This document shows positions 1 through 64,000 of a stretch of 64,000 nucleotides of DNA, piece after piece. Under the pieces are notes generated by a model. That model searched no databases and was not told the DNA's origin. It was given only the letters and a program-made list of their open reading frames with translations. The DNA lies in the NCBI RefSeq assembly GCF_000153165.2, contig NC_014472.1, positions 927,501 to 991,500 of the forward strand. Reading direction: 5' to 3'. Position 1 is the stretch's first letter. Each line of letters begins with the position of its first letter. This DNA is from Maribacter sp. HTCC2170 (GTDB lineage Bacteria; Bacteroidota; Bacteroidia; Flavobacteriales; Flavobacteriaceae). A program made the translations under genes and the position numbers.

Positions 1-657
1 ACCAGGAGTCATTTTAGGAAGCTTACCAATAATCCTGGCAGCTTCTTTTTCGAGGTTCTTATCTGGTCCACGCATTCTAACGCCTCCGATACTTCCGTCT
101 TTTTGAATAACGAACATAACGTTAACCCTACCTTGAACACCCATTTCTTGAGCGATTTCCGGATAGCGGAAGTTCTTACTGATATGTTTTTGCATTTTTG
201 ATTGGAAACAAATACGCATTGCTTTTGCTCCTTTTCCTTTTTCACTTTCACAACCAGGGAAAATTGGAACATCCTCAATAACCGCAAAAGGAACATCTAC
301 ATCCTCAAAAACCTCCTCAACCTCAACGTCTTCAACTTCGATTATCTCCTCTTCCTGGCTAGTTTCTGTAGATTCAATTACAGTTTCCTCAACTTCTTCC
401 TCATCCTCAACTACCTCTATAATCTCAGGTGCAGCTGGTGGTGGTGGTGGTGGTGGTGTTTTGATTTGTTCTGTCATCGGAACTTCTTCGTCCAACATGT
501 CTTCAACGTTCATTGAAATATCGTACTCATCCGTTTTGTCATACGTTTTCCATTCCAAACCTCGCCAAACCAAAAACATTACCACAGCAAGCCCTATAAC
601 AAAATAAGTGCCGCTATTTCTTCTCAAATCTGCTTTTGGATTCTTTTTTAGTTCCAT
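1..657 (-). CDS. TonB-family energy transducer, C-terminus cut by window edge
   Basis: Reading from 657 leftward stays open for 219 codons to base 1, with no stop, so the gene is partial. The product starts MELKKNPKADLRRNSG and has one membrane segment at about residues 20-32 (VIGLAVVMFLVW). A run of seven prolines at about 67-73 follows, then a strongly acidic stretch (about 78-123) rich in Glu and Val. The C-terminal part has FRYPEIAQEMGVQGRVNVMF and DGSIGGVRM, the TonB C-terminal fold that touches TonB boxes of outer-membrane transporters. It would pass proton-motive force from an ExbB/ExbD motor to the outer membrane. Odd point: the periplasmic linker after the prolines is acidic, not the Pro/Lys-rich type of E. 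coli TonB. The start is the first ATG after a TonB-like cytoplasmic N-terminus. The missing C-terminal residues should be few. Confidence 0.88.
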   Translation of the reverse strand, partial: MELKKNPKADLRRNSGTYFVIGLAVVMFLVWRGLEWKTYDKTDEYDISMNVEDMLDEEVPMTEQIKTPPPPPPPAAPEIIEVVEDEEEVEETVIESTETSQEEEIIEVEDVEVEEVFEDVDVPFAVIEDVPIFPGCESEKGKGAKAMRICFQSKMQKHISKNFRYPEIAQEMGVQGRVNVMFVIQKDGSIGGVRMRGPDKNLEKEAARIIGKLPKMTPG

Positions 658-718
658 ATTTAATTTTTTTAATGTTCGCTAATTTAACTAAATAATTAAT
701 AAAAAAACAAGTAATACT

Positions 719-1111
719 TTATTTTAACCCTCTTTGCCCATGAAATCGAGCTAAAATGAACAAGAAACCTAAAATAACACCCGCACTGTTTGCAAGGGCA
801 TCCAATAATTCACCGGACCTATTGGCAGTCATTTTCTCCTGAATAACCTCAATAATTATACCAAATATTATAAGCGAAAAAGCTAATATTGTTCTTGATT
901 TTCTGGTATTTTGCTTTTTGAAATCTCGATGAACAAGATAAAGCGAACCAAGAATTGTCGCTACAAAATAAAATACAAAATGAACTATTTTATCACCATT
1001 TGGGATATTGAAAGAACTTAGCCCATCATCTTCAAAAGAAGATAAGCTGGAAAATGTTACAAACACCATCCAGCTTACAAATGCAAACCCGTATAAATGC
1101 TTTTTAAGCAC
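719..1111 (-). CDS. VanZ-like membrane protein
   Basis: A 130-residue protein with about four predicted membrane helices (roughly residues 8-24, 42-60, 74-90 and 105-122). The spacing and the sequence [14 protein letters not shown] near residue 40 and [14 protein letters not shown] near residue 98 fit the VanZ-like family (DKxxHxxxY, then an ExxQ and DxxxNxxG pattern; here EVIQEK and DALANSAG). VanZ lowers teicoplanin sensitivity in enterococci. The role of chromosomal relatives in Bacteroidota is not established, so I call only the family. Its start overlaps the end of gcvH by 8 bases, so the two are probably co-transcribed and translationally coupled. Confidence 0.8.
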
Positions 1112-1484
1112 CTATTAATTCTTTATAATCCTCATCACTTAATAAGCCTTCTAATTCTGAAGTATCACTTATTTTTATTTTCACCATCCAACCTTCTCCA
1201 TAAGGGTCAGTGTTAACCTTTTCAGGTTCATCCTCCAAACTTTCGTTGAATTCAATTATCTCCCCGCTTAAGGGCAAGAATAGGTCTGAAACTGTCTTTA
1301 CTGCTTCAACTGAACCAAAAACCTCATCTTTATCCATGGTTTCATCAACAGTCTCAACTTCAACATAAACAATATCACCAAGTTCACCTTGGGCAAAATC
1401 GGTAATTCCTACTGTGGCTATATCGCCTTCTACCTTTACCCATTCATGGTCTTTGGTATACTGTAAATCTGATGGTATATTCAT
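1104..1484 (-). CDS. gcvH: Glycine cleavage system H protein
   Basis: The H protein carries a lipoyl group that shuttles the aminomethyl intermediate between the P, T and L proteins of the glycine cleavage complex in the cytoplasm. The 126-residue length is standard. [20 protein letters not shown] near the N-terminus is the family signature, and the lipoylation site is K63 in [11 protein letters not shown]. No gcvP or gcvT lies in this window, which is usual for Bacteroidota, where gcvH is often unlinked. It is the first gene of a gcvH-VanZ unit with a good -33/-7 promoter just upstream (1508-1538). Confidence 0.96.
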
Positions 1485-1507
1485 TTTCGTTTTTTTTGTT
1501 AACGAAA

Positions 1508-1538
1508 CAAATGTAAACGATTCTTTGAGGAAATCAAA
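1508..1538 (-). promoter_or_regulatory. Promoter of gcvH-VanZ operon
   Basis: On the minus strand TTTG (1535-1538) is followed after 19 bases by TACATTTG (1508-1515), an exact match to the Bacteroidota primary-sigma pattern TAnnTTTG with its usual spacing. The inferred transcript start near 1501 leaves a short leader before the gcvH ATG at 1484. Confidence 0.7.
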
Positions 1539-1618
1539 TAAACTTAAGCCTCAAAAAACACCTTAAATACTTTACTTTTAAAGAAGAGGTGATTCGGAGC
1601 TACTGAACCCTATAAGTC

Positions 1619-4600
1619 TTAGTTACCAAAATTATATTTTAAAGTAAACCCAGTATTTATAGTAGTCTGCGGGAACGCCGTAGAAACAGCAAATTTGGAA
1701 AATGAATGATCATAAAAGAATAAGGCATTCATATTCTTGCTAAGGGCATAGTCGGCAGTAAACTTAAGAGAGAACAAATTTTGTCCTGACGTTATCTGGT
1801 TGTTATCTATATCCAAGTTTCTGATAATAGTGATATTATCCCTTAGAGTTACATCTGCCTTTAGGTTTAAATCACCTTTTAACCGTGTTTTATTACCTCC
1901 TATATTCGTAACGAATTTCACATCCTTAAAACGATAACCCAAACCAAGTGTATACTCCTTACCATTGATCTCGGTCATAAGGTTATTATCAAAACTCATG
2001 GACAATGCCCTTTCTGTTCTTACCTCGGCCAATACACTAACAGAATTCTTCATTTCAAAATCAACACGCATGAGCGGATTAAACTGATCATTCAACACTA
2101 CATTATTCAATATAAGGTCTGGCAACCAATCTCCCGTTTCAGAATCAAACAAGGTGTTTTGTTTTTCAAGATTCGTTTGAAACGAATTAATACTATATGA
2201 AGAACGATATCCATGACTCAATGAGAAACGTTTAAATTTCTTTTTGAACCACTTATTACGCATTAACCCAGTGTATTTTATATTCCAATTAGGAATTGGT
2301 ATTTGCCTAAAAGCGTCCAAATTAACCCTATTCGCATCTTGTCCAGTATAAGCAGCAAAAAAGGCAGGAAGCAACACGTCTTGTTGTGTTTTACCATATC
2401 GCTCAGGGAAACCATCTTCATCCAAAGTTCCTAACGACTCACCACGATCAGAAACCAATCTATTTGCAATAGTAATTCTGTTCTCCTTGAATGTTTCAAA
2501 CAACTCAGAACTGAATTCATCGCTTTTACTTAATGCCGTACCTATCATCATGGTGGAAATACTAAAATTCCCAAACTCATTTACAAGACCACTTTCTTCC
2601 TGCAACCAAGACTGCAAGTCATAGTTTTCCTGATAGCTATCTGAGTATTGCCTGTCGGCTGAAAGGTCAATGGTCAAATCTCTTATGGGCTGGGCAGTTG
2701 CCGTAATATTCAATATTTTGTTTGTTCTTTTAATATGTTGCTCATTAAAATCTGTAAAACCGGTCAACCAACCATTTCTAGCAGCTTCATAACGAACATC
2801 GGCCTGACTTCCAAACACAAAACCCAAAGTTGGTCTTGCTGTACCAATAAAACCAATGGATTGTGTATATCCTGGAAGCACAGTACCATTATTTTCACTA
2901 TAGTTTATATTCAACCTTTTAACCATGGTCAATACATCAACGGCCGTATTGAACAAAGCACTGGTCTTCTGTTTCGGGGCCTCTTTAACAGAAGCCGGAT
3001 TACCCCCCTTGTCCCTTCGGACAGGGATGCCTTTTGACACTTTGCCGTCTCTTTTCTTAAGACCAATTAGATCATAGAACTTTTGCATGCTCAATGCCGC
3101 AGTTAAATTATGGGTATTGGCATTCTGCACTGTGTTGATAGCGACTTGATAACCCAATGCATCACTAGCTACTTCAGCCAAGGCATCACCTCCCCTTTGC
3201 CAATCAAAATTACTGGTATAAGAATACTGTGCACTAATAAAATCCAATGCCGGAATCTTATTAAAAGGCAACTCGTAGTTCAATTGCATTTGTTGGGCAT
3301 GCCTATTTGGCTCACCTAAATCCCAAAAGCCATCCCATAGGCCTAAAGCCTGATTTATATCAGAATCTGGATTGCCATCCTCATTAAAATAATTTCTAAC
3401 TATGTTGTTATTACTAGCTGTTAGGTTCAAACTCAAAGATTTGCTCAAACTGTAGTTTATGGCATATTGCCAGTTGAACAAATAATTACGCTGTTGTAAA
3501 AAAGGCAAATCCAAAGACTCAACTCCAGGCTCAAAAACCTCTCTGAACCTTTGCTGATTAAACTGCCTGTTTATGTTAGAGTTCACAGAAACACTTGCCG
3601 GCAATAAGTTAAAATTCAAATCTTTTAACCATTGCCAATATTTACCCGTGAACAATGAGTCTTTCTTTGCAAAAGGCGCAACTTCTATTGGCTTGAAATT
3701 ATGATTATAAACAAAACCTGTATTTACACTCTGATCCCTGAGTTTTGCAATTTCAAAATCACGATGATCCGTTTCATTGTAAGAGTAATTGAACGTAAAA
3801 TTTTCAACATCATAAAAATTAGCTTCGGCATCTTCTCCCCTATCTTTACGAACCCCAATTAAATTTATACTTGTTCTTTTAGTGTAGTCCTCTGCTTGCT
3901 CCAATGTCTGGTCCGCTTCTTCTTGCGTTGGTGCGGAAGCTATCAAATCTTCCAACTTTAAATCATCGTAAACAGGATCAAATTCTGGTGTTATCATTTG
4001 CTCAGATATACCATAATTGAACGGAATTTGAATTCCCCATTTCTTAGGTAATAACTGCCCTACGTTCACATTGGTGACTAAATCATATGAAATGGCATCT
4101 TCTCTAGCTCTTTCATTAGGCATTTGATCAATTGCTCCAAAACCCGATGTGCTTTTACTTCCTGTAGCTGTAATATTTGCAAAATCAGCAATATTGGCAT
4201 CGATGGAAGCAACTGCGGCCCAACCTCCATTATTGTCCAAACCTGCCAAACGAAGTTCATTGAACCAAACTTCTCCTCTTGCAGGTAGTACATCAATATT
4301 CTTAATACCCACCATCATACTGCGTACACTGCCCAATGACGGATTACCCCTGATACCAATTCGCAACCTCCCCAATGTACGCGGTGCAAATTCAGGAACT
4401 GGTATTACTTCACCATTCTCGACTTCAAAAAACTGTAGTTCGTTTAATGGTATATCTGTTCTATTGGCAATTCTTAACGATTTAACCTTATTTAAATCAC
4501 TCAGCAGAATCTCCATTTCATTAACATCTGGCCATATTTCACTTTCCGAAGCTGCCCCGTGTGAAGTAAACTGCAAAGGCAATTCTACTTGATAGAAATT

Positions 4601-7600
4601 CTGTGACAAATCAGTTCCCAATCGTAAGAAACCCACCAACGGGTTTGCATCATCAGCATAATCACTATTATTGACTTTCTCAGCGTGGATAAACATTTTC
4701 AGTTTCTTGTACTGGCGAATATCAATGTTTAAACTTTTGAACACCCCTCTTGAATCTTCCGATTCCAAATTATCTACTTTAAAAGACAAGGACTGCTCAT
4801 TCTGACGAATAATCGTATTGTTGTTATTCAATTGCTCACGAACTACTCCTGGAGGCAAGACATAGGGTACTGGAGTTCTGGTATTATTCTCTTCAATGTT
4901 TACCGTGTTTACATCTACAACAGTTCCATCGTCAGTTGGGTCATTATCGATTAATTCATCCTGTAAAGTCTTAGTATAAGTACGCCAATCACCACGAACC
5001 AAGTCCATAGTAGCAAAACGAAGAACCACGTCACTACTAAAACCTGTGAGGTACATTCTCATAAAACTAATGGATCTAAAATCCGTAATACCACCAACAG
5101 CATCTGTAAAATCACTTAAAGGTATTTTATATTGTATCCATCTACGGTTCAGTTGTGAGCCATTAGGCAAATCTGGGGTAACACCATCTTTAATATCAGT
5201 AACATATTTGTCATTGATGCTCGTGGTAGGTCTAATAGGAATTCTATACTCATAATAGCTATTCACCGTGTTCATGGTTAAATCACGGTCAATGTCCTCA
5301 ACATCCGGCAGAGTCGTCGACCCACGATTCGTATTGGTTACCTGAACTGGAGAGTTCCCATCAGGATTATTAAAATCCAGATAACGCTCCAAAACCCCAC
5401 CTTCACGGTTCAAGTAATATTGATAGTTATCTAAAGCTGGATCCTCGCCAGGACCATAAATGTCAACCTCGCCAGCATCATTCAGACCATCAAAACCAAC
5501 ATCTTGTAGAACTCTATTGTCTTCATTTGCATCAAAGGCATATACCAAAGCCTGTGTAGCGGGCACTATACCCCATGATGGTTGGTGAATTAAGGCATCG
5601 GCATCTACGGGCAACCCATTTTCATATTGTTTTCTACCATCTTTCAATACGTCTTCCGAAATATTACCAAGGTTGAAAACCAGCTCGCCAGGACTTGTTG
5701 CCAAACCATCAACATAGGGATCCAATACCCAAAACTGAACGAACTCCACATTGGATTGTTCAAAGTCGGTACTACTTAAAGAACGCATGATACCGGCCCA
5801 TTTATCTTGGGACGGCTCTGTATCAAAATCAGGATTAGTATTATAAGGTCCTTTTGCATTGGGATAATATGCCAAATCCAATGTTCCCTGGACCGTGGTC
5901 TGACCTTGGGCAATATCAACCTGGGGAAAAACCTCATCAATAAAAACCCTTCTTGTTGCATTGGTAGAAACATCGCTGTCACTTATTCCCGAGGGCCTCT
6001 GGTTTGTATAGAAAATTGGATCAATAGTGTACCAAGCCATTTTTGCCCTACCATGACCATTTATCAAATTCGCCGGATCCTCTGGTGAACTTCCAGAAAG
6101 AACACCGCCTGGAGCAAACTCCAAAGGTGTACTGGCCAGTGACCAACCCAAAGAAGAACGAATATCTATCAAGGCTTGCGCGCCTTCAAAATCATCTAAA
6201 TAAGTAGTTGTCTCCCCTTGGAAATCTGCATTCTTGGGAGAATTTGGTTTTAACCAAGCAACCTCACCGCGAACAGATAAATTTGATGGAACATCTGTAT
6301 CAATATTTGGGAGCTTATTAACCATTCGTGTTAGAAAGGGAATCTCAGTCGAGAAATTACCATTCAATCCAAAGATTGTATTGTTGACCGGTTCAACACC
6401 AAAGTTCGATTTTTGTGTCAGTGGTCGTTCGTTTAAGTTCAACAAGGTAGCGCCCAAGATAAAATTCTTGTTCACTTGATGCTCTACATTCACCCCTGTA
6501 AACCTTCTTGTTTGCTGACCGAAAACCGCATTATTTTCGACTGAAATATTAATTGGTGTATTTGAAGCTTCAAGGCTTGGGTCCAAAATCTGTACCGTAC
6601 CTGCCTGATAATTTACAGTGTAATCTATTCCTTCTTGTAAAGTTCTACCCCCAGCGGTAACCCTAACGGAACCACGTGGTACATTAAAGGCACCTATTGG
6701 AATACCGTTGCTTCCTTCAGACTTGTATTTACCCTTTAATAAAAACTTATTCTTTACGGGGTCTTGTAAAGCCGCTGCTTTTGTTTGGGTATACATATCC
6801 CTGAAGACATATTTCTTTTGATTCGCATTGTACCCTTGATCATTCGTTACATCATAGGTTCCACTTCCCAACAATTCAAACATATATTCACCAAAAGGCT
6901 CCACTTTAGTGAATATGATTTTCCCGCCTTGAGTATCTACTGTAAGGCCCGGAATAAAATCAAAGAAACCATCACCACCAGGTTGCACATCATTGTAAGC
7001 ATTCAATCTGTCCAAATTAAAAACGTCCAATAGAATTCTTTCCTGTAAGGGTTTTGGTGAATCTGGCCAACCTGAGCCAGCACCTTCTTCTACAGGTGTT
7101 ATATAATTTCGTGGTGTTGGATCAGAATAAAGAATATTCAACTTAAAATCCTCTTGACTTAATCTAAATGCTCCTGTGGCATATATATTTTTCATCATCA
7201 AATCCCAAATAGGATCAGTGATATTGGTGATATTACTCTTAAGTAATTTAAGAACCAGAGTATTGTTGTTAATAACAGGATTCGCACCATTAATACCACC
7301 TGTAACTGTTGTAGCATCTAAACCTCCATTAGCAAATTCACCTACCTGGTAAACCTCACCGTTATATGTATATTGGAAAGCAACTGCCAAGACCTCATCA
7401 TTACTCAGACGTTGATTCAATGAAACATATCCCAATTGGGTATTAAATTGATAATCCCTTGTCAGTTCAAGTTTTCTTGCATTTTCCAATATAGCATAGT
7501 CAAAACCTTGGTTTACTTGATAACCTGGAACATTAAAACCCGCCTCAACCGTAGCTATATCTCGAATTGACTCAGTTAAAGCGCCAGTCCCAATTGTTGC

Positions 7601-8800
7601 AGGATCAAAATCATTGGCATTATTTCTTGGCAAAGCATTACTAGGATTATTAAAAAACCCTGCCGGATCACCATTACTAATACCTATTCTCGTTTTATCT
7701 TCTGCCGACTCCCCTAAATCCTGAATAGCGACAACATTCCTTACATTCAAGGTTTGCTGGCTTCTATTGGTCACCCAAACTTCTAATCTAGTAATCTGTA
7801 CTTGACTTTGGATATAAGGGTAATTTGCCAAAGCTACATCATAGTTATCCCTAAAATATTGGGCAAGGAAAAAGTGTCTATCCTCATCATAATCCAATGC
7901 AGTACGTGTAAATTCATTTATAGTTCCTCCACCTTGAGCTACAACGGTATTGTTTTGCGAGCGTTGTTCTGAGAAAACAGCTGTAACCTTTGTCTTGCCA
8001 AACTGCAATTGGGTTTTTACCCCAAATAAACTTTGCGCTCCAGTAATCAACGAGCTATTAAGAGGCATATTTACATTACCCACTTCTATTTTCTGAAGAA
8101 TATCATCTTCGGTAGGTGTATAATCCAGTTTTACGATATTCTGGAAATCGAAAGTTGCTTCTGTATCATAATTGGCTGTGACCTGTAGCCTTTCCCCAAT
8201 TTTACCCAACATACTTAAACTAATTCGCTGATCAAAATCAAATGATAGGTTTGTACGATTTCTGGGCGAAAGAGATGGATTATCATTTTTCTGCCAGATA
8301 ACCCCCAAATCCATGGCAACAGAACCTTGCGGAATCACCTCTATAGTATTCCCACCAAAAACAGATTGAAAGAAATTGTTATTGATATAGAAATTGGGCA
8401 ATAGATTTTTTCGTGCATCTTCACTACCCTCCTTTTTTCCAGAATAAGCATCTAACTTTTCCTTAAAATAATCTTTCATCCCCTCCTTACGAACAAGTTC
8501 CATGTACTGTGCAGGAGTTAGAATAATTGGATATCCTATATCAAAGTCACCAACTTTCTCGGAATAAATATACCTGTCAAGGTTTGGATCATAAATATAT
8601 TTGGAAGTAATACTCTCTGGATTGTCAAACTTCAATTTACCTAAGGAAAAACCAGTTTTAACCGAGTCCTGACCCTGCTCATTAAAACCTTCACCCTCGG
8701 TTTCCTGAGCGTAGGAATATTCTACGGATCCAAGAAAAAAAGCGAATAGGATTATAAGCTTAAATGAATATTTAAGAAATTGTTTTGCCCCTCTTTTCAA
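1619..8800 (-). CDS. sprA: T9SS outer-membrane translocon SprA
   Basis: SprA is the very large beta-barrel through which type IX secretion substrates cross the outer membrane, including gliding adhesins in Flavobacterium johnsoniae. At 2393 residues the protein matches the unusual length of the family (about 2,400). It begins with a signal peptide (KLIILFAFFLGSVEYSYAQ, residues about 14-32). The mature protein is rich in alternating hydrophobic strands and Asn/Asp turns throughout, and it ends in the strand GFTLKYNFGN with the aromatic residue near the terminus typical of barrel proteins. It starts 5 bases after the ruvA stop, which suggests maeB-ruvA-sprA transcription as one unit. gcvH downstream has its own promoter. 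No frameshift or truncation is seen. Known barrel structure and function come from the F. johnsoniae protein; assignment here is by size and overall sequence character. Confidence 0.95.
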   Translation of the reverse strand: MKRGAKQFLKYSFKLIILFAFFLGSVEYSYAQETEGEGFNEQGQDSVKTGFSLGKLKFDNPESITSKYIYDPNLDRYIYSEKVGDFDIGYPIILTPAQYMELVRKEGMKDYFKEKLDAYSGKKEGSEDARKNLLPNFYINNNFFQSVFGGNTIEVIPQGSVAMDLGVIWQKNDNPSLSPRNRTNLSFDFDQRISLSMLGKIGERLQVTANYDTEATFDFQNIVKLDYTPTEDDILQKIEVGNVNMPLNSSLITGAQSLFGVKTQLQFGKTKVTAVFSEQRSQNNTVVAQGGGTINEFTRTALDYDEDRHFFLAQYFRDNYDVALANYPYIQSQVQITRLEVWVTNRSQQTLNVRNVVAIQDLGESAEDKTRIGISNGDPAGFFNNPSNALPRNNANDFDPATIGTGALTESIRDIATVEAGFNVPGYQVNQGFDYAILENARKLELTRDYQFNTQLGYVSLNQRLSNDEVLAVAFQYTYNGEVYQVGEFANGGLDATTVTGGINGANPVINNNTLVLKLLKSNITNITDPIWDLMMKNIYATGAFRLSQEDFKLNILYSDPTPRNYITPVEEGAGSGWPDSPKPLQERILLDVFNLDRLNAYNDVQPGGDGFFDFIPGLTVDTQGGKIIFTKVEPFGEYMFELLGSGTYDVTNDQGYNANQKKYVFRDMYTQTKAAALQDPVKNKFLLKGKYKSEGSNGIPIGAFNVPRGSVRVTAGGRTLQEGIDYTVNYQAGTVQILDPSLEASNTPINISVENNAVFGQQTRRFTGVNVEHQVNKNFILGATLLNLNERPLTQKSNFGVEPVNNTIFGLNGNFSTEIPFLTRMVNKLPNIDTDVPSNLSVRGEVAWLKPNSPKNADFQGETTTYLDDFEGAQALIDIRSSLGWSLASTPLEFAPGGVLSGSSPEDPANLINGHGRAKMAWYTIDPIFYTNQRPSGISDSDVSTNATRRVFIDEVFPQVDIAQGQTTVQGTLDLAYYPNAKGPYNTNPDFDTEPSQDKWAGIMRSLSSTDFEQSNVEFVQFWVLDPYVDGLATSPGELVFNLGNISEDVLKDGRKQYENGLPVDADALIHQPSWGIVPATQALVYAFDANEDNRVLQDVGFDGLNDAGEVDIYGPGEDPALDNYQYYLNREGGVLERYLDFNNPDGNSPVQVTNTNRGSTTLPDVEDIDRDLTMNTVNSYYEYRIPIRPTTSINDKYVTDIKDGVTPDLPNGSQLNRRWIQYKIPLSDFTDAVGGITDFRSISFMRMYLTGFSSDVVLRFATMDLVRGDWRTYTKTLQDELIDNDPTDDGTVVDVNTVNIEENNTRTPVPYVLPPGVVREQLNNNNTIIRQNEQSLSFKVDNLESEDSRGVFKSLNIDIRQYKKLKMFIHAEKVNNSDYADDANPLVGFLRLGTDLSQNFYQVELPLQFTSHGAASESEIWPDVNEMEILLSDLNKVKSLRIANRTDIPLNELQFFEVENGEVIPVPEFAPRTLGRLRIGIRGNPSLGSVRSMMVGIKNIDVLPARGEVWFNELRLAGLDNNGGWAAVASIDANIADFANITATGSKSTSGFGAIDQMPNERAREDAISYDLVTNVNVGQLLPKKWGIQIPFNYGISEQMITPEFDPVYDDLKLEDLIASAPTQEEADQTLEQAEDYTKRTSINLIGVRKDRGEDAEANFYDVENFTFNYSYNETDHRDFEIAKLRDQSVNTGFVYNHNFKPIEVAPFAKKDSLFTGKYWQWLKDLNFNLLPASVSVNSNINRQFNQQRFREVFEPGVESLDLPFLQQRNYLFNWQYAINYSLSKSLSLNLTASNNNIVRNYFNEDGNPDSDINQALGLWDGFWDLGEPNRHAQQMQLNYELPFNKIPALDFISAQYSYTSNFDWQRGGDALAEVASDALGYQVAINTVQNANTHNLTAALSMQKFYDLIGLKKRDGKVSKGIPVRRDKGGNPASVKEAPKQKTSALFNTAVDVLTMVKRLNINYSENNGTVLPGYTQSIGFIGTARPTLGFVFGSQADVRYEAARNGWLTGFTDFNEQHIKRTNKILNITATAQPIRDLTIDLSADRQYSDSYQENYDLQSWLQEESGLVNEFGNFSISTMMIGTALSKSDEFSSELFETFKENRITIANRLVSDRGESLGTLDEDGFPERYGKTQQDVLLPAFFAAYTGQDANRVNLDAFRQIPIPNWNIKYTGLMRNKWFKKKFKRFSLSHGYRSSYSINSFQTNLEKQNTLFDSETGDWLPDLILNNVVLNDQFNPLMRVDFEMKNSVSVLAEVRTERALSMSFDNNLMTEINGKEYTLGLGYRFKDVKFVTNIGGNKTRLKGDLNLKADVTLRDNITIIRNLDIDNNQITSGQNLFSLKFTADYALSKNMNALFFYDHSFSKFAVSTAFPQTTINTGFTLKYNFGN

Positions 8801-8805
8801 ACTTG

Positions 8806-9387
8806 TTACAAATTTTTAAGCGCGTGTTTAATAATGTTCTCAACGCTTAGCGAAGAATCTTGGCTTAAAACTTTGTCAACCACCTTTTCGGCTTGTCTAC
8901 GAGCGAATCCAAGAACCTCTAATGCAGATAACGCTTCTTCTTTATTTGTATTGTTCGAACTAAGGGAAACTTCATCAATATCATAGACTTTCAAGATTTT
9001 GTCCCTTAAGTCCAGAATAACGCGCTGTGCGGTTTTAGCGCCAATGCCTTTAATCCCCTGAATTGTAGCGACGTCACCATTTGCAATTGCATCACGAATT
9101 TGAGCTGGTGACAACGAAGAAAGCATTGTTCTGGCCGTACTTGAACCAATACCTGAAACAGAAAGCAATAAGCGAAAAATCTCCCTCTCAGATTTTTCCG
9201 CAAAACCAAACAAGGTGTGTGAATCTTCCTTGACCTGTAAATGTGTATAGAGGCTTATGTTCTCAACATCCTTGAGATTGGAAAAAGTATGCAGTGAAAT
9301 ATTCACAAAATACCCAACGCCAGCACATTCTATTATAACATGCGTAGGGTTTTTTTCTACAAGTTTACCTTTGAGATGCGTAATCAT
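8806..9387 (-). CDS. ruvA: Holliday junction branch migration protein RuvA
   Basis: RuvA binds four-way junctions as a tetramer and loads the RuvB motor for branch migration. The 193-residue length is typical. The N-terminal OB domain begins MITHLKGKLVEKNPTHVIIE. The helix-hairpin-helix pair is visible as LLSVSGIGSSTARTMLSSL and IQGIKGIGAKTAQRVILDLRDK. The C-terminal domain III (AEKVVDKVL) contacts RuvB. It sits between maeB (20-base gap) and sprA (5-base gap). ruvB is nearby at 12750-13772 but in a separate unit, with queG and maeB between them. Confidence 0.96.
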   Translation of the reverse strand: MITHLKGKLVEKNPTHVIIECAGVGYFVNISLHTFSNLKDVENISLYTHLQVKEDSHTLFGFAEKSEREIFRLLLSVSGIGSSTARTMLSSLSPAQIRDAIANGDVATIQGIKGIGAKTAQRVILDLRDKILKVYDIDEVSLSSNNTNKEEALSALEVLGFARRQAEKVVDKVLSQDSSLSVENIIKHALKNL

Positions 9388-9407
9388 ATTGCAATACTGT
9401 TAATTGA

Positions 9408-11702
9408 TTATTTATTTTTTTCCTTTTTTCTTTTTTCCCTTACTTGTGCATCGATAACCGCAACTGCCGTCATATTTACCATTTCATCGACATCAGCCCC
9501 TAATTGAAGTATATGCACGGGTTTCCGAAGCCCCAACATAATAGGACCAATAGAATCAGACTTATTAAGCTCTTTCAATAACTTGTACGTAATATTCGCC
9601 GATTCTAAATTTGGAAAAATGAATGTGTTTACCTTTTTTCCGGCTAATTTTGAAAAAGGGAAATTGCTTTGATGTAATTCCATATTCAATGCAAAATCTG
9701 TTTGAATTTCTCCATCTACAATTAAGTCTGGATGAGTTTCATGAAGAATCTCAACCGCCCTGGTCACTTTCTTAGCATTAGGATGAGCCGATGAGCCAAA
9801 ATTCGCATAAGAAAGCATTGCCATAACGGGTTCAAAACCAAAAGCTTCGGCCAAATTCCCTGTCATAACCGCTATTTCGGCCAATTCCTCAGCCGATGGG
9901 TCAATATTGATTGAAGTATCGGCCAAAAGTAATGGCCCACGTTCTGTATTCATAATATTCACTGTAGCTGCACGTTTAACACCTTTGGCCCTACCTATTA
10001 CCTCAAACACTGGTTTTATAACTGTTGGAAAAGCCCTGGAATATCCTGAAATCATACCATCAGCGTCATCCGCAAAAACCATCATTGCCGCATAATAATT
10101 TCGCTCACGCATTTTTGTCTTAGCCCCATATAGCGTAACTCCATTTCTTTTGGTGCCCTGCCAATATCTTTTCGCATATTGATTTCGCTTTTCCAAGGAA
10201 GAATCATCCTTTGGGTCAATGATTTCGACATCAGCATCAAATTCCAACTCCTTCATCAGCTCTTTTATAACCTCTTTGTTTCCCAATAAAATGGGAACAG
10301 CTATTCCTTCTTCATAAACAATCTGGGCAGTTTTCAAGACATCAAAATGGTTAGCTTCAGCAAAAACTATTTTTTTTGGGTTCACCTTTGCCCTATCGTG
10401 CAATAACCTAACAAGTTTATTGTCACTACCTGAGCGACGCAACAACTGCTCTCTATATTTATCCCAATCTGCTATCGGTTCTTTCGCCACCCCACTATCC
10501 ATTGCGGCTTTTGCCACTGCTGGTGGAATTTCAGCAATTAGTCTTGGGTCAAAAGGTTTGGGGATAATATAATCTTTACCAAATGTCAGTCGAGTTTCTG
10601 AATATGCAATGTTCACTTGTTCTGGGACAGGTTCTTTGGTCAATTCGGCCAATGCAACTACGGCTGCCATTTTCATTTCCTCATTGATCTTAGTAGCTCT
10701 TACATCTAACGCCCCTCTAAAGATGAACGGAAAACCCAAAACATTGTTCACTTGATTGGGATGATCAGAACGGCCCGTTGCCATAATAATATCTTCCCTA
10801 GTTCTGCACGCCAAATCATACGCTATTTCCGGATTTGGATTCGCCATTGCGAATACAATGGGATATTTTGCCATTGATTTCAACATTTCGGGAGAGACAA
10901 TGTCGGCAATTGAAAGTCCTATAAAAACATCGGCATCTTCCATAGCCTCTTCCAAAGTGTCTATCGTTCTGTCTGAAGCGAATTCCAATTTCTCTTTCGA
11001 AAGATTTTCACGATCTTTACGGATTACACCTTTACTATCTAACATCACAATATTCTCTGCTTTGGCTCCAAAGGCTTTATACAACCTTGTACAAGATATG
11101 GCTGCTGCCCCAGCACCACTAATCACGATACTTACTTCCTCAATCTTTTTATTGGTTACTACCAAAGCATTTAAAAGAGCGGCTGCTGATATTATCGCTG
11201 TTCCGTGTTGGTCATCGTGCATAACCGGAATATCCAGTTCTTCTTTCAAACGTCTCTCAATCTCAAAAGCCTCTGGTGCTTTAATATCTTCTAAGTTTAT
11301 TCCCCCAAAAGTCGGAGCAATAGCTTTGACCGTTTCTACAAATTTATCAACGTCGGTCGCATCCAACTCAATATCCATTCCATCTATATCAGCAAAAATC
11401 TTAAACAGAAGGCTCTTACCCTCCATTACCGGTTTCGAGGCTTCTGGACCTATATTACCTAAACCCAATACTGCCGTACCATTGGAAATGATGGCAACTA
11501 GATTGCCTTTTGAGGTATATTTATATACGGTATCCTTATCTTTTGCTATTTCTAGACATGGTTCAGCCACCCCAGGAGAATATGCCAATGCTAAATCGCG
11601 TTGTGTAGAATAATGTTTTGATGGTACAATCTTAATCTTACCCGGCTGTGGTTTGGCATGATAAATCAATGCTTCACGTCTTAACTTCTTTTTACTCATC
11701 AA
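9408..11702 (-). CDS. maeB: NADP-dependent malic enzyme, fused MaeB type
   Basis: Oxidatively decarboxylates malate to pyruvate, making NADPH. The 764-residue protein has the two-part MaeB layout: a malic enzyme domain (about 1-430) with YSPGVAEPC, the metal-binding region MHDDQHGTAI and the nucleotide-binding VISGAGAAA, then a phosphotransacetylase-like domain (about 430-755) that in known MaeB enzymes is regulatory and not catalytic. Two Met codons begin the frame (MMSKKKL); either could initiate. A TAnnTTTG box lies just upstream. It is the first gene of maeB-ruvA-sprA. With PckA across the divergent region it supports interconversion of C4 and C3 acids. Confidence 0.94.
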   Translation of the reverse strand: MMSKKKLRREALIYHAKPQPGKIKIVPSKHYSTQRDLALAYSPGVAEPCLEIAKDKDTVYKYTSKGNLVAIISNGTAVLGLGNIGPEASKPVMEGKSLLFKIFADIDGMDIELDATDVDKFVETVKAIAPTFGGINLEDIKAPEAFEIERRLKEELDIPVMHDDQHGTAIISAAALLNALVVTNKKIEEVSIVISGAGAAAISCTRLYKAFGAKAENIVMLDSKGVIRKDRENLSKEKLEFASDRTIDTLEEAMEDADVFIGLSIADIVSPEMLKSMAKYPIVFAMANPNPEIAYDLACRTREDIIMATGRSDHPNQVNNVLGFPFIFRGALDVRATKINEEMKMAAVVALAELTKEPVPEQVNIAYSETRLTFGKDYIIPKPFDPRLIAEIPPAVAKAAMDSGVAKEPIADWDKYREQLLRRSGSDNKLVRLLHDRAKVNPKKIVFAEANHFDVLKTAQIVYEEGIAVPILLGNKEVIKELMKELEFDADVEIIDPKDDSSLEKRNQYAKRYWQGTKRNGVTLYGAKTKMRERNYYAAMMVFADDADGMISGYSRAFPTVIKPVFEVIGRAKGVKRAATVNIMNTERGPLLLADTSINIDPSAEELAEIAVMTGNLAEAFGFEPVMAMLSYANFGSSAHPNAKKVTRAVEILHETHPDLIVDGEIQTDFALNMELHQSNFPFSKLAGKKVNTFIFPNLESANITYKLLKELNKSDSIGPIMLGLRKPVHILQLGADVDEMVNMTAVAVIDAQVREKRKKEKNK

Positions 11703-11718
11703 ATGTTCTTTAGAAAAA

Positions 11719-11726
11719 CAAATTTA
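11719..11726 (-). promoter_or_regulatory. Candidate -7 box of maeB-ruvA-sprA
   Basis: TAAATTTG on the minus strand matches TAnnTTTG exactly and lies 16 bases before the maeB start. I could not find a clear TTG/TTTG element at the right distance, so this is a half-match only. The rest of the 121-base gap to queG holds no hairpin or other recognisable element, so read-through from ruvB-queG is also possible. Confidence 0.4.
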
Positions 11727-11823
11727 ATGGTATTCTACATATAATGGTGTTGCATTTTAATAAACAGGAAGGAATTGATTATTAAGTATACTATTGTAAT
11801 GGTAAATAAAATCTCAATTCTTT

Positions 11824-12753
11824 CTATTTGATCTTTTTTAAATAATCTATATTACGATTCAAGCCATTAAATTTGGTTCGTTTTACGGGGGACTTTTGAA
11901 ACACTTTTCTGAAAACATCCTCGGTAATCTCCTCCCAATCTTTTTTGGTCATGGACAACAATTCTGGATGAGGGTCAAAAAGTGGTTCATTATGAGGTTT
12001 TGAAAAACGATTCCAAGGGCACACATCTTGGCAAATATCACAACCAAACATCCAATCATCAAATTTTCCTTTGAATGCTGCTGGAATTTCATTTTTCAAT
12101 TCTATGGTGAAATAAGAAATACATTTACTTCCATCAACTACATATGGCTCAACAATGGCATCTGTGGGGCAAGCATCAATACATGCCGTGCAACTACCGC
12201 AATGGTCAGTAACCGGAGCATCATAATCCAATTTCAAATCAATAATCAACTCTGCAATAAAGTAAAATGAACCCGTTTGTTGAGTCAGTAAGTTACTGTG
12301 TTTACCAATCCATCCCAAGCCACTTTTTGCGGCCCAAACCTTATCAAGAACCGGTGCTGAATCTACAAATGCACGGCCATTTACCTCACCGATTTCTTCA
12401 GAGATAAATTCTTGAAGTAGTCTTAATTTGGATTTAATGATGTGATGATAATCTTGGCCATACGCATATTTAGACAGCTTAAAACTGTTTTTATTTTGTT
12501 CTTCTTTTGGGTAGTAATTCAATAAAAGGGAAATCACAGATTTAGAACCTTCTACCAATCTGGTTGGATCCAAACGTTTATCAAAATGATTTTCCATGTA
12601 CAGCATTTCACCATGCATGTCATTTTTTAACCATTTTTCCAATCGTGGAGCTTCTTCCTCGAGAAACGTTGCTTTTGATATGCCACAAGACAAAAAACCG
12701 AGGCGGTTTGCTTCGGTTTTAATAAGACTAGTATGGTTTGTTTTATTTCTCAA
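11824..12753 (-). CDS. queG: Epoxyqueuosine reductase QueG
   Basis: Performs the last step of queuosine biosynthesis, reducing epoxyqueuosine in tRNA with cobalamin and two [4Fe-4S] clusters. The 309-residue length is standard. The catalytic-loop aspartate is in [10 protein letters not shown] (about residue 131). Cluster ligands are [12 protein letters not shown] and, further on, [11 protein letters not shown], the typical 8-cysteine arrangement. Its start overlaps the stop of ruvB by 4 bases (ATGA type), so it is translationally coupled to ruvB. Substrate tRNAs would include those for Tyr, His, Asn and Asp; the tRNA-Gln in this window is not a queuosine acceptor. Confidence 0.95.
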
Positions 12754-13772
12754 AAAAGATCTGGTTGGTTACCCCCTTTGATTCTACCTAAATGTTTGTA
12801 TGCCAATTCAGTTACCTCTCTACCTCTAGGAGTTCGCATAATAAATCCTTGTTGAATAAGGAAAGGTTCGTATACTTCTTCAATAGTTTCTGCACTTTCA
12901 GAAACAGCCGTTGCCAGCGTTGTTATTCCAACAGGACCACCTTTGAATTTATCAATTATCGTGGTTAGAATCTTATTGTCCATCTCATCCAAACCGTGGG
13001 CATCAACATTCAAGGCTTTAAGACTATATTTTGAAATTTCCATATCTATGTTTCCATTGCCCTTAATCTGTGCAAAATCCCTAACTCTTCTTAAAAGTGA
13101 GTTGCAAATTCTTGGGGTTCCCCTACTGCGACCTGCAATTTCAATTGCAGCATCAATAGCTATGGGCACTTTAAGTATTTCCGCACTTCGCTCAACGATT
13201 GTGGATAATAATTCGGTTGAGTAGTACTGCAATCTACTTTGAATACCAAAACGTGCACGCATTGGCGCAGTTAGTAATCCTGACCTTGTAGTTGCCCCTA
13301 TTAAGGTGAAGGGGTTCAAGTTTATCTGAACTGATCTTGCGTTTGGACCGGTCTCTATCATTATATCAATCTTGTAATCCTCCATTGCTGAGTACAAATA
13401 CTCTTCAACAATAGGACTTAATCGATGTATTTCATCAATAAACAACACATCCCGCTCTTGCAGGTTTGTCAACAATCCAGCTAAATCCCCTGGCTTATCA
13501 AGTACAGGACCTGATGTTATTTTTATACCAACACCTAGTTCATTGGCCAAAATATGGGCCAATGTGGTTTTACCCAAACCTGGTGGGCCATGGAACAAAG
13601 TGTGATCCAAAGCCTCATCTCTTTGATTGGCAGCTTCAACAAATACTTTTAAATTTTCAAGTACTTGTTCTTGGCCTGTAAAATCATCAAAGGTTATGGG
13701 GCGTAATGCTCTTTCTATATCTATTTCCTCAGGAGTAAGATTTTCTGAGGCAGGATCTAAGTGTTCGTTCAT
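12750..13772 (-). CDS. ruvB: Holliday junction helicase motor RuvB
   Basis: The AAA+ ring ATPase that drives branch migration with RuvA. At 340 residues it is full length. Visible motifs are the start of the AAA domain ([11 protein letters not shown]), Walker [13 protein letters not shown], Walker [12 protein letters not shown], sensor [10 protein letters not shown], and the winged-helix C-terminus with [13 protein letters not shown]. First gene of ruvB-queG. A TATCTTTG box lies 8-15 bases before the start, so the transcript may have almost no leader. Confidence 0.97.
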
Positions 13773-13779
13773 ATCAAAA

Positions 13780-13787
13780 CAAAGATA
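13780..13787 (-). promoter_or_regulatory. Candidate -7 box of ruvB
   Basis: TATCTTTG on the minus strand matches TAnnTTTG exactly. The G is only 8 bases from the start codon at 13772, so the inferred transcript would start within a few bases of the ATG. No clear -33 element is present, so confidence is limited. Confidence 0.4.
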
Positions 13788-13896
13788 GTGAAATTCAAAT
13801 GTTAAAATTTATAGAAAGCCTACTATATATAACGTTGTAGTTGGTTAACTTTCAACAACATGACATTTGTCATCTTTTTTCAAATCAATATTTCCA

Positions 13897-13904
13897 TACT
13901 TTGC
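13897..13904 (+). promoter_or_regulatory. Weak candidate -7 box of pckA
   Basis: TACTTTGC at 13897-13904 resembles TAnnTTTG with one base missing from the spacer. It lies 48 bases before the pckA start in the 180-base divergent ruvB/pckA region. No convincing -33 element is visible. The remainder of this region shows no hairpin or operator I can name. Confidence 0.25.
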
Positions 13905-13952
13905 ATAGAATTTAAAACAAGTATTATAACAACCATTTAAAAGCAAGAAACA

Positions 13953-15542
13953 ATGTCTGAAACTTTTAATTTAAAACAATACGGAATTGACACCGAAGTA
14001 ATTTATAGGAACAGTAGTGTACCCGTTCTTTATGAACTAGGTCTTCGTTTAGAAAAAGGAACTGCAATTTCTGATGTAGGTGCGCTTATGACCTATTCTG
14101 GTGAAAAAACAGGACGTAGCCCTAAAGACAAGAGAATAGTTCGTCATCCTGATTCAGAAAAAAACATTGATTGGGGTAATATAAATATAGGTTTGGACGA
14201 ACATACCTATATGGTCAACCATGAACGTGCTTTGGATTATCTTAACGTTTGTGATCACTTATTTGTTGTTGACGCATATGCTGGATGGGATCCTAATTAT
14301 AGAATTAAAACAAGGATTGTTTGTACTCGTGCTTATCATGCGTTGTTCATGCAGAACATGCTCATCATGCCGACGAAAGAGGAATTGGCCGATTTTGGTG
14401 AGCCTGATTATGTAATCCTCAATGCCGGTCAGTTCCCAGCTAACCGCTACACTTCAGAAATGACCTCTAAGACTAGTATCGATGTTAACCTAGAGCGCAA
14501 AGAGATTGTAATCTTAGGTTCTGAATATGCAGGGGAAATGAAAAAAGGAATCTTTGGTGTAATGAATTACCTAATGCCTTTGCAAGGAGTACTACCTATG
14601 CACTGTTCTGCCAATGTAGGTGAGAAAGATGATGTAACCATTCTTTTTGGTCTTTCTGGAACTGGAAAAACCACCTTGAGTGCTGATCCAAAACGTAGAT
14701 TGATCGGTGACGATGAGCATTGCTGGACCGAACAAGGAACTTTCAATATTGAAGGTGGATGTTATGCTAAAGCGATTGACCTAACTCCAGAGAATGAACC
14801 CGATATTTTCAACGCCATACGTTTTGGTACTGTATTGGAAAATGTGGTTTATGACAAAGGCTCAAGAAAAGTAGATTATACAGATGTTTCTATAACCGAA
14901 AATACTAGAGCTTCATATCCAATCAACTTTATCGACAATGTTCAGATACCTTGTGTTGCCGGACATCCTGAAAATATCATATTCCTTACTTGTGATGCTT
15001 TTGGTGTCTTGCCTCCAGTTAGTAAATTAACCCCTGAGCAAGCAAGTTATCACTTTATTTCAGGATACACTGCAAAGATGGCAGGTACTGAGATGGGAGT
15101 AACAGAACCAACCCCTAACTTCAGTGCATGTTATGGAGCTGCCTTTATGATGTGGCACCCTAACAAATATGCTGAATTATTAGCTGAGAAAATCAAAAAC
15201 CATAAAGCAAAAGCATGGTTGATCAATACAGGTTGGACAGGTAGTGGTTCTAGAATGAAGTTGAAGCATACTAGAGCTATGGTAGATGCGATTCATAATC
15301 ACGATTTCGACAATGCTGAATTTGTACAAGATGAGGAATTTGGATTCCAAATACCAACAACTTGTCCTAACGTTCCTTCTGAAGTATTGATTCCTAGAAA
15401 CACTTGGGAAGACAAAGCTAAATTTGAAGCTACTAAATTGAAGCTTGTTAATTTATTTACTGAGAACTTCAAAAAATTTGAAGCAAATGTAAATTCGGAG
15501 ATAATTGAGGCAGGCCCTAAAGCTGGAGCTTTACAATCCTAA
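13953..15542 (+). CDS. pckA: ATP-dependent phosphoenolpyruvate carboxykinase
   Basis: Converts oxaloacetate and ATP to PEP, CO2 and ADP, the entry to gluconeogenesis (or the reverse, CO2-fixing direction). The 529-residue length is standard for the ATP-type enzyme. The kinase-1a P-loop is GLSGTGKTTLSADP (about residue 230), followed by the metal-binding kinase-2 motif IGDDEHCW. The oxaloacetate/PEP site includes GRSPKDKRIV and FPANRYT. The single gene has a strong terminator after its stop. Divergent from ruvB. The ATP type, not the GTP type, follows from the P-loop sequence and length. Confidence 0.97.
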   Translation: MSETFNLKQYGIDTEVIYRNSSVPVLYELGLRLEKGTAISDVGALMTYSGEKTGRSPKDKRIVRHPDSEKNIDWGNINIGLDEHTYMVNHERALDYLNVCDHLFVVDAYAGWDPNYRIKTRIVCTRAYHALFMQNMLIMPTKEELADFGEPDYVILNAGQFPANRYTSEMTSKTSIDVNLERKEIVILGSEYAGEMKKGIFGVMNYLMPLQGVLPMHCSANVGEKDDVTILFGLSGTGKTTLSADPKRRLIGDDEHCWTEQGTFNIEGGCYAKAIDLTPENEPDIFNAIRFGTVLENVVYDKGSRKVDYTDVSITENTRASYPINFIDNVQIPCVAGHPENIIFLTCDAFGVLPPVSKLTPEQASYHFISGYTAKMAGTEMGVTEPTPNFSACYGAAFMMWHPNKYAELLAEKIKNHKAKAWLINTGWTGSGSRMKLKHTRAMVDAIHNHDFDNAEFVQDEEFGFQIPTTCPNVPSEVLIPRNTWEDKAKFEATKLKLVNLFTENFKKFEANVNSEIIEAGPKAGALQS

Positions 15543-15564
15543 CCAAAACCATATTTTTGAATTT

Positions 15565-15600
15565 AAAACCCCATTGCTTTTGGCAATGGGGTTTTCTTTT
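15565..15600 (+). terminator. Intrinsic terminator after pckA
   Basis: Perfect 13-base stem: AAAACCCCATTGC (15565-15577), loop TTTTG, GCAATGGGGTTTT (15583-15595), running into a T-rich tail. The A-rich left side could also help stop the convergent DUF2807 gene. Confidence 0.9.
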
Positions 15601-15621
15601 AATGTTATGTTTAGTTATTAA

Positions 15622-16443
15622 CTACTTCTCTTTGTGAAGTTGTGAGGTATCCAAGAATTCAAGAATAGTAATCTTTCCGTTACCATACAAGTGCGTTTTG
15701 GAAGAGCCTCTAGAAGAAAGCGCTATACTTTCATATGCGTTAAGTCTTGCATTGGGAGATTCCTCCAGATTCGCATTGATAATTCCGGCTTCAAACTTTG
15801 CAGCTTTTAAATTTGAATTCCCAAAAAGATTCAACTTGAACATATCTGTAGACCCCTCTACCTTTGCACTGGCATTCTTATCCATTTCTAATGAACTACT
15901 AGCTCCTACTGAATAAATACGAACATCTATCCTATCTTTTAAGGTTATATTCAAAGAGTCGCTAGCCAGATTAAAATCACCAGAACTCATCCCTTCCATA
16001 TTAATATCCAATACTGCGGCTGTGGCATTAAGCTCCAATCTCGAAGGACCGAATGTATTGACAACCAACTCATCGGAAGTAATAACATCTTTCATGTTTA
16101 TTTTACCATCTCGCATGGTAATAGATTGCAATTCAAAATAATTAACTGTAATCTCCAACTTCTTTTTTGAAGTTATCCTATAAAATGAACTGATAAATAA
16201 GGTACTGTCCTCAACTTTGAATTTCAGCACATCAATTAAATTGTCATCCGCATTGATTGTGTACCCCTCATCGGAACCTTTCTGGAGTACTATTTCCAAA
16301 TCATCTATCAATTCGATGGCATTAAAAGGAGGAAGATCCTCCCTAACCTCAATGACACTTTTGTTTCCTTTTATTTTTGGTTTTCGTTGTGAGTAAGTCT
16401 GAAAACAAACTAGCAAAACAAGTAAGGTGATAATATTTTTCAT
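15622..16443 (-). CDS. Exported DUF2807 (GIN-domain) protein
   Basis: I chose the start at 16443 because the sequence then begins MKNIITLLVLLVCFQTYSQ, a clean signal peptide; the frame is open 29 codons further upstream but those residues look untranslated. The mature protein (about 255 residues) is a beta-rich repeat domain of the DUF2807/GIN type, with patterns such as FNAIELIDDLEIVLQKG near the N-terminus and regularly spaced short strands. The family is common in Bacteroidota as periplasmic or surface proteins of unproven function, possibly adhesive. It stands alone between two terminators and converges on pckA. Confidence 0.8.
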   Translation of the reverse strand: MKNIITLLVLLVCFQTYSQRKPKIKGNKSVIEVREDLPPFNAIELIDDLEIVLQKGSDEGYTINADDNLIDVLKFKVEDSTLFISSFYRITSKKKLEITVNYFELQSITMRDGKINMKDVITSDELVVNTFGPSRLELNATAAVLDINMEGMSSGDFNLASDSLNITLKDRIDVRIYSVGASSSLEMDKNASAKVEGSTDMFKLNLFGNSNLKAAKFEAGIINANLEESPNARLNAYESIALSSRGSSKTHLYGNGKITILEFLDTSQLHKEK

Positions 16444-16546
16444 TTTAATGGTATGTGTTCTAAGACGATAGTTTATAAATTCTTCATCTTTAATTTGACT
16501 AAATATATTACAAAAAAGATTAATCAACATTTATGGGTATATCAAA

Positions 16547-16579
16547 AAAAATGCCCAACTATACTAGTTGGGCATTTTT
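16547..16579 (-). terminator. Terminator at the end of the act-cox operon
   Basis: Perfect 15-base stem AAAAATGCCCAACTA (16547-16561) / TAGTTGGGCATTTTT (16565-16579) with a three-base loop. On the minus strand it ends in at least eight T residues, so it is a strong terminator for coxA. Confidence 0.92.
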
Positions 16580-16598
16580 CTTATAAAATAATATTTAT

Positions 16599-18425
16599 TT
16601 AATGATGAAGCTCCTCCTCATCATCCTTCATCGGGACATTTTGCGGAACAAAATCCTGTCCTGGAATTATATACTCCCCATTCTCATCGGTTTTGCTATA
16701 GTCATATGCCCAACGATGAACATGTGGAATAGCACCTGGCCAGTTACCGTGTATATGCTCTTGAGGAGCCGTCCATTCCAATGTATTGGCTTTCCAAGGG
16801 TTCTGTGCCCCTTTTTTACCATAAAACATACTATAAATAAAGTTGAACAAGAAAACTAATTGGGCTAGACCTGCAACTAATGCAAACACAGTCATTAATA
16901 CTTGAACATCCGTCAATTCATCGAACATCGGAAACGCGGTATTCTCATAATAACGTCTTGGCACCCCGGCCATACCCACAAAGTGCATCGGGAAGAAAAC
17001 CCCATAAGCACAGACTGCAGTTATCCAAAAATGTATGTACCCCAAGTTTTTGTTCATCATTTTACCTTCAAACATTTTTGGGAACCAGTGGTAAATACCA
17101 GCAAACACCCCATAAAGGGCTGAAATTCCCATTACCAAGTGAAAGTGGGCAACCACGAAATAGGTATCATGTACATTGATATCCAAGGTACTATCCCCAA
17201 GGATAATTCCTGTAAGACCTCCTGTAATAAATGTTGACACCAAGCCTATTGAAAATAACATAGCAGGGTTAAGCTGCAAGTTACCTTTCCAAAGTGTTGT
17301 AATCCAGTTGAAAGATTTTACAGCTGATGGTATTGCAATCAAAAGAGTTGTAAAAGTAAAAACTGAACCAAGGAATGGATTCATTCCTGATATAAACATA
17401 TGGTGTCCCCATACGATTGTAGATAAAAAGGCAATTGCAATAATAGACGCAATCATTGCACGATACCCAAAAATTGGTTTACGAGCATTGTTTGCCATAA
17501 TTTCAGAAACAATACCCATTGCCGGTAAAATAACAATATACACCTCAGGGTGTCCTAAGAACCAAAATAAATGTTCAAACAATACTGGTGAACCCCCTTG
17601 GTAATGTAAAACCTCCCCTTGTATAAAAATATCTGAAAGAAAAAAGGAAGTTCCAAAGCTTCTGTCCATTATTAACAGTAAAGCTGCAGACAATAAAACT
17701 GGGAAAGAAACAACTCCAATTATGGCAGTTACAAAGAACGCCCAGATTGTCAAAGGCAATCTAGTCATTGACATTCCTTTAGTTCTAAGATTGATAACAG
17801 TTACGATATAATTCAAAGACCCCAATAAAGAAGAGGCAATAAATATCGCCATAGATACCAACCATAAAGTCATACCCATTCCTGAGCCTGACTGTGCCAT
17901 TGGCAATGCACTTAATGGTGGATATATTGTCCATCCCGCATTCGCAGGGCCAGCCTCAACGAACAATGAAGAAAGCATAATCACACAGGACAAAAAGAAC
18001 AACCAGTAGGAAACCATATTCAAGAAACCAGAAGCCATATCACGTGCCCCAATCTGTAAAGGAATAAGTAGGTTACTAAACGTTCCACTTAACCCGGCAG
18101 TAAGTACAAAAAATACCATGATGGTGCCATGAATGGTTACCAAGGACAAATAGATATCAGCATCCATTACACCATTTGGTGCCCAATCTCCCAGTAAAGC
18201 TTCGAAAATTGGGAAAGACTCCCCAGGCCATGCCAGTTGCATTCGAAACATTAAGGACATAGCTATACCAAGAAACCCCATAATCAAAACACCAGTAATA
18301 AGATACTGTTTAGCTATCATTTTATGGTCTTGGCTAAAAATGTATTTGGTCACAAAAGTCTCCTTGTGATGATGCCCGTGATCATCTCCGTGGTCTTCTA
18401 AATGTGCATTTGCTGTGGCCGACAT
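16599..18425 (-). CDS. coxA: Cytochrome c oxidase subunit I (aa3 type)
   Basis: Catalytic subunit of the terminal oxidase, with 12 expected membrane helices, heme a and the heme a3-CuB centre. The 608 residues include GHPEVYIVILP near residue 290 (CuB histidine, the tyrosine cross-linked to it, and the D-channel glutamate, so an A1-type oxidase), the paired CuB histidines in WGHHMF and the heme ligands in HDTYFVVAHFHLVMG. The N-terminus is histidine-rich before the first helix (AHLEDHGDDHGHHHKETF) and the C-terminus ends in EEELHH. It is the last gene of the act-cox operon, 33 bases after coxB. No subunit III or IV follows within the window. Confidence 0.97.
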   Translation of the reverse strand: MSATANAHLEDHGDDHGHHHKETFVTKYIFSQDHKMIAKQYLITGVLIMGFLGIAMSLMFRMQLAWPGESFPIFEALLGDWAPNGVMDADIYLSLVTIHGTIMVFFVLTAGLSGTFSNLLIPLQIGARDMASGFLNMVSYWLFFLSCVIMLSSLFVEAGPANAGWTIYPPLSALPMAQSGSGMGMTLWLVSMAIFIASSLLGSLNYIVTVINLRTKGMSMTRLPLTIWAFFVTAIIGVVSFPVLLSAALLLIMDRSFGTSFFLSDIFIQGEVLHYQGGSPVLFEHLFWFLGHPEVYIVILPAMGIVSEIMANNARKPIFGYRAMIASIIAIAFLSTIVWGHHMFISGMNPFLGSVFTFTTLLIAIPSAVKSFNWITTLWKGNLQLNPAMLFSIGLVSTFITGGLTGIILGDSTLDINVHDTYFVVAHFHLVMGISALYGVFAGIYHWFPKMFEGKMMNKNLGYIHFWITAVCAYGVFFPMHFVGMAGVPRRYYENTAFPMFDELTDVQVLMTVFALVAGLAQLVFLFNFIYSMFYGKKGAQNPWKANTLEWTAPQEHIHGNWPGAIPHVHRWAYDYSKTDENGEYIIPGQDFVPQNVPMKDDEEELHH

Positions 18426-18458
18426 AAATCTTTGTTTTTTATTTTTTTAATTCCCTAA

Positions 18459-19517
18459 TTATTGAACTGATGCCATGGTTTGCGAAAAGGTCTGCTGAGA
18501 AGCAAGCCATTTGTTATATTCCGCTTCTTCTTCCACGATAATCTTCATTTGCATATTGTAATGAGATTTTCCGCATATTTTATTACAAAGCAATACATAA
18601 TCAAATTCCCATGGATCGGAATTATCCTTACCGGCTGCTGCCCGTTCGGCCCGGATTGCGTTTGTTCTTTTTACTTTGTCAACGACATCAGGGTTATTCC
18701 TCATATCGGCAGTAGTGATAGTTGGTGTAAATGAAAATTGAGTAGTCATCCCGGGAACACAGTTCATTTGTGCTCTAAAATGTGGCATATACGCTGAATG
18801 CAGAACATCCTGCGAGCGCATTTTAAAATTAACTTTTCTACCAACTGGTAAATGTAATTCCTTCACGATTATATCATCAGAAGCGTTTAAATCAGACTCA
18901 TCTATGCCTAAGATATTGGCTTTATCAATGTCAATCATTCTAACATTTGCACTTCCCAAAACATTATCATTACCTGCGTATCTGGCGGTCCAATTAAACT
19001 GTTGCGCATAAAGCTCTACAACTAATGGATCATCCTCATCATTAAAATCCATGATGCTGGTCCAAGTGTATAATCCCCAAAGAATTAATCCTGCCAAAAC
19101 AATAACAGGGATAATAGTCCAGATCGCCTCCAACATATTATTATCAGCGAAATAAAGTGCTTTTTTTCCTTTTTCTCCTTTATACTTAAACCCAAAATAA
19201 TGTAATAAAGCCTGGGTAATTGTTTGAACAATAAATATTATTATAAAGGAAACCAACATTAAATAATCATACTCTCCCCCATGTTCAGAAGCTGCTTCCG
19301 GTAACAGTATTTTAGTGTATTTCCAAAAACTAAAAATGGTGATAGCGTAAATAAACACTAAAAACACCATTAATAAATACCCATTGTATTTATTGTCCCT
19401 ATCATTAGCCACTTGCGAATCATCTGCACTAATTTGCGATAATTCAAATATCTTGGTCATTTGCCATATCGCTATGGCTACTAATACCAGAACTCCTAAA
19501 ATCAATAATGTCGTCAT
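18459..19517 (-). CDS. coxB: Cytochrome c oxidase subunit II
   Basis: Receives electrons through the CuA centre and passes them to subunit I. The 352-residue protein has an N-terminal membrane helix (residues 2-20), then two more hydrophobic segments (about 48-68 and 83-108), and another at about 132-152. The cupredoxin domain carries the CuA ligands in VLHSAYMPHF and LLCNKICGKSHYNM. The glutamate seen in many CuA loops (CSEICG) is lysine here, a substitution I believe is common in Bacteroidota. It lies downstream of actF after a 145-base gap containing two hairpins, and just before coxA. Confidence 0.96.
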   Translation of the reverse strand: MTTLLILGVLVLVAIAIWQMTKIFELSQISADDSQVANDRDNKYNGYLLMVFLVFIYAITIFSFWKYTKILLPEAASEHGGEYDYLMLVSFIIIFIVQTITQALLHYFGFKYKGEKGKKALYFADNNMLEAIWTIIPVIVLAGLILWGLYTWTSIMDFNDEDDPLVVELYAQQFNWTARYAGNDNVLGSANVRMIDIDKANILGIDESDLNASDDIIVKELHLPVGRKVNFKMRSQDVLHSAYMPHFRAQMNCVPGMTTQFSFTPTITTADMRNNPDVVDKVKRTNAIRAERAAAGKDNSDPWEFDYVLLCNKICGKSHYNMQMKIIVEEEAEYNKWLASQQTFSQTMASVQ

Positions 19518-19560
19518 TGTATTATTTAAAATTTCGCTTTAAACTTACTAAAAATATTCT

Positions 19561-19642
19561 TAAACCCTTATTCCCTAGAGTATAAGGTTTACCTTGTCGC
19601 AATGGCGCATAAAACCCCCTCTTCCCAATAACCACCGGGAAG
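19561..19642 (-). other. Two hairpins between actF and coxB
   Basis: CTTCCC (19621-19626) pairs with GGGAAG (19637-19642) across a 10-base loop. TAAACC(C)TTAT (19561-19571) pairs with ATAAGGTTTA (19582-19591), with one bulged C. Neither is followed by a T-run on the minus strand, so they are not ordinary terminators. They may mark RNA processing or set different expression of act and cox genes; this is inference. Confidence 0.45.
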
Positions 19643-19662
19643 GACAGGAATAAGCTCAGAGA

Positions 19663-20991
19663 CTAATAATGAAAATGTTTACTCTCTTCGATAAACGGAT
19701 TACGTTTAGGTTGAAGAGGTGCTTTGGTCAATGCTCTAAAAATCCAGAAAATGAACAATCCTGCAAAGAATAAAACAGAACCTATTTCGGGTATTCCAAT
19801 GGACCATTGTTTACCAACGGTTGATGGCATAATCATATTGAAAATATCCAAATAATGACCTGCTAATATAATTATACCTGTCATTATAACAAACCAATTG
19901 ATTCTCTTGTAATCACTATTCATCAACAGTAATAACGGTAAAACAAAGTTCATAACTACCATACCAAAAAATGGTAATTTAAAATCATTTATTCGAGTCA
20001 CATAGTATGTTACCTCTTCAGGGATATTAGAATACCAAATCAGCATGAACTGTGAAAACCATAAGTAAGTCCAGAATACACTAATACCAAACATGAACTT
20101 AGCCAAATCATGAATATGGCTATCGTTAACCTCAGGTAAATAATCCTTAGATTTTAAATAAATGGTTACCATGGCGATAACTGTTATACCACAAACGAAC
20201 ATACTTGCAAATACATACCAGCCAAACAAAGTACTGAACCAGTGTGGATCCACACTCATAATCCAATCCCAAGACATCATTGATTCTGATATCAAGTAAA
20301 ATACCAAGAATGCTGCTGATATTTTAAAATTCAATTTAAAATTGGAGTTATCATCAGATTCGTCTTGCTTTAAAGAAAGTTTTCTTGAATACTCCCTATA
20401 AAGTATCCAACCGCCTAAAAATATTACTGCCCTAACCAAAAAGAATGTTGGGTTCAAAAAACCTGCTTTACCTTGTAACAATTTATCATGTGCCACTACA
20501 TCGGCATCCATCCAAACGAACAGGTGATTCATATGCATTACCGATAAAACCAAGATAACAAATACTATAATTCCTCCTGGCACCAAATAGGCTGTAATAC
20601 CTTCCATTACTCTAAAAAGCAGAGGGGCCCAACCAGCCTGTGAAGCTCTCTGTATTGCATAAAAAGCCAATGCTCCAAGAGCTATCATAAAGAAGAAAAA
20701 TGCAGCTACGTACAAAGCAGCCCACGGCTTATTCTGTAATTGATGTAAGACATGCACATCGTGCGCAGCATCATGCCCTTCAGCATGAGCTTCTTCTTCG
20801 TGACCTTCGCTTACAGCATGAGAAGTTTCATCAGCATGTGAATCACCATGACTATCATCATGACTAGCAACCATGGCCTTGGCCTCTTCAACTGTACTCG
20901 GAGCTGATATAAACCCTATACCAATCCCTAAAGCACCAACAATCATTAATATGATTGAAGCAATTCTTAGTTTGTTTGAAAACGTGTACAT
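19663..20991 (-). CDS. actF: Alternative complex III subunit ActF
   Basis: NrfD/PsrC-like integral membrane subunit of the quinol:electron acceptor oxidoreductase. The 442 residues hold about 10 membrane segments. The first (about 9-27) is separated from the second (about 92-112) by an insertion of about 60 residues that is very rich in His, Glu and Asp (for example HDDSHGDSHADETSH and HEEEAHAEGHDAAHD; about ten histidines in 40 residues). ActF is paralogous to ActC in the family. Gene order after actE (21-base gap) and before coxBA is the standard one in Bacteroidota. Confidence 0.92.
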   Translation of the reverse strand: MYTFSNKLRIASIILMIVGALGIGIGFISAPSTVEEAKAMVASHDDSHGDSHADETSHAVSEGHEEEAHAEGHDAAHDVHVLHQLQNKPWAALYVAAFFFFMIALGALAFYAIQRASQAGWAPLLFRVMEGITAYLVPGGIIVFVILVLSVMHMNHLFVWMDADVVAHDKLLQGKAGFLNPTFFLVRAVIFLGGWILYREYSRKLSLKQDESDDNSNFKLNFKISAAFLVFYLISESMMSWDWIMSVDPHWFSTLFGWYVFASMFVCGITVIAMVTIYLKSKDYLPEVNDSHIHDLAKFMFGISVFWTYLWFSQFMLIWYSNIPEEVTYYVTRINDFKLPFFGMVVMNFVLPLLLLMNSDYKRINWFVIMTGIIILAGHYLDIFNMIMPSTVGKQWSIGIPEIGSVLFFAGLFIFWIFRALTKAPLQPKRNPFIEESKHFHY

Positions 20992-21012
20992 ATCTTTAAT
21001 CTATGTATTATT

Positions 21013-21570
21013 TTATAAATCTTGTTTCAATTTCATTACGTACTCGGATACCTGCCAACGCTCTTCAGAATTCAATTGAGATGCGTGAGAACCCATTGCA
21101 TTTAAACCATAATATATAACATGGTTTACACCACCGACAGAAATATTACGCGCAACATCGGCATAACTGGGAACCCCAAGAATTTTTTCCCTTTTCACCA
21201 ATGTTCCTTGACCATCACCTTTGCTACCGTGACAAATTGCACAATATATATCGTACAACTCTTTTCCTTTTGCCAAATTAGCCTCACTCATCAATGAATC
21301 CAATGGACTGGTCCTTAACTTAGAAAGTTCTTTCCCTTCCATAGTATTTTCTATATCATATGGCATAAAACCTCTTGGAACTGTATTCTCTGCAGGCAAC
21401 ATTGCCTCAGAACCACTAGGTAGGAAATCAACCTTTTGATAAGCTTCGTAGCTTACTGGTTCATACATGTTCGGCATATATTGATAATTGGGACTTTCTT
21501 TTTCTGCACAAGCAGCAACAAAGAGTACCAATCCAAATGCCATTCCTAACTTTATAATACTTTTCATCAT
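21013..21570 (-). CDS. actE: Alternative complex III subunit ActE, monoheme cytochrome c lipoprotein
   Basis: I start at 21570 (MMKSIIKLGMAFGLVLF), 7 bases after the actD stop, because this gives a lipoprotein signal ending in FVAACAEK (lipid-modified cysteine about residue 22); the frame is open 13 codons further upstream, overlapping actD. The single heme site is CAICHGSKGDGQG, with a Met ligand probably in GLNAMGSHASQL. In the complex ActE and ActA carry electrons from quinol to the downstream oxidase. About 185 residues, usual for the subunit. Confidence 0.9.
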   Translation of the reverse strand: MMKSIIKLGMAFGLVLFVAACAEKESPNYQYMPNMYEPVSYEAYQKVDFLPSGSEAMLPAENTVPRGFMPYDIENTMEGKELSKLRTSPLDSLMSEANLAKGKELYDIYCAICHGSKGDGQGTLVKREKILGVPSYADVARNISVGGVNHVIYYGLNAMGSHASQLNSEERWQVSEYVMKLKQDL

Positions 21571-21577
21571 CTTATGA

Positions 21578-22099
21578 CTACTTTTCTGAAACATTAATTT
21601 CAACCGCACCGGTGTCCATCAATAAATTCTTTAATTCTTTTTCGTTATCATGAATTGCCAACTCCATTACAAAATGGTCATCAGTTGTTCTAACATCAGG
21701 GTTTTCTGCCTTTTTAAATGGCCATAGTCTACTTCTCAAGTAAAATGTGATCACCATTAAATGAGCCGCAAAAAATACTGTTAACTCAAACATGATTGGT
21801 ACAAATGCCGGCATGTTCTCCAAATAGCTAAAACTTGGCTTACCACCAATGTCTTGGGGCCAATCTTGAATCATGATATAATCCATCATAACAATTGATA
21901 CTATTAGACCAACACAACCGTAAATAAAAGATGTAATGGCTATTCTTGTAGGTGCCAGACCCATAGCTTTATCCAGTCCATGTACTGGAAAAGGACAATA
22001 CACTTCTTCAATATGATGTTTGGCGCCCTTCACCTTTTTGACTGCGTTCATTAACACGTCGTCATCATTATAATATGCATGTATAACTTTAGATGCCAT
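21578..22099 (-). CDS. actD: Alternative complex III subunit ActD
   Basis: Small membrane subunit of the alternative complex III (DUF3341 family). 173 residues with two membrane helices (about 57-78 and 100-120). The cytoplasmic N-terminus begins with VIHAYYNDDDVLMNAVKKVK and contains EEVYCPFPVHGLDKAMG, a family-typical stretch. It starts 3 bases after the actC stop and is followed directly by actE. It has no cofactor site; its role is presumed structural. Confidence 0.9.
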   Translation of the reverse strand: MASKVIHAYYNDDDVLMNAVKKVKGAKHHIEEVYCPFPVHGLDKAMGLAPTRIAITSFIYGCVGLIVSIVMMDYIMIQDWPQDIGGKPSFSYLENMPAFVPIMFELTVFFAAHLMVITFYLRSRLWPFKKAENPDVRTTDDHFVMELAIHDNEKELKNLLMDTGAVEINVSEK

Positions 22100-22102
22100 A
22101 TG

Positions 22103-23839
22103 CTATTGATTGTTATTTAACTTTTTTGCTTGTCCGGCCCAATCATCACGTTGTGCTCTTCCTGGGAACGATTCTGTGATTGAATCCAACAAGTTATATT
22201 CTTTCTCTGTCATACGACTTACCTGAGCAAAAGTGAAAATACCGATTTGATTCAAAGTTTTTTCCATTTGAGGACCAATACCCTTCACTTTCTTGAGGTC
22301 ATCCGCCTTGTCTTTAGATGCATCGAAAACCCCAATAGAATCCAACAAACTAGATACATCTTTAGCAGAATCATTTACTTCTTCATTTACCTCCTCGACT
22401 ACTTCTTCAACAGTTTCACCAACCTTTGTATTACCACTGATTTGATACAATGGCTTACCAGCCTCTCTTAACTTCTTATACTTTTCACCAGAAGATTTTA
22501 ATATAGTCTTAACCTCTGCCTGTGCTATTACAGGGAATGTTCTTGCATATAATAGAAACAGAACAAAGAAGAAACCAATGGTACCTATAAACGTACCTAC
22601 ATCAACAAATGTTGGGGAGAACATACTCCAAGAAGAAGGTAAATAATCTCTATGCAGCGAAGTAACAATAATCACGAAACGCTCAAACCACATTCCTATG
22701 TTCACAATAATTGAAATAAAGAATGAGAACATAATACTGGTTCGTAATTTTTTGAACCACATGAACTGAGGCGAGAATACATTACAGCTCATCATCGCCC
22801 AATACGCCCACCAGTAAGGCCCTGTAGCTCTGTTCAAAAATGCATATTGCTCGTACTCAACTCCAGAATACCATGCCATAAACAGCTCAGTGATATATGC
22901 ACAACCAACTATTGTTCCCGTAATCATGATTACAATGTTCATAAGCTCAATATGCTGCACAGTAATATAAGCCTCTAACCTACATACCTTTCTCATGATA
23001 ATCAGTAGTGTGTTCACCATCGCGAATCCTGAGAATACAGCCCCAGCAACAAAGTATGGAGGAAATATGGTAGTATGCCATCCAGGAATGACCGATGTAG
23101 CAAAGTCAAAAGATACAATAGTATGTACCGAAAGTACCAATGGCGTGGCCAAACCTGCCAAAACCAATGAAACTTCTTCAAAACGTTGCCAATCCTTGGC
23201 ACGACCTGTCCAACCAAAACTTAATAAGCTGTATATTTTCTTTTGAAAAGGAAGTACGGCCCTATCCCGGATCATTGCAAAATCAGGCAACAAACCTGTC
23301 CACCAGAATACCAATGAAACAGACAAATACGTCGAAATCGCGAATACATCCCACAATAACGGAGAATTAAAGTTCACCCACAACGAACCAAATTGGTTTG
23401 GAATAGGCAACACCCAATAAGCCAACCACGGGCGGCCCATGTGTATAATCGGAAACAAACCAGCTTGTACAACCGAAAAAATGGTCATAGCCTCCGCAGA
23501 TCGGTTAATTGCCATTCTCCATTTTTGTCTAAAAAGTAAAAGTACAGCAGAAATCAATGTACCTGCATGTCCAATTCCTACCCACCAAACAAAGTTTGTG
23601 ATATCCCAAGCCCAGTTAACTGTTTTGTTCAAACCCCAGGTACCAATACCAGTAGAGATTGTGTAAATAATACAACCAATACCCCACAGGAATGCTGCCA
23701 AAGCAATGGAAAAAACAATCCACCAATGCTTGTTGGCTCTTCCCTCAACAGGAGCGGCAATATCCACAGTTACGTCGTGGTAGCCTTTATCTCCAAGAAC
23801 TAGGGGTTTTCGTATAGGTGCTTCGTAATGCGACGCCAT
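22103..23839 (-). CDS. actC: Alternative complex III subunit ActC with C-terminal helix-hairpin-helix module
   Basis: NrfD/PsrC-like membrane subunit that forms a quinol site in alternative complex III. Residues 1-460 hold about 10 membrane helices (for example WWIVFSIALAAFLWGIGCII near 40). The remaining about 118 residues are unusual for an NrfD protein: an acidic linker (EEVVEEVNEEVND, about 472-485), then a soluble module at 515-578 with KVKGIGPQMEKTLNQIGI, TFAQVSRM and DDWAGQAKKL. This is a helix-hairpin-helix-like domain of the kind also found at the end of ribosomal protein S2 in this window. The start lies 34 bases after the actB stop. Confidence 0.93.
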   Translation of the reverse strand: MASHYEAPIRKPLVLGDKGYHDVTVDIAAPVEGRANKHWWIVFSIALAAFLWGIGCIIYTISTGIGTWGLNKTVNWAWDITNFVWWVGIGHAGTLISAVLLLFRQKWRMAINRSAEAMTIFSVVQAGLFPIIHMGRPWLAYWVLPIPNQFGSLWVNFNSPLLWDVFAISTYLSVSLVFWWTGLLPDFAMIRDRAVLPFQKKIYSLLSFGWTGRAKDWQRFEEVSLVLAGLATPLVLSVHTIVSFDFATSVIPGWHTTIFPPYFVAGAVFSGFAMVNTLLIIMRKVCRLEAYITVQHIELMNIVIMITGTIVGCAYITELFMAWYSGVEYEQYAFLNRATGPYWWAYWAMMSCNVFSPQFMWFKKLRTSIMFSFFISIIVNIGMWFERFVIIVTSLHRDYLPSSWSMFSPTFVDVGTFIGTIGFFFVLFLLYARTFPVIAQAEVKTILKSSGEKYKKLREAGKPLYQISGNTKVGETVEEVVEEVNEEVNDSAKDVSSLLDSIGVFDASKDKADDLKKVKGIGPQMEKTLNQIGIFTFAQVSRMTEKEYNLLDSITESFPGRAQRDDWAGQAKKLNNNQ

Positions 23840-23873
23840 AATTTTTATTAAGTTACTTTGCTAAATATTATTT

Positions 23874-26800
23874 TTATGCTTCGTTGCTATTTCTCACTTT
23901 TACGTGATAAAAAACATTTGGTTTAGTCCCTACATGCTCCAGCAAATGGTATGTACGATCACTTTCCTTCAACTCCGCTATCTCACTTTTCTCATCATTT
24001 ACATCGCCAAATACAATAGCCCCATTACTACAAGCCATTGAACAAGCGGTTTGGAACTCGCCATCCTTAATCATGCGACCATCCCTTTTGGCATCAAGAA
24101 TAGTTTTCTGTGTTTTTTGAATACACATCGAACATTTTTCTATTACCCCTCTAGACCGAACATTAACATCTGGATTAAGTACCATTTTACCCAAATCATT
24201 GTTCATATGGTAATCAAACTCATCATTGTTGTTATAAAGGAACCAATTGAACCTACGTACTTTGTAAGGACAGTTATTCGCACAATATCTTGTACCAACA
24301 CATCTATTATAGGCCATTTGATTCTGCCCTTGACGACCATGTGAAGTTGCCGCAACAGGACAAACAGTCTCACAAGGCGCATGGTTACAGTGCTGACACA
24401 TTATTGGCTGAAATGCTACCTGAGGATTGGTTGCTGGATCTTCCAACTCACCAAAACCACCCAAAGAGCCCTTATCACCAGACAAGCCATTAAACTCATC
24501 CTTTTTAACATTATCCTCTTCAAATGTATCTTCAGAAGAATAATACCTATCTATACGCAGCCAGTGCATATCTCTAGATTTTCTCACCTCTTCCTTGCCA
24601 ACCACAGGAACGTTATTCTCTGTTCCACAGGCAATGACACAAGCCCCACATCCAGTACAGGCGTTCAAGTCAATGGACATATTAAAATGATGCCCTATCG
24701 AACGATCAAATTCATCCCAAAGATCTACTGAAGTTGCAGGAACCTCTTGGTGATCCAAAGAGACAACAGGAACCTCATTCCATTCTGAATGATTCTTTGT
24801 ATTGAATATTTCTAAAGTAGTTTCTTTGATAATATCACCTCTACCCATTAAGGTATTATGCAATTGCATACAGGCGAACTCATGCATCCCCACTGATTTT
24901 TCAATCGTAGCAGATTGCACATTATTAAAGCCTTGATATAAAGGATAGGCATTAACACCGGTTTGCATTTCTGATTTCATCCCTACTTGCCTACCATAAC
25001 CAAGAGCCAAACCAATTGAACCTGCAGCTTGTCCGGGTTGAATCAACACAGGCACATTGTCAATAGTCACTCCATTAACAGTTAATTTGGCATAACTACC
25101 GTCTAAACCACCGTTGGCAACGTTTTCATTTATTAAACCTAAGTTTTCAGCATCTGCTTTAGATACAGTAACATAGTTATCCCAAGAAACCCGTGAAATA
25201 GGATCTGGAAATTCTTGCAACCAAGGGTTGCCAGCTTGTTGGCCATCACCCATACCCACCTTCGAATATAAAGTAAGCTCCATTCCGCCGCCACTAGTGG
25301 CACTGGCTAAACTTCGAACCGCAGAAGTTACATCTACCGATGTAGCTTCCTCCTCAACACCAACAACAGTTGCTACTGATTCCACCAACTCATCAACTGC
25401 GCTGGAACCAGCTACAAAGACACCATCATGCAAGGCTTTATTCCAATCACCTCCATTAAGAACATCTGTGCTCCAAGCTTCTTTTATATAATCGTAATAA
25501 CTTTTATCACTACCCATCCACTGCAATAAAGCAGATTGTACCTGTCTTGTATCAAAAAGCTCTTTAATAGTAGGTTGCATTAAACCATAATGACCTTTCT
25601 TGATTTGTGTATCACCCCAAGATTCCAAATAGTGGTTTGAAGCGGCAGCATAATTGGTCATTTCTGTTGTTTCTGTCCAATTGGTAGTAAAAGCAATCGA
25701 AAGATCAACTTTCTCGATTCCTTCCGCAAAATCAACAGCATTTGGCAAAGTATACATTGGGTTAACACCATCAATGATCAACGCTCCAACGCGACCCGCT
25801 TTCATATCAGCAATCAATGTATCTACGCTTTTCGCATTTCCTTGACGAACATATTTAGGAGCCTTCGCATCAAAAGCAGAACTGCCTAACATTTCATTTA
25901 TTGCCAAAACAACGGCTTGAGCATTCTCATCTTGCAATCCCGTCACAACAACGGCTGCTCCCTTATTATTACTTATTGCCTTAGCAGCACTTTCAACTGC
26001 CCTTTGCGCATATTCTGGAATTTCACCACTCGTGGTGGTTCCATTCAATTTTGCAAATAATTGTGCTAGCGCAACTTTTTGTTGCATTGGAGTAAGAGGC
26101 ACTCTTTGATCAGCATTAGCTCCGGTCAAAGACATATTAGCTTCAAACTGTACATGCTTGGACATCTTTCCATTTTTTGGAACCCGGCCTTTCGAATATC
26201 CACTATCGTAACCACCACCTTGCCAGTCAGCAAGGAAATCAGCACCAAAAGAAATTATAACCTCGGCTTTCTCAAAATCATAATCAGCCAAAGCCCTTTC
26301 CCCATATCTTGCCTCGAAAGCATTAATTGCAGCATCCTCAGAAATGGCATCATATGTAACATGATTGACCGTACTGTACATTTCCTTAAATTCAGAAATC
26401 AACTTTGAGGTTGAAGGACTTGCATATGTTTGAGTCAATAAAGCAATTTGTTTTCCCGCTGTATTCAGGCTTGCCAACTTCGCTTTTACATCGGCATCTA
26501 TAGCGCTCCATTCAACAGGTTCGCCATCTTTAAGAGGACCTTGCAGTCTAGTACTGTCATATAATGACAATACAGAACCTTGAACACGAGCATTAGCGCC
26601 ACCATTAATCTTGGTAGCTGTATTGTTTTCAATCTTGATTGGTCTACCCTCTCTAGTTTTTACCAAAACACTGGCAAAATCAAAACCATTTGCAATAGTT
26701 GTTGCATAGTAATTGGCCACACCAGGAACAATACTTTCTGGCTGAACCACATAAGGAATAGATTTTCTCACAGGACCCTCACAGGCCGCCATAGCTGCAG

Positions 26801-26993
26801 CAGCAGTGCTAAAACCAACATATTTAAGAAAATCCCTTCTGTTTGTATTTGAAGATGACAAATTTTCTTTGTCACCCAAAAACTCGTCAACAGGAATTTC
26901 TTGAACAAATTCATTCTGCTTTAGCGTCTCAACAATGGAATCGTTTGGATTTAACTCCGCTTCGTTCTTCCAATATTTTTTGTTTGATGCCAT
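23874..26993 (-). CDS. actB: Alternative complex III subunit ActB, iron-sulfur protein
   Basis: 1039 residues combining a molybdopterin-oxidoreductase-like domain (about 90-740, in the family lacking the cofactor) and a four-cluster ferredoxin domain (about 750-1000). Cysteine groups are CTGCGACVIAC, CQHCNHAPCETVCP, CVGTRYCANNCPYKVRRF and CSMCIQKTQ with ACSMACSNGAIVFGD. A Tat-type signal, NRRDFLKYVGFSTAAAAM, ends in AACEGP at about residue 70, so the protein is exported folded and possibly lipid-anchored. The signal follows about 50 extra residues containing EFVQEIPVDEFLGD, a feature of this subunit. It is the second gene of the operon, 33 bases after actA. Confidence 0.94.
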   Translation of the reverse strand: MASNKKYWKNEAELNPNDSIVETLKQNEFVQEIPVDEFLGDKENLSSSNTNRRDFLKYVGFSTAAAAMAACEGPVRKSIPYVVQPESIVPGVANYYATTIANGFDFASVLVKTREGRPIKIENNTATKINGGANARVQGSVLSLYDSTRLQGPLKDGEPVEWSAIDADVKAKLASLNTAGKQIALLTQTYASPSTSKLISEFKEMYSTVNHVTYDAISEDAAINAFEARYGERALADYDFEKAEVIISFGADFLADWQGGGYDSGYSKGRVPKNGKMSKHVQFEANMSLTGANADQRVPLTPMQQKVALAQLFAKLNGTTTSGEIPEYAQRAVESAAKAISNNKGAAVVVTGLQDENAQAVVLAINEMLGSSAFDAKAPKYVRQGNAKSVDTLIADMKAGRVGALIIDGVNPMYTLPNAVDFAEGIEKVDLSIAFTTNWTETTEMTNYAAASNHYLESWGDTQIKKGHYGLMQPTIKELFDTRQVQSALLQWMGSDKSYYDYIKEAWSTDVLNGGDWNKALHDGVFVAGSSAVDELVESVATVVGVEEEATSVDVTSAVRSLASATSGGGMELTLYSKVGMGDGQQAGNPWLQEFPDPISRVSWDNYVTVSKADAENLGLINENVANGGLDGSYAKLTVNGVTIDNVPVLIQPGQAAGSIGLALGYGRQVGMKSEMQTGVNAYPLYQGFNNVQSATIEKSVGMHEFACMQLHNTLMGRGDIIKETTLEIFNTKNHSEWNEVPVVSLDHQEVPATSVDLWDEFDRSIGHHFNMSIDLNACTGCGACVIACGTENNVPVVGKEEVRKSRDMHWLRIDRYYSSEDTFEEDNVKKDEFNGLSGDKGSLGGFGELEDPATNPQVAFQPIMCQHCNHAPCETVCPVAATSHGRQGQNQMAYNRCVGTRYCANNCPYKVRRFNWFLYNNNDEFDYHMNNDLGKMVLNPDVNVRSRGVIEKCSMCIQKTQKTILDAKRDGRMIKDGEFQTACSMACSNGAIVFGDVNDEKSEIAELKESDRTYHLLEHVGTKPNVFYHVKVRNSNEA

Positions 26994-27026
26994 ACGATAT
27001 ATCTGTAATTAGCTACTTTATTTTTA

Positions 27027-28385
27027 TTAATAATGACATTTTCCACATTCCAAACCACCCATCTGGGCCGCTGTCAATTGGTCAACTCCATATTTCTTTG
27101 AAAGCTCCTCGTGAATCTTGGCATAATATTCATTACCCTCAACCTTCACATTAGTTTCTTTATGACAGTTTATACACCACCCCATTGTCAATGGAGAATA
27201 CTGCTCTACAATCTCCATCTCCTCAACAGGACCGTGACAAGTCTGACACTCTATTCCAGCCACCGAAACGTGTTGTGAGTGGTTGAAATAAACCAAGTCA
27301 GGTAAGTTATGTACCTGCACCCATTCCACCGGCTGAGTATCACCGGTATACTCCTGGTTTTCTTCGTCCCATCCAACGGCTTTATATAATTTCTTTATTT
27401 CACCAGTATAGAACTCATTAGTGTACCCGTTAGCCAAATCCTCTTTTGAAGGACCTTCAGGGTTTCCTTGATATTCATAAATAGATTTATGACAATTCAT
27501 ACACACATTCAAAGAAGGTATCCCTGAATGTTTTGATACTCTTGCCGATGAGTGACAATACTTACACTCAATCTTATTATCCCCAGCATGTATTTTATGG
27601 GAATAATGAATTGGTTGAATTGGCGCATAACCTTGATCAATACCTATCTGCATCATCCAACCGTAGGCGAAATACGCCCCTGCCAGTAAAAGTAAAATCG
27701 CAGAAACCAATACCAAGAACTGATTCTTTGCAAATGCTTTCCACAATGGTAAACTTCTTTCAGATTTAGCCTTTTCCAAATCAAGTCCATTGGCCTCAGC
27801 AATGCGTTTCAACGTTCGTTGCACCAAAATGAGCATCATTATCAATAAGGCCAAGACAATACCTAGTGCCCCTAGAATCAACTCATTTGAAATTCCTGAA
27901 GATTTAGCCGAATCAGCCTCACCAACAGCAGTATCCGCAACAACTACTGGAGCTGGAGGCGGTGCTGCCGTGTAGGCCAAAATATCATCTATATCAGTGT
28001 TCGACAACGTAGGAAATGCCGTCATTGGTGCTTGCGAATATTCATTGTAAATCTTATTCGCATAAGCATCACCATCCTTTATCATACCTGGACTATTCTT
28101 TATCCAAGTATTTAACCACTCACGATCCAAACCTTCATCTTCACTAAGGCGGGATTCAACATTCGCCAAAGACGGACCCGTCATTTTTCGAGTCAATGAG
28201 TGACAAGCAGCACAATTTTGGTTAAAAAGTGTCTTTCCCTTTACAGCATCACCAGATACAGCTTCAACCTCTGCGACTACAGCTGCATCATCCTGTGCAG
28301 TAAGAGAAATGGAAAAAAGTAGGAAAACTACTAGACTGATACCTAAAACTTTAGAAATTTGATTGCGGTATATTACCTTTTTCAT
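27027..28385 (-). CDS. actA: Alternative complex III subunit ActA, multiheme cytochrome c
   Basis: 452 residues with six CxxCH heme sites: CAACH (about 59) in an N-terminal monoheme domain, and CKYCH, CMNCH, CQTCH, CINCH and CGKCH in the C-terminal pentaheme part. Between them are two hydrophobic segments (about 168-190 and 215-240). A signal-like helix begins the protein (LGISLVVFLLFSISLTAQ). The Rhodothermus marinus subunit is pentaheme, so the N-terminal cytochrome domain is an addition here, though I believe it is widespread in Flavobacteriia. First gene of the act-cox operon, with a clear promoter and an 80-base structured leader. Confidence 0.94.
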   Translation of the reverse strand: MKKVIYRNQISKVLGISLVVFLLFSISLTAQDDAAVVAEVEAVSGDAVKGKTLFNQNCAACHSLTRKMTGPSLANVESRLSEDEGLDREWLNTWIKNSPGMIKDGDAYANKIYNEYSQAPMTAFPTLSNTDIDDILAYTAAPPPAPVVVADTAVGEADSAKSSGISNELILGALGIVLALLIMMLILVQRTLKRIAEANGLDLEKAKSERSLPLWKAFAKNQFLVLVSAILLLLAGAYFAYGWMMQIGIDQGYAPIQPIHYSHKIHAGDNKIECKYCHSSARVSKHSGIPSLNVCMNCHKSIYEYQGNPEGPSKEDLANGYTNEFYTGEIKKLYKAVGWDEENQEYTGDTQPVEWVQVHNLPDLVYFNHSQHVSVAGIECQTCHGPVEEMEIVEQYSPLTMGWCINCHKETNVKVEGNEYYAKIHEELSKKYGVDQLTAAQMGGLECGKCHY

Positions 28386-28411
28386 ATATAGAATATTTCA
28401 ATCGAATTTTT

Positions 28412-28460
28412 GGCACGGTTATTACTATAATAAGGGTAAAATCATTCTTTTAACCGTACC
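28412..28460 (-). other. Structured leader of the act-cox operon
   Basis: In the minus-strand RNA, GGUACGGUUA (28460-28451) can pair over 10 bases, one a G-U, with UAACCGUGCC (28421-28412) around a 29-base loop. A competing shorter stem uses GGUUAAAA (28455-28448) with UUUUACCC (28441-28434). The two cannot form together. No T-run follows, so it is not a plain terminator. Confidence 0.45.
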
Positions 28461-28471
28461 TGAATTGTTGG

Positions 28472-28501
28472 CAAAAATACGGATTAGACTTTATTTGCAA
28501 A
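28472..28501 (-). promoter_or_regulatory. Promoter of actABCDEF-coxBA
   Basis: TTTG (28498-28501) is followed after 18 bases by TATTTTTG (28472-28479) on the minus strand, an exact TAnnTTTG match. The inferred start near 28466 gives a leader of about 80 bases before actA. Confidence 0.72.
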
Positions 28502-28577
28502 ATGTTAAGGTATTGATAATTATAATTTATAATTGTTCTAAATAAATGGGAAAAGTTTTCAATAGTCATTAAAAATT

Positions 28578-28585
28578 TACTTTTG
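28578..28585 (+). promoter_or_regulatory. Candidate -7 box of the SPOR-domain gene
   Basis: TACTTTTG matches TAnnTTTG exactly, with GTTTT about 18 bases upstream as a poor -33. The inferred transcript start falls at about 28590-28593, on top of the first ATG (28591). This favours the ATG at 28618 as the real start. Confidence 0.5.
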
Positions 28586-28617
28586 TAAAGATGAAAATAT
28601 ATCATAACAATAACACC

Positions 28618-28986
28618 ATGAAATCGTTAGCTATTATTGCCCTTATAACTTTCTCAACAACCTTTGGCCTAGCCCAACAAGGACAGGTTAACATTCAACA
28701 GGATGACCAAATAAGTGATTTACTGGAAATTTATAAGGCAGCCAATAAAGATCATGAATACTACAGAATACAAGTGGGTTTTGGTTCTTTTGCCAAAGCT
28801 CAAACAATAAAAGAAAATGTTGAAATAGATTTTCCCGATTTGTTTTCAAAAATAGATTTTGACTCACCTACATACAGAGTTCGTTTAGGTAGATTCAAGT
28901 CAAAGCTCGAAGCGGAACGAAAATTCAAGGAAATAAGAGAAAAATATCCTGATGCGATGTTATTAAAACCAAAAAAATCGACTTGA
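28618..28986 (+). CDS. Exported SPOR-domain protein
   Basis: From the ATG at 28618 the protein starts MKSLAIIALITFSTTFGLAQ, a good signal peptide; an in-frame ATG at 28591 would add MKIYHNNNT and lies at the inferred transcript start. The mature part (about 100 residues) is a single SPOR domain: YRIQVGFGSFAKAQTIKENV followed by YRVRLGRFKSKLEAERKFKEI and a closing basic strand. SPOR domains bind denuded peptidoglycan glycan strands at division sites. The protein has no other domain or membrane anchor. Single gene, divergent from the act operon; its stop codon lies inside the terminator stem. Confidence 0.82.
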   Translation: MKSLAIIALITFSTTFGLAQQGQVNIQQDDQISDLLEIYKAANKDHEYYRIQVGFGSFAKAQTIKENVEIDFPDLFSKIDFDSPTYRVRLGRFKSKLEAERKFKEIREKYPDAMLLKPKKST

Positions 28987-29003
28987 AAAAGTCGATTTTT
29001 TTT
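28971..29003. terminator. Bidirectional terminator between SPOR gene and infB
   Basis: A 14-base stem AAAAAAATCGACTT (28971-28984) / AAGTCGATTTTTTT (28989-29002) with loop GAAA. Both strands end in a T-run, so it can stop the SPOR gene (plus) and rimP-nusA-infB (minus). Confidence 0.9.
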
Positions 29004-29020
29004 ATTCTGTAAAGAACCTA

Positions 29021-31738
29021 TTATTTTGATTTTAGTTTCTTCTTGACTGCCACCTCTTCAAAGGCCTCAACAATATCAAGTTCTTTAATATCATTGTAGT
29101 TTTTAATCTGTAGACCGCAATCATAGCCTTTGGAAACCTCTTTCACATCATCTTTAAATCGCTTTAAAGATGCCAGCTCGCCTGTATAGATTACAACACC
29201 ATCACGTATTAATCGAATATTGGAGTTTCGGAATATTTTACCAATTGTAACCATACAACCAGCTATTGTACCAATCTTGGATATTTTAAAAGTCTCACGA
29301 ATTTCAGCAGTACCCGTAATCTCTTCCTTCATTTCTGGAGAAAGCATACCTTCCATTGCGTCCTTAAGATCATTAATTGCATCATAGATAATAGAATACA
29401 TTCTGATATCTATTTCTTCCTTATCAGCAACGGCTCTCGCATTACCCATTGGCCTTACATTAAAGCCAATAATAACTGCATCTGAGGCAGAAGCCAAAAG
29501 AACATCGGACTCAGTAATTGGCCCAACTCCTTTATGAATTATATTTACCTGTATCTCTTCTGTAGACAATTTCTGGAACGAATCCGTCAATGCCTCAACA
29601 GAACCATCAACATCACCTTTGAGGATAATGTTCAATTCCTTAAAGTCCCCTAAAGCAATACGTCTTCCGATTTCATCCAACGTAATATGACGCTGTGTTC
29701 TAACCGACTGCTCTCTTTGAAGTTGAGACCTCCTGGTAGCAATCTGCTTAGCTTCACGCTCATCTTCCAATACATTGAATTTATCCCCAGCCTGTGGAGC
29801 TCCGTCCAAACCAAGAATCGAAATCGGGGTTGAAGGACCAACTTCACTTATTTCCTTTCCTCGTTCATCATGCATGGCCTTAACTTTACCACTGCATGTT
29901 CCTGCCAATACGTAATCACCTATTTTTAAAGTACCAGCTTGCACCAAAATAGTTGATACGTAACCCTTTCCTTTATCTAAGAACGCCTCAACAACAGTAC
30001 CGTTAGCCAACTTATCTGGGTTCGCCTTTAGCTCCAAAAGCTCAGCTTCAAGCAGTACCTTTTCAAGCAACTCTTTAATACCCTCACCTGTTTTAGCTGA
30101 TATATCATGTGACTGTATTTTACCACCCCAATCTTCAACTAATAAATTCATTTGAGCAAGCCCTTCCTTAATCTTATCAGGATTTGCCGTTGGTCTATCT
30201 ATTTTGTTTATAGCAAATACAATAGGTACACCTGCAGCCTGAGCATGACTGATAGCCTCCTTGGTCTGAGGCATAATATCATCGTCGGCAGCAACCACAA
30301 TAATCGCTATATCGGTAACTTGTGCACCACGTGCACGCATCGCTGTAAAAGCTTCGTGACCGGGAGTATCCAAGAAAGAGATTTTTTGACCATCTGCCAA
30401 GGTTACACCGTATGCCCCAATATGCTGTGTTATTCCTCCACTTTCCCCTGCAATAACATTTTCTTCACGAATATAATCCAACAAAGAAGTCTTACCGTGA
30501 TCAACATGTCCCATAACGGTAACTATCGGCGCTCTAGGCAATAAATCCTCTGGCGCATCAACCTCTTCTATTATACTTTCTTCAATATCAGCAGTAACAA
30601 ATTCCACTTCATACCCAAACTCTTCGGCAACTATGGATAATGTTTCTGCATCTAATCGCTGGTTCATGGTAACCATAATACCCAATGACATACAAGCCGA
30701 TATGATTTCAGTAGTACTAACACTCATCATCGTAGCAACCTCATTCGCAGTTACAAACTCAGTAACCTTAAGCGTTTTACTTTCAATTTCTTGTAACTCA
30801 AGATCAGCTTCTGTCTGTTGGCGATGTTGATCTCTTTTATCTCTACGATATTTGGCACCTTTACCCTTTTTGGATTTCCCTTGAAGTTTCTCAAGAGTTT
30901 CCCTTACCTGTTTTTGAACATCTTCTTCAGATGGCTCAACCTTATTTACAGTTGCAAAACGCTTTCCGCCTTTTCTAGCTCCCGGACCACCACTTCTAGA
31001 AGGCCCACCTTTTCCGGGACCACTTCCTTGATTACTAACAATTCTCTTTCTTCTCTTCTTTCTATCTGTATTGTCAGAAGTGGTTTTTGGCTCTTCTTTC
31101 TTTTTCTTTGGCTTATTAAACTTACTAAGGTCAATTTTATCCCCTAGTATCTTTGGTCCTGAAAGTTTTTGATATTGCGTTGTTATTTTTTCATCAACTG
31201 GAGTGGCTTCCTCAGCAGCTGGAGCTGATGTAGGCTCTTCTACCTTTGCCTCTTTTACCTCCTCAACAGTTTTTTCTTCAACAGCCTTTTCCTTTACTTG
31301 TTTTTCAACTTCTTTTACTGGTGCAACCTCTTCCTTCTTCTCTTCTACAACCGGTTTTGCCTTTTTCTTCGGCTCTAAGTCTATTTTACCAACAGTTTTT
31401 GGCCCCGCAAGTTCAGCTTTCGCCTTTATCACTCTACCAGCAGATTCAGCTCTTCTTTCTCTAGCCAATCTACGTTCTTCCTGTTCTTGCTCCAACTGCA
31501 ATCTAATGGCTTCTTTCTCTTTTCGCTTTTCCTCACCAACTTCCTGAGAAGCAACTTTCTTGCTCATATCAGTCTGAAACTCATCCAAGAGTACTTGATG
31601 TACTTCCTCAGATATTTTCGTGGTGGGTCTTGCCTCAACATCATGTCCTTTTGACTTGAGAAAATCAACCGCCCTGTCCAAAGAGATATTGAGTTCCCTT
31701 AGAACTTTATTGAGCCTTATTGTTGCATTATCTGCCAT
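29021..31738 (-). CDS. infB: Translation initiation factor IF-2
   Basis: GTPase that brings fMet-tRNA to the 30S subunit and promotes subunit joining. The 905-residue protein has the N-terminal IF2N helix bundle ([20 protein letters not shown]), a long charged low-complexity linker (about 60-300; Lys, Glu, Val, Ala, with a Gly/Arg-rich part near [14 protein letters not shown]), a second IF2N (about 325-385), then the G domain with [20 protein letters not shown] and NKID, and domains II-IV to the C-terminus. Last gene of rimP-nusA-infB, 42 bases after nusA, ending at a bidirectional terminator. Confidence 0.97.
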
Positions 31739-31780
31739 AAATACTAATTCCTAATTCTATAAACTGCTGCTAATATATAG

Positions 31781-33013
31781 CTAATCTTCTAATTCTTCTT
31801 TTAGTATACGCACAACTTCGGAAATTGTTTCCTCTTCCAAATCTGTTCTCTTTACAAGATCATCTACATCTTGCTCCAATACACTTCTTGCGGTATCCAT
31901 TCCAATTTTCTTGAACTCTTCAATGATCCAAGCATCAATCTCATCTGAAAACTCAGTCAATTCTACATCCTCTTCCACACCTTCCCGAAACACATCTATC
32001 TCGTATCCAGTAAGTTGACCCGCCAATCTAATATTATGTCCTCCTCGACCAATTGCCTTGGAAACTTCCTCAGGTCTCAAATAAACCTGTGCTGTCATTT
32101 TCTCATCGTTTAACTTAACAGATGAAACCCTAGCCGGACTCAAAGCCCTTGTAACCAATAGTTGCGGATTGTTCGTCCAATTGATTACATCAATATTTTC
32201 GTTGCCCAATTCCCGAACTATTCCATGAATTCGCGAACCTTTCATACCTACACAGGCACCAACCGGATCAATACGATCATCATAGGAATCAACAGCTACC
32301 TTGGCCTTTTCGCCCGGAATACGCACCGCTTTCTTTATAGTGATCAAACCATCGAAAACCTCAGGAATTTCCTGAAAGAAAAGTTGCTCCAAAAAGCGCG
32401 GGGAGCTTCTGGACATAATTATTGAAGGCTTGTTGCCTTTGAGCTCAACACTTTCAATAATACCACGTACATTATCGCCTTTTCTAAAAAAGTCAGAAGG
32501 AATCTGCCTATCTTTTGGCAAAATAATCTCATTCCCCTCATCATCCAACAAAATAACTGCCTTGTGTCTTATATGGTGCACCTCAGCAGTATAAATTTCA
32601 CCCTCCAGGTCTTTAAATTGCTTGTAAATAGTTGTGTTGTCATGCTCATGGATTTTGGAAATAAGGTTTTGACGTAATGCCAAAATTGCTCTTCTTCCCA
32701 AATCTATCAACTTAACCTCTTCAGAAACATCCTCGCCAACCTCAAAATCAGGTTCAATTTTCTGTGCCTCAGAAAGCGAAATTTCCTCATTTGGCTCTTC
32801 TACCTCACCATCTTCAACAACAATACGGTTCCTCCAAATTTCCAAATCCCCCTTGTCCGGGTTTATAATGATATCGAAATTCTCATCAGAACCGAATTTC
32901 TTTTTAAGCGCGTTCCTAAAAACATCTTCCAAAATCGCCATTAGCGTTACCCTGTCTATGAATTTATCGTCTTTAAATTCTGAGAAAGATTCAATCAGCG
33001 CAATATTTTCCAT
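31781..33013 (-). CDS. nusA: Transcription factor NusA
   Basis: Binds RNA polymerase and nascent RNA, affecting pausing, termination and antitermination. The 410 residues comprise the N-terminal domain (ALIESFSEFKDDKFID onward), an S1 domain (about 130-200, with YTAEVHHIRHKAVIL) and two KH domains (GACVGMKGSRIHGIVREL and KAIGRGGHNIRLAGQLTG). It is shorter than the E. coli protein, lacking the two acidic C-terminal repeats, as is usual outside gammaproteobacteria. The C-terminus is acidic (EEETISEVVRILKEELED). It starts 13 bases after rimP. Confidence 0.97.
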   Translation of the reverse strand: MENIALIESFSEFKDDKFIDRVTLMAILEDVFRNALKKKFGSDENFDIIINPDKGDLEIWRNRIVVEDGEVEEPNEEISLSEAQKIEPDFEVGEDVSEEVKLIDLGRRAILALRQNLISKIHEHDNTTIYKQFKDLEGEIYTAEVHHIRHKAVILLDDEGNEIILPKDRQIPSDFFRKGDNVRGIIESVELKGNKPSIIMSRSSPRFLEQLFFQEIPEVFDGLITIKKAVRIPGEKAKVAVDSYDDRIDPVGACVGMKGSRIHGIVRELGNENIDVINWTNNPQLLVTRALSPARVSSVKLNDEKMTAQVYLRPEEVSKAIGRGGHNIRLAGQLTGYEIDVFREGVEEDVELTEFSDEIDAWIIEEFKKIGMDTARSVLEQDVDDLVKRTDLEEETISEVVRILKEELED

Positions 33014-33026
33014 CTGTATACTACTA

Positions 33027-33488
33027 TTAAAATTTTAATATAACTTTTGCTTCCTTAATGTCAGAAAAGGTGATTTCCTTTTTTTTCTGAACAGTGGTCT
33101 TCCCTTTTCCAATGGGCTTAGGTTCTCTGGCTTTCCATTCCAAAACAATACCATTTGTGCTGGCAGCCGTAAGATTACCTTCATAAACATTTTCCAATGT
33201 TTGCACTTTTACTTTTCTGCCGATATTCTTTTGATACTGTCTTGGATTCACCATCGGCGATGCTGCACCAGCAGATGTTACGGTCAAGGAAAAATCTTCT
33301 TCCTCTCTATCTAAATTATGCTCTATGCCCCGACTTACCTTCATACAATCTTGAACACTTACACCATTATCACCATCCAAGACAACATTGATGCTATTGT
33401 CAGCACCCATGGTAAAATCTATCAAAAAAAGTGATTCATCTTGGCTGAGTGCCTCGTTTAAAAGCGACTTGACTTTGTCTTTCAACAT
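33027..33488 (-). CDS. rimP: Ribosome maturation factor RimP
   Basis: Assists assembly of the 30S subunit. I start at 33488 (MLKDKVKSLLNEALSQDESLF), which gives 153 residues, the family's normal size; an in-frame ATG at 33515 would add MSPLLLLKV and lies inside a leader hairpin. The N-terminal domain contains NSINVVLDGDNGVSVQDC and GIEHNLDREEEDFSLTVTSAG, and the C-terminal domain is an Sm-like barrel (KVKVQTLENVYEGNLTAA). First gene of rimP-nusA-infB, the conserved operon order. Confidence 0.94.
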   Translation of the reverse strand: MLKDKVKSLLNEALSQDESLFLIDFTMGADNSINVVLDGDNGVSVQDCMKVSRGIEHNLDREEEDFSLTVTSAGAASPMVNPRQYQKNIGRKVKVQTLENVYEGNLTAASTNGIVLEWKAREPKPIGKGKTTVQKKKEITFSDIKEAKVILKF

Positions 33489-33505
33489 AACTTTTAGTAA
33501 CAAAA

Positions 33506-33526
33506 GAGGGGACAAATTGTCCCCTC
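33506..33526 (-). other. Leader hairpin before rimP
   Basis: GAGGGGACAA (33506-33515) and TTGTCCCCTC (33517-33526) are perfect inverted arms around one base, so a stable stem with a small loop in the RNA. On the minus strand it is followed by TTTTG, 18 bases before the chosen rimP start. It could act as an attenuator or mRNA 5-prime stabiliser. Confidence 0.6.
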
Positions 33527-33555
33527 ATGAATACCGTAATATCCTTTCAGTGATG

Positions 33556-33584
33556 CAAATATACAACATTTTTATAATCTTCAA
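33556..33584 (-). promoter_or_regulatory. Promoter of rimP-nusA-infB
   Basis: TTG (33582-33584) is followed after 18 bases by TATATTTG (33556-33563), an exact TAnnTTTG match on the minus strand. The inferred start near 33550 puts the rimP hairpin about 25 bases into the leader. Confidence 0.68.
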
Positions 33585-33681
33585 CAAGCTTATTTACAAG
33601 ATATGATGTATAAATTGTCACACCTGTAAAAAGTGGTATTTTAATGCTATTTTTATTCTCAGGACAACAATTAAAAATACA

Positions 33682-35028
33682 ATGGAAATATTATCATCAT
33701 ACAACCTAATTATAGGAGCCTCTATTATTGTAATTCTCTCTTTTTGGTTCAATGGGGTTTCTAAAAAAACAAATATCCCATCGGTATTGATGCTAATAGT
33801 ATTGGGCATCATCTTGCAATATGCCCTGGATTATTTTGTGCCCAATATGCCTGAATTTGATGGTGCCCTCGAAATTTTGGGTATTGTTGGTTTGATTATG
33901 ATCGTGCTTGAAGCCGCATTGGAGCTTGAACTAAAAAAAGAAAAAATAATTCCCATTCTAAAAGCCATGGCGATAGCTTTGATTGGACTAATAGGTTCTG
34001 CTTGGGTTGCCGCATTGATAATATATCAATTCATTCCAGAAATGACCATGCAATCGGCATGGTTGTATGCAACACCCTTATCAATACTTTCAAGTGCAAT
34101 TATCATTCCCAGTGTAAGTGGCCTTTCAGAAAAGAAAAAAGAATTCCATATTTACGAAAGCACCTTTTCTGACATCATGGGAATCATGATGTTCTACTTT
34201 TTAATAGGCGGTTTAAACCCTGCTGAAGATTCTGGAGTTTCCGGTTTTGCCATAAATCTTTTAATTACTGTAGTAATTGCCTTGGCCGCCAGTTATGCCA
34301 TTATCTTAATATTTCAACGAATTAAAAGTCCCGCGAAATTGTTTTTATTGATTGCCGTGCTTTTACTACTTTATGCAATAGGTAAAAAATTCCACCTTTC
34401 ATCATTGATCATCATTCTGATATTTGGGCTTGTAATCGCCAACGTTAGATTATTCTTTCCAGGAAAACTAGCCACTTTTTTAGAAAACGAAAAAGTAAAT
34501 CAAATTTACCACGAACTACATATTATCACACTGGAAACTGCTTTCATTGTCCGCACTTTCTTCTTCGTGATATTCGGGATTACGATAGTAATATCATCAT
34601 TGTTTAGTTTAAGCGTTGCTCTTGTTAGCGTATTGATTATCATTTCAATTTATGCTATAAGATTTGTGATTCTTAGGACTTTTTTCGGTAGCGATATAAT
34701 GCCACAGTTATTCATTGCCCCTCGAGGATTGATTACCGTACTCTTGTTTTATGCAATTCCAAAAGAGGCACAAGTAGCTACTTTTGAATCAGGTATATTA
34801 TTGTTCGTTATTATCGGCACAAGTTTGATCATGACTTGGGCAATGATCAAGGAAGGCAAAAAAATGGGCACCCTGTTAGATGAGGATTTAGTGGACGACA
34901 ATATTATGGATATTGAGACCAAAGAAACCAAGGCCATCGATATTGACTTAACTATTGAAAAACGAATTGAAAATGATGGGAAAACTTTGGATAATCTAGA
35001 TTCTGAAGATGAATCACCCAACATATAA
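33682..35028 (+). CDS. Cation:proton antiporter, CPA1-like
   Basis: 448 residues with about 12 membrane helices up to residue 395, then an acidic, hydrophilic tail of about 50 residues (MGTLLDEDLVDDN onward). The helical part resembles Na+/H+ exchangers: VLMLIVLGIILQ in the first helices, the crossing region STFSDIMGIMMFY near residue 163, where CPA1 proteins usually have Asn-Asp and this one has Ser-Asp, and IAPRGLITVLLFY near 345. It probably exports Na+ or K+ in exchange for protons across the inner membrane; ion preference cannot be read from the sequence. Monocistronic, with a terminator after it. Confidence 0.82.
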   Translation: MEILSSYNLIIGASIIVILSFWFNGVSKKTNIPSVLMLIVLGIILQYALDYFVPNMPEFDGALEILGIVGLIMIVLEAALELELKKEKIIPILKAMAIALIGLIGSAWVAALIIYQFIPEMTMQSAWLYATPLSILSSAIIIPSVSGLSEKKKEFHIYESTFSDIMGIMMFYFLIGGLNPAEDSGVSGFAINLLITVVIALAASYAIILIFQRIKSPAKLFLLIAVLLLLYAIGKKFHLSSLIIILIFGLVIANVRLFFPGKLATFLENEKVNQIYHELHIITLETAFIVRTFFFVIFGITIVISSLFSLSVALVSVLIIISIYAIRFVILRTFFGSDIMPQLFIAPRGLITVLLFYAIPKEAQVATFESGILLFVIIGTSLIMTWAMIKEGKKMGTLLDEDLVDDNIMDIETKETKAIDIDLTIEKRIENDGKTLDNLDSEDESPNI

Positions 35029-35048
35029 ATCATAATTCTGTGAAAATG

Positions 35049-35082
35049 AAAAATCCCAACACATAAAGTATTGGGATTTTTT
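35049..35082. terminator. Bidirectional terminator between antiporter gene and tRNA-Gln
   Basis: AAAAATCCCAA (35049-35059) and TTGGGATTTTTT (35071-35082) form an 11-base stem with an 11-base loop. Both strands end in T residues, so it serves the plus-strand antiporter gene and the minus-strand tRNA. Confidence 0.85.
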
Positions 35083-35083
35083 G

Positions 35084-35154
35084 TTGGCCCACAAGGACTC
35101 GAACCTTGAATGCCGGTACCAAAAACCGGAGTGTTACCATTACACCATGGGCCA
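35084..35154 (-). tRNA. tRNA-Gln (anticodon TTG)
   Basis: The minus strand folds as a cloverleaf: acceptor arms TGGCCCA / TGGGCCA, D stem GTGT/ACAC with loop AATGGTA, anticodon stem CCGGT/ACCGG with loop TTTTGGT giving anticodon TTG, and T stem CAAGG/CCTTG with loop TTCGAGT. The discriminator is A (position 35084). The 3-prime CCA is not encoded and must be added by nucleotidyltransferase. Confidence 0.95.
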
Positions 35155-35172
35155 TTACCTCTAAAGAGCGTG

Positions 35173-35203
35173 CAAATTTAAAACAAAGTTTGGTTTGCAC
35201 AAA
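35173..35203 (-). promoter_or_regulatory. Promoter of tRNA-Gln
   Basis: TTTG (35200-35203) and TAAATTTG (35173-35180) on the minus strand are 19 bases apart, an exact consensus match. The inferred start near 35166 is about 12 bases before the mature tRNA end. Confidence 0.7.
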
Positions 35204-35322
35204 CATTTTTAAATACATTAATTCAAAAAAGTCTGTTTATACCTGTTAAAGGTTTATCAAAAATGTATGAGCATATCTATATTAATTGCTAAATTCGCCC
35301 ATCAGGTAAAACCACGTACTGC

Positions 35323-38300
35323 ATGTTTTCAAAGAACTTCGAAAAATGGGACACCATACTCGGATGGGTAGTCTTCTTTATAGCACTTATCACATACTTT
35401 ATTACCGTAGAACCCACTAGCAGTTTTTGGGATGCCGGCGAGTACATCGCAACATCAGCCAAATTACAAGTGGGCCACCCACCTGGAGCACCACTATTAC
35501 AAATGATAGGCGCATTTTTCGCCATGTTTGCATTCGGTGATGACCAAGTAGCAAGAATGGTGAATTTTGTATCTGGCGCATCCAGTGCATTCACAATCTT
35601 ATTTATGTTTTGGACCATTACCAATTTAGCAAGAAAATTGATGGCCAAAGGTGAACAGCTTACAAATAGCAAAGCAATCGCAATACTTGGCAGCGGTCTT
35701 GTCGGAGCGCTGGCCTTCACCTATTCAGACAGTTTTTGGTTCAATGCCGTTGAAACCGAAGTTTATTCAATGGCAAGTTTTATCATGGCCCTTCTACTTT
35801 GGATGGGATTAAAGTGGACAGACAATCTTGATAATCCACGAGGAAATCGTTGGCTTATCTTGATTTCGTTCGTAGTTGGACTAACCTTCGGCATACAATT
35901 TATGGGCTTTTTGGCCATACCATCGATAGGACTCCTGTACTACTTTAAGAAATATAAGACCACTACGGTAAAAAACTTTCTTTTGGCCAACCTATCGGTA
36001 ATTGCAATACTAATGTTGGTATATAAGTTCTCATTAACTTATGTCCTTAAATTGTTTGGTTGGGCCGAGGTCTTTTTTATCAATAACATTGGTTTGCCAT
36101 TTAACTCAGGCTCATTGATTATGGGGCTCCTTTTTATTGCAGCCTTTTATTTTGGATTGAGATATACCCGTAAAAATGATTTTCGTATTGCCAATACCAT
36201 TGTTCTTTGCTTAATGTTTTTATTTTTTGGCTTTTCTTCTTGGTTAATGCTCCCAATACGTGCGAATGCCAATGTGGTTATCAATGAAAACAATCCGTCA
36301 GATGCTAGATCCTTATTGGCCTATTATAATCGAGAACAATACCCTGGGGTTGACAGCCCGGTTTATGGTGCTTATTATTCCGATTTATTCGCTCCTGCAG
36401 GAAAGGAAATGGACGACAAACCAAAGTATGAAAAAGATGAGGCCTCAGGAAAATACATAGTTGTCAATTATTACAAAAATGCGCTTCAAGATTCTCATGA
36501 AAAACACAAGGGTATTTTACCACGGATGTGGAGTGGTCAGCATGCGGAAAACTACATGCGTTATTTTGGCCCATTGGATTTTAAAATGACCCAATCCAAC
36601 GACGAGCTTAGACAGGCGGTGAATCAGGTAAAAACTGGTTATGCGAATGGCGAAATTGATACTGAACAATATATAAGTTTCTTGAAAAGATTTGATGAGT
36701 ACATTGAAGTTCAGCCTCCCACTGTTTGGGACAATGTAAAATATATGCTAGAGTTCCAGTTCGGGTATATGTACTGGAGGTACTTTATGTGGAATTTTGT
36801 TGGAAAGAACAATGATGTTCAAGGCCGCTACGACGAAAATGGAAATTGGTTGAGCGGTATTGGTTTTATTGATGAAATGCGACTGGGAAGTCAAGACAAT
36901 TTACCCAGTGACATAAAAAATAACAAAGCCAGGAACACCTATTTCTTTTTACCCCTGATTTTGGGAATCATTGGTATCTTGTTTCAAATCTCGAAAAACC
37001 CAAAACAGTTTTGGGTATTGTTCGTGTTTTTCCTGTTTACCGGAATAGCAATCCAGTTTTATACAAATCCGTATATATTTCAACCACGGGAACGCGATTA
37101 TTCCTTGGTAGGCTCGTTCTATATTTTTGCATTATGGATAGGGCTTGGTGTTTACGGTCTCTTTGATGAGTTCCAAAAATGGCTCTCCCCCAAAATTTTG
37201 GCACCTCTCGTTACTGTTATATGCCTGTTGGCCGTACCTACCGTCATGGCCGTACAGAATTGGGACGACCATGACAGATCAAACCGTTTCACAGCAAAAT
37301 CATCGGCAAAATCGTATCTGGATTCCTGTCAAAAAGATGTGGGCGCTATTCTTTTTACCATTGGGGATAATGACACTTTTCCACTTTGGTATGCACAGGA
37401 GATTGAAAAATACAGGACGGATGTACGGATTGTTTGTACAAGTCTTTTCGAAACAGACTGGTACGTTGACCAAATGAAAAGAAAGGCCTACTCAAGTGGC
37501 CCTATACCCTCACAAATAACCCATGACAAATATCGATGGGGTTCGCGAGATGTATTGTACTTCCAAAATGTAGACCCTCTTTTTAACAGAGAGGTTTCTA
37601 AAAGCCGGTGGGATATAAAAGATTTTATTGATTGGATTGATAGTGACAAACCTCAGACAAAATTCAAATTTTTTCTAGAGAATCAAGAAGTCGATGTTGA
37701 TGAATATCCTGAGAACACCCAAAACCTTGTATATTATCCAACCCAGAAAATTCGCATCCCGGTAAACAAAAAGAATGCGATTGAGAGTGGCTTGGTCAAA
37801 GAAAAAGATTCCGCATTAATAGTAGATTATATTGATATTGACTTACCTGGCGCCATTACCAAGAAGAGTATGATGATGCTGGATATTGTTGCCAATAATG
37901 ATTGGAAACGACCCCTGTACTTTTCCGGAGGCAGTTTTGATGATGCCGAATTTATATGGATGAAAGATTACCTACAGCTGGACGGGATGGCTTATAAATT
38001 GGTTCCAATAAAAACTGAAAGAAGCAACTCTTTTGATATGGGTAGAATAGATTCTGACCTTATGTATGATATCGTATCTAACTGGGATTGGGGTAATTCT
38101 GGCAGCCCAGATATTTACCATGATCCCCAGACAAGGGTTCAGGGAATTTCCTACAGGAGCAACTTAGCTAGATTAATGACCCAATTGATTGAGGAAAACA
38201 AAATTGACAAGGCCAAAGATATTATCAAAATTGCAATGGAGAATATGCCAGTGAAAAACTTTGCTTATTACCATTTTGTATTACCATTTATTGATGGTTA

Positions 38301-38658
38301 TTATAAAGTTGGCGAGACAAACCAAGCTCATGACCTCTATAATACGATGAAGAAAATTTATCAGGAAAGGTTAGAATACTATAATGGCATTCCATTAGAT
38401 CAACAATATGATAAAATTGACGATATCATCACCGATATGGAATCATATCGTAGGGTAATTGATGTCCTAATCGACAACAACGATAGGGAAATGGCGGAAA
38501 AAGAAACATTGATTTTTAATGAATATATAGATAAATTCAGTCATTTCTATAAAGACGAAATTCTTGAGGAAGAACCGGTTATAGGAAGTAACCCAGATAT
38601 GTCTGACACTGTTCAAATTGACAGCACAGCACAGGATTCGATAGCAAATCCAAATTAA
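35323..38658 (+). CDS. DUF2723 integral membrane protein
   Basis: 1111 residues. The N-terminal half (about 10-660) contains roughly 12 membrane helices, with the DUF2723 signature near the start: SSFWDAGEYIATSAKLQVGH, then PPGAPLLQMIGAFFAMF. This Asp/Glu and His arrangement in the first loop resembles polyprenol-dependent GT-C glycosyltransferases. The C-terminal part (about 680-1111) is soluble, with DNDTFPLWYAQEIE and a helical, repeat-like end (AMENMPVKNFAYYHFVLPF). Human TMEM260 shares the domain and is reported as a protein O-mannosyltransferase, so a protein-glycosylation role in the envelope is a reasonable inference but unproven for the bacterial family. Monocistronic; no terminator was recognised after it. 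Confidence 0.85.
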   Translation: MFSKNFEKWDTILGWVVFFIALITYFITVEPTSSFWDAGEYIATSAKLQVGHPPGAPLLQMIGAFFAMFAFGDDQVARMVNFVSGASSAFTILFMFWTITNLARKLMAKGEQLTNSKAIAILGSGLVGALAFTYSDSFWFNAVETEVYSMASFIMALLLWMGLKWTDNLDNPRGNRWLILISFVVGLTFGIQFMGFLAIPSIGLLYYFKKYKTTTVKNFLLANLSVIAILMLVYKFSLTYVLKLFGWAEVFFINNIGLPFNSGSLIMGLLFIAAFYFGLRYTRKNDFRIANTIVLCLMFLFFGFSSWLMLPIRANANVVINENNPSDARSLLAYYNREQYPGVDSPVYGAYYSDLFAPAGKEMDDKPKYEKDEASGKYIVVNYYKNALQDSHEKHKGILPRMWSGQHAENYMRYFGPLDFKMTQSNDELRQAVNQVKTGYANGEIDTEQYISFLKRFDEYIEVQPPTVWDNVKYMLEFQFGYMYWRYFMWNFVGKNNDVQGRYDENGNWLSGIGFIDEMRLGSQDNLPSDIKNNKARNTYFFLPLILGIIGILFQISKNPKQFWVLFVFFLFTGIAIQFYTNPYIFQPRERDYSLVGSFYIFALWIGLGVYGLFDEFQKWLSPKILAPLVTVICLLAVPTVMAVQNWDDHDRSNRFTAKSSAKSYLDSCQKDVGAILFTIGDNDTFPLWYAQEIEKYRTDVRIVCTSLFETDWYVDQMKRKAYSSGPIPSQITHDKYRWGSRDVLYFQNVDPLFNREVSKSRWDIKDFIDWIDSDKPQTKFKFFLENQEVDVDEYPENTQNLVYYPTQKIRIPVNKKNAIESGLVKEKDSALIVDYIDIDLPGAITKKSMMMLDIVANNDWKRPLYFSGGSFDDAEFIWMKDYLQLDGMAYKLVPIKTERSNSFDMGRIDSDLMYDIVSNWDWGNSGSPDIYHDPQTRVQGISYRSNLARLMTQLIEENKIDKAKDIIKIAMENMPVKNFAYYHFVLPFIDGYYKVGETNQAHDLYNTMKKIYQERLEYYNGIPLDQQYDKIDDIITDMESYRRVIDVLIDNNDREMAEKETLIFNEYIDKFSHFYKDEILEEEPVIGSNPDMSDTVQIDSTAQDSIANPN

Positions 38659-38759
38659 AGATTAGGAGCTTGACATTTGTTACGAGCTATGTTTTTAAAA
38701 AAAAACGTAACGAATCTAAGGACCTCAAGGTCAATAAGCAATTTCAACAAAAAGCTGGA

Positions 38760-39056
38760 TTAAACGTACTCGTTTAGAATACCTATGAGTGTATTGGCAT
38801 CTTGCTCACCACTTTGACGCCAGACCATTTCACCTTTTTTATAAATCATAAGGGTAGGGAGGCCTTTTACTCTAAGAGCCTGGGAAAGCTCCTTGTTTTT
38901 ATCAACATCAATCTTAATGACTTTCCCTTTATCACCAAGGGCAGCAGCAACATCCCTAAGAACAGGATGCATTGACGTTGATTGTTCATTCCATTCTGCA
39001 TAAAAATCCAACAGTACTGGAACATGCAAATCTATTAGTTCACCAAACTTAGACAT
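38760..39056 (-). CDS. Thioredoxin-fold protein lacking the CxxC active site
   Basis: 98 residues with the complete thioredoxin layout: VPVLLDFYAEW (strand and active-site entry), IKIDVDKNKELSQALRVKG, the cis-proline loop GLPTLMIYKKGEMVWRQSG and a final helix. Where thioredoxins have WCGPC, this protein has W22-N-E-Q-S26, so both redox cysteines are absent; indeed the protein contains no cysteine. It cannot act as a dithiol reductase. A scaffold, chaperone or binding role is likely. I recall close relatives in other Flavobacteriaceae with a similar substitution, but cannot confirm it here. It has its own -7 box at 39080-39087. Confidence 0.88.
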   Translation of the reverse strand: MSKFGELIDLHVPVLLDFYAEWNEQSTSMHPVLRDVAAALGDKGKVIKIDVDKNKELSQALRVKGLPTLMIYKKGEMVWRQSGEQDANTLIGILNEYV

Positions 39057-39079
39057 ATGTACTTCTTTGGGTTACGAAT

Positions 39080-39087
39080 CAAATGTA
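39080..39087 (-). promoter_or_regulatory. Candidate -7 box of the thioredoxin-fold gene
   Basis: TACATTTG on the minus strand matches TAnnTTTG exactly, 23 bases before the start. The -33 position reads TGGTTT, a poor match. The rest of the short gap to the phosphoesterase gene holds nothing recognisable. Confidence 0.5.
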
Positions 39088-39148
39088 AGAAAAAATGTTA
39101 AAAAACCAGTGTTTACTACCTTTTTGTAGCTTTTTCATCAAGTTAAAA

Positions 39149-40378
39149 TCATGTTAACGATTTTTTCTTGAGGGTAATAACTGTAATTTCTGGCCAAATT
39201 CCAACCCTACCTGGATAGCCCAAAAAACCAAATCCGCGATTAACATTAATATACTGACCCATTTCTTTGTAGATACCTGCCCAATACTTATATCGCCATT
39301 TAACAGGGCTCCATTTTACCCATCCTGGAATTTCAATTCCGAACTGCATGCCATGGGTATGACCACTTAAAGTAAGGTGGTAATGATCCTCATCATTAAC
39401 AACAACATCCTCCCAATGAGATGGATCATGGCTCATTAATATTTTAAAGTCATCTTTATTGATACTTTCAATTGACTTTTTTAAATCTCCAGCCTTTTTA
39501 AATCCTCCTCTACCCCAGTTCTCAACACCTACCAAAGCAATCTTATCACCACCCTTGTGTAGATATCTACTTTCATTCAACAAAAGATCAAACCCAATTT
39601 CTTTTTGCAGCGCCTTAAGATCTTCAAGGTTTTCATTCTTCAACTCTTCGGTATCCCATTCTACGTAATCTCCATAATCATGATTTCCCAAAACCGAGAA
39701 CTTACCGTCTTTAGCCTCCAATCTTGAAAATGTATCTTTCCAAGGTACCATCTCCTCGGCCTTGTTATTTACCATATCACCAGTAAATAAAATCACATCG
39801 CTCTTTTGCTCATTGACAAGATCTATGGCATATTCAATCTTTTTTCTATTATCAAAACTCCCACTATGTACATCGGATATTTGGGTTATTTGAAAACCAT
39901 CAAAAGCATCTGGGAGGTCATCAAATTCCAGATTATACTTCAGAACCTGGAAATTATATTTACCACGATACATTCCATATAACAGAGCTCCAAAGGGTAT
40001 AGCCGCGATACCCATGGCAATCATGCTTAAAAACCTTCTACGTTCAGGTAAAGAAAACTCTTTTGCTCCTCCAAAGAATTTATGATAGGCCGCCGTTACC
40101 AAACGAAACAAATCCTCTGAAAACAGAAAAACAATAGTAATTATCTTAAATGTTATCATTGTCAGCAAAAAGCCAAAAGCATAACTCTTTGGCCTGCTTA
40201 ATACCCTACCTGCCTCTTCACCCCAAGTGAATTGATAAATAAAATTCAATAACACCAGAAGCGAAATACCTATATAAGTAAAGTAAACCCAAGGGTACCT
40301 AGTAACAGATTTTAGGGCCTGCAATACATAGAACCCAAGAGCCAAATAAATGGCAACAAAAATTATCCAACGCAACAT
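39149..40378 (-). CDS. Membrane-anchored metallophosphoesterase
   Basis: 409 residues. Four membrane segments occupy about 3-20, 30-50, 68-88 and 111-133. The calcineurin-like phosphoesterase domain follows (about 150-400), with all metal-binding blocks: ITQISDVHSG, LFTGDMVNN, VLGNHDYGDY, MSHDPSHW and SGHTHGMQFG. The arrangement is like YkuE-type enzymes of the cell envelope, which act on lipid or nucleotide diphosphates, but the substrate cannot be read from sequence. The gene follows cutC by 57 bases yet has its own good promoter in that gap. Confidence 0.88.
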   Translation of the reverse strand: MLRWIIFVAIYLALGFYVLQALKSVTRYPWVYFTYIGISLLVLLNFIYQFTWGEEAGRVLSRPKSYAFGFLLTMITFKIITIVFLFSEDLFRLVTAAYHKFFGGAKEFSLPERRRFLSMIAMGIAAIPFGALLYGMYRGKYNFQVLKYNLEFDDLPDAFDGFQITQISDVHSGSFDNRKKIEYAIDLVNEQKSDVILFTGDMVNNKAEEMVPWKDTFSRLEAKDGKFSVLGNHDYGDYVEWDTEELKNENLEDLKALQKEIGFDLLLNESRYLHKGGDKIALVGVENWGRGGFKKAGDLKKSIESINKDDFKILMSHDPSHWEDVVVNDEDHYHLTLSGHTHGMQFGIEIPGWVKWSPVKWRYKYWAGIYKEMGQYINVNRGFGFLGYPGRVGIWPEITVITLKKKSLT

Positions 40379-40392
40379 ATTCCGATTTTTAA

Positions 40393-40419
40393 CAAATATA
40401 TTTCTTAAAAGAATTTCAA
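40393..40419 (-). promoter_or_regulatory. Promoter of the metallophosphoesterase gene
   Basis: TTG (40417-40419) and TATATTTG (40393-40400) on the minus strand, 16 bases apart; the -7 box is exact and the spacing slightly short. It overlaps the end of the cutC transcript region. Confidence 0.55.
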
Positions 40420-40435
40420 TAACTGCATTTACAGT

Positions 40436-41158
40436 TTATTTAACTTCTCTCAACACATTCTCAAGTGTTTGGGTATTGGAGACATAAACTCCTTGATCAT
40501 ATAATAAAGAAGGGGAATTCATTGTCACCTTCACTTCTTTGGCCAGTTTTTGCTCATATTTACCTCCTGTAAGATGAATCACATTAAAACCTTTATTCTT
40601 AAAGTGATGGACATTTTCCTCCTTTATTCCACCTCCAGGCATAATGGAACAGGTAGTTCCAACTTTATTAATCTCTGTGAGCAATTCAAGACCGGTCAAA
40701 GCAGAATTTTGTTGTCCAGAGGTGAGGATATAGTCCACTCCCAAGGTTTGAAGTTGTTCCATAGTCAACATAGGATCTGCTACCCAGTCAAACGCACGAT
40801 GAAAGGTGAATTTTAAGTCTCTGGCCATGTCAATCAATATTTTTGTTCGCTCAACATCCAATGTGAAATCAGCATGAAGAATTCCAGAAACAATTCCGTC
40901 GAAACCTAAATCCACACATAGTTCAATGTTTTTCTTCATTAAATTAAATTCTAAATCAGAAAAAGTAAAGTCACCACTACGTGGACGAATAAGTACGTGA
41001 ACGGGTATTTCTATGTGTTCTTTTACACTTTTCAGTAGGCCGTACGATGGCGTAATACCTCCGACCGAAAGTTCAGAACAAAGTTCAATACGGTCAGCAC
41101 CAGCCTTTTGGGCATTGAGGGCAGATTCTAAAGAGTTGGAACAAACTTCTACTAACAT
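40436..41158 (-). CDS. cutC: CutC family protein
   Basis: I start at 41158 (MLVEVCSNSLESALNAQKAG), the usual N-terminus of the family, giving 240 residues; an upstream in-frame ATG at 41191 would add 11 residues and come within 9 bases of the divergent gene. The protein is a TIM barrel with ADRIELCSELSVGGITPSYG, VLIRPRSGDF, FDGIVSGIL, FHRAFDW and ILTSGQ. CutC was linked to copper tolerance in E. coli, but that link has been disputed and the reaction is unknown. It is divergent from the glycosylasparaginase gene with a 42-base gap. Confidence 0.9.
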   Translation of the reverse strand: MLVEVCSNSLESALNAQKAGADRIELCSELSVGGITPSYGLLKSVKEHIEIPVHVLIRPRSGDFTFSDLEFNLMKKNIELCVDLGFDGIVSGILHADFTLDVERTKILIDMARDLKFTFHRAFDWVADPMLTMEQLQTLGVDYILTSGQQNSALTGLELLTEINKVGTTCSIMPGGGIKEENVHHFKNKGFNVIHLTGGKYEQKLAKEVKVTMNSPSLLYDQGVYVSNTQTLENVLREVK

Positions 41159-41200
41159 ATTGCTTATATTTAGCTCTCTAAAATTAAGCAACGCAATCAG

Positions 41201-42196
41201 ATGAAACGAAGAAAGTTCTTAAAAAATTCAAGTACAATTACAGCTGGGATTATTTCAGCACCAATATTGGCCTCATGCCAAGAAACAAAGACTGTTGATT
41301 CTGCTATTGAAGGTGAAATTTCCAAAACAAGACCTATTGCGATTTGCACTTGGAACTTTCACAATGCAACTGCCAAAGCCTGGGAAGTGCTCAAAGAAGG
41401 AGGTAATGCTTTAGATGCTGTTGAACAAGGCGTAATGATTGAGGAAGCGGATGTTGAAAACCAAACTGTTGGCAAAGGCGGTCGTCCTGACCGAAACGGA
41501 AATGTTACTCTGGACGCGTGTATTATGGACAAAGATGGTAATTGTGGTGCTGTTCTCTGCATGCAAAATATCGCCCATCCGATTTCAGTGGCGCGCAAGG
41601 TCATGGAAGAAACCCCCCATGTAATGTTGGCGGGTAAAGGAGCGGAACAATTTGCCTATGAAAAAGGATTTGAAAAGGTTGATCTTCTTACTGAGAAATC
41701 AAAACAAGAATGGCTAGAGTGGAAAAAGACTTCGGAGTATAAACCAATCATCAATATTGAAAATCATGACACCATAGGCATGTTGGCCATTGATAAAAAC
41801 GGTGACCTCTCAGGAGCGTGCACCACTAGTGGAATGGCATACAAATTTGGCGGCCGAGTTGGAGATTCTCCAATCATTGGAGCGGGGCTTTTTGTTGACA
41901 ACGAAATTGGAGGCGCAACGGCAACCGGTGTTGGTGAAGAGGTAGTTCGTACCGTAGGTAGTTTTTTGATTGTGGAATTGATGCGTCAAGGAAAATCACC
42001 CCAAGAAGCCTGTGAAGAAGGAGTAAAACGAATCATCGCAAAAAACAAGGATAACACAGATTTTCAAATTGGTTTTATTGCTATGAACAAAAAAGGTGAA
42101 ACGGGCAGTTATTGTATACAACCTGGTTTTACATATAGACAATATTCAGAAGAAGGGCATGTGAACAATCCATCTGATTCCTTCATTCAATCATAA
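41201..42196 (+). CDS. N4-(beta-N-acetylglucosaminyl)-L-asparaginase (glycosylasparaginase)
   Basis: An Ntn-hydrolase that cleaves the GlcNAc-Asn bond left after degradation of N-glycoproteins. 331 residues. The N-terminus MKRRKFLKNSSTITAG with hydrophobic IISAPILASC resembles a twin-arginine lipoprotein signal, so the enzyme is exported and possibly anchored. The precursor is cut before T191 in ENHDTIGMLAID; that threonine becomes the nucleophile. CTTSGMAYKFGGRVGDSPIIG and ATATGVGEEVVRT carry further substrate-binding residues. Its overall sequence fits the periplasmic Elizabethkingia enzyme. Plain asparaginase or isoaspartyl peptidase is less likely. It lies 58 bases before polA. Confidence 0.88.
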   Translation: MKRRKFLKNSSTITAGIISAPILASCQETKTVDSAIEGEISKTRPIAICTWNFHNATAKAWEVLKEGGNALDAVEQGVMIEEADVENQTVGKGGRPDRNGNVTLDACIMDKDGNCGAVLCMQNIAHPISVARKVMEETPHVMLAGKGAEQFAYEKGFEKVDLLTEKSKQEWLEWKKTSEYKPIINIENHDTIGMLAIDKNGDLSGACTTSGMAYKFGGRVGDSPIIGAGLFVDNEIGGATATGVGEEVVRTVGSFLIVELMRQGKSPQEACEEGVKRIIAKNKDNTDFQIGFIAMNKKGETGSYCIQPGFTYRQYSEEGHVNNPSDSFIQS

Positions 42197-42254
42197 TTTA
42201 ATTGCTGATAACATTTACTAGCCAACATTAAAACCTTTCAAGAACACCAAAAAA

Positions 42255-45089
42255 ATGGCCGAACAAAAAAGACTTTTTCTTCTAGATGCATTTGCATTGA
42301 TTTTTCGCGGGTATTACGCATTGATCAAAAACCCAAGAATAAATTCCAAAGGAATGGACACCTCAGCCATAATGGGGTTCACTAATTCACTTTTTGATGT
42401 AATAAAACGTGAAAAACCAGACCATCTTGCCGTGTGTTTTGATAAGGGAGGAAGTGTCGAAAGAACTGAAATGTTTCCAGAGTACAAGGCCAATCGCCTT
42501 GAGACCCCTGATGCCATAAAAATTGCTGTCCCTTTTATTCAGGAGATATTGAAAGCAATGCATATTCCCGTAGTTGTACAAGAAGGTTGGGAAGCAGATG
42601 ATATCATCGGAACACTTGCCAAACAAGCAGAAAAAGAGGATTACAAAGTCTATATGGTTACACCGGATAAGGATTTTGGACAATTGGTATCCGAGAATAT
42701 TTTCATGTATCGTCCCGCTCGAATGGGAAATGGGATAGAAATTTGGGGCATTCCCGAGATACAAAAACGTTTTGGTGTTGAAAGACCTGAGCAAGTAATA
42801 GATTACTTGGGAATGATGGGCGATGCAAGTGATAATATTCCAGGGCTACCTGGAGTTGGTGACAAGACTGCAAAAAAGTTCATTAACGAATATGGCTCTA
42901 TGGAAGGTCTTTTGGCAAATACAGATAAGCTGAAAGGTAAGATGAAAGAGAAAGTCGAAGAAAACGGTGAACTTGGTATTCTTTCAAAAAAACTGGCGAC
43001 AATTTGCACAACAGTAGATGTACAGTTTGATGCCAAGGATTATGAAATGTCTGTTCCTGACAATGAAAAAGTACAGGAGATTTTCAATGAGTTGGAATTT
43101 AGAAGACTCAAAGATCAATTCGTTAAGATTTTCTCAGAGGACAAGAATGAAAATAATGCGCAAAGCAATGAAACGCCAGCAGTTAAAAAAGTGGTGGCCG
43201 AAGCAGGTGGTGGTCAATTTTCACTCTTTGGTAGCGATGGAAATGCACCTGCCACTTTTAAAGAATCATCGGGCAGAAAAACAATTCAAGATATTCCACA
43301 TGTATATCAAAGTGTAGCTAGTGGAATGGCCATGAAACTGTTCATGCAGAACTTAATGAAGCAAAACTCCGTTTGTTTTGATACTGAAACAACCGGATTG
43401 AACCCCTTGACCGCGGAGTTGGTGGGTATCGCATTTTCATGGGAAGCCGGTAAGGGCTTTTATATTCCGTTTCCTGAGGATAAAAATCAAGCCCAGGAAA
43501 TCATTGAGACGCTACGACCATTTTTTGAATCGGAAATGATTGAAAAAATAGGACAGAATTTAAAGTATGACATCAAGGTATTGCACAAATACAACATTCA
43601 GGTAAAAGGAAAGTTTTTTGATAGCATGTTGGCACATTATCTCATTAACCCTGATATGCGCCATAACATGGATGTCTTGTCTGAAACCTATTTGAATTAC
43701 ACCCCAGTTTCAATCACCGAACTTATTGGCAAAAAAGGAAAGAACCAACTTTCTATGCGAGATGTACCTTTAGAAAAACAAACTGAATATGCAGTTGAAG
43801 ATGCAGATATCACCTATCAATTGGCGCAACACTTTAGACCAGAATTGGCAGAAGCCTCAACCGAAGAACTGTTTAATACCATAGAAATCCCCTTACTGCA
43901 TGTCCTTGCTGATATGGAATTGGAAGGTATTAATCTTGATAAGGAATTTTTGGGTTCACTATCGGAAGATTTAAACAATGACATTAAAGAGCTACAATCT
44001 AAGATATATAAAGAAGCGGATCAGGAGTTTAACATTGCCTCACCAAAACAATTGGGAGAAATTCTTTTTGACAAATTGAAATTGGTCGATAAACCCAAAA
44101 AGACAAAAACAGGACAATATTCCACCGCTGAAGATGTGCTTTCCTATTTGGCGAAAGACCACGAAATTATTCGAAATGTTTTGGAATATAGGGGGCTAAG
44201 TAAACTCAAAAGCACATATGTAGACGCTCTTCCTTTACAAGTTGAAGAACGCACTGGACGTGTTCATACCGATTATATGCAAACCGTGGCGGCAACAGGT
44301 AGATTGAGCAGCAACAACCCTAATCTACAGAATATCCCAATCAGAACCGAACGTGGGCGACAAGTTAGAAAGGCATTCGTTCCAAGAGATGAGGATTACA
44401 CTCTATTGGCTGCGGATTATTCACAAATAGAACTTAGAATAATCGCTGCTTTAAGTGAAGAAGATACAATGATTGAAGCTTTTAAGAATGGTGAAGACAT
44501 TCATGCTTCAACAGCATCAAAAGTTTTCGATGTTCCTTTGGATGAAGTTACTCGAGAACAGCGTAGTAATGCCAAAACCGTGAATTTCGGAATCATTTAT
44601 GGTGTATCTGCCTTTGGATTAAGCAATCAAACAGATTTATCTAGAACCGAGGCAAAAGAACTTATTGAAACGTATTACAAGACCTATCCCAAACTCCGAA
44701 ATTATATGAGCGAGCAAATAGATTTTGCCCGTGATAATGGATATGTGCAAACCGTTTTAGGCAGAAGACGGTATTTAAAGGATATTAATGGAAGTAATGC
44801 TATTGTTCGTGGTGCCGCAGAGCGAAATGCAGTTAACGCACCCATTCAAGGTAGTGCCGCAGATATCATTAAAATTGCCATGATCAATATCCATAAAAAG
44901 CTCTCAGAAGGAAACTACAAAACGAAAATGCTATTACAGGTGCATGATGAATTGGTCTTTGATGTTCATAAGGCCGAATTGGAAGAACTAAAATCGCTGA
45001 TACAATCTGAAATGGAAAACGCCTATAAATTGGCCGTACCCCTTGATGTTGAATTAGGGCTTGGCGATAATTGGCTGGAGGCGCATTAA
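42255..45089 (+). CDS. polA: DNA polymerase I
   Basis: 944 residues with all three activities apparently intact. The 5-prime nuclease domain is at about 1-300 (LFLLDAFALIFRGYYA, GWEADDIIGTLA, GDASDNIPGLPGVGDKTA). The 3-prime exonuclease domain (about 345-550) keeps its metal ligands: CFDTETTG, NLKYDIKVL and YAVEDADITYQL. The polymerase domain contains motif A DYSQIELRIIAAL, motif B RSNAKTVNFGIIYG and motif C QVHDELVF. Many relatives have lost the proofreading residues; this one has not. The enzyme functions in Okazaki fragment processing and repair. Confidence 0.97.
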   Translation: MAEQKRLFLLDAFALIFRGYYALIKNPRINSKGMDTSAIMGFTNSLFDVIKREKPDHLAVCFDKGGSVERTEMFPEYKANRLETPDAIKIAVPFIQEILKAMHIPVVVQEGWEADDIIGTLAKQAEKEDYKVYMVTPDKDFGQLVSENIFMYRPARMGNGIEIWGIPEIQKRFGVERPEQVIDYLGMMGDASDNIPGLPGVGDKTAKKFINEYGSMEGLLANTDKLKGKMKEKVEENGELGILSKKLATICTTVDVQFDAKDYEMSVPDNEKVQEIFNELEFRRLKDQFVKIFSEDKNENNAQSNETPAVKKVVAEAGGGQFSLFGSDGNAPATFKESSGRKTIQDIPHVYQSVASGMAMKLFMQNLMKQNSVCFDTETTGLNPLTAELVGIAFSWEAGKGFYIPFPEDKNQAQEIIETLRPFFESEMIEKIGQNLKYDIKVLHKYNIQVKGKFFDSMLAHYLINPDMRHNMDVLSETYLNYTPVSITELIGKKGKNQLSMRDVPLEKQTEYAVEDADITYQLAQHFRPELAEASTEELFNTIEIPLLHVLADMELEGINLDKEFLGSLSEDLNNDIKELQSKIYKEADQEFNIASPKQLGEILFDKLKLVDKPKKTKTGQYSTAEDVLSYLAKDHEIIRNVLEYRGLSKLKSTYVDALPLQVEERTGRVHTDYMQTVAATGRLSSNNPNLQNIPIRTERGRQVRKAFVPRDEDYTLLAADYSQIELRIIAALSEEDTMIEAFKNGEDIHASTASKVFDVPLDEVTREQRSNAKTVNFGIIYGVSAFGLSNQTDLSRTEAKELIETYYKTYPKLRNYMSEQIDFARDNGYVQTVLGRRRYLKDINGSNAIVRGAAERNAVNAPIQGSAADIIKIAMINIHKKLSEGNYKTKMLLQVHDELVFDVHKAELEELKSLIQSEMENAYKLAVPLDVELGLGDNWLEAH

Positions 45090-45200
45090 ACATACCTTAG
45101 GTCTATTTAGTTAAAACTTCGCCAAATTGGTGATTTACTGGTTTAACTTCATACTAATTAACCGTTCAATTACGTTGCTTAAAGAACAGCTGGTTAGGTC

Positions 45201-45545
45201 ATGATAAAGAAAGTTTTACCTTTTTTCATTTTCTTGGTTTTTTCGACTCTTGTATTTGCGCAAGAGAATGAGAGCGAAGCTGTAACCCAAGTGGCTGTTA
45301 AATCACAAAAAATAAAAGTATTTCCCAATCCTGCCACAAATGTGGTAAATATCCTTGGCCTTAAAAACAGTGAGAATTCCAATATTTTGATTTCAGATGT
45401 TTACGGAAATGTAGTGCTACACCATCAATGGAGGATAAAAAACAACGCTCTCAATATTCCCATTTCAACACTTGAGCCAGGTATATATGTTGTAAGTATT
45501 CATTCCAAAGAACAAAAATTACAGACTAAATTTTATAAAAAATAA
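45201..45545 (+). CDS. Small exported protein that is mostly a T9SS C-terminal sorting domain
   Basis: 114 residues: a signal peptide (MIKKVLPFFIFLVFSTLVFAQ) and a short acidic segment, then from residue 36 to the end a type A T9SS sorting domain: IKVFPNPATNVVNI, ILISDVYGNVV, LNIPISTLEPGIYVVSI and terminal KFYKK. Such domains normally sit behind hundreds of residues of cargo and are removed at the cell surface. Here only about 15 residues of mature cargo remain, so it may be a truncated gene, a decoy or a small surface protein. Single gene, followed by a strong terminator. Confidence 0.85.
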   Translation: MIKKVLPFFIFLVFSTLVFAQENESEAVTQVAVKSQKIKVFPNPATNVVNILGLKNSENSNILISDVYGNVVLHHQWRIKNNALNIPISTLEPGIYVVSIHSKEQKLQTKFYKK

Positions 45546-45558
45546 AGTGGTAGAGGAC

Positions 45559-45593
45559 AAAAAAACCCTGATGAAATTCATCAGGGTTTTTTT
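45559..45593. terminator. Bidirectional terminator between the sorting-domain gene and the lipoprotein gene
   Basis: CCCTGATGAA (45566-45575) and TTCATCAGGG (45577-45586) are perfect arms flanked by A7 on the left and T7 on the right, so it works on both strands. Confidence 0.92.
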
Positions 45594-45613
45594 ATATAAA
45601 TCTTATATGGATC

Positions 45614-46117
45614 TTATCTTCGAATAAAAATCAACTCTCCGCTATCATTAAAGTTTGGTATATCCAAATCAGTAGCATCCACGGTCATTGTATCACCATC
45701 TATTGTCACATCAACCATTACAGTTTCACCATCTTGATCAACAACTGTCAACACAGAACCATCATAAGTATAAGTGCTAGATTCGTTATCACTTTGTGTT
45801 GGACAAGGAATATCCAAACCGGTCCCAGAAGAGTTAACATTAATTTCGATATAATTGGCTGAATCTTCCGCAGTAACACTTAAATCACTTCTAAAAGTAA
45901 AAGAAAGAATATAGCAATCTCGTGCCGTAAGAAAATTTAAAATATCTCTACCATTTTTGGCATCATCACTTGCAGTGTTATCATCTATCACCAATTCCGT
46001 TGCATCCCATGTGCCTTCTATCGCACTTGGATCATCTAAATCCGCTTCCTTATCAGAAGAACAGGAATAACCCAATAAAATCGCCATTGAAGCTATTATA
46101 GCAAATCTTTTCATCAT
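45614..46117 (-). CDS. Lipocalin-like lipoprotein
   Basis: 167 residues beginning MMKRFAIIASMAILLGYSCSS, a lipoprotein signal with the modified cysteine about residue 19. The rest is beta-rich with IEGTWDATELVIDD near the N-terminus, the GxW start of the lipocalin-like fold found in many Bacteroidota lipoproteins. Asp, Asn, Ser and Thr are abundant, as in secreted calcium-tolerant surface proteins. No specific ligand can be inferred. Two Met codons begin the frame; either could be used. It is a single gene and converges on the sorting-domain gene. Confidence 0.7.
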   Translation of the reverse strand: MMKRFAIIASMAILLGYSCSSDKEADLDDPSAIEGTWDATELVIDDNTASDDAKNGRDILNFLTARDCYILSFTFRSDLSVTAEDSANYIEINVNSSGTGLDIPCPTQSDNESSTYTYDGSVLTVVDQDGETVMVDVTIDGDTMTVDATDLDIPNFNDSGELIFIRR

Positions 46118-46192
46118 AATTATAGTTTTGTTTGTATATCAAGGCAAAAACGTATAATTCCGCGATTTATTATACCGAAAAGATGGCCAACT

Positions 46193-48820
46193 CTAAAGAA
46201 TAAAGCGATAAGTAGCCTTTATTAAGAATGTATTGTCTTTTTTCTGATCAAGTACCTGCGTATTTAAACTCCTGCCCAAAGTATCCAACGGATCCCCAAA
46301 TCCTGTTACACCTTGAGACCATACCAAAAATACTTCCGAGCCAGCTATATACTCCCATCTTAGCACCAAATTGGAACGAAACTGAACGAAAGAGAAATCT
46401 GGATCCTCTATGGTATAATCAACATTTCCATCCAAATTTTCGTCAACTCGATACAATCCTTGCGCGTTGAGTCTTGATATTTGATTTTCATTAAAATGGG
46501 TAACCCTATCACTTAACTCTTTTGCAACCGGATTGTTCACAAAATTGAAATTGGTATACGTACCTCTTGAAATGAATGGTTGACCATAAAACTGAATGGA
46601 CAAATTAGGGTTTAAGCTATAGTTAAAACGAAAGGATGAACTAAGGGTTCTTTGGTCGATATTCCCAGTAATATATCTAAGAGAACCGTTATAATCCACT
46701 TGGTCAACATATTGTGTTTTGTTTGGGTTTTCTTCATAATTTGTAGAAAGCGAAAGGCTAAAAGCATCAAAAGGTTGATATCTTAAAATCATCACATAAC
46801 GCTCTAAAGAAAAATTATTTTCTGCTGCTTGACTATTGATATAGCCAGCGGTAAAATTAAATTTCTTTCGCTGATCGGAACCAAAAAACAAGTAGCCAAA
46901 ATTCTCATCTGACCATCGCCATCTTGGACCTCCCCTTAAAACCGTATTTGAATATATTCGAGGCTTATGGGCTCCACCTATTTCAGTCCACCAATTATTT
47001 TTATAGTTGATCATACCTTCAAATTGGTATTGAATTCGATTGTAATTCCCTTCAAAATCATAAGTTGAGAATTGCTCCAATTCCAACCGGATACGTCTGT
47101 AAAAATTTGTTGGCTTCAAAAACAATCGACTAACCTCTGCAAATTGTTTTATTTCATCGGCCTGTCTTAAGAAACCAACATCGTTCAATTCCAATTCAGG
47201 TGAACGCCAAATCACTCCACCCTCATAACGCCAATTACCTCCGCCAGCTTTACCAACCTCAAGTTTACCTCCTGTACCCGTCATAGAAGTGCGGTCAGGG
47301 TCAACTTCTAAATGACCCGCATCCACACGTTGAAATAAATGAGTTATACTTTCCTGGGTGTTCGTTATCGCTTCCTCAGTACCAGTAATATGACTTGCAA
47401 CAATATTACCTTCTAAATAATAATTTCGTCCTTTCCAATTGTGTTTAAAATCAAGTCCTCCTGAATATGCAGCTTTGCGCAAAAAATCCAAGTTAGATTC
47501 AAGTTTCCTGTTCGTAGCTGTGAAAATTCCGCCAACATAACTGTTGCGGTCATTGAAATCTTTCTGAACCCTACCCACCAAGTAATTCGTTAAGGGCTCT
47601 ACCAGTTCTTCTCTTGTATTTCCATTGGAATCTACCTCAGCAAACATTTTCCCCGTAACACTCTCCAATATACCCAAAGACCATCCAGACTTTGTTTTTC
47701 CTGAAAATTTTGCCGCGCCTAAAATTGTTGTATTCGTTGGTTGATCTGCAAATTCCCCATCCGCAAGATCCGCCGCACCCTGTGGGCTTCTACCAATTCT
47801 TCGGCTATAAAAAAGGTTATCGTTACGATCAGCGAATTCATAATCGAAGATGTTCTTGTTTTCCACAAAGAACGGTCGTCTTTCCTCAAAAAATATCTGA
47901 AACCCATCAAGTGCAATTGCCCCAGGGTCTGCATCTACCTGACCAAAATCAGGATTCACGGTGAGATCCAATGTTAAATCGTTGGTTATACCAATTTTGG
48001 CATCTAACCCTCCATTGAGCATAAAATCTGAACCATCCCTAAAAGGGTTACCCTCCTCTTTGGGATAAGTATCCATTTGATTTACAATAAAAGGTTGTAT
48101 TTCCAGCTGTTTTTGAGGCTGAATATTTACCAAACCGCGAAGTTGCCCAAATTCACTGATCATCCCTGCAGCATCTTGTGGAATTCGCTGCCAGACAGAC
48201 CATTCATCTTCCCTAAAAATCATTCGCGAACATTCCAACCCCCATATTTGTTCTTTTGATTTACCAAATTTTAATTGACTGAAAGGGATTTTCATTTCTG
48301 CAGTCCATCCTTCATTGTCCAAATTAGTAGCGGTATACCAAATTGGGTTCCAACTATCATCAAAATTGTCACCATTTTCAGTGGCAAACTCATCACTTTT
48401 TACACCGGCCGCAGTAACAAGAAACACAAATGCATTACGTTTATCATTATAACTATCTATAAGTATTGCAACCCCATCCCCTACAAAACCATCTCTTCTA
48501 GATAATCTTTTTTCTATCTTTTCTGGTTCATCATCATAGCAACGAATGGCTACGTAAAGGTGTTTCTTATCATAAATGATCTTAAATTTGGTTTTTTGAC
48601 TTGGCGGTGTGTTTTCATCTGGTTCCCATTCAATAAAATCCCCAGACCATTCAGAATTCTCCCAACTCTTATCATCTAAAACTCCATCTATTTTAGGAGC
48701 ATTCTCCTCGAGAACGGACATAGTTGTATAGTTACGCTTTGGTGTTACATCGAGTGAATCTTGGGCTATTAAAAAAGAAGAAGTGAAAAATATGATTGTG
48801 AATAGAAAGTTGATCCTCAT
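46193..48820 (-). CDS. DUF5916 outer-membrane protein, copy 1
   Basis: I start at 48820 (MRINFLFTIIFFTSSFLIAQ, a signal peptide), because a promoter-like box lies between it and the more distal ATG at 48901. About 875 residues. The N-terminal region (about 45-230) is a beta-sandwich of the CBM9-like type that precedes DUF5916: PKIDGVLDDKSW, LYVAIRCYDDEPEKI and GWTAEMKIPFSQLKFG. The rest is beta-barrel-like, with a final strand LIKATYRFIL ending in an aromatic-x-hydrophobic pattern. The family is taken as outer-membrane proteins of unknown function. It lies 114 bases after a close paralogue on the same strand. Confidence 0.85.
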   Translation of the reverse strand: MRINFLFTIIFFTSSFLIAQDSLDVTPKRNYTTMSVLEENAPKIDGVLDDKSWENSEWSGDFIEWEPDENTPPSQKTKFKIIYDKKHLYVAIRCYDDEPEKIEKRLSRRDGFVGDGVAILIDSYNDKRNAFVFLVTAAGVKSDEFATENGDNFDDSWNPIWYTATNLDNEGWTAEMKIPFSQLKFGKSKEQIWGLECSRMIFREDEWSVWQRIPQDAAGMISEFGQLRGLVNIQPQKQLEIQPFIVNQMDTYPKEEGNPFRDGSDFMLNGGLDAKIGITNDLTLDLTVNPDFGQVDADPGAIALDGFQIFFEERRPFFVENKNIFDYEFADRNDNLFYSRRIGRSPQGAADLADGEFADQPTNTTILGAAKFSGKTKSGWSLGILESVTGKMFAEVDSNGNTREELVEPLTNYLVGRVQKDFNDRNSYVGGIFTATNRKLESNLDFLRKAAYSGGLDFKHNWKGRNYYLEGNIVASHITGTEEAITNTQESITHLFQRVDAGHLEVDPDRTSMTGTGGKLEVGKAGGGNWRYEGGVIWRSPELELNDVGFLRQADEIKQFAEVSRLFLKPTNFYRRIRLELEQFSTYDFEGNYNRIQYQFEGMINYKNNWWTEIGGAHKPRIYSNTVLRGGPRWRWSDENFGYLFFGSDQRKKFNFTAGYINSQAAENNFSLERYVMILRYQPFDAFSLSLSTNYEENPNKTQYVDQVDYNGSLRYITGNIDQRTLSSSFRFNYSLNPNLSIQFYGQPFISRGTYTNFNFVNNPVAKELSDRVTHFNENQISRLNAQGLYRVDENLDGNVDYTIEDPDFSFVQFRSNLVLRWEYIAGSEVFLVWSQGVTGFGDPLDTLGRSLNTQVLDQKKDNTFLIKATYRFIL

Positions 48821-48858
48821 TGCTTTGGTCCAGGCTGGTTTAAAATAGTGAGCAGCCA

Positions 48859-48866
48859 CAAAATTA
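48859..48866 (-). promoter_or_regulatory. Candidate -7 box of DUF5916 copy 1
   Basis: TAATTTTG on the minus strand matches TAnnTTTG, with a TTG about 22 bases upstream. It supports the start at 48820 and separate transcription of the two paralogues. Confidence 0.45.
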
Positions 48867-48934
48867 AATAGGCAATAATTGTTAATTTCAATTTTATACA
48901 ATCTTTAACAGGATTTTCTGTTAAATTCTATTTT

Positions 48935-51586
48935 TCAAAGTATAAAACGATAAGTGGCCTTGATTAAAAAAATGTTTTGTGGTTTTTCATCGTTAAAGAT
49001 ATTAGTCTTGAGGTCATCAAAAAGACCATCTTCTGAATTACCTGATTGGGAAATGTCCTGTGACCAAACCAGAAAAATTTCTGAACCGGGCGTATACTCC
49101 CAACGAACTACTAGATTTGAACGAAACTGAACAAAAGAAAAGTCAGGATTATCAAAACTAAAATCAATAGTACCATCTAAGTTATCATCAACGTTATAGA
49201 CATCATCAACAAAAGAAACTTGATTGCCAGCAAAAGGTGATATTCTCGCATTAAATTCTTTGGCCATTGGGTCTGTAACTTCCTTAAAATGAGAATAACG
49301 ACCCCTAGAGATAAAAGGTTGTCCCCAATATTGAATTGTTAAATTGGGATTTATGGTATAATTAAGTCGTAACGACATACTCAAGGTCCTCTGATCTACA
49401 GTACCGTTAAGGTATCTGGTTTCTCCGTTTACATCTAAATTGTCAATGTATTGTAACTTATTCCTATTTATCCCATATTCAGGTGATGCAGAAAACCGCA
49501 ACGAATTTATAGGTTGATAAGTTATTCCGAATTCCACATTATATGAGCTATAAGAACCATCTACGGCCTTATTCCCGTTATGGAACAAGTTAAACCTTAA
49601 TTTTTTTCTCCGGTCCATATTAATACCGTTCCAAAAACGAAATTGGGAAGACTCCCTAAGTCTTGGACCACCTCTTAAAGCGAAATTTGAATACCGAATG
49701 GGCTCAAAATTAAGACCAATATTGGAGAACCAATTATTCTTCCAGTTCTGCCAAGTGTTGGTGTTGAACATTAGACTGTTGTGGTTTCCTCCAAAATCCC
49801 AAACACTCCAGTGATTATAATTTATCCCAACTTTTCTAAAAGTATTATCTGGCTTTAAGGTCTGGTACCCAATCCAAGTGTAATGACGAATATCATCAGC
49901 CCGTCTTTGAAAACCAATATCGTTGATTTCCAAACCTGGTGAACGCCAGGTAGCGCCGGTTTCAAATTTCCAATGTCCGTTTCCTATTTTACCTAATTGA
50001 AGATTCCCGCCAGTACCTGAAAGTGAAGTTTTAGTAGGATCTAAAGCTACATGATCCGCCCCTACCCTTTGGAACAAGTGCGATATGGATTCTTGTGTGT
50101 TCTGAATAGCTTCTTCGCTACCTTTTACATGGCTCCAAATCACATTACCACCAATGTACCAATCACGTTCATTCCATTGATGCTTGAAATCAAGTCCGCC
50201 AGTAAACGCCGATTTATGAAGAAAATCAAGTCCTTCAGTAAGGTTGTTCCTATTGGTCGCAGTAAATATGCCTCCAATATAAGAGTTTCGATTATTGAAA
50301 TCTTTTTGTAATCTACCCACAAAATAGTTGGTCAAAGGTTCAACAACTTCTTTTCTTCTTTGCCCGTTATTATCAACTGTTGCATATTTTTTTGCCGTTA
50401 CGCTTTCCAAAACCCCAATAGACCAACCATCTTTAGTTTTTCCACTAAACTTTGCCGCACCGATTATGTTAGTGTTTTCAGGTTGATCCACATATTCTCC
50501 GTCAACTGTATCAGGATAACCATGAGGGCTTCTACCTATTCGTCTTGAATAAAACAAATTGTCGGAACCAAACGTATTTCCGGCCTCAGAAGATGAAACC
50601 CGGTAGTCAAAAATGTTTTTGTTTTCAACAAAAAAGGGTCTTTGCTCTCGGAAGAATATTTGAAACCCGTCTAACGCAATGGCGGAAGGATCCGCCTCTA
50701 CTTGACCAAAGTCCGGGTTAATAGTCAAATCGAGGGTCAAATCATTTGTAACCCCTATTTTGGCATCAAGCCCTCCAGTGAGCACTCCATCATTTCCGTC
50801 CCTAAAAGGGTTTCCATCCTCTGCTTCATATGTTTTTATGCTTGCCACTGTGTAAGGCTGAATTTCCATTAGCTTTTGTGGTTCAATATTTAGTAAGCCG
50901 TGAAGCTCACCAAATTCACTTACAAAACCGGGGGTATCTACAGGTAGCCGTTGCCATACCGATCGTTCTTCTTCCCTGAAATGTCTCCGCATAACCTCTA
51001 ATCCCCATTTCTGTTCATTTGATTTCCCGAACTTCAATTGGCTCAATGGTATTTTCATCTCAGCCGTCCACCCTTCATTATCAATGCTGGTTTTAGTATA
51101 CCAAATGGGGTTCCAACTATCATCTTCATTTCCACCATTATTAGACTCAAAAACATCTCCCTTAACACCAGCAGCACTTACAATAAAACCAAATGCTGTT
51201 CGCTTGTCATAAAAGCTATCTATAAAAACGCCAACCCAGTCCCCATCAAAACTATCTCTTCTTGAAAGACGCTTTACTATTTTATCAGGTTCATTGTCCA
51301 AACATTGTATACCTATATATATGAACTTTTGGTCATATGTAATTTTAAATCTAGTTTGATTACTTGGTTCTGTGTTCTCATCGGGTCTCGATTCAATAAA
51401 ATCATTTTCCCATTCCACACCATTCCATGCGGATTCATCCATAAAACCATCTATCACAAGCTGTTCACCTTGTGATATGGCATTGGTCGAATAAATTCTT
51501 TTGGGCACTACGATAGTTGAATCTTGGGCAAGCACAGACATTTGAACAATAACAATTGAACAAAACAATAGAAGATTGACTCTCAT
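48935..51586 (-). CDS. DUF5916 outer-membrane protein, copy 2
   Basis: 883 residues, starting with signal peptide MRVNLLLFCSIVIVQMSVLAQ. It matches copy 1 along its full length: LVIDGFMDESAW, FIYIGIQCLDNEPDKI, KRLSRRDSFDGDW, GWTAEMKIPLSQLKFG and the same final sequence LIKATYRFIL. The strong identity in the N-terminal half and weaker similarity in loops such as those near 330-345 indicate an old tandem duplication with later divergence. The product is presumed to be an outer-membrane barrel with a periplasmic carbohydrate-binding-like domain. No clear promoter found in the upstream 260 bases shared with rplM. Confidence 0.85.
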   Translation of the reverse strand: MRVNLLLFCSIVIVQMSVLAQDSTIVVPKRIYSTNAISQGEQLVIDGFMDESAWNGVEWENDFIESRPDENTEPSNQTRFKITYDQKFIYIGIQCLDNEPDKIVKRLSRRDSFDGDWVGVFIDSFYDKRTAFGFIVSAAGVKGDVFESNNGGNEDDSWNPIWYTKTSIDNEGWTAEMKIPLSQLKFGKSNEQKWGLEVMRRHFREEERSVWQRLPVDTPGFVSEFGELHGLLNIEPQKLMEIQPYTVASIKTYEAEDGNPFRDGNDGVLTGGLDAKIGVTNDLTLDLTINPDFGQVEADPSAIALDGFQIFFREQRPFFVENKNIFDYRVSSSEAGNTFGSDNLFYSRRIGRSPHGYPDTVDGEYVDQPENTNIIGAAKFSGKTKDGWSIGVLESVTAKKYATVDNNGQRRKEVVEPLTNYFVGRLQKDFNNRNSYIGGIFTATNRNNLTEGLDFLHKSAFTGGLDFKHQWNERDWYIGGNVIWSHVKGSEEAIQNTQESISHLFQRVGADHVALDPTKTSLSGTGGNLQLGKIGNGHWKFETGATWRSPGLEINDIGFQRRADDIRHYTWIGYQTLKPDNTFRKVGINYNHWSVWDFGGNHNSLMFNTNTWQNWKNNWFSNIGLNFEPIRYSNFALRGGPRLRESSQFRFWNGINMDRRKKLRFNLFHNGNKAVDGSYSSYNVEFGITYQPINSLRFSASPEYGINRNKLQYIDNLDVNGETRYLNGTVDQRTLSMSLRLNYTINPNLTIQYWGQPFISRGRYSHFKEVTDPMAKEFNARISPFAGNQVSFVDDVYNVDDNLDGTIDFSFDNPDFSFVQFRSNLVVRWEYTPGSEIFLVWSQDISQSGNSEDGLFDDLKTNIFNDEKPQNIFLIKATYRFIL

Positions 51587-51768
51587 TTGTGTTAGTTGTA
51601 TGATTGATGTTCTATTAAAGACTAAACCTCAATAGAAACGTTACAGCTCACTAACTTTTTTAAGGTTTATTTAACACAATTTTTCAGCCTTGAATCAAGG
51701 AGAATAAAGAAAAATAAAATGCTACCTTGCTACGTTTTTTATCGGAAAAAAATAATCAGAACTAAGCA

Positions 51769-51799
51769 TTTGTATTTCTACATAATAATTGTACATTTG
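51769..51799 (+). promoter_or_regulatory. rplM: Promoter of rplM-rpsI
   Basis: TTTG (51769-51772) and TACATTTG (51792-51799), 19 bases apart: an exact consensus pair. The inferred start is near 51805, about 40 bases before the rplM start codon. Confidence 0.75.
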
Positions 51800-51802
51800 C
51801 AC

Positions 51803-51815
51803 CCCGTTTAACGGG
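51803..51815 (+). other. Hairpin at the 5-prime end of the rplM mRNA
   Basis: CCCGTT T AACGGG is a near-perfect inverted repeat at or just before the inferred transcript start. From memory, ribosomal-protein leaders for L13 have been described in Bacteroidia; whether this short hairpin belongs to that class needs a covariance-model search. Confidence 0.45.
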
Positions 51816-51846
51816 ATTGAAGTATTTAATCAATAAAATTATTAGT

Positions 51847-52302
51847 GTGGACACATTAAGCTACAAGACTATTTCTGCCAATAAGGCTACTGTAAACAAG
51901 CAGTGGTTGTTGGTTGATGCCGAAGGAGAGACATTAGGACGTTTAGCTTCTAAAGTTGCTAAATTACTTAGAGGCAAACACAAACCTAGTTTTACTCCCC
52001 ATGTTGATTGTGGAGATAACGTTGTTATAATCAATGCCGAAAAAATAACCCTTTCAGGGAATAAGTGGGATAGCAAATCTTACAGTCGTTATACTGGTTA
52101 CCCAGGTGGTCAACGTACGACAACCGTAAAGCAAATGTTGGATAAGAATCCAGGTAGAATTGTTGAAAAAGCAGTTAAGGGTATGCTTCCTAAAAATAGA
52201 TTAGGGGCAGATCTTTTCAGAAACCTTAAGGTTTATGTAGGGCCAGACCATAATCAAGAAGCTCAAAAACCAACTGCAATAAATCTAAACGACTTTAAAT
52301 AA
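51847..52302 (+). CDS. rplM: 50S ribosomal protein L13
   Basis: The protein must start near GTG 51847, giving (V/M)[15 protein letters not shown] and 151 residues, the usual L13 length; there is no in-frame ATG, and the alternative TTG at 51817 would add 10 residues that do not look like L13. Family blocks are [37 protein letters not shown] and [14 protein letters not shown]13 is an early-assembly 50S protein. Its stop and the rpsI start share one base (TAATG), so the two are translationally coupled. Confidence 0.95.
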
Positions 52303-52688
52303 TGGAAGTAATTCATAAAATTGGTAGAAGAAAAACAGCTGTGGCCCGTGTTTACCTTTCAGAAGGTAAAGGGAACATCACTGTTAACGAAAAAGAACTA
52401 AACACCTATTTCCCGACTGCCACACTTCAATATAAAGTAAAGCAAGCATTTGCATTGACAAGCACCGAGGACAATTATGACGTTAAGGTCAATGTTTATG
52501 GTGGAGGTATAACCGGTCAAGCAGAAGCTATTAGATTGGCCCTTTCAAGAGCATTGTGCGAAATTGATGAGGAAAACAGAACAACACTTAAACCAGAAGG
52601 CTTATTGACCAGAGACCCAAGAATGGTTGAACGTAAGAAATTCGGACAGAAGAAAGCCCGTAAGAAATTCCAGTTCTCTAAGCGTTAA
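52302..52688 (+). CDS. rpsI: 30S ribosomal protein S9
   Basis: 128 residues starting [22 protein letters not shown], the S9 signature, and ending in the basic tail [18 protein letters not shown], whose terminal arginine reaches the P-site tRNA in the ribosome. Coupled to rplM by a one-base overlap, the universal rplM-rpsI pair. Followed by a hairpin with a T-run. Confidence 0.98.
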
Positions 52689-52701
52689 TATCAGAATTAT
52701 C

Positions 52702-52731
52702 AGGTGTTCTTTTTTTAAGAACACCTTTATT
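52702..52731 (+). terminator. Terminator after rpsI
   Basis: AGGTGTTCTT (52702-52711) and AAGAACACCT (52717-52726) form a 10-base stem with loop TTTTT, then TTATT. The tail is weak in T, so some read-through into rpsB is possible. Confidence 0.75.
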
Positions 52732-52756
52732 ATATTTTATAACTAGTTCATTGAAA

Positions 52757-52925
52757 GTCTCTTTAAGAGACAATTAAAAAATCCCTTTTCCATTTCCAAT
52801 GGAAATTATCAATTCAACAAAATGAATTGATTTAAGGGTAAGTTAGTTTAGCATCTAAATGTGCGAGGCTTCTGAATTGATCAGATACCACTCGAACATT
52901 GCTAATTCATAAGAACGTAAACTAA
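52757..52925 (+). promoter_or_regulatory. Structured rpsB leader RNA
   Basis: The leader before rpsB is packed with perfect stems. (a) GTCTCTT/AAGAGAC at 52757-52771. (b) An outer CCCTT/AAGGG (52783-52787 / 52834-52838) enclosing two hairpins: TTTCCATT/AATGGAAA (52787-52794 / 52798-52805) and ATCAATTCA/TGAATTGAT (52808-52816 / 52823-52831). (c) A long hairpin 52858-52900: AATGT/ACATT, CGAG/CTCG, an internal loop, TCTGA/TCAGA, loop ATTGA. (d) Around (c), either TTAGC/GCTAA (52848-52852 / 52901-52905) or TTAGTTTA/TAAACTAA (52843-52850 / 52918-52925), which share bases and exclude each other. The last arm lies 7 bases before the rpsB ATG. Only a weak -7 box (TATATTTT, 52731-52738) is seen upstream. 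Confidence 0.7.
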
Positions 52926-52932
52926 ATTTAAA

Positions 52933-54057
52933 ATGGCGAAAGTCGAAGTAAAAGAATTATTGGAAGCAGGTGTACATTTTGGTCACCTAACAAGAAAATG
53001 GAATCCCAACATGGCGCCCTACATCTACATGGAGCGCAACGGAATCCACGTTATCAACCTTTACAAAACAGTAGCAAAATTAGATGAGGCCAATGAGGCG
53101 CTCAAAAAAATAGCTGCTTCTGGCCGAAAAATACTTTTCGTTGCTACCAAAAAACAAGCAAAAGATATAGTTGCCGATAAAGTGGCAAATGTAAACATGC
53201 CATACATTACTGAAAGATGGCCTGGTGGAATGTTGACCAACTTCGTTACAATACGTAAAGCTGTTAAGAAAATGGCTTCTATCGATAGAATGAAAAAAGA
53301 TGGCACATTTCTTACATTATCTAAAAAAGAACGTCTTCAAGTAGATCGTTTAAGAGCAAAATTAGAAAAGAACTTAGGTTCTATTTCTGAAATGACACGT
53401 CTTCCTGGTGCACTTTTTATTGTTGATACAATGAGAGAACACATTGCTGTCAAAGAAGCGCAAAAATTGAACATTCCTATTTTCGCAATGGTAGATACCA
53501 ATTGTGATCCTAGAGATGTTGATTTTGTAGTACCATCAAATGATGATGCCTCAAAGTCTATCGAAATCATAATGACACAAGTTACCGATGCTGTAGCGGA
53601 AGGTTTGGCTGAACGCAAAGCTGAAAAACAAGGTGATGCTCCTAAAGCCAAAACCGAGGCCCCTAAAAAGGAAGCCCCAAAGGTTAAAGCCGCCCCTGCT
53701 CCAGCTGCTACTGAAGAGAAGCCTGCTAAAAAAGTAGAGAAGGCTAAAGCTGAAGCACCGAAAAAAGAGACTCCTAAAAAAGAGACAAAGGCAAAGGCCC
53801 CTAAGGCAGATGACCTTACCAAAATTGAAGGTATAGGACCTAAAGCCGCTGAAGCTATTGTAAATGCTGGCATCGAGACTTATGCTAAACTTGCAAAAGC
53901 AAAGGCTGATAAAATCAAAGAGATTTTGACCGAGGCTAGTTCAAGAATGGCCCATTTAGATCCAACCTCATGGCCAAAGCAAGCCAAAATGGCTGCAGAT
54001 GGAAAATGGGACGAGCTTAAGGAATGGCAAGACAACACCAAAGGTGGTGTTGAATAA
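52933..54057 (+). CDS. rpsB: 30S ribosomal protein S2 with C-terminal helix-hairpin-helix extension
   Basis: 374 residues, about 120-140 more than a typical S2. Residues 1-225 are a normal S2: VKELLEAGVHFGHLTRKWNP, RWPGGMLTNF, LPGALFIVDTMREHIAV and IPIFAMVDTNCDP. Residues about 230-294 form a linker of Ala, Lys, Pro and Glu. Residues 295-365 form a helix-hairpin-helix-like module: LTKIEGIGPKAAEAIVNAGI, ETYAKLAKA and SWPKQAKMAADGKWDELKEW. Such modules usually bind nucleic acid or pair with each other. Its mRNA has an elaborate leader. rpsB-tsf is the expected gene pair. Confidence 0.97.
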   Translation: MAKVEVKELLEAGVHFGHLTRKWNPNMAPYIYMERNGIHVINLYKTVAKLDEANEALKKIAASGRKILFVATKKQAKDIVADKVANVNMPYITERWPGGMLTNFVTIRKAVKKMASIDRMKKDGTFLTLSKKERLQVDRLRAKLEKNLGSISEMTRLPGALFIVDTMREHIAVKEAQKLNIPIFAMVDTNCDPRDVDFVVPSNDDASKSIEIIMTQVTDAVAEGLAERKAEKQGDAPKAKTEAPKKEAPKVKAAPAPAATEEKPAKKVEKAKAEAPKKETPKKETKAKAPKADDLTKIEGIGPKAAEAIVNAGIETYAKLAKAKADKIKEILTEASSRMAHLDPTSWPKQAKMAADGKWDELKEWQDNTKGGVE

Positions 54058-54123
54058 TTTCAAGGATAAAAAATAACTATAGAGATTTCCTTTTAAACGG
54101 GAACAACAATAAATAATTCAGAT

Positions 54124-54948
54124 ATGGCAAAAATTACCGCCGCAGAAGTAAACAAATTAAGAAAGACCACTGGAGCAGGTATGATGGACTGCAAAAATGC
54201 ATTGGTCGAAGCAGAAGGGGATTTTGAAAAAGCAATCGAGATTCTACGGAAAAAAGGGCAAAAGGTAGCCGCTAAAAGAGCTGATCGAGAGTCCTCTGAA
54301 GGTGCCGCTATTGCTAAAGTAAATGCTGACAACACTACTGGTGTAATCATTTCATTGAATTGTGAAACGGATTTCGTTGCAAAAAACGACAGCTTTGTTT
54401 CATTGGCAAATGACCTAGCCGATGTTGCTCTTGGACATGAAAGTAAAGAGACATTTCTTGCAGCTGATTTTAACGGATTGAGTGTTCAGGAAAAATTAAC
54501 TGAGCAAACAGGAGTTATTGGCGAAAAAATAGAAATTGGCGGTTTCAACAAGCTTAACGCACCGTTTGTAGGATCATATATTCACGCTGGAAACAAGATA
54601 GCCACTTTGGTCGGACTTTCTGCTTCGATTGAAGGCGCTGCTGTCGCTGCTAAGGATGTTGCTATGCAAGCTGCCGCTATGAATCCGGTTGCCTTAAATG
54701 AAGAAGGTGTTGATCAATCTGTAATCGATAAGGAAATTGAGATTGCAAAAGACCAATTACGCCAAGAAGGTAAGCCAGAAGCAATGTTGGAAAATATTGC
54801 CAAAGGAAAACTTAAACGTTTCTTCAAGGATAACACCTTGGTGAACCAAGCATTCATTAAAGACAGTAAACAAAGTGTAGCACAGTATGTAAAATCTGTT
54901 GATGCTGATTTAACTGTTACAGGATTTGCAAGAGTTGCCCTAGGGTAA
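54124..54948 (+). CDS. tsf: Translation elongation factor EF-Ts
   Basis: Nucleotide exchange factor for EF-Tu. 274 residues, normal size. The UBA-like N-terminus is AAEVNKLRKTTGAGMMDCKNAL with FEKAIEILRKKG, and the core contains NCETDFVAKNDSF and GSYIHAGNKIATLVGL, the EF-Tu contact region. It lies 66 bases after rpsB and ends at a strong terminator, so rpsB-tsf is probably a two-gene unit. Confidence 0.98.
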   Translation: MAKITAAEVNKLRKTTGAGMMDCKNALVEAEGDFEKAIEILRKKGQKVAAKRADRESSEGAAIAKVNADNTTGVIISLNCETDFVAKNDSFVSLANDLADVALGHESKETFLAADFNGLSVQEKLTEQTGVIGEKIEIGGFNKLNAPFVGSYIHAGNKIATLVGLSASIEGAAVAAKDVAMQAAAMNPVALNEEGVDQSVIDKEIEIAKDQLRQEGKPEAMLENIAKGKLKRFFKDNTLVNQAFIKDSKQSVAQYVKSVDADLTVTGFARVALG

Positions 54949-54973
54949 TTTCAGCACCAAACTAATTCAGTTG

Positions 54974-55004
54974 ACCGCCATACCAAAAGTATGGCGGTTT
55001 TTTG
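54974..55004 (+). terminator. Terminator after tsf
   Basis: ACCGCCATAC (54974-54983) and GTATGGCGGT (54989-54998) with loop CAAAA, then six T residues. A strong intrinsic terminator. Confidence 0.93.
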
Positions 55005-55083
55005 TTTGTAGCCCTAATTGGTAGAATAGAAAAAAGCCTCGCTTTAACCTTTAAAACTAAACCCGCTCGTCAGATTTTTTGAT

Positions 55084-55091
55084 TATTTTTG
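55084..55091 (+). promoter_or_regulatory. Candidate -7 box of pyrH-frr
   Basis: TATTTTTG matches TAnnTTTG exactly, 20 bases before the pyrH ATG. No clear -33 element at the usual distance. The rest of the tsf-pyrH gap shows nothing else. Confidence 0.5.
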
Positions 55092-55110
55092 CCGTAAAGA
55101 ATCACAAAGC

Positions 55111-55818
55111 ATGCACTATAACAGAATATTATTAAAACTGAGCGGCGAGGCCCTCATGGGTGAAAAACAATATGGTATCGACCCAAAAAGGCTTGCTGAA
55201 TATGCTCAAGAAATAAAAGAAGTTGTGGATAAAGGCATGCAAGTAGCAATAGTTATTGGCGGTGGCAATATTTTCAGGGGACTTGCCGGAGCAAGTAACG
55301 GTATGGATCGTGTTCAAGGCGATCACATGGGTATGTTAGCCACTGTAATAAACGGTTTGGCACTCCAAAGTGCTTTAGAGATTGAAGGCGTTGAAACCAG
55401 GTTACAATCTGCAATTAAGATAAATGAGGTTGCCGAACCTTTTATCAGGAGACGTGCAATGAGACATTTAGAAAAGGGAAGAGTGGTTATATTTGGAGGA
55501 GGAACTGGAAACCCGTACTTTACAACAGATTCCGCAGCCGTTTTACGAGCTATTGAAATTGAGGCTGATGTTATATTAAAAGGAACCCGTGTTGATGGCA
55601 TTTATACTTCTGATCCAGAAAAGAATAAAGACGCTACAAAGTTTGACTCCATTTCATTCAACGATGTGCTAAGAAAAGGATTAAAGGTTATGGATACAAC
55701 TGCATTTACTCTGAGTCAAGAAAATGAACTCCCTATCATTGTTTTTGATATGAACAAGAAAGGTAATCTATTGAGGGTTCTTGATGGAGAAAATGTGGGC
55801 ACCAAAGTAAATCTATAG
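55111..55818 (+). CDS. pyrH: UMP kinase
   Basis: Phosphorylates UMP to UDP; the hexameric bacterial enzyme of the amino-acid kinase fold. 235 residues. Motifs: [20 protein letters not shown] at the start, [10 protein letters not shown] in the nucleotide/substrate loop, [19 protein letters not shown] and [14 protein letters not shown]. Gene order pyrH-frr is conserved; frr begins 41 bases later. Confidence 0.98.
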
Positions 55819-55859
55819 TTTGGTATAATTTATGTTAGTTTGATTTTAAAGCTTAAGTT

Positions 55860-56417
55860 ATGAACGAAGAAATTAAATTTATTTTAGACGCCACCAAAGA
55901 AAGTATGGACGCGGCTATCACACATCTTGAAAAAGAATTTGTAAAAATCCGCGCTGGAAAAGCAAACCCAGCCATGTTGTCTTCCGTTATGGTAGATTAT
56001 TACGGATCTCAAACACCATTATCACAAGTGGCAAATATAAATACGCCTGATGGTCGAACATTATCCGTACAGCCTTGGGAAAAGAATATGCTCCAAGAAA
56101 TTGAAACTGCTATTATGCATGCCAATCTTGGATTTAACCCAATGAACAATGGGGATTTTGTCATCATAAACGTACCCCCTCTAACCGAGGAAAGAAGAAT
56201 CCAATTGGCCAAACAGGCTAAAGCTGAAGCAGAGCATGCCAAAGTAGGAGCTCGTAATGCCAGACAGGAGGCCAACAAAGAAATTAAAGACCTGGATGAC
56301 GCTTCAGAGGATATGAAGAAGAATGCAGAAATGGACGTTCAAGACTTAACGGACAAATACAGTAAAAAAATAGATGATTTCCTAGCTGCCAAGGAGGCCG
56401 AAATCATGAAGGTATAG
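55860..56417 (+). CDS. frr: Ribosome recycling factor
   Basis: Splits post-termination ribosomes with EF-G. 185 residues, standard size. The three-helix bundle shows LEKEFVKIRAGKANPAMLSS, then VDYYGSQTPLSQVANINTPDGRTL and the second helix pair EERRIQLAKQAKAEAEHAKVGARNARQEANKE (given in pieces: EERRIQLAKQAK, GARNARQEANKE). Last gene of the pyrH-frr pair, with a strong terminator after it. Confidence 0.98.
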   Translation: MNEEIKFILDATKESMDAAITHLEKEFVKIRAGKANPAMLSSVMVDYYGSQTPLSQVANINTPDGRTLSVQPWEKNMLQEIETAIMHANLGFNPMNNGDFVIINVPPLTEERRIQLAKQAKAEAEHAKVGARNARQEANKEIKDLDDASEDMKKNAEMDVQDLTDKYSKKIDDFLAAKEAEIMKV

Positions 56418-56430
56418 CATTACCAAAAAT

Positions 56431-56462
56431 AAAAAAAGCGACCCTAACAGGTCGCTTTTTTT
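56431..56462 (+). terminator. Terminator after frr
   Basis: AAAAAAAGCGACC (56431-56443) and GGTCGCTTTTTTT (56450-56462) with loop CTAACA: a perfect 13-base stem ending in T7. Confidence 0.93.
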
Positions 56463-56524
56463 ATTTCGTAAGTCATTCCATTTTATTTAGGCCCATCAAT
56501 TTAGGAAGACAACCTATCATTCTT

Positions 56525-56532
56525 TACCTTTG
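56525..56532 (+). promoter_or_regulatory. Candidate -7 box of the MMPL transporter gene
   Basis: TACCTTTG matches TAnnTTTG exactly, 18 bases before the ATG. The -33 region is not convincing. Confidence 0.5.
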
Positions 56533-56550
56533 CGCTCGTAAAAAATTTGG

Positions 56551-58947
56551 ATGGTTGCTAAACTTACACAAGGCTTTTGGGCAAAAGTCGCTAATATAAT
56601 TCTTAGGAATAGAATTCTAATATTATTCCTTATTGCTGCCTTCACTTTCTTTTTGGCCATGCAGTGGGAGAATATGCGATTTAGCAACTCACAGGCGAAT
56701 TTGTTGCCCGACGACCACCCTATTAATCTTGAATACCAAAATTTTCTGAACCAGTTTGGAGAAGAAGGCAATGCCGTCGTTTTTGCAGTAAACGATAGCG
56801 CTCTTTATTCACCGACGAATTTTAACAGATGGAATAAACTAAGTAAGCAACTCGGTGCATTCCCTGAGGTTGATTTTGTTCTCTCCACAGATAATCTACA
56901 AGAATTAATCAAGGACAAAGAGAAACAAGAATTTGTTTTAGAACCTTTGATTAAATCGGAAATCAAAACACAAAAAGATGTTGATACGCTCGTAAACCAT
57001 CTTTTCAACGACATACCGTTTTACGACAACTTGCTTTTCAATAAAGAAAGCAGAACTATACGCACCGTAATGTATTTGGACAAGGACATTGTTAATACCT
57101 CGGTACGAAAAGACTTCATTCTTGAAGACCTTACTAGTTTAGTCGAAAACTTCGAGGATGAAACAGGTCTCGATGTACGGGTTTCCGGGATGCCGTACAT
57201 AAGAACAATGAACTCCCAAAACATTATTGATGAAATAGGGAAATTCATTCTTGCTGCACTTGGGGTTACATCACTTATTTTCTTCTTCTTTTTCAGAAGT
57301 GTCAGGGCGACCCTTATATCCATGTTCATTGTAATTATCGGTGTTATGTGGGCCTTTGGTGTTTTAGGGTTACTGCAATATGAAATAACGGTGCTTACGG
57401 CATTGATTCCTCCATTGATTATCGTCATTGGAATCCCCAACTGTATTTTTTTAATTAACAAATATCAACAAGAAGTCAAAAAGCATGGCAATCAAGCATT
57501 GTCACTTCAGCGTGTTATCTCCAAAATTGGAAATGCTACTTTGATGACAAATATGACCACTGCTTCGGGTTTTGCTACTTTTATAATAACAGATAGTAAA
57601 CTTCTGAAGGAATTTGGCATCGTAGCTTCAATTAACATTATTGGCATATTCATTATATCCCTTTTGATTATTCCGATTGTATATAGTTTCATGTCTTTGC
57701 CAAAAACAAAACACTTAAAACATCTCAATAAGAAGTGGATCGATGGTTTTGTTAACAAGATGGAGCATATTGTCCGTGAAAAACGCATTGCAGTATATAT
57801 AACATCTATAATCCTATTGGTGGTTAGTATTATCGGAATCTATCAAATAGAAATTTCTGGAAGCCCTATTGAAGACATGCCCAAAAAGGCAGATTTTTTT
57901 AAGGATATTCGATTTTTTGAAAAAGAATTTGATGGAATAATGCCGGTAGAAATAGTTGTCGACACCAAGAAGCCCAAAGGTGTCATGAAACCAGCAACGC
58001 TAAGAAGAATGGATCAATTGGGCACCGTTATTGAAGAAATACCAGAACTATCAAAACCTGTGTCGGTGGTGAATCTGGTAAAATATTCCAAGCAAGCATT
58101 TTATAATGGCATTCCAAAATACTACCAACTACCAACAACACAGGAGAACAATTTCATTATAGATGTGGCCAGAAAATCCTCGGACAATGGCAATCTATTA
58201 AAAAGTTTCGTTGATAGTACTGGTCAAACCGCCAGAATAACAACTTTCATGAAAGACCTGAAAACAGAGCGCATGGAAGATATTGAAGCTCGCCTTTTAG
58301 AAAATGTTGCGAAGATATTTCCATCTGAAAGATATACGGTATACATGACAGGAAGTGCTCTTCTTTTCTTGAAAGGCACAAAATATTTGGTAAAGAACCT
58401 GATAATGTCACTTGCATTTGCCATTTTCTTGATTGCCTTGTTTATGGCCTTTTTGTTCAGGTCATTTAGAATGATAATCATTTCACTTATCCCCAACTTA
58501 CTGCCATTGGTAATTACGGCCGGAGTAATGGGCTTCGTTGGTGTACCCATAAAACCTTCTACGATATTGGTCTTTAGTATTGCTTTTGGTATCTCAGTCG
58601 ATGACACCATTCATTTCTTGGCCAAGTATAGACAGGAATTAACAGCCAATCGTTGGCAGATTAAAAAATCAGTTTATGCCGCTTTAAGGGAAACTGGAGT
58701 AAGTATGTTTTATACTTCCATAGTACTATTCTTTGGATTTTCAGTTTTTGTCATCTCAAATTTTGGCGGCACAGTTGCCCTTGGCGCCTTAGTATCCGCC
58801 ACATTGATGTTTGCTATGCTGGCCAATCTTATTCTGCTACCTTCATTATTACTTTCACTTGAACGTAGTATTGCGAATAAAGAGGTTTTACGTGAACCTC
58901 AAATCAATATTCTACCAAAAGAAGAAGACAATATCAAAGACCAGTAG
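56551..58947 (+). CDS. MMPL/RND-superfamily transporter
   Basis: 798 residues with the two-fold RND layout: one N-terminal helix (about 17-32), a periplasmic loop, a block of five helices (about 228-380), a helix at about 413, a second periplasmic loop, and a second block of five (about 617-770). The sterol-sensing-like helix regions VTSLIFFFFFRSVRATLIS and LAFAIFLIALFMAFLFRSF, and the motif GISVDDTIHFLAKYRQE with its paired Asp in the proton-relay helix, fit the superfamily. Unlike AcrB-type pumps it is short and has no linked periplasmic adaptor or outer-membrane gene, so an MMPL-like lipid or hydrophobic-compound exporter is likelier. Substrate unknown. Confidence 0.88.
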   Translation: MVAKLTQGFWAKVANIILRNRILILFLIAAFTFFLAMQWENMRFSNSQANLLPDDHPINLEYQNFLNQFGEEGNAVVFAVNDSALYSPTNFNRWNKLSKQLGAFPEVDFVLSTDNLQELIKDKEKQEFVLEPLIKSEIKTQKDVDTLVNHLFNDIPFYDNLLFNKESRTIRTVMYLDKDIVNTSVRKDFILEDLTSLVENFEDETGLDVRVSGMPYIRTMNSQNIIDEIGKFILAALGVTSLIFFFFFRSVRATLISMFIVIIGVMWAFGVLGLLQYEITVLTALIPPLIIVIGIPNCIFLINKYQQEVKKHGNQALSLQRVISKIGNATLMTNMTTASGFATFIITDSKLLKEFGIVASINIIGIFIISLLIIPIVYSFMSLPKTKHLKHLNKKWIDGFVNKMEHIVREKRIAVYITSIILLVVSIIGIYQIEISGSPIEDMPKKADFFKDIRFFEKEFDGIMPVEIVVDTKKPKGVMKPATLRRMDQLGTVIEEIPELSKPVSVVNLVKYSKQAFYNGIPKYYQLPTTQENNFIIDVARKSSDNGNLLKSFVDSTGQTARITTFMKDLKTERMEDIEARLLENVAKIFPSERYTVYMTGSALLFLKGTKYLVKNLIMSLAFAIFLIALFMAFLFRSFRMIIISLIPNLLPLVITAGVMGFVGVPIKPSTILVFSIAFGISVDDTIHFLAKYRQELTANRWQIKKSVYAALRETGVSMFYTSIVLFFGFSVFVISNFGGTVALGALVSATLMFAMLANLILLPSLLLSLERSIANKEVLREPQINILPKEEDNIKDQ

Positions 58948-59010
58948 ACATAAAACATCTTTCTTAGGTTTTTATACATTTTAGAGCTCGCTTCTTTTTG
59001 CTCAAAAGGC

Positions 59011-59018
59011 TATCTTTG
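59011..59018 (+). promoter_or_regulatory. Candidate -7 box of asnS
   Basis: TATCTTTG matches TAnnTTTG exactly, 26 bases before the asnS ATG. No good -33 at the usual spacing. No terminator hairpin was found between the transporter gene and asnS. Confidence 0.45.
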
Positions 59019-59044
59019 CCCTTTTAATTTTTATTCGATTTAAA

Positions 59045-60478
59045 ATGAAATCTTCAAATGTAAAAGAACTGCTTTCCAATGCTCCAGAACAGCAGGAAGT
59101 TGTAGTAAATGGTTGGGTCAAGACTTTTAGAAGCAATAGGTTTATTGCTCTGAATGATGGGTCTACAATAAATAATATTCAATGTGTTGTTGACTTTGAA
59201 AATCTAGAGGAAGAAGTTTTAAAGCAAATAAATACAGGTGCGGCATTAAAAATCAGTGGAATCTTGGTTGAAAGTCAAGGCAGAGGACAAAGTGTGGAAA
59301 TTCAAGTCAACGATATCCAAGTTCATGGTGGTGCAGATCCTGAAGCTTATCCTATACAACCCAAAAAGCATTCTTTGGAGTTCTTACGTGAAAAAGCTCA
59401 TTTAAGGGTAAGAACAAACACCTTTGCGGCTGTCATGAGAGTACGTTCCGCTTTGGCGTTTGCTATACATCAGTATTTTAGACAGAATGATTTCTACTAC
59501 TTTCATGCGCCAATAGTAACGGGTTCTGATGCAGAAGGAGCCGGAGAAATGTTCAGAGTAACCACTTTGGATAGTAAAAACCCTCCCCTGAATGAAGAAG
59601 GAGAGGTTAATTACAAAGAAGATTTCTTTGGAAAAGAAACCAACTTAACCGTTTCCGGGCAGTTAGAGGCAGAAGCCTATGCCATGGGCTTGGGTAAAGT
59701 ATATACTTTCGGACCTACTTTCAGGGCGGAAAATTCAAATACATCCAGACATCTTGCTGAGTTTTGGATGGTAGAACCAGAAATGGCATTCTATGATTTG
59801 GATGCCAATATGGATTTAGCTGAAGACTTCATAAAAAATGTCATTGCTTATATTTTGGAGCATTGTAATGAAGACCTGCAATTCCTGGAAAAAAGATTAC
59901 TGGATGAAGAAAAATCAAAACCACAGGCAGAACGGAGTGATATGCCACTAATTGAAAAACTTAAGTTCATTTGTGATAATGAATTTAAGCGGGTGACCTA
60001 TACCGAAGCAATAGACATTTTAAGAAACAGCAAACCCAACAAAAAGAAGAAATTTAAGTATCCGATCAACGAATGGGGAGCCGACCTGCAAAGTGAACAT
60101 GAGCGTTTTCTAGTTGAGAAGCATTTTAAATGCCCTGTTATATTGTTCGATTATCCGGCAAAAATAAAGGCGTTTTATATGCGATTGAACGAAGATGGCA
60201 AAACGGTACGCGCCATGGACATTCTTTTTCCTGGTATTGGGGAAATCGTTGGCGGATCACAACGTGAAGAACGCTTGGATGTTCTAAAAGAAAAAATAGC
60301 TGACCTAGGAATTGATGAAGAAGAATTGTGGTGGTACCTTGATCTTAGAAAGTTTGGTACCGCCGAACACAGCGGATTTGGTTTAGGGTTTGAACGTTTG
60401 GTACTTTTTGCCACAGGCATGGGTAATATTCGCGATGTAATTCCGTTTCCCCGAACACCCCAAAATGCGGAGTTCTAA
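59045..60478 (+). CDS. asnS: Asparaginyl-tRNA synthetase
   Basis: Class IIb synthetase charging tRNA-Asn. 477 residues. The N-terminal OB anticodon-binding domain includes EVVVNGWVKTFRSNRFIALNDGS, and the catalytic domain has class II motif 2 (GPTFRAENSNTSRHLAEFWMVEPEMAF) split as FRAENSNTSRHLAEFWM and motif 3 GFGLGFERLVLFATG. The Asn rather than Asp identity follows from overall sequence and the segment PQNAEF at the end. Leads the asnS-rpoN run; rpoN begins 40 bases later. Confidence 0.97.
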   Translation: MKSSNVKELLSNAPEQQEVVVNGWVKTFRSNRFIALNDGSTINNIQCVVDFENLEEEVLKQINTGAALKISGILVESQGRGQSVEIQVNDIQVHGGADPEAYPIQPKKHSLEFLREKAHLRVRTNTFAAVMRVRSALAFAIHQYFRQNDFYYFHAPIVTGSDAEGAGEMFRVTTLDSKNPPLNEEGEVNYKEDFFGKETNLTVSGQLEAEAYAMGLGKVYTFGPTFRAENSNTSRHLAEFWMVEPEMAFYDLDANMDLAEDFIKNVIAYILEHCNEDLQFLEKRLLDEEKSKPQAERSDMPLIEKLKFICDNEFKRVTYTEAIDILRNSKPNKKKKFKYPINEWGADLQSEHERFLVEKHFKCPVILFDYPAKIKAFYMRLNEDGKTVRAMDILFPGIGEIVGGSQREERLDVLKEKIADLGIDEEELWWYLDLRKFGTAEHSGFGLGFERLVLFATGMGNIRDVIPFPRTPQNAEF

Positions 60479-60518
60479 TCTGAAATCGTTAACTTTATAA
60501 GGCAGATAACAAACCTAA

Positions 60519-61976
60519 ATGCTCAAACAACACTTACAGTTTAAATTATCACAAAAGCTTTCTCCTCAACAGATTCAGTTGATGAAGTTGATACAATTGC
60601 CTACACAGGCATTTGAACAACGTTTAAAACAAGAGTTAGAGGAAAATCCTGCTTTGGAAGGTGGTAAAGAAGAAAGTGAAAGTATTGAGGATGAATATGA
60701 TGACCTCTATGAAAGTGAAATAGAAGGTGAGAACATTAATACTGATGACATTAACATAGATGATTATCTCAGTGATGATGAAATTCCCGACTACCGTACG
60801 AAGGCAAATAACTATAGCGCAGATGACGATGAAAAGAGTGTACCGTATGCTGCAGGTACTTCTTTTAACCAATACCTAATAACACAACTAAATACCACCT
60901 ATTTAAGTGATGAAGAATGGAGCATAGCGGAATTTCTTGTTGGCAGTGTTGATGAAAGCGGATATATTAGACGCCCGATGACCGACATTATGGATGATCT
61001 GGCATTTACCCAAAATATTTATACTGACGAAAAAACCATAGAATCTGTTCTAAAAACGGTACAAGCTTTGGATCCTGCAGGTGTTGCTGCTCGGTCACTT
61101 GAAGAATGTTTGATTATCCAGTTAAAAAGAAAAGAGACCAATCAGGACATTGAAAGGGCCATTTCAATTTTAGAAAAGTCATTTGAACAGTTTACGAAAA
61201 AGCACTATAAGAAGTTACTGCAAAAACACAATATTTCAGAAGAAGAACTTAAAGACGCAATAGGGGAAATTGAAAAGTTAAACCCTAAACCCGGTGGTTC
61301 ATATGCCGGAAACAATAGAATTGTTGAACATGTAGTTCCTGATTTTTCCATCAAAATTGTGGACGGGGTTTTAGAACTCACCCTCAATGGACGAAATGCA
61401 CCTGAATTGCATGTCTCGAAGGAATATAACAACATGCTCAAGGGATTCAAAGACGCTAAGAAGAAATCTAAGTCCCAAAAAGATACCGTGATGTTCATTA
61501 AGCAAAAATTGGATGCAGCAAAATGGTTTATTGATGCCATAAAACAGCGTCAACAAACTTTGTTCATCACCATGAGTGCTATTATGGAATATCAAAAAGA
61601 GTATTTCTTAACGGGTGATGAGCGCAATTTGAGACCGATGATCCTTAAAGATATAGCGGACAAAATCAATATGGATGTATCAACAGTATCTCGAGTCGCA
61701 AATAGTAAATATGTTGACACTCCTTACGGCACTAAATTGATTAAAGAATACTTTTCCGAGTCAATGAAAAATGAGCAAGGTGAGGATGTTTCAACAAAAG
61801 AAATAAAAAAAATACTTGAAACAGTTATAGCTGAAGAAGCTAAGAAAAAACCACTTACAGATGACAAACTCGCTGCCATCTTAAAAGAAAAAGGATATCC
61901 AATAGCTCGTAGAACAGTAGCAAAATATAGAGAACAGTTAGGAATACCTGTGGCAAGGCTACGAAAAGAGATCTAA
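60519..61976 (+). CDS. rpoN: RNA polymerase sigma-54 factor
   Basis: 485 residues with the three sigma-54 regions. Region I is MLKQHLQFKLSQKLSPQQIQ and the Gln/Leu-rich helix that contacts activators (about 1-50). Region II is acidic (ESIEDEYDDLYESEIEGEN, about 53-75). Region III has the core-binding domain and DNA-binding domain, ending with the RpoN box ARRTVAKYREQLGIP. Sigma-54 needs enhancer-binding AAA+ activators; none is encoded here. The stop overlaps the start of the next gene by one base (TAATG). Confidence 0.97.
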   Translation: MLKQHLQFKLSQKLSPQQIQLMKLIQLPTQAFEQRLKQELEENPALEGGKEESESIEDEYDDLYESEIEGENINTDDINIDDYLSDDEIPDYRTKANNYSADDDEKSVPYAAGTSFNQYLITQLNTTYLSDEEWSIAEFLVGSVDESGYIRRPMTDIMDDLAFTQNIYTDEKTIESVLKTVQALDPAGVAARSLEECLIIQLKRKETNQDIERAISILEKSFEQFTKKHYKKLLQKHNISEEELKDAIGEIEKLNPKPGGSYAGNNRIVEHVVPDFSIKIVDGVLELTLNGRNAPELHVSKEYNNMLKGFKDAKKKSKSQKDTVMFIKQKLDAAKWFIDAIKQRQQTLFITMSAIMEYQKEYFLTGDERNLRPMILKDIADKINMDVSTVSRVANSKYVDTPYGTKLIKEYFSESMKNEQGEDVSTKEIKKILETVIAEEAKKKPLTDDKLAAILKEKGYPIARRTVAKYREQLGIPVARLRKEI

Positions 61977-62581
61977 TGAAATTTTTTCAAAAAGCAATTT
62001 CATATATCTTTCATCCACTATTTATTCCCATTGCCGGGACCCTTGCCTACTTTCTTATTACTCCAAAATATAGTCCGTTAGAATTGCAAAGCGGGAACAT
62101 TTTGCCAATCTTTATTCTAACGGTTATCATACCTATAATTACTTTTTTGATCCTTAGAAATATAGGTTATGTTAATTCAATACAACTACCTACAATCCAA
62201 GAGCGTAAATATCCTTTGTACATTAATCTTGTGATATTATTAATGATAGTCTACAAGGTGATTCCAAATAATTATATCATCGAGCTTTATTTCTATTTTG
62301 TTGGGTTAATTGCCGCTACTTTCGCAACAATTATATTACTGTTCTTTAAAGTGAAAAGCAGTATGCATCTACTTGGCATGGGCAGCTTATTTATGTTTTT
62401 AGTGAATTTGAGCATACATTTTGAAATCAACATTACCTTGGCTTTAAGTCTATTTATACTGGCAATTGGCCTTGTATCCACTTCCAGATTATATCTTAAG
62501 GCCCACACAAAGGCAGAATTGATTCTTGGCTTTGGTATAGGGCTAATTTCACAATTGCTTACAGTTAAATATTGGTTATAA
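61976..62581 (+). CDS. Small integral membrane protein of unknown function
   Basis: 201 residues, almost entirely hydrophobic, with about six helices (roughly 10-26, 42-58, 79-95, 103-123, 129-150 and 154-170, with a final one near 185). No catalytic pattern that I recognise; FFQKAISYIFHPLFIPIAGTL at the start resembles membrane proteins listed near PAP2 relatives but the phosphatase residues are absent. Coupled to rpoN by one-base overlap. It ends overlapping the end of the convergent PorT-like gene by 6 bases. Confidence 0.7.
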   Translation: MKFFQKAISYIFHPLFIPIAGTLAYFLITPKYSPLELQSGNILPIFILTVIIPIITFLILRNIGYVNSIQLPTIQERKYPLYINLVILLMIVYKVIPNNYIIELYFYFVGLIAATFATIILLFFKVKSSMHLLGMGSLFMFLVNLSIHFEINITLALSLFILAIGLVSTSRLYLKAHTKAELILGFGIGLISQLLTVKYWL

Positions 62582-63289
62582 AATGTAAAAAATTAAACCT
62601 ACACGTAATGGTTTTAATTTTAAATTCTCATTCTCTAATAAAACATCATCTTCAAAAAGATTATTCAAAGCATAGTAGATGTGAACATTGAACGTATTAT
62701 AGCCAAAATTGAACATTAGCCCATATTGAAGTTTTCTAACATCAGAGTTTACAAATGAAGTCTTCTCCTCAGATGTCACTAATTTAGAACGTGACCCAAA
62801 TATGTATCCTAGTTTTATCCCTGAATAAACCCTCCAAAATTTATACTCAGTAGCCGAAGAATTTCGCCACCTAAACTCGAGCGGCAATTCTACTAAATGA
62901 GTTTCAATTTTATTTCTTTTCACCGATAATTCGTCTTCGCTCAAAACAATTACATCTTCTTCTATAAATGAGTAGTCTATACCTGCAGCCGATTTTGACG
63001 CCCATAAATTAGAATAGTATGAATTAACTGCATAGCCAAGACCCAACCCAATGGCAAAAGTTCTATCAGGATTAAGAGGTATATCCTTAATAAACCCACC
63101 CTGCAATCCATATGAAAGATTGGTCTGTTTAAAATCATCCGGCTTATTAAGCAAAAAATTATAAGTAACCCCCAAATAGAATTGATCCTCAAGATATTTT
63201 GAATCAGCTGCCTCCCGTTCATTTAATGATTGACCAAATAACCCACTATATGTAAAAAATAACAGAAGACCAAGAATTGTTTGTTTCAT
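62576..63289 (-). CDS. PorT-family outer-membrane barrel protein
   Basis: I start at 63289 (MKQTILGLLLFFTYSGLFGQ, a signal peptide); the upstream ATG at 63307 lies against a terminator. 237 residues. The mature part alternates hydrophobic residues in short strands (YLGVTYNFLL, FAIGLGLGYAVNSYY, VYSGIKLGYIFG, FNVHIYYALNNLF) and ends LRVGLIFYIL, fitting an eight-stranded barrel of the PorT-like family. PorT/SprT itself is a T9SS component; whether this is the true PorT or a sister protein cannot be settled by sequence reading alone. Its transcription starts close to the exbD terminator, so it is probably independent of exbD. Confidence 0.7.
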   Translation of the reverse strand: MKQTILGLLLFFTYSGLFGQSLNEREAADSKYLEDQFYLGVTYNFLLNKPDDFKQTNLSYGLQGGFIKDIPLNPDRTFAIGLGLGYAVNSYYSNLWASKSAAGIDYSFIEEDVIVLSEDELSVKRNKIETHLVELPLEFRWRNSSATEYKFWRVYSGIKLGYIFGSRSKLVTSEEKTSFVNSDVRKLQYGLMFNFGYNTFNVHIYYALNNLFEDDVLLENENLKLKPLRVGLIFYIL

Positions 63290-63310
63290 GAAGATAAATT
63301 TAATCAAATA

Positions 63311-63344
63311 AAAAACGCCCCGATAAATTTATCGGGGCGTTTTT
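63311..63344 (-). terminator. Perfect palindromic terminator after exbD
   Basis: AAAAACGCCCCGATAAA (63311-63327) and TTTATCGGGGCGTTTTT (63328-63344) form an uninterrupted 17-base inverted repeat, 20 bases after the exbD stop and 21 bases before the PorT-like start. It is symmetrical and ends in T residues on both strands. Confidence 0.9.
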
Positions 63345-63364
63345 ATAAGTTTGAAAATTTGTAT

Positions 63365-63847
63365 TTACTGCAAGTTTCTAAAGGCATCGCCTTCATAGGT
63401 CGTATAATTTACCTTAAGGGCATTAACTTTTCTCAACTCTTGTTTAATGTCCGATATTAATCCCATATTGGCATTTTTATCAACTTTTAAAGCAGTTGTC
63501 AAAACGTTCTGCAGTTCTTGCGACTTCTTTGCTCTTTCTGCTAGGATATAATCACCTACATCAGATGGGTTCGCAAATTTATCATTTAACTGAATCTTTG
63601 ACTCAGTACCAAAAACTTTTTGATATTCTTGGGTTGGCTTACCAACATAAATGTATATAACACGGTCCTTTTTTTCTAACTTCTTAATTTCGTTAGCATT
63701 AGGAAGCACGTTTTCTACCTTAAGTGAACTATCCTTCATAACCGTAACCGTCATAAAAAAGAACAGCAACATAAAAACGATATCAGGTAAGGACGCCGTA
63801 GATACTGGTGGCAGTTCACCACTCTTTTTCTTACTAAATTTAGACAT
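63365..63847 (-). CDS. exbD: Biopolymer transport protein ExbD
   Basis: 160 residues. One N-terminal membrane helix follows a short basic tail; the helix begins LPDIVFMLLFFFMTVTVM and its D22 is the proton-carrying aspartate of the family. A periplasmic domain with VENVLPNANEIKKLEKKDRVIYIYVGK follows. ExbD works with ExbB to power TonB. It follows another ExbD-like gene whose end is at 63867, a 19-base gap; tandem exbD genes are common in Bacteroidota. Its TonB partner could be the tonB-like gene at the left end of the window. Confidence 0.92.
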   Translation of the reverse strand: MSKFSKKKSGELPPVSTASLPDIVFMLLFFFMTVTVMKDSSLKVENVLPNANEIKKLEKKDRVIYIYVGKPTQEYQKVFGTESKIQLNDKFANPSDVGDYILAERAKKSQELQNVLTTALKVDKNANMGLISDIKQELRKVNALKVNYTTYEGDAFRNLQ

Positions 63848-63866
63848 AGCTTGTATTTAGAAATTA

Positions 63867-64000
63867 TTAGTTAGAGGAAGATGTTTCAGCTTCAGACAGT
63901 TTTTGTGGAAACAAATCCTGTATTTGTTTTACCTTCTCCTTAAGATCATCTTTAGTACTCTGAGCCGTTTCAGGATTTAAGTACTCCGCTTCCATATCAG
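63867..64000 (-). CDS. Partial upstream gene, probably a second ExbD
   Basis: The frame enters from the right edge and ends with TAA at 63867-63869, giving the last 44 residues: a helical, charged end with EKVKQIQDLFPQKLSEAET. That resembles the long C-terminus of the first ExbD paralogue in flavobacterial ExbB-ExbD-ExbD clusters (a Tyr/Phe-Pro-x-Arg/Lys-Ile/Leu-Ser-Glu-Ala-Glu ending), as I recall it. The diagnostic membrane helix is outside the window, so the call rests on this tail and the position before exbD. Confidence 0.6.
   Translation of the reverse strand, partial: DMEAEYLNPETAQSTKDDLKEKVKQIQDLFPQKLSEAETSSSN

Follow-up and report, generated by a model that had tools for sequence, protein, structure and literature searches.

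Autoregulation by ribosomal protein S2 is established in E. coli, where it proceeds through a leader different from the one described here (PMC10931766, PMC2704228) and where S2 represses well only together with S1 (PMC10931766). S2 leaders have been described in Proteobacteria, Cyanobacteria, and Firmicutes (PMC2704228). The t44, or rpsB, motif (RF00127) forms a three-stem junction whose J2-3 makes a pseudoknot with the segment 3' of P1, and leaves the ribosome-binding site outside the operator (PMC2704228). Table 1 of PMC7247131 contains no S2 leader for Bacteroidota; the S4-, S15-, and S16-Flavobacteria leaders, found computationally in the same lineage as the present locus and likewise located before ribosomal protein (r-protein) genes, belong to other genes (PMC7247131). 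A list of 64 structured 5' regions is given for Flavobacterium psychrophilum (PMC9723704, Table S7), while in Flavobacterium johnsoniae an rpsB'-gfp fusion was made for another question (PMC9976891). No rpsB leader of Bacteroidota was found in the open papers searched, subscription journals and supplements (e.g., Table S7 of PMC9723704) being outside the scope of the search.

The window, a 64,000-nt stretch of DNA from Maribacter sp. HTCC2170, derives from a Flavobacteriaceae chromosome, and its closest S2 homolog (97% identity) comes from a Maribacter metagenome-assembled genome. On the plus strand, which also bears the hairpins and leader parts described below, it carries the gene order rplM-rpsI-rpsB-tsf-pyrH-frr, the first four genes being identified by Pfam matches. 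The rpsB gene (52933-54057), presumed to be the regulated gene and to encode the ligand, specifies an S2 protein of 374 amino acids (Pfam Ribosomal_S2, 4e-90; HHH_5, 5e-9), whose C-terminal third contains a linker rich in Lys, Ala, and Glu as well as a helix-hairpin-helix domain (HHH_5). The xGIGP signature occurs in S2 at 40 of 78 loci of the Flavobacteriaceae set, at one of 95 other element-bearing loci, and at none of 25 element-less ones; a link between the RNA element described below and the helix-hairpin-helix extension was rejected, the two showing almost no association outside Flavobacteriaceae. The rpsI gene is followed by a terminator-like hairpin (52702-52726; a 10-bp perfect stem with a 5-nt loop) and a T-rich tract. 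Beside this hairpin lies the sole candidate for a separate promoter in the rpsI-rpsB gap, a weak TATATTTT at 52731, whereas the canonical Bacteroidota -7 box TACATTTG is found at 51792, 5' of rplM. An upstream open reading frame was also discarded: the AUG at 52859 starts a short frame, and some relatives lack this AUG (AAATG being replaced by AAATA or AAAC).

A sequence-only reading of this locus had interpreted 52757-52925 as a leader of five perfect stems with two mutually exclusive pairings. The stems are located as claimed, with arms of 7 bp (52757-52763/52765-52771), 8 bp (52787-52794/52798-52805), and 9 bp (52808-52816/52823-52831); the compound stem CCCTT/AAGGG, enclosing the 8-bp and 9-bp stems, and the long hairpin 52848-52905 are present as well. 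The claim that this structure exceeds chance also stands, since 52757-52925 folds at -42.6 kcal/mol, whereas its dinucleotide shuffles give -24.7 +/- 3.5 (z -5.1), and contains three perfect hairpins with an arm of at least 7 (0.23 expected; 0 of 1000 shuffles reach three). However, the excess resides mostly in the upstream half (z -4.0 for 52741-52840), whereas the conserved core alone has a z of -1.9, so that folding energy by itself would miss the important part. The 170-nt unit itself is not supported, as its upstream stems are lineage-specific and the core begins directly after rpsI in several families. This core, an element of ~82 nt located directly 5' of rpsB (52844-52924), is a smaller and clearer functional part than the leader originally outlined.

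In its consensus, the core consists of a closing stem P1 (7 bp, UAGUUUA/UAAACUA), a 3x3 internal loop (GNA/ANG), a short stem P1b (UCY/RGA), and P2 (11 pairs), a variable hairpin whose upper part has a conserved bulged A. The 5' arm of P1 (52844-52850) pairs with the 3' arm (52918-52924), which ends 8 nt 5' of the rpsB start codon. With U52843 the stem extends to 8 bp, and TTAGTTTA (52843-52850) pairs with TAAACTAA (52918-52925), terminating 7 nt 5' of the ATG at 52933, as had been proposed. The internal loop comprises 52851-52853 and 52915-52917, and its 5' side displays a near-invariant G.A in the alignments. P1b is formed by 52854-52856 and 52912-52914, and P2 by 52858-52868 and 52889-52900, with one G.A mismatch in the window (52863/52895). 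The bulged A (52890) lies between neighboring pairs that each have both-sides changes. The apical part of P2 (52869-52888, with a top stem 52871-52875/52881-52885 according to the alignments and the window fold) varies in length and sequence, and is short or absent in some relatives. Within the 3' linker (52901-52911), G52901 is conserved; the remainder, including GCUAA, is unconserved outside Flavobacteriaceae. A kink-turn in P2 was considered and rejected by eye, with GA/GA occurring in some sequences only and a 3-nt bulge lacking.

The covariation expected of a genuine leader is present in aligned rpsB leaders. Among 76 class-wide sequences (alignment A6), 15 of 21 pairs have both-sides changes, the number of cells with such changes is 326 (102 +/- 9 when shuffled; score 0.503 versus 0.170), and 93.8% of cells are paired, as against at most 47% in slid controls. 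P1, almost invariant within Flavobacteriaceae, covaries across the class: 91% of its cells are paired, and four of its seven pairs change on both sides, GC becoming AU, for instance, in two sequences (L136 and L137) and UA becoming CG in five (UUUA/UAAA to UUCA/UGAA in L171, L207, L218, and L219, and to UUCA/UGGA in L191). In P2, 95% of cells are paired and 10 of 11 pairs have both-sides changes. P1b is 94% paired with 20 both-sides changes in total; 18 sequences have C-G in place of U-A as its third pair. Because the model used to fit the alignment contained P1 and P2 and omitted P1b, the covariation of P1b is the less biased result; P1 was also counted on motif-anchored sequences.

The same counts bear on the proposed switch, in which TTAGC (52848-52852) pairs with GCTAA (52901-52905) in competition with P1, both pairings being functional states. 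In the window the two are nearly isoenergetic (-17.9 with P1, -17.3 with the alternative, a gap of 0.6 kcal/mol), and within Flavobacteriaceae 90% of the cells of the alternative are paired. The TTAGC/GCTAA pairing may thus form, yet evolution does not keep it: it is lost in entire lineages elsewhere, several of which cannot form it, and class-wide 65% of its cells are paired and a both-sides change is seen once, whereas P1 reaches 91% with four covarying pairs. A two-state switch is consequently very improbable, and P1 is the only conserved and covarying member of the two exclusive pairings. The r-protein leader layout seen in the sequence-only reading therefore stands in part: the region is structured, strongly covarying, and linked to rpsB, but the switch is not supported.

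The core is present at all 81 rpsB loci of the Flavobacteriaceae set (80 loci from Flavobacteriaceae and near relatives, and the window), which share with minor variation the pattern TAGTTTAGCATCYAAAT, a variable hairpin, ATTGC..., and then GAACGTAAACTA. A covariance model (R1) matches 61 of 119 Flavobacteriales genomes, once in each except for two genomes with a second match, and a wider model (R2) matches 46 of 296 Bacteroidia genomes, in 11 families besides Flavobacteriaceae. With a further model (R3), 36 matches were obtained in a 297-genome draw from the phylum (its share of genomes from other classes is not stated), none of them outside Bacteroidia. These class-wide counts are lower bounds, because divergent copies exist in genomes that are negative at the strict threshold: sub-threshold matches in G122 and G290 both lie directly 5' of rpsB, and among 28 of 30 model-negative genomes that stay negative at E<=1, one (G126, locus L207) has a divergent copy. 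Many Bacteroidia nevertheless lack the element, having just a short rpsI-rpsB spacer with mostly no trace of it; it is therefore not essential in the class. The median rpsI-rpsB distance is ~30 nt in model-negative genomes, a value slightly inflated by four element-bearing loci missed by the regular expression (L057, L061, L068, and L076), versus 174 nt where the element is present. A clear GGAGG Shine-Dalgarno sequence precedes rpsB at the element-less loci L216, L223, and L228, which is unusual for a class that mostly ignores it. Compensation of the missing element by a Shine-Dalgarno sequence was rejected, as these are the only three such cases in ~25 element-less genomes.

Linkage to rpsB is nearly complete. 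At 119 of 122 distinct loci, the GVHFGH motif of S2 follows 23-54 nt past the end of the element, while in the remaining three the sequence past the element is cut off by a contig end or Ns. Thus, a covarying structure lies directly 5' of an r-protein gene, as in r-protein leaders generally. At no testable locus among the 122 does the element precede rplM, rpsI, or tsf instead. It is probable that the core is a cis-acting r-protein leader of rpsB, representing a new RNA family of Bacteroidia, which is bound by S2 and blocks initiation. S2 is the natural candidate ligand: its gene comes first after the element, and the protein is known to autoregulate in other organisms. It is unlikely, given this adjacency, that a true rpsB regulator responds to another ligand, such as S1, S9, EF-Ts, S2 acting only jointly with S1, or else the free 30S subunit. 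This possibility draws on the need of E. coli S2 for S1 in good repression (PMC10931766), and on the neighborhood, with rpsI at 173 of 175 loci and tsf visible at 152, so that genomic context cannot single out S2. Nor does the element resemble 16S rRNA in sequence: mimicry at this level was rejected at a local score of 18.0 against the 16S of the same genome (shuffled 17.8 +/- 2.1, i.e., chance level), and the assignment of S2 thus receives no support from rRNA mimicry. Besides the full 16S gene, the genome contains a second 16S-like match in pieces (G000:C1:307528-308752; 844.7 and 285.5 bits).

The position of P1 suggests how S2 might act. Bacteroidia initiate translation mostly without Shine-Dalgarno pairing, which makes the locus a clean, testable case of RNA structure controlling initiation. 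P1 mostly ends 5-15 nt 5' of the start codon, its arm GUAAAC directly abuts the AUG at ten loci (L109, L112, L114, L115, L118, L124, L126, L127, L134, and L147), and in one family the first bases of the AUG can pair within P1, which makes a block of initiation the simplest reading. S2 in excess over 16S rRNA would bind the element, probably at the 3x3 loop with P1b, at the bulged A of P2, or at both, and would stabilize P1 over the stretch that has to be single-stranded for loading of the 30S subunit in the absence of a Shine-Dalgarno sequence. Closure of P1 would lower translation of rpsB and, by coupling, of tsf; once newly made ribosomes take up S2, P1, which is weak and rich in A and U, would open and translation would restart. 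Most likely, surplus S2 shuts off its own production via the leader, and the weak 7-bp P1 might not suffice to block initiation alone. In some lineages the core begins 2-5 nt 3' of the rpsI stop codon, implying that it acts within a polycistronic mRNA and does not need a promoter of its own. This location between co-directional r-protein genes, together with the terminator-like hairpin 3' of rpsI in the window, would also suit a ligand-free constitutive structure, either a 5' stabilizer or an RNase-processing site dividing the rpsB-tsf part of the polycistronic mRNA from the rplM-rpsI part. Such a role is, however, quite improbable, since the highly conserved unpaired nucleotides (the 3x3 loop, UUG, and the bulged A) resemble a recognition site, and the placement at the start codon would lower translation unless some mechanism relieved it.

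Upstream of the S2-responsive leader favored here, many Flavobacteriaceae appear to carry accessory parts. The Flavobacteriaceae-specific segment AGTTCATTGAAA (52745-52756) is boxA-like by its sequence: GTTCATTGA is found 52-118 nt 5' of P1 at 42 of 81 loci (0.06 expected), and the same genome has the near-identical GAAGTTCATTGGAAT 133 nt 5' of 16S rRNA and CAAGTTCATTGACAT past it, the motif occurring twice past 16S. The segment 52745-52756 thus corresponds to the sequence common to the leader and the spacer of the rRNA operon. Directly 3' of the motif is the hairpin GTCTCTT/AAGAGAC (52757-52771), the first of the five stems; relatives have a hairpin in the same place with another spelling (e.g., GTCC/GGAC or AACCCTGAAA/TTTCAGGGTT), and a stem of at least 6 follows the boxA-like motif at 60% of the loci, versus 33% when shuffled. 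Between this part and P1, a compound hairpin (52783-52837, stems two to four) folds strongly in the window, but its sequence and shape are unconserved, and it is missing where the core follows rpsI directly. In many Flavobacteriaceae (e.g., L030, L052, L067, and L100), a GTTGTYGTTGY-like motif and then a hairpin lie just 5' of P1, possibly a second accessory part. A tentative extension is dual control: S2 leaders across the class would close a weak stem over the landing site or AUG, and in many Flavobacteriaceae an rRNA-type boxA would be added. If so, the mRNA for S2 and EF-Ts would be under rRNA-like antitermination and S2 feedback together. Flavobacterium johnsoniae, with its reporters and genetics, is suited to testing the leader.

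Compared with the known systems, the element belongs to a familiar kind, the r-protein leader, and appears to be a new RNA family. The rRNA boxA, a site of NusB/S10 antitermination, is resembled by AGTTCATTGAAA at 52745 in that similar motifs lie 5' of the 16S gene and within the 16S-23S spacer of this genome; the putative site differs in being confined to a part of Flavobacteriaceae and in lying outside the class-wide element. The sequence-only reading knew of no matching Rfam family, and Rfam 15 indeed contains none for the element, though its models do recognize t44 of E. coli as well as the L13-Bacteroidia leader. The latter (RF03127; PMC7247131) is an r-protein leader of the same operon and class; however, it precedes rplM and has another structure. 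At locus L190 its model matches only ~1 kb 5' of the rpsB element, so that both leaders occur in the same stretch; the rpsB element was therefore rejected as an L13-Bacteroidia leader, and would serve a protein other than L13. Membership in t44 was rejected by covariance model and by architecture: no t44 match was found in the window at 51000-56000 even at E<=5 (83.5 bits for the E. coli positive control), nor at the gathering threshold in 38 related loci, and no conserved pseudoknot partner was seen by eye in the short A-rich stretch past P1, which one family lacks entirely. Both t44 and the element lie right before rpsB, have a closing stem and variable upper stems, and share S2 as the presumed ligand; but whereas t44 has its junction and pseudoknot, the element is a single interrupted hairpin without a junction, and its P1 lies beside or over the start codon. 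The element would thus fill a gap in the map of r-protein regulation, no S2 leader of Bacteroidota having been found in the literature searched, and would represent, for the same protein, a solution unrelated in structure.
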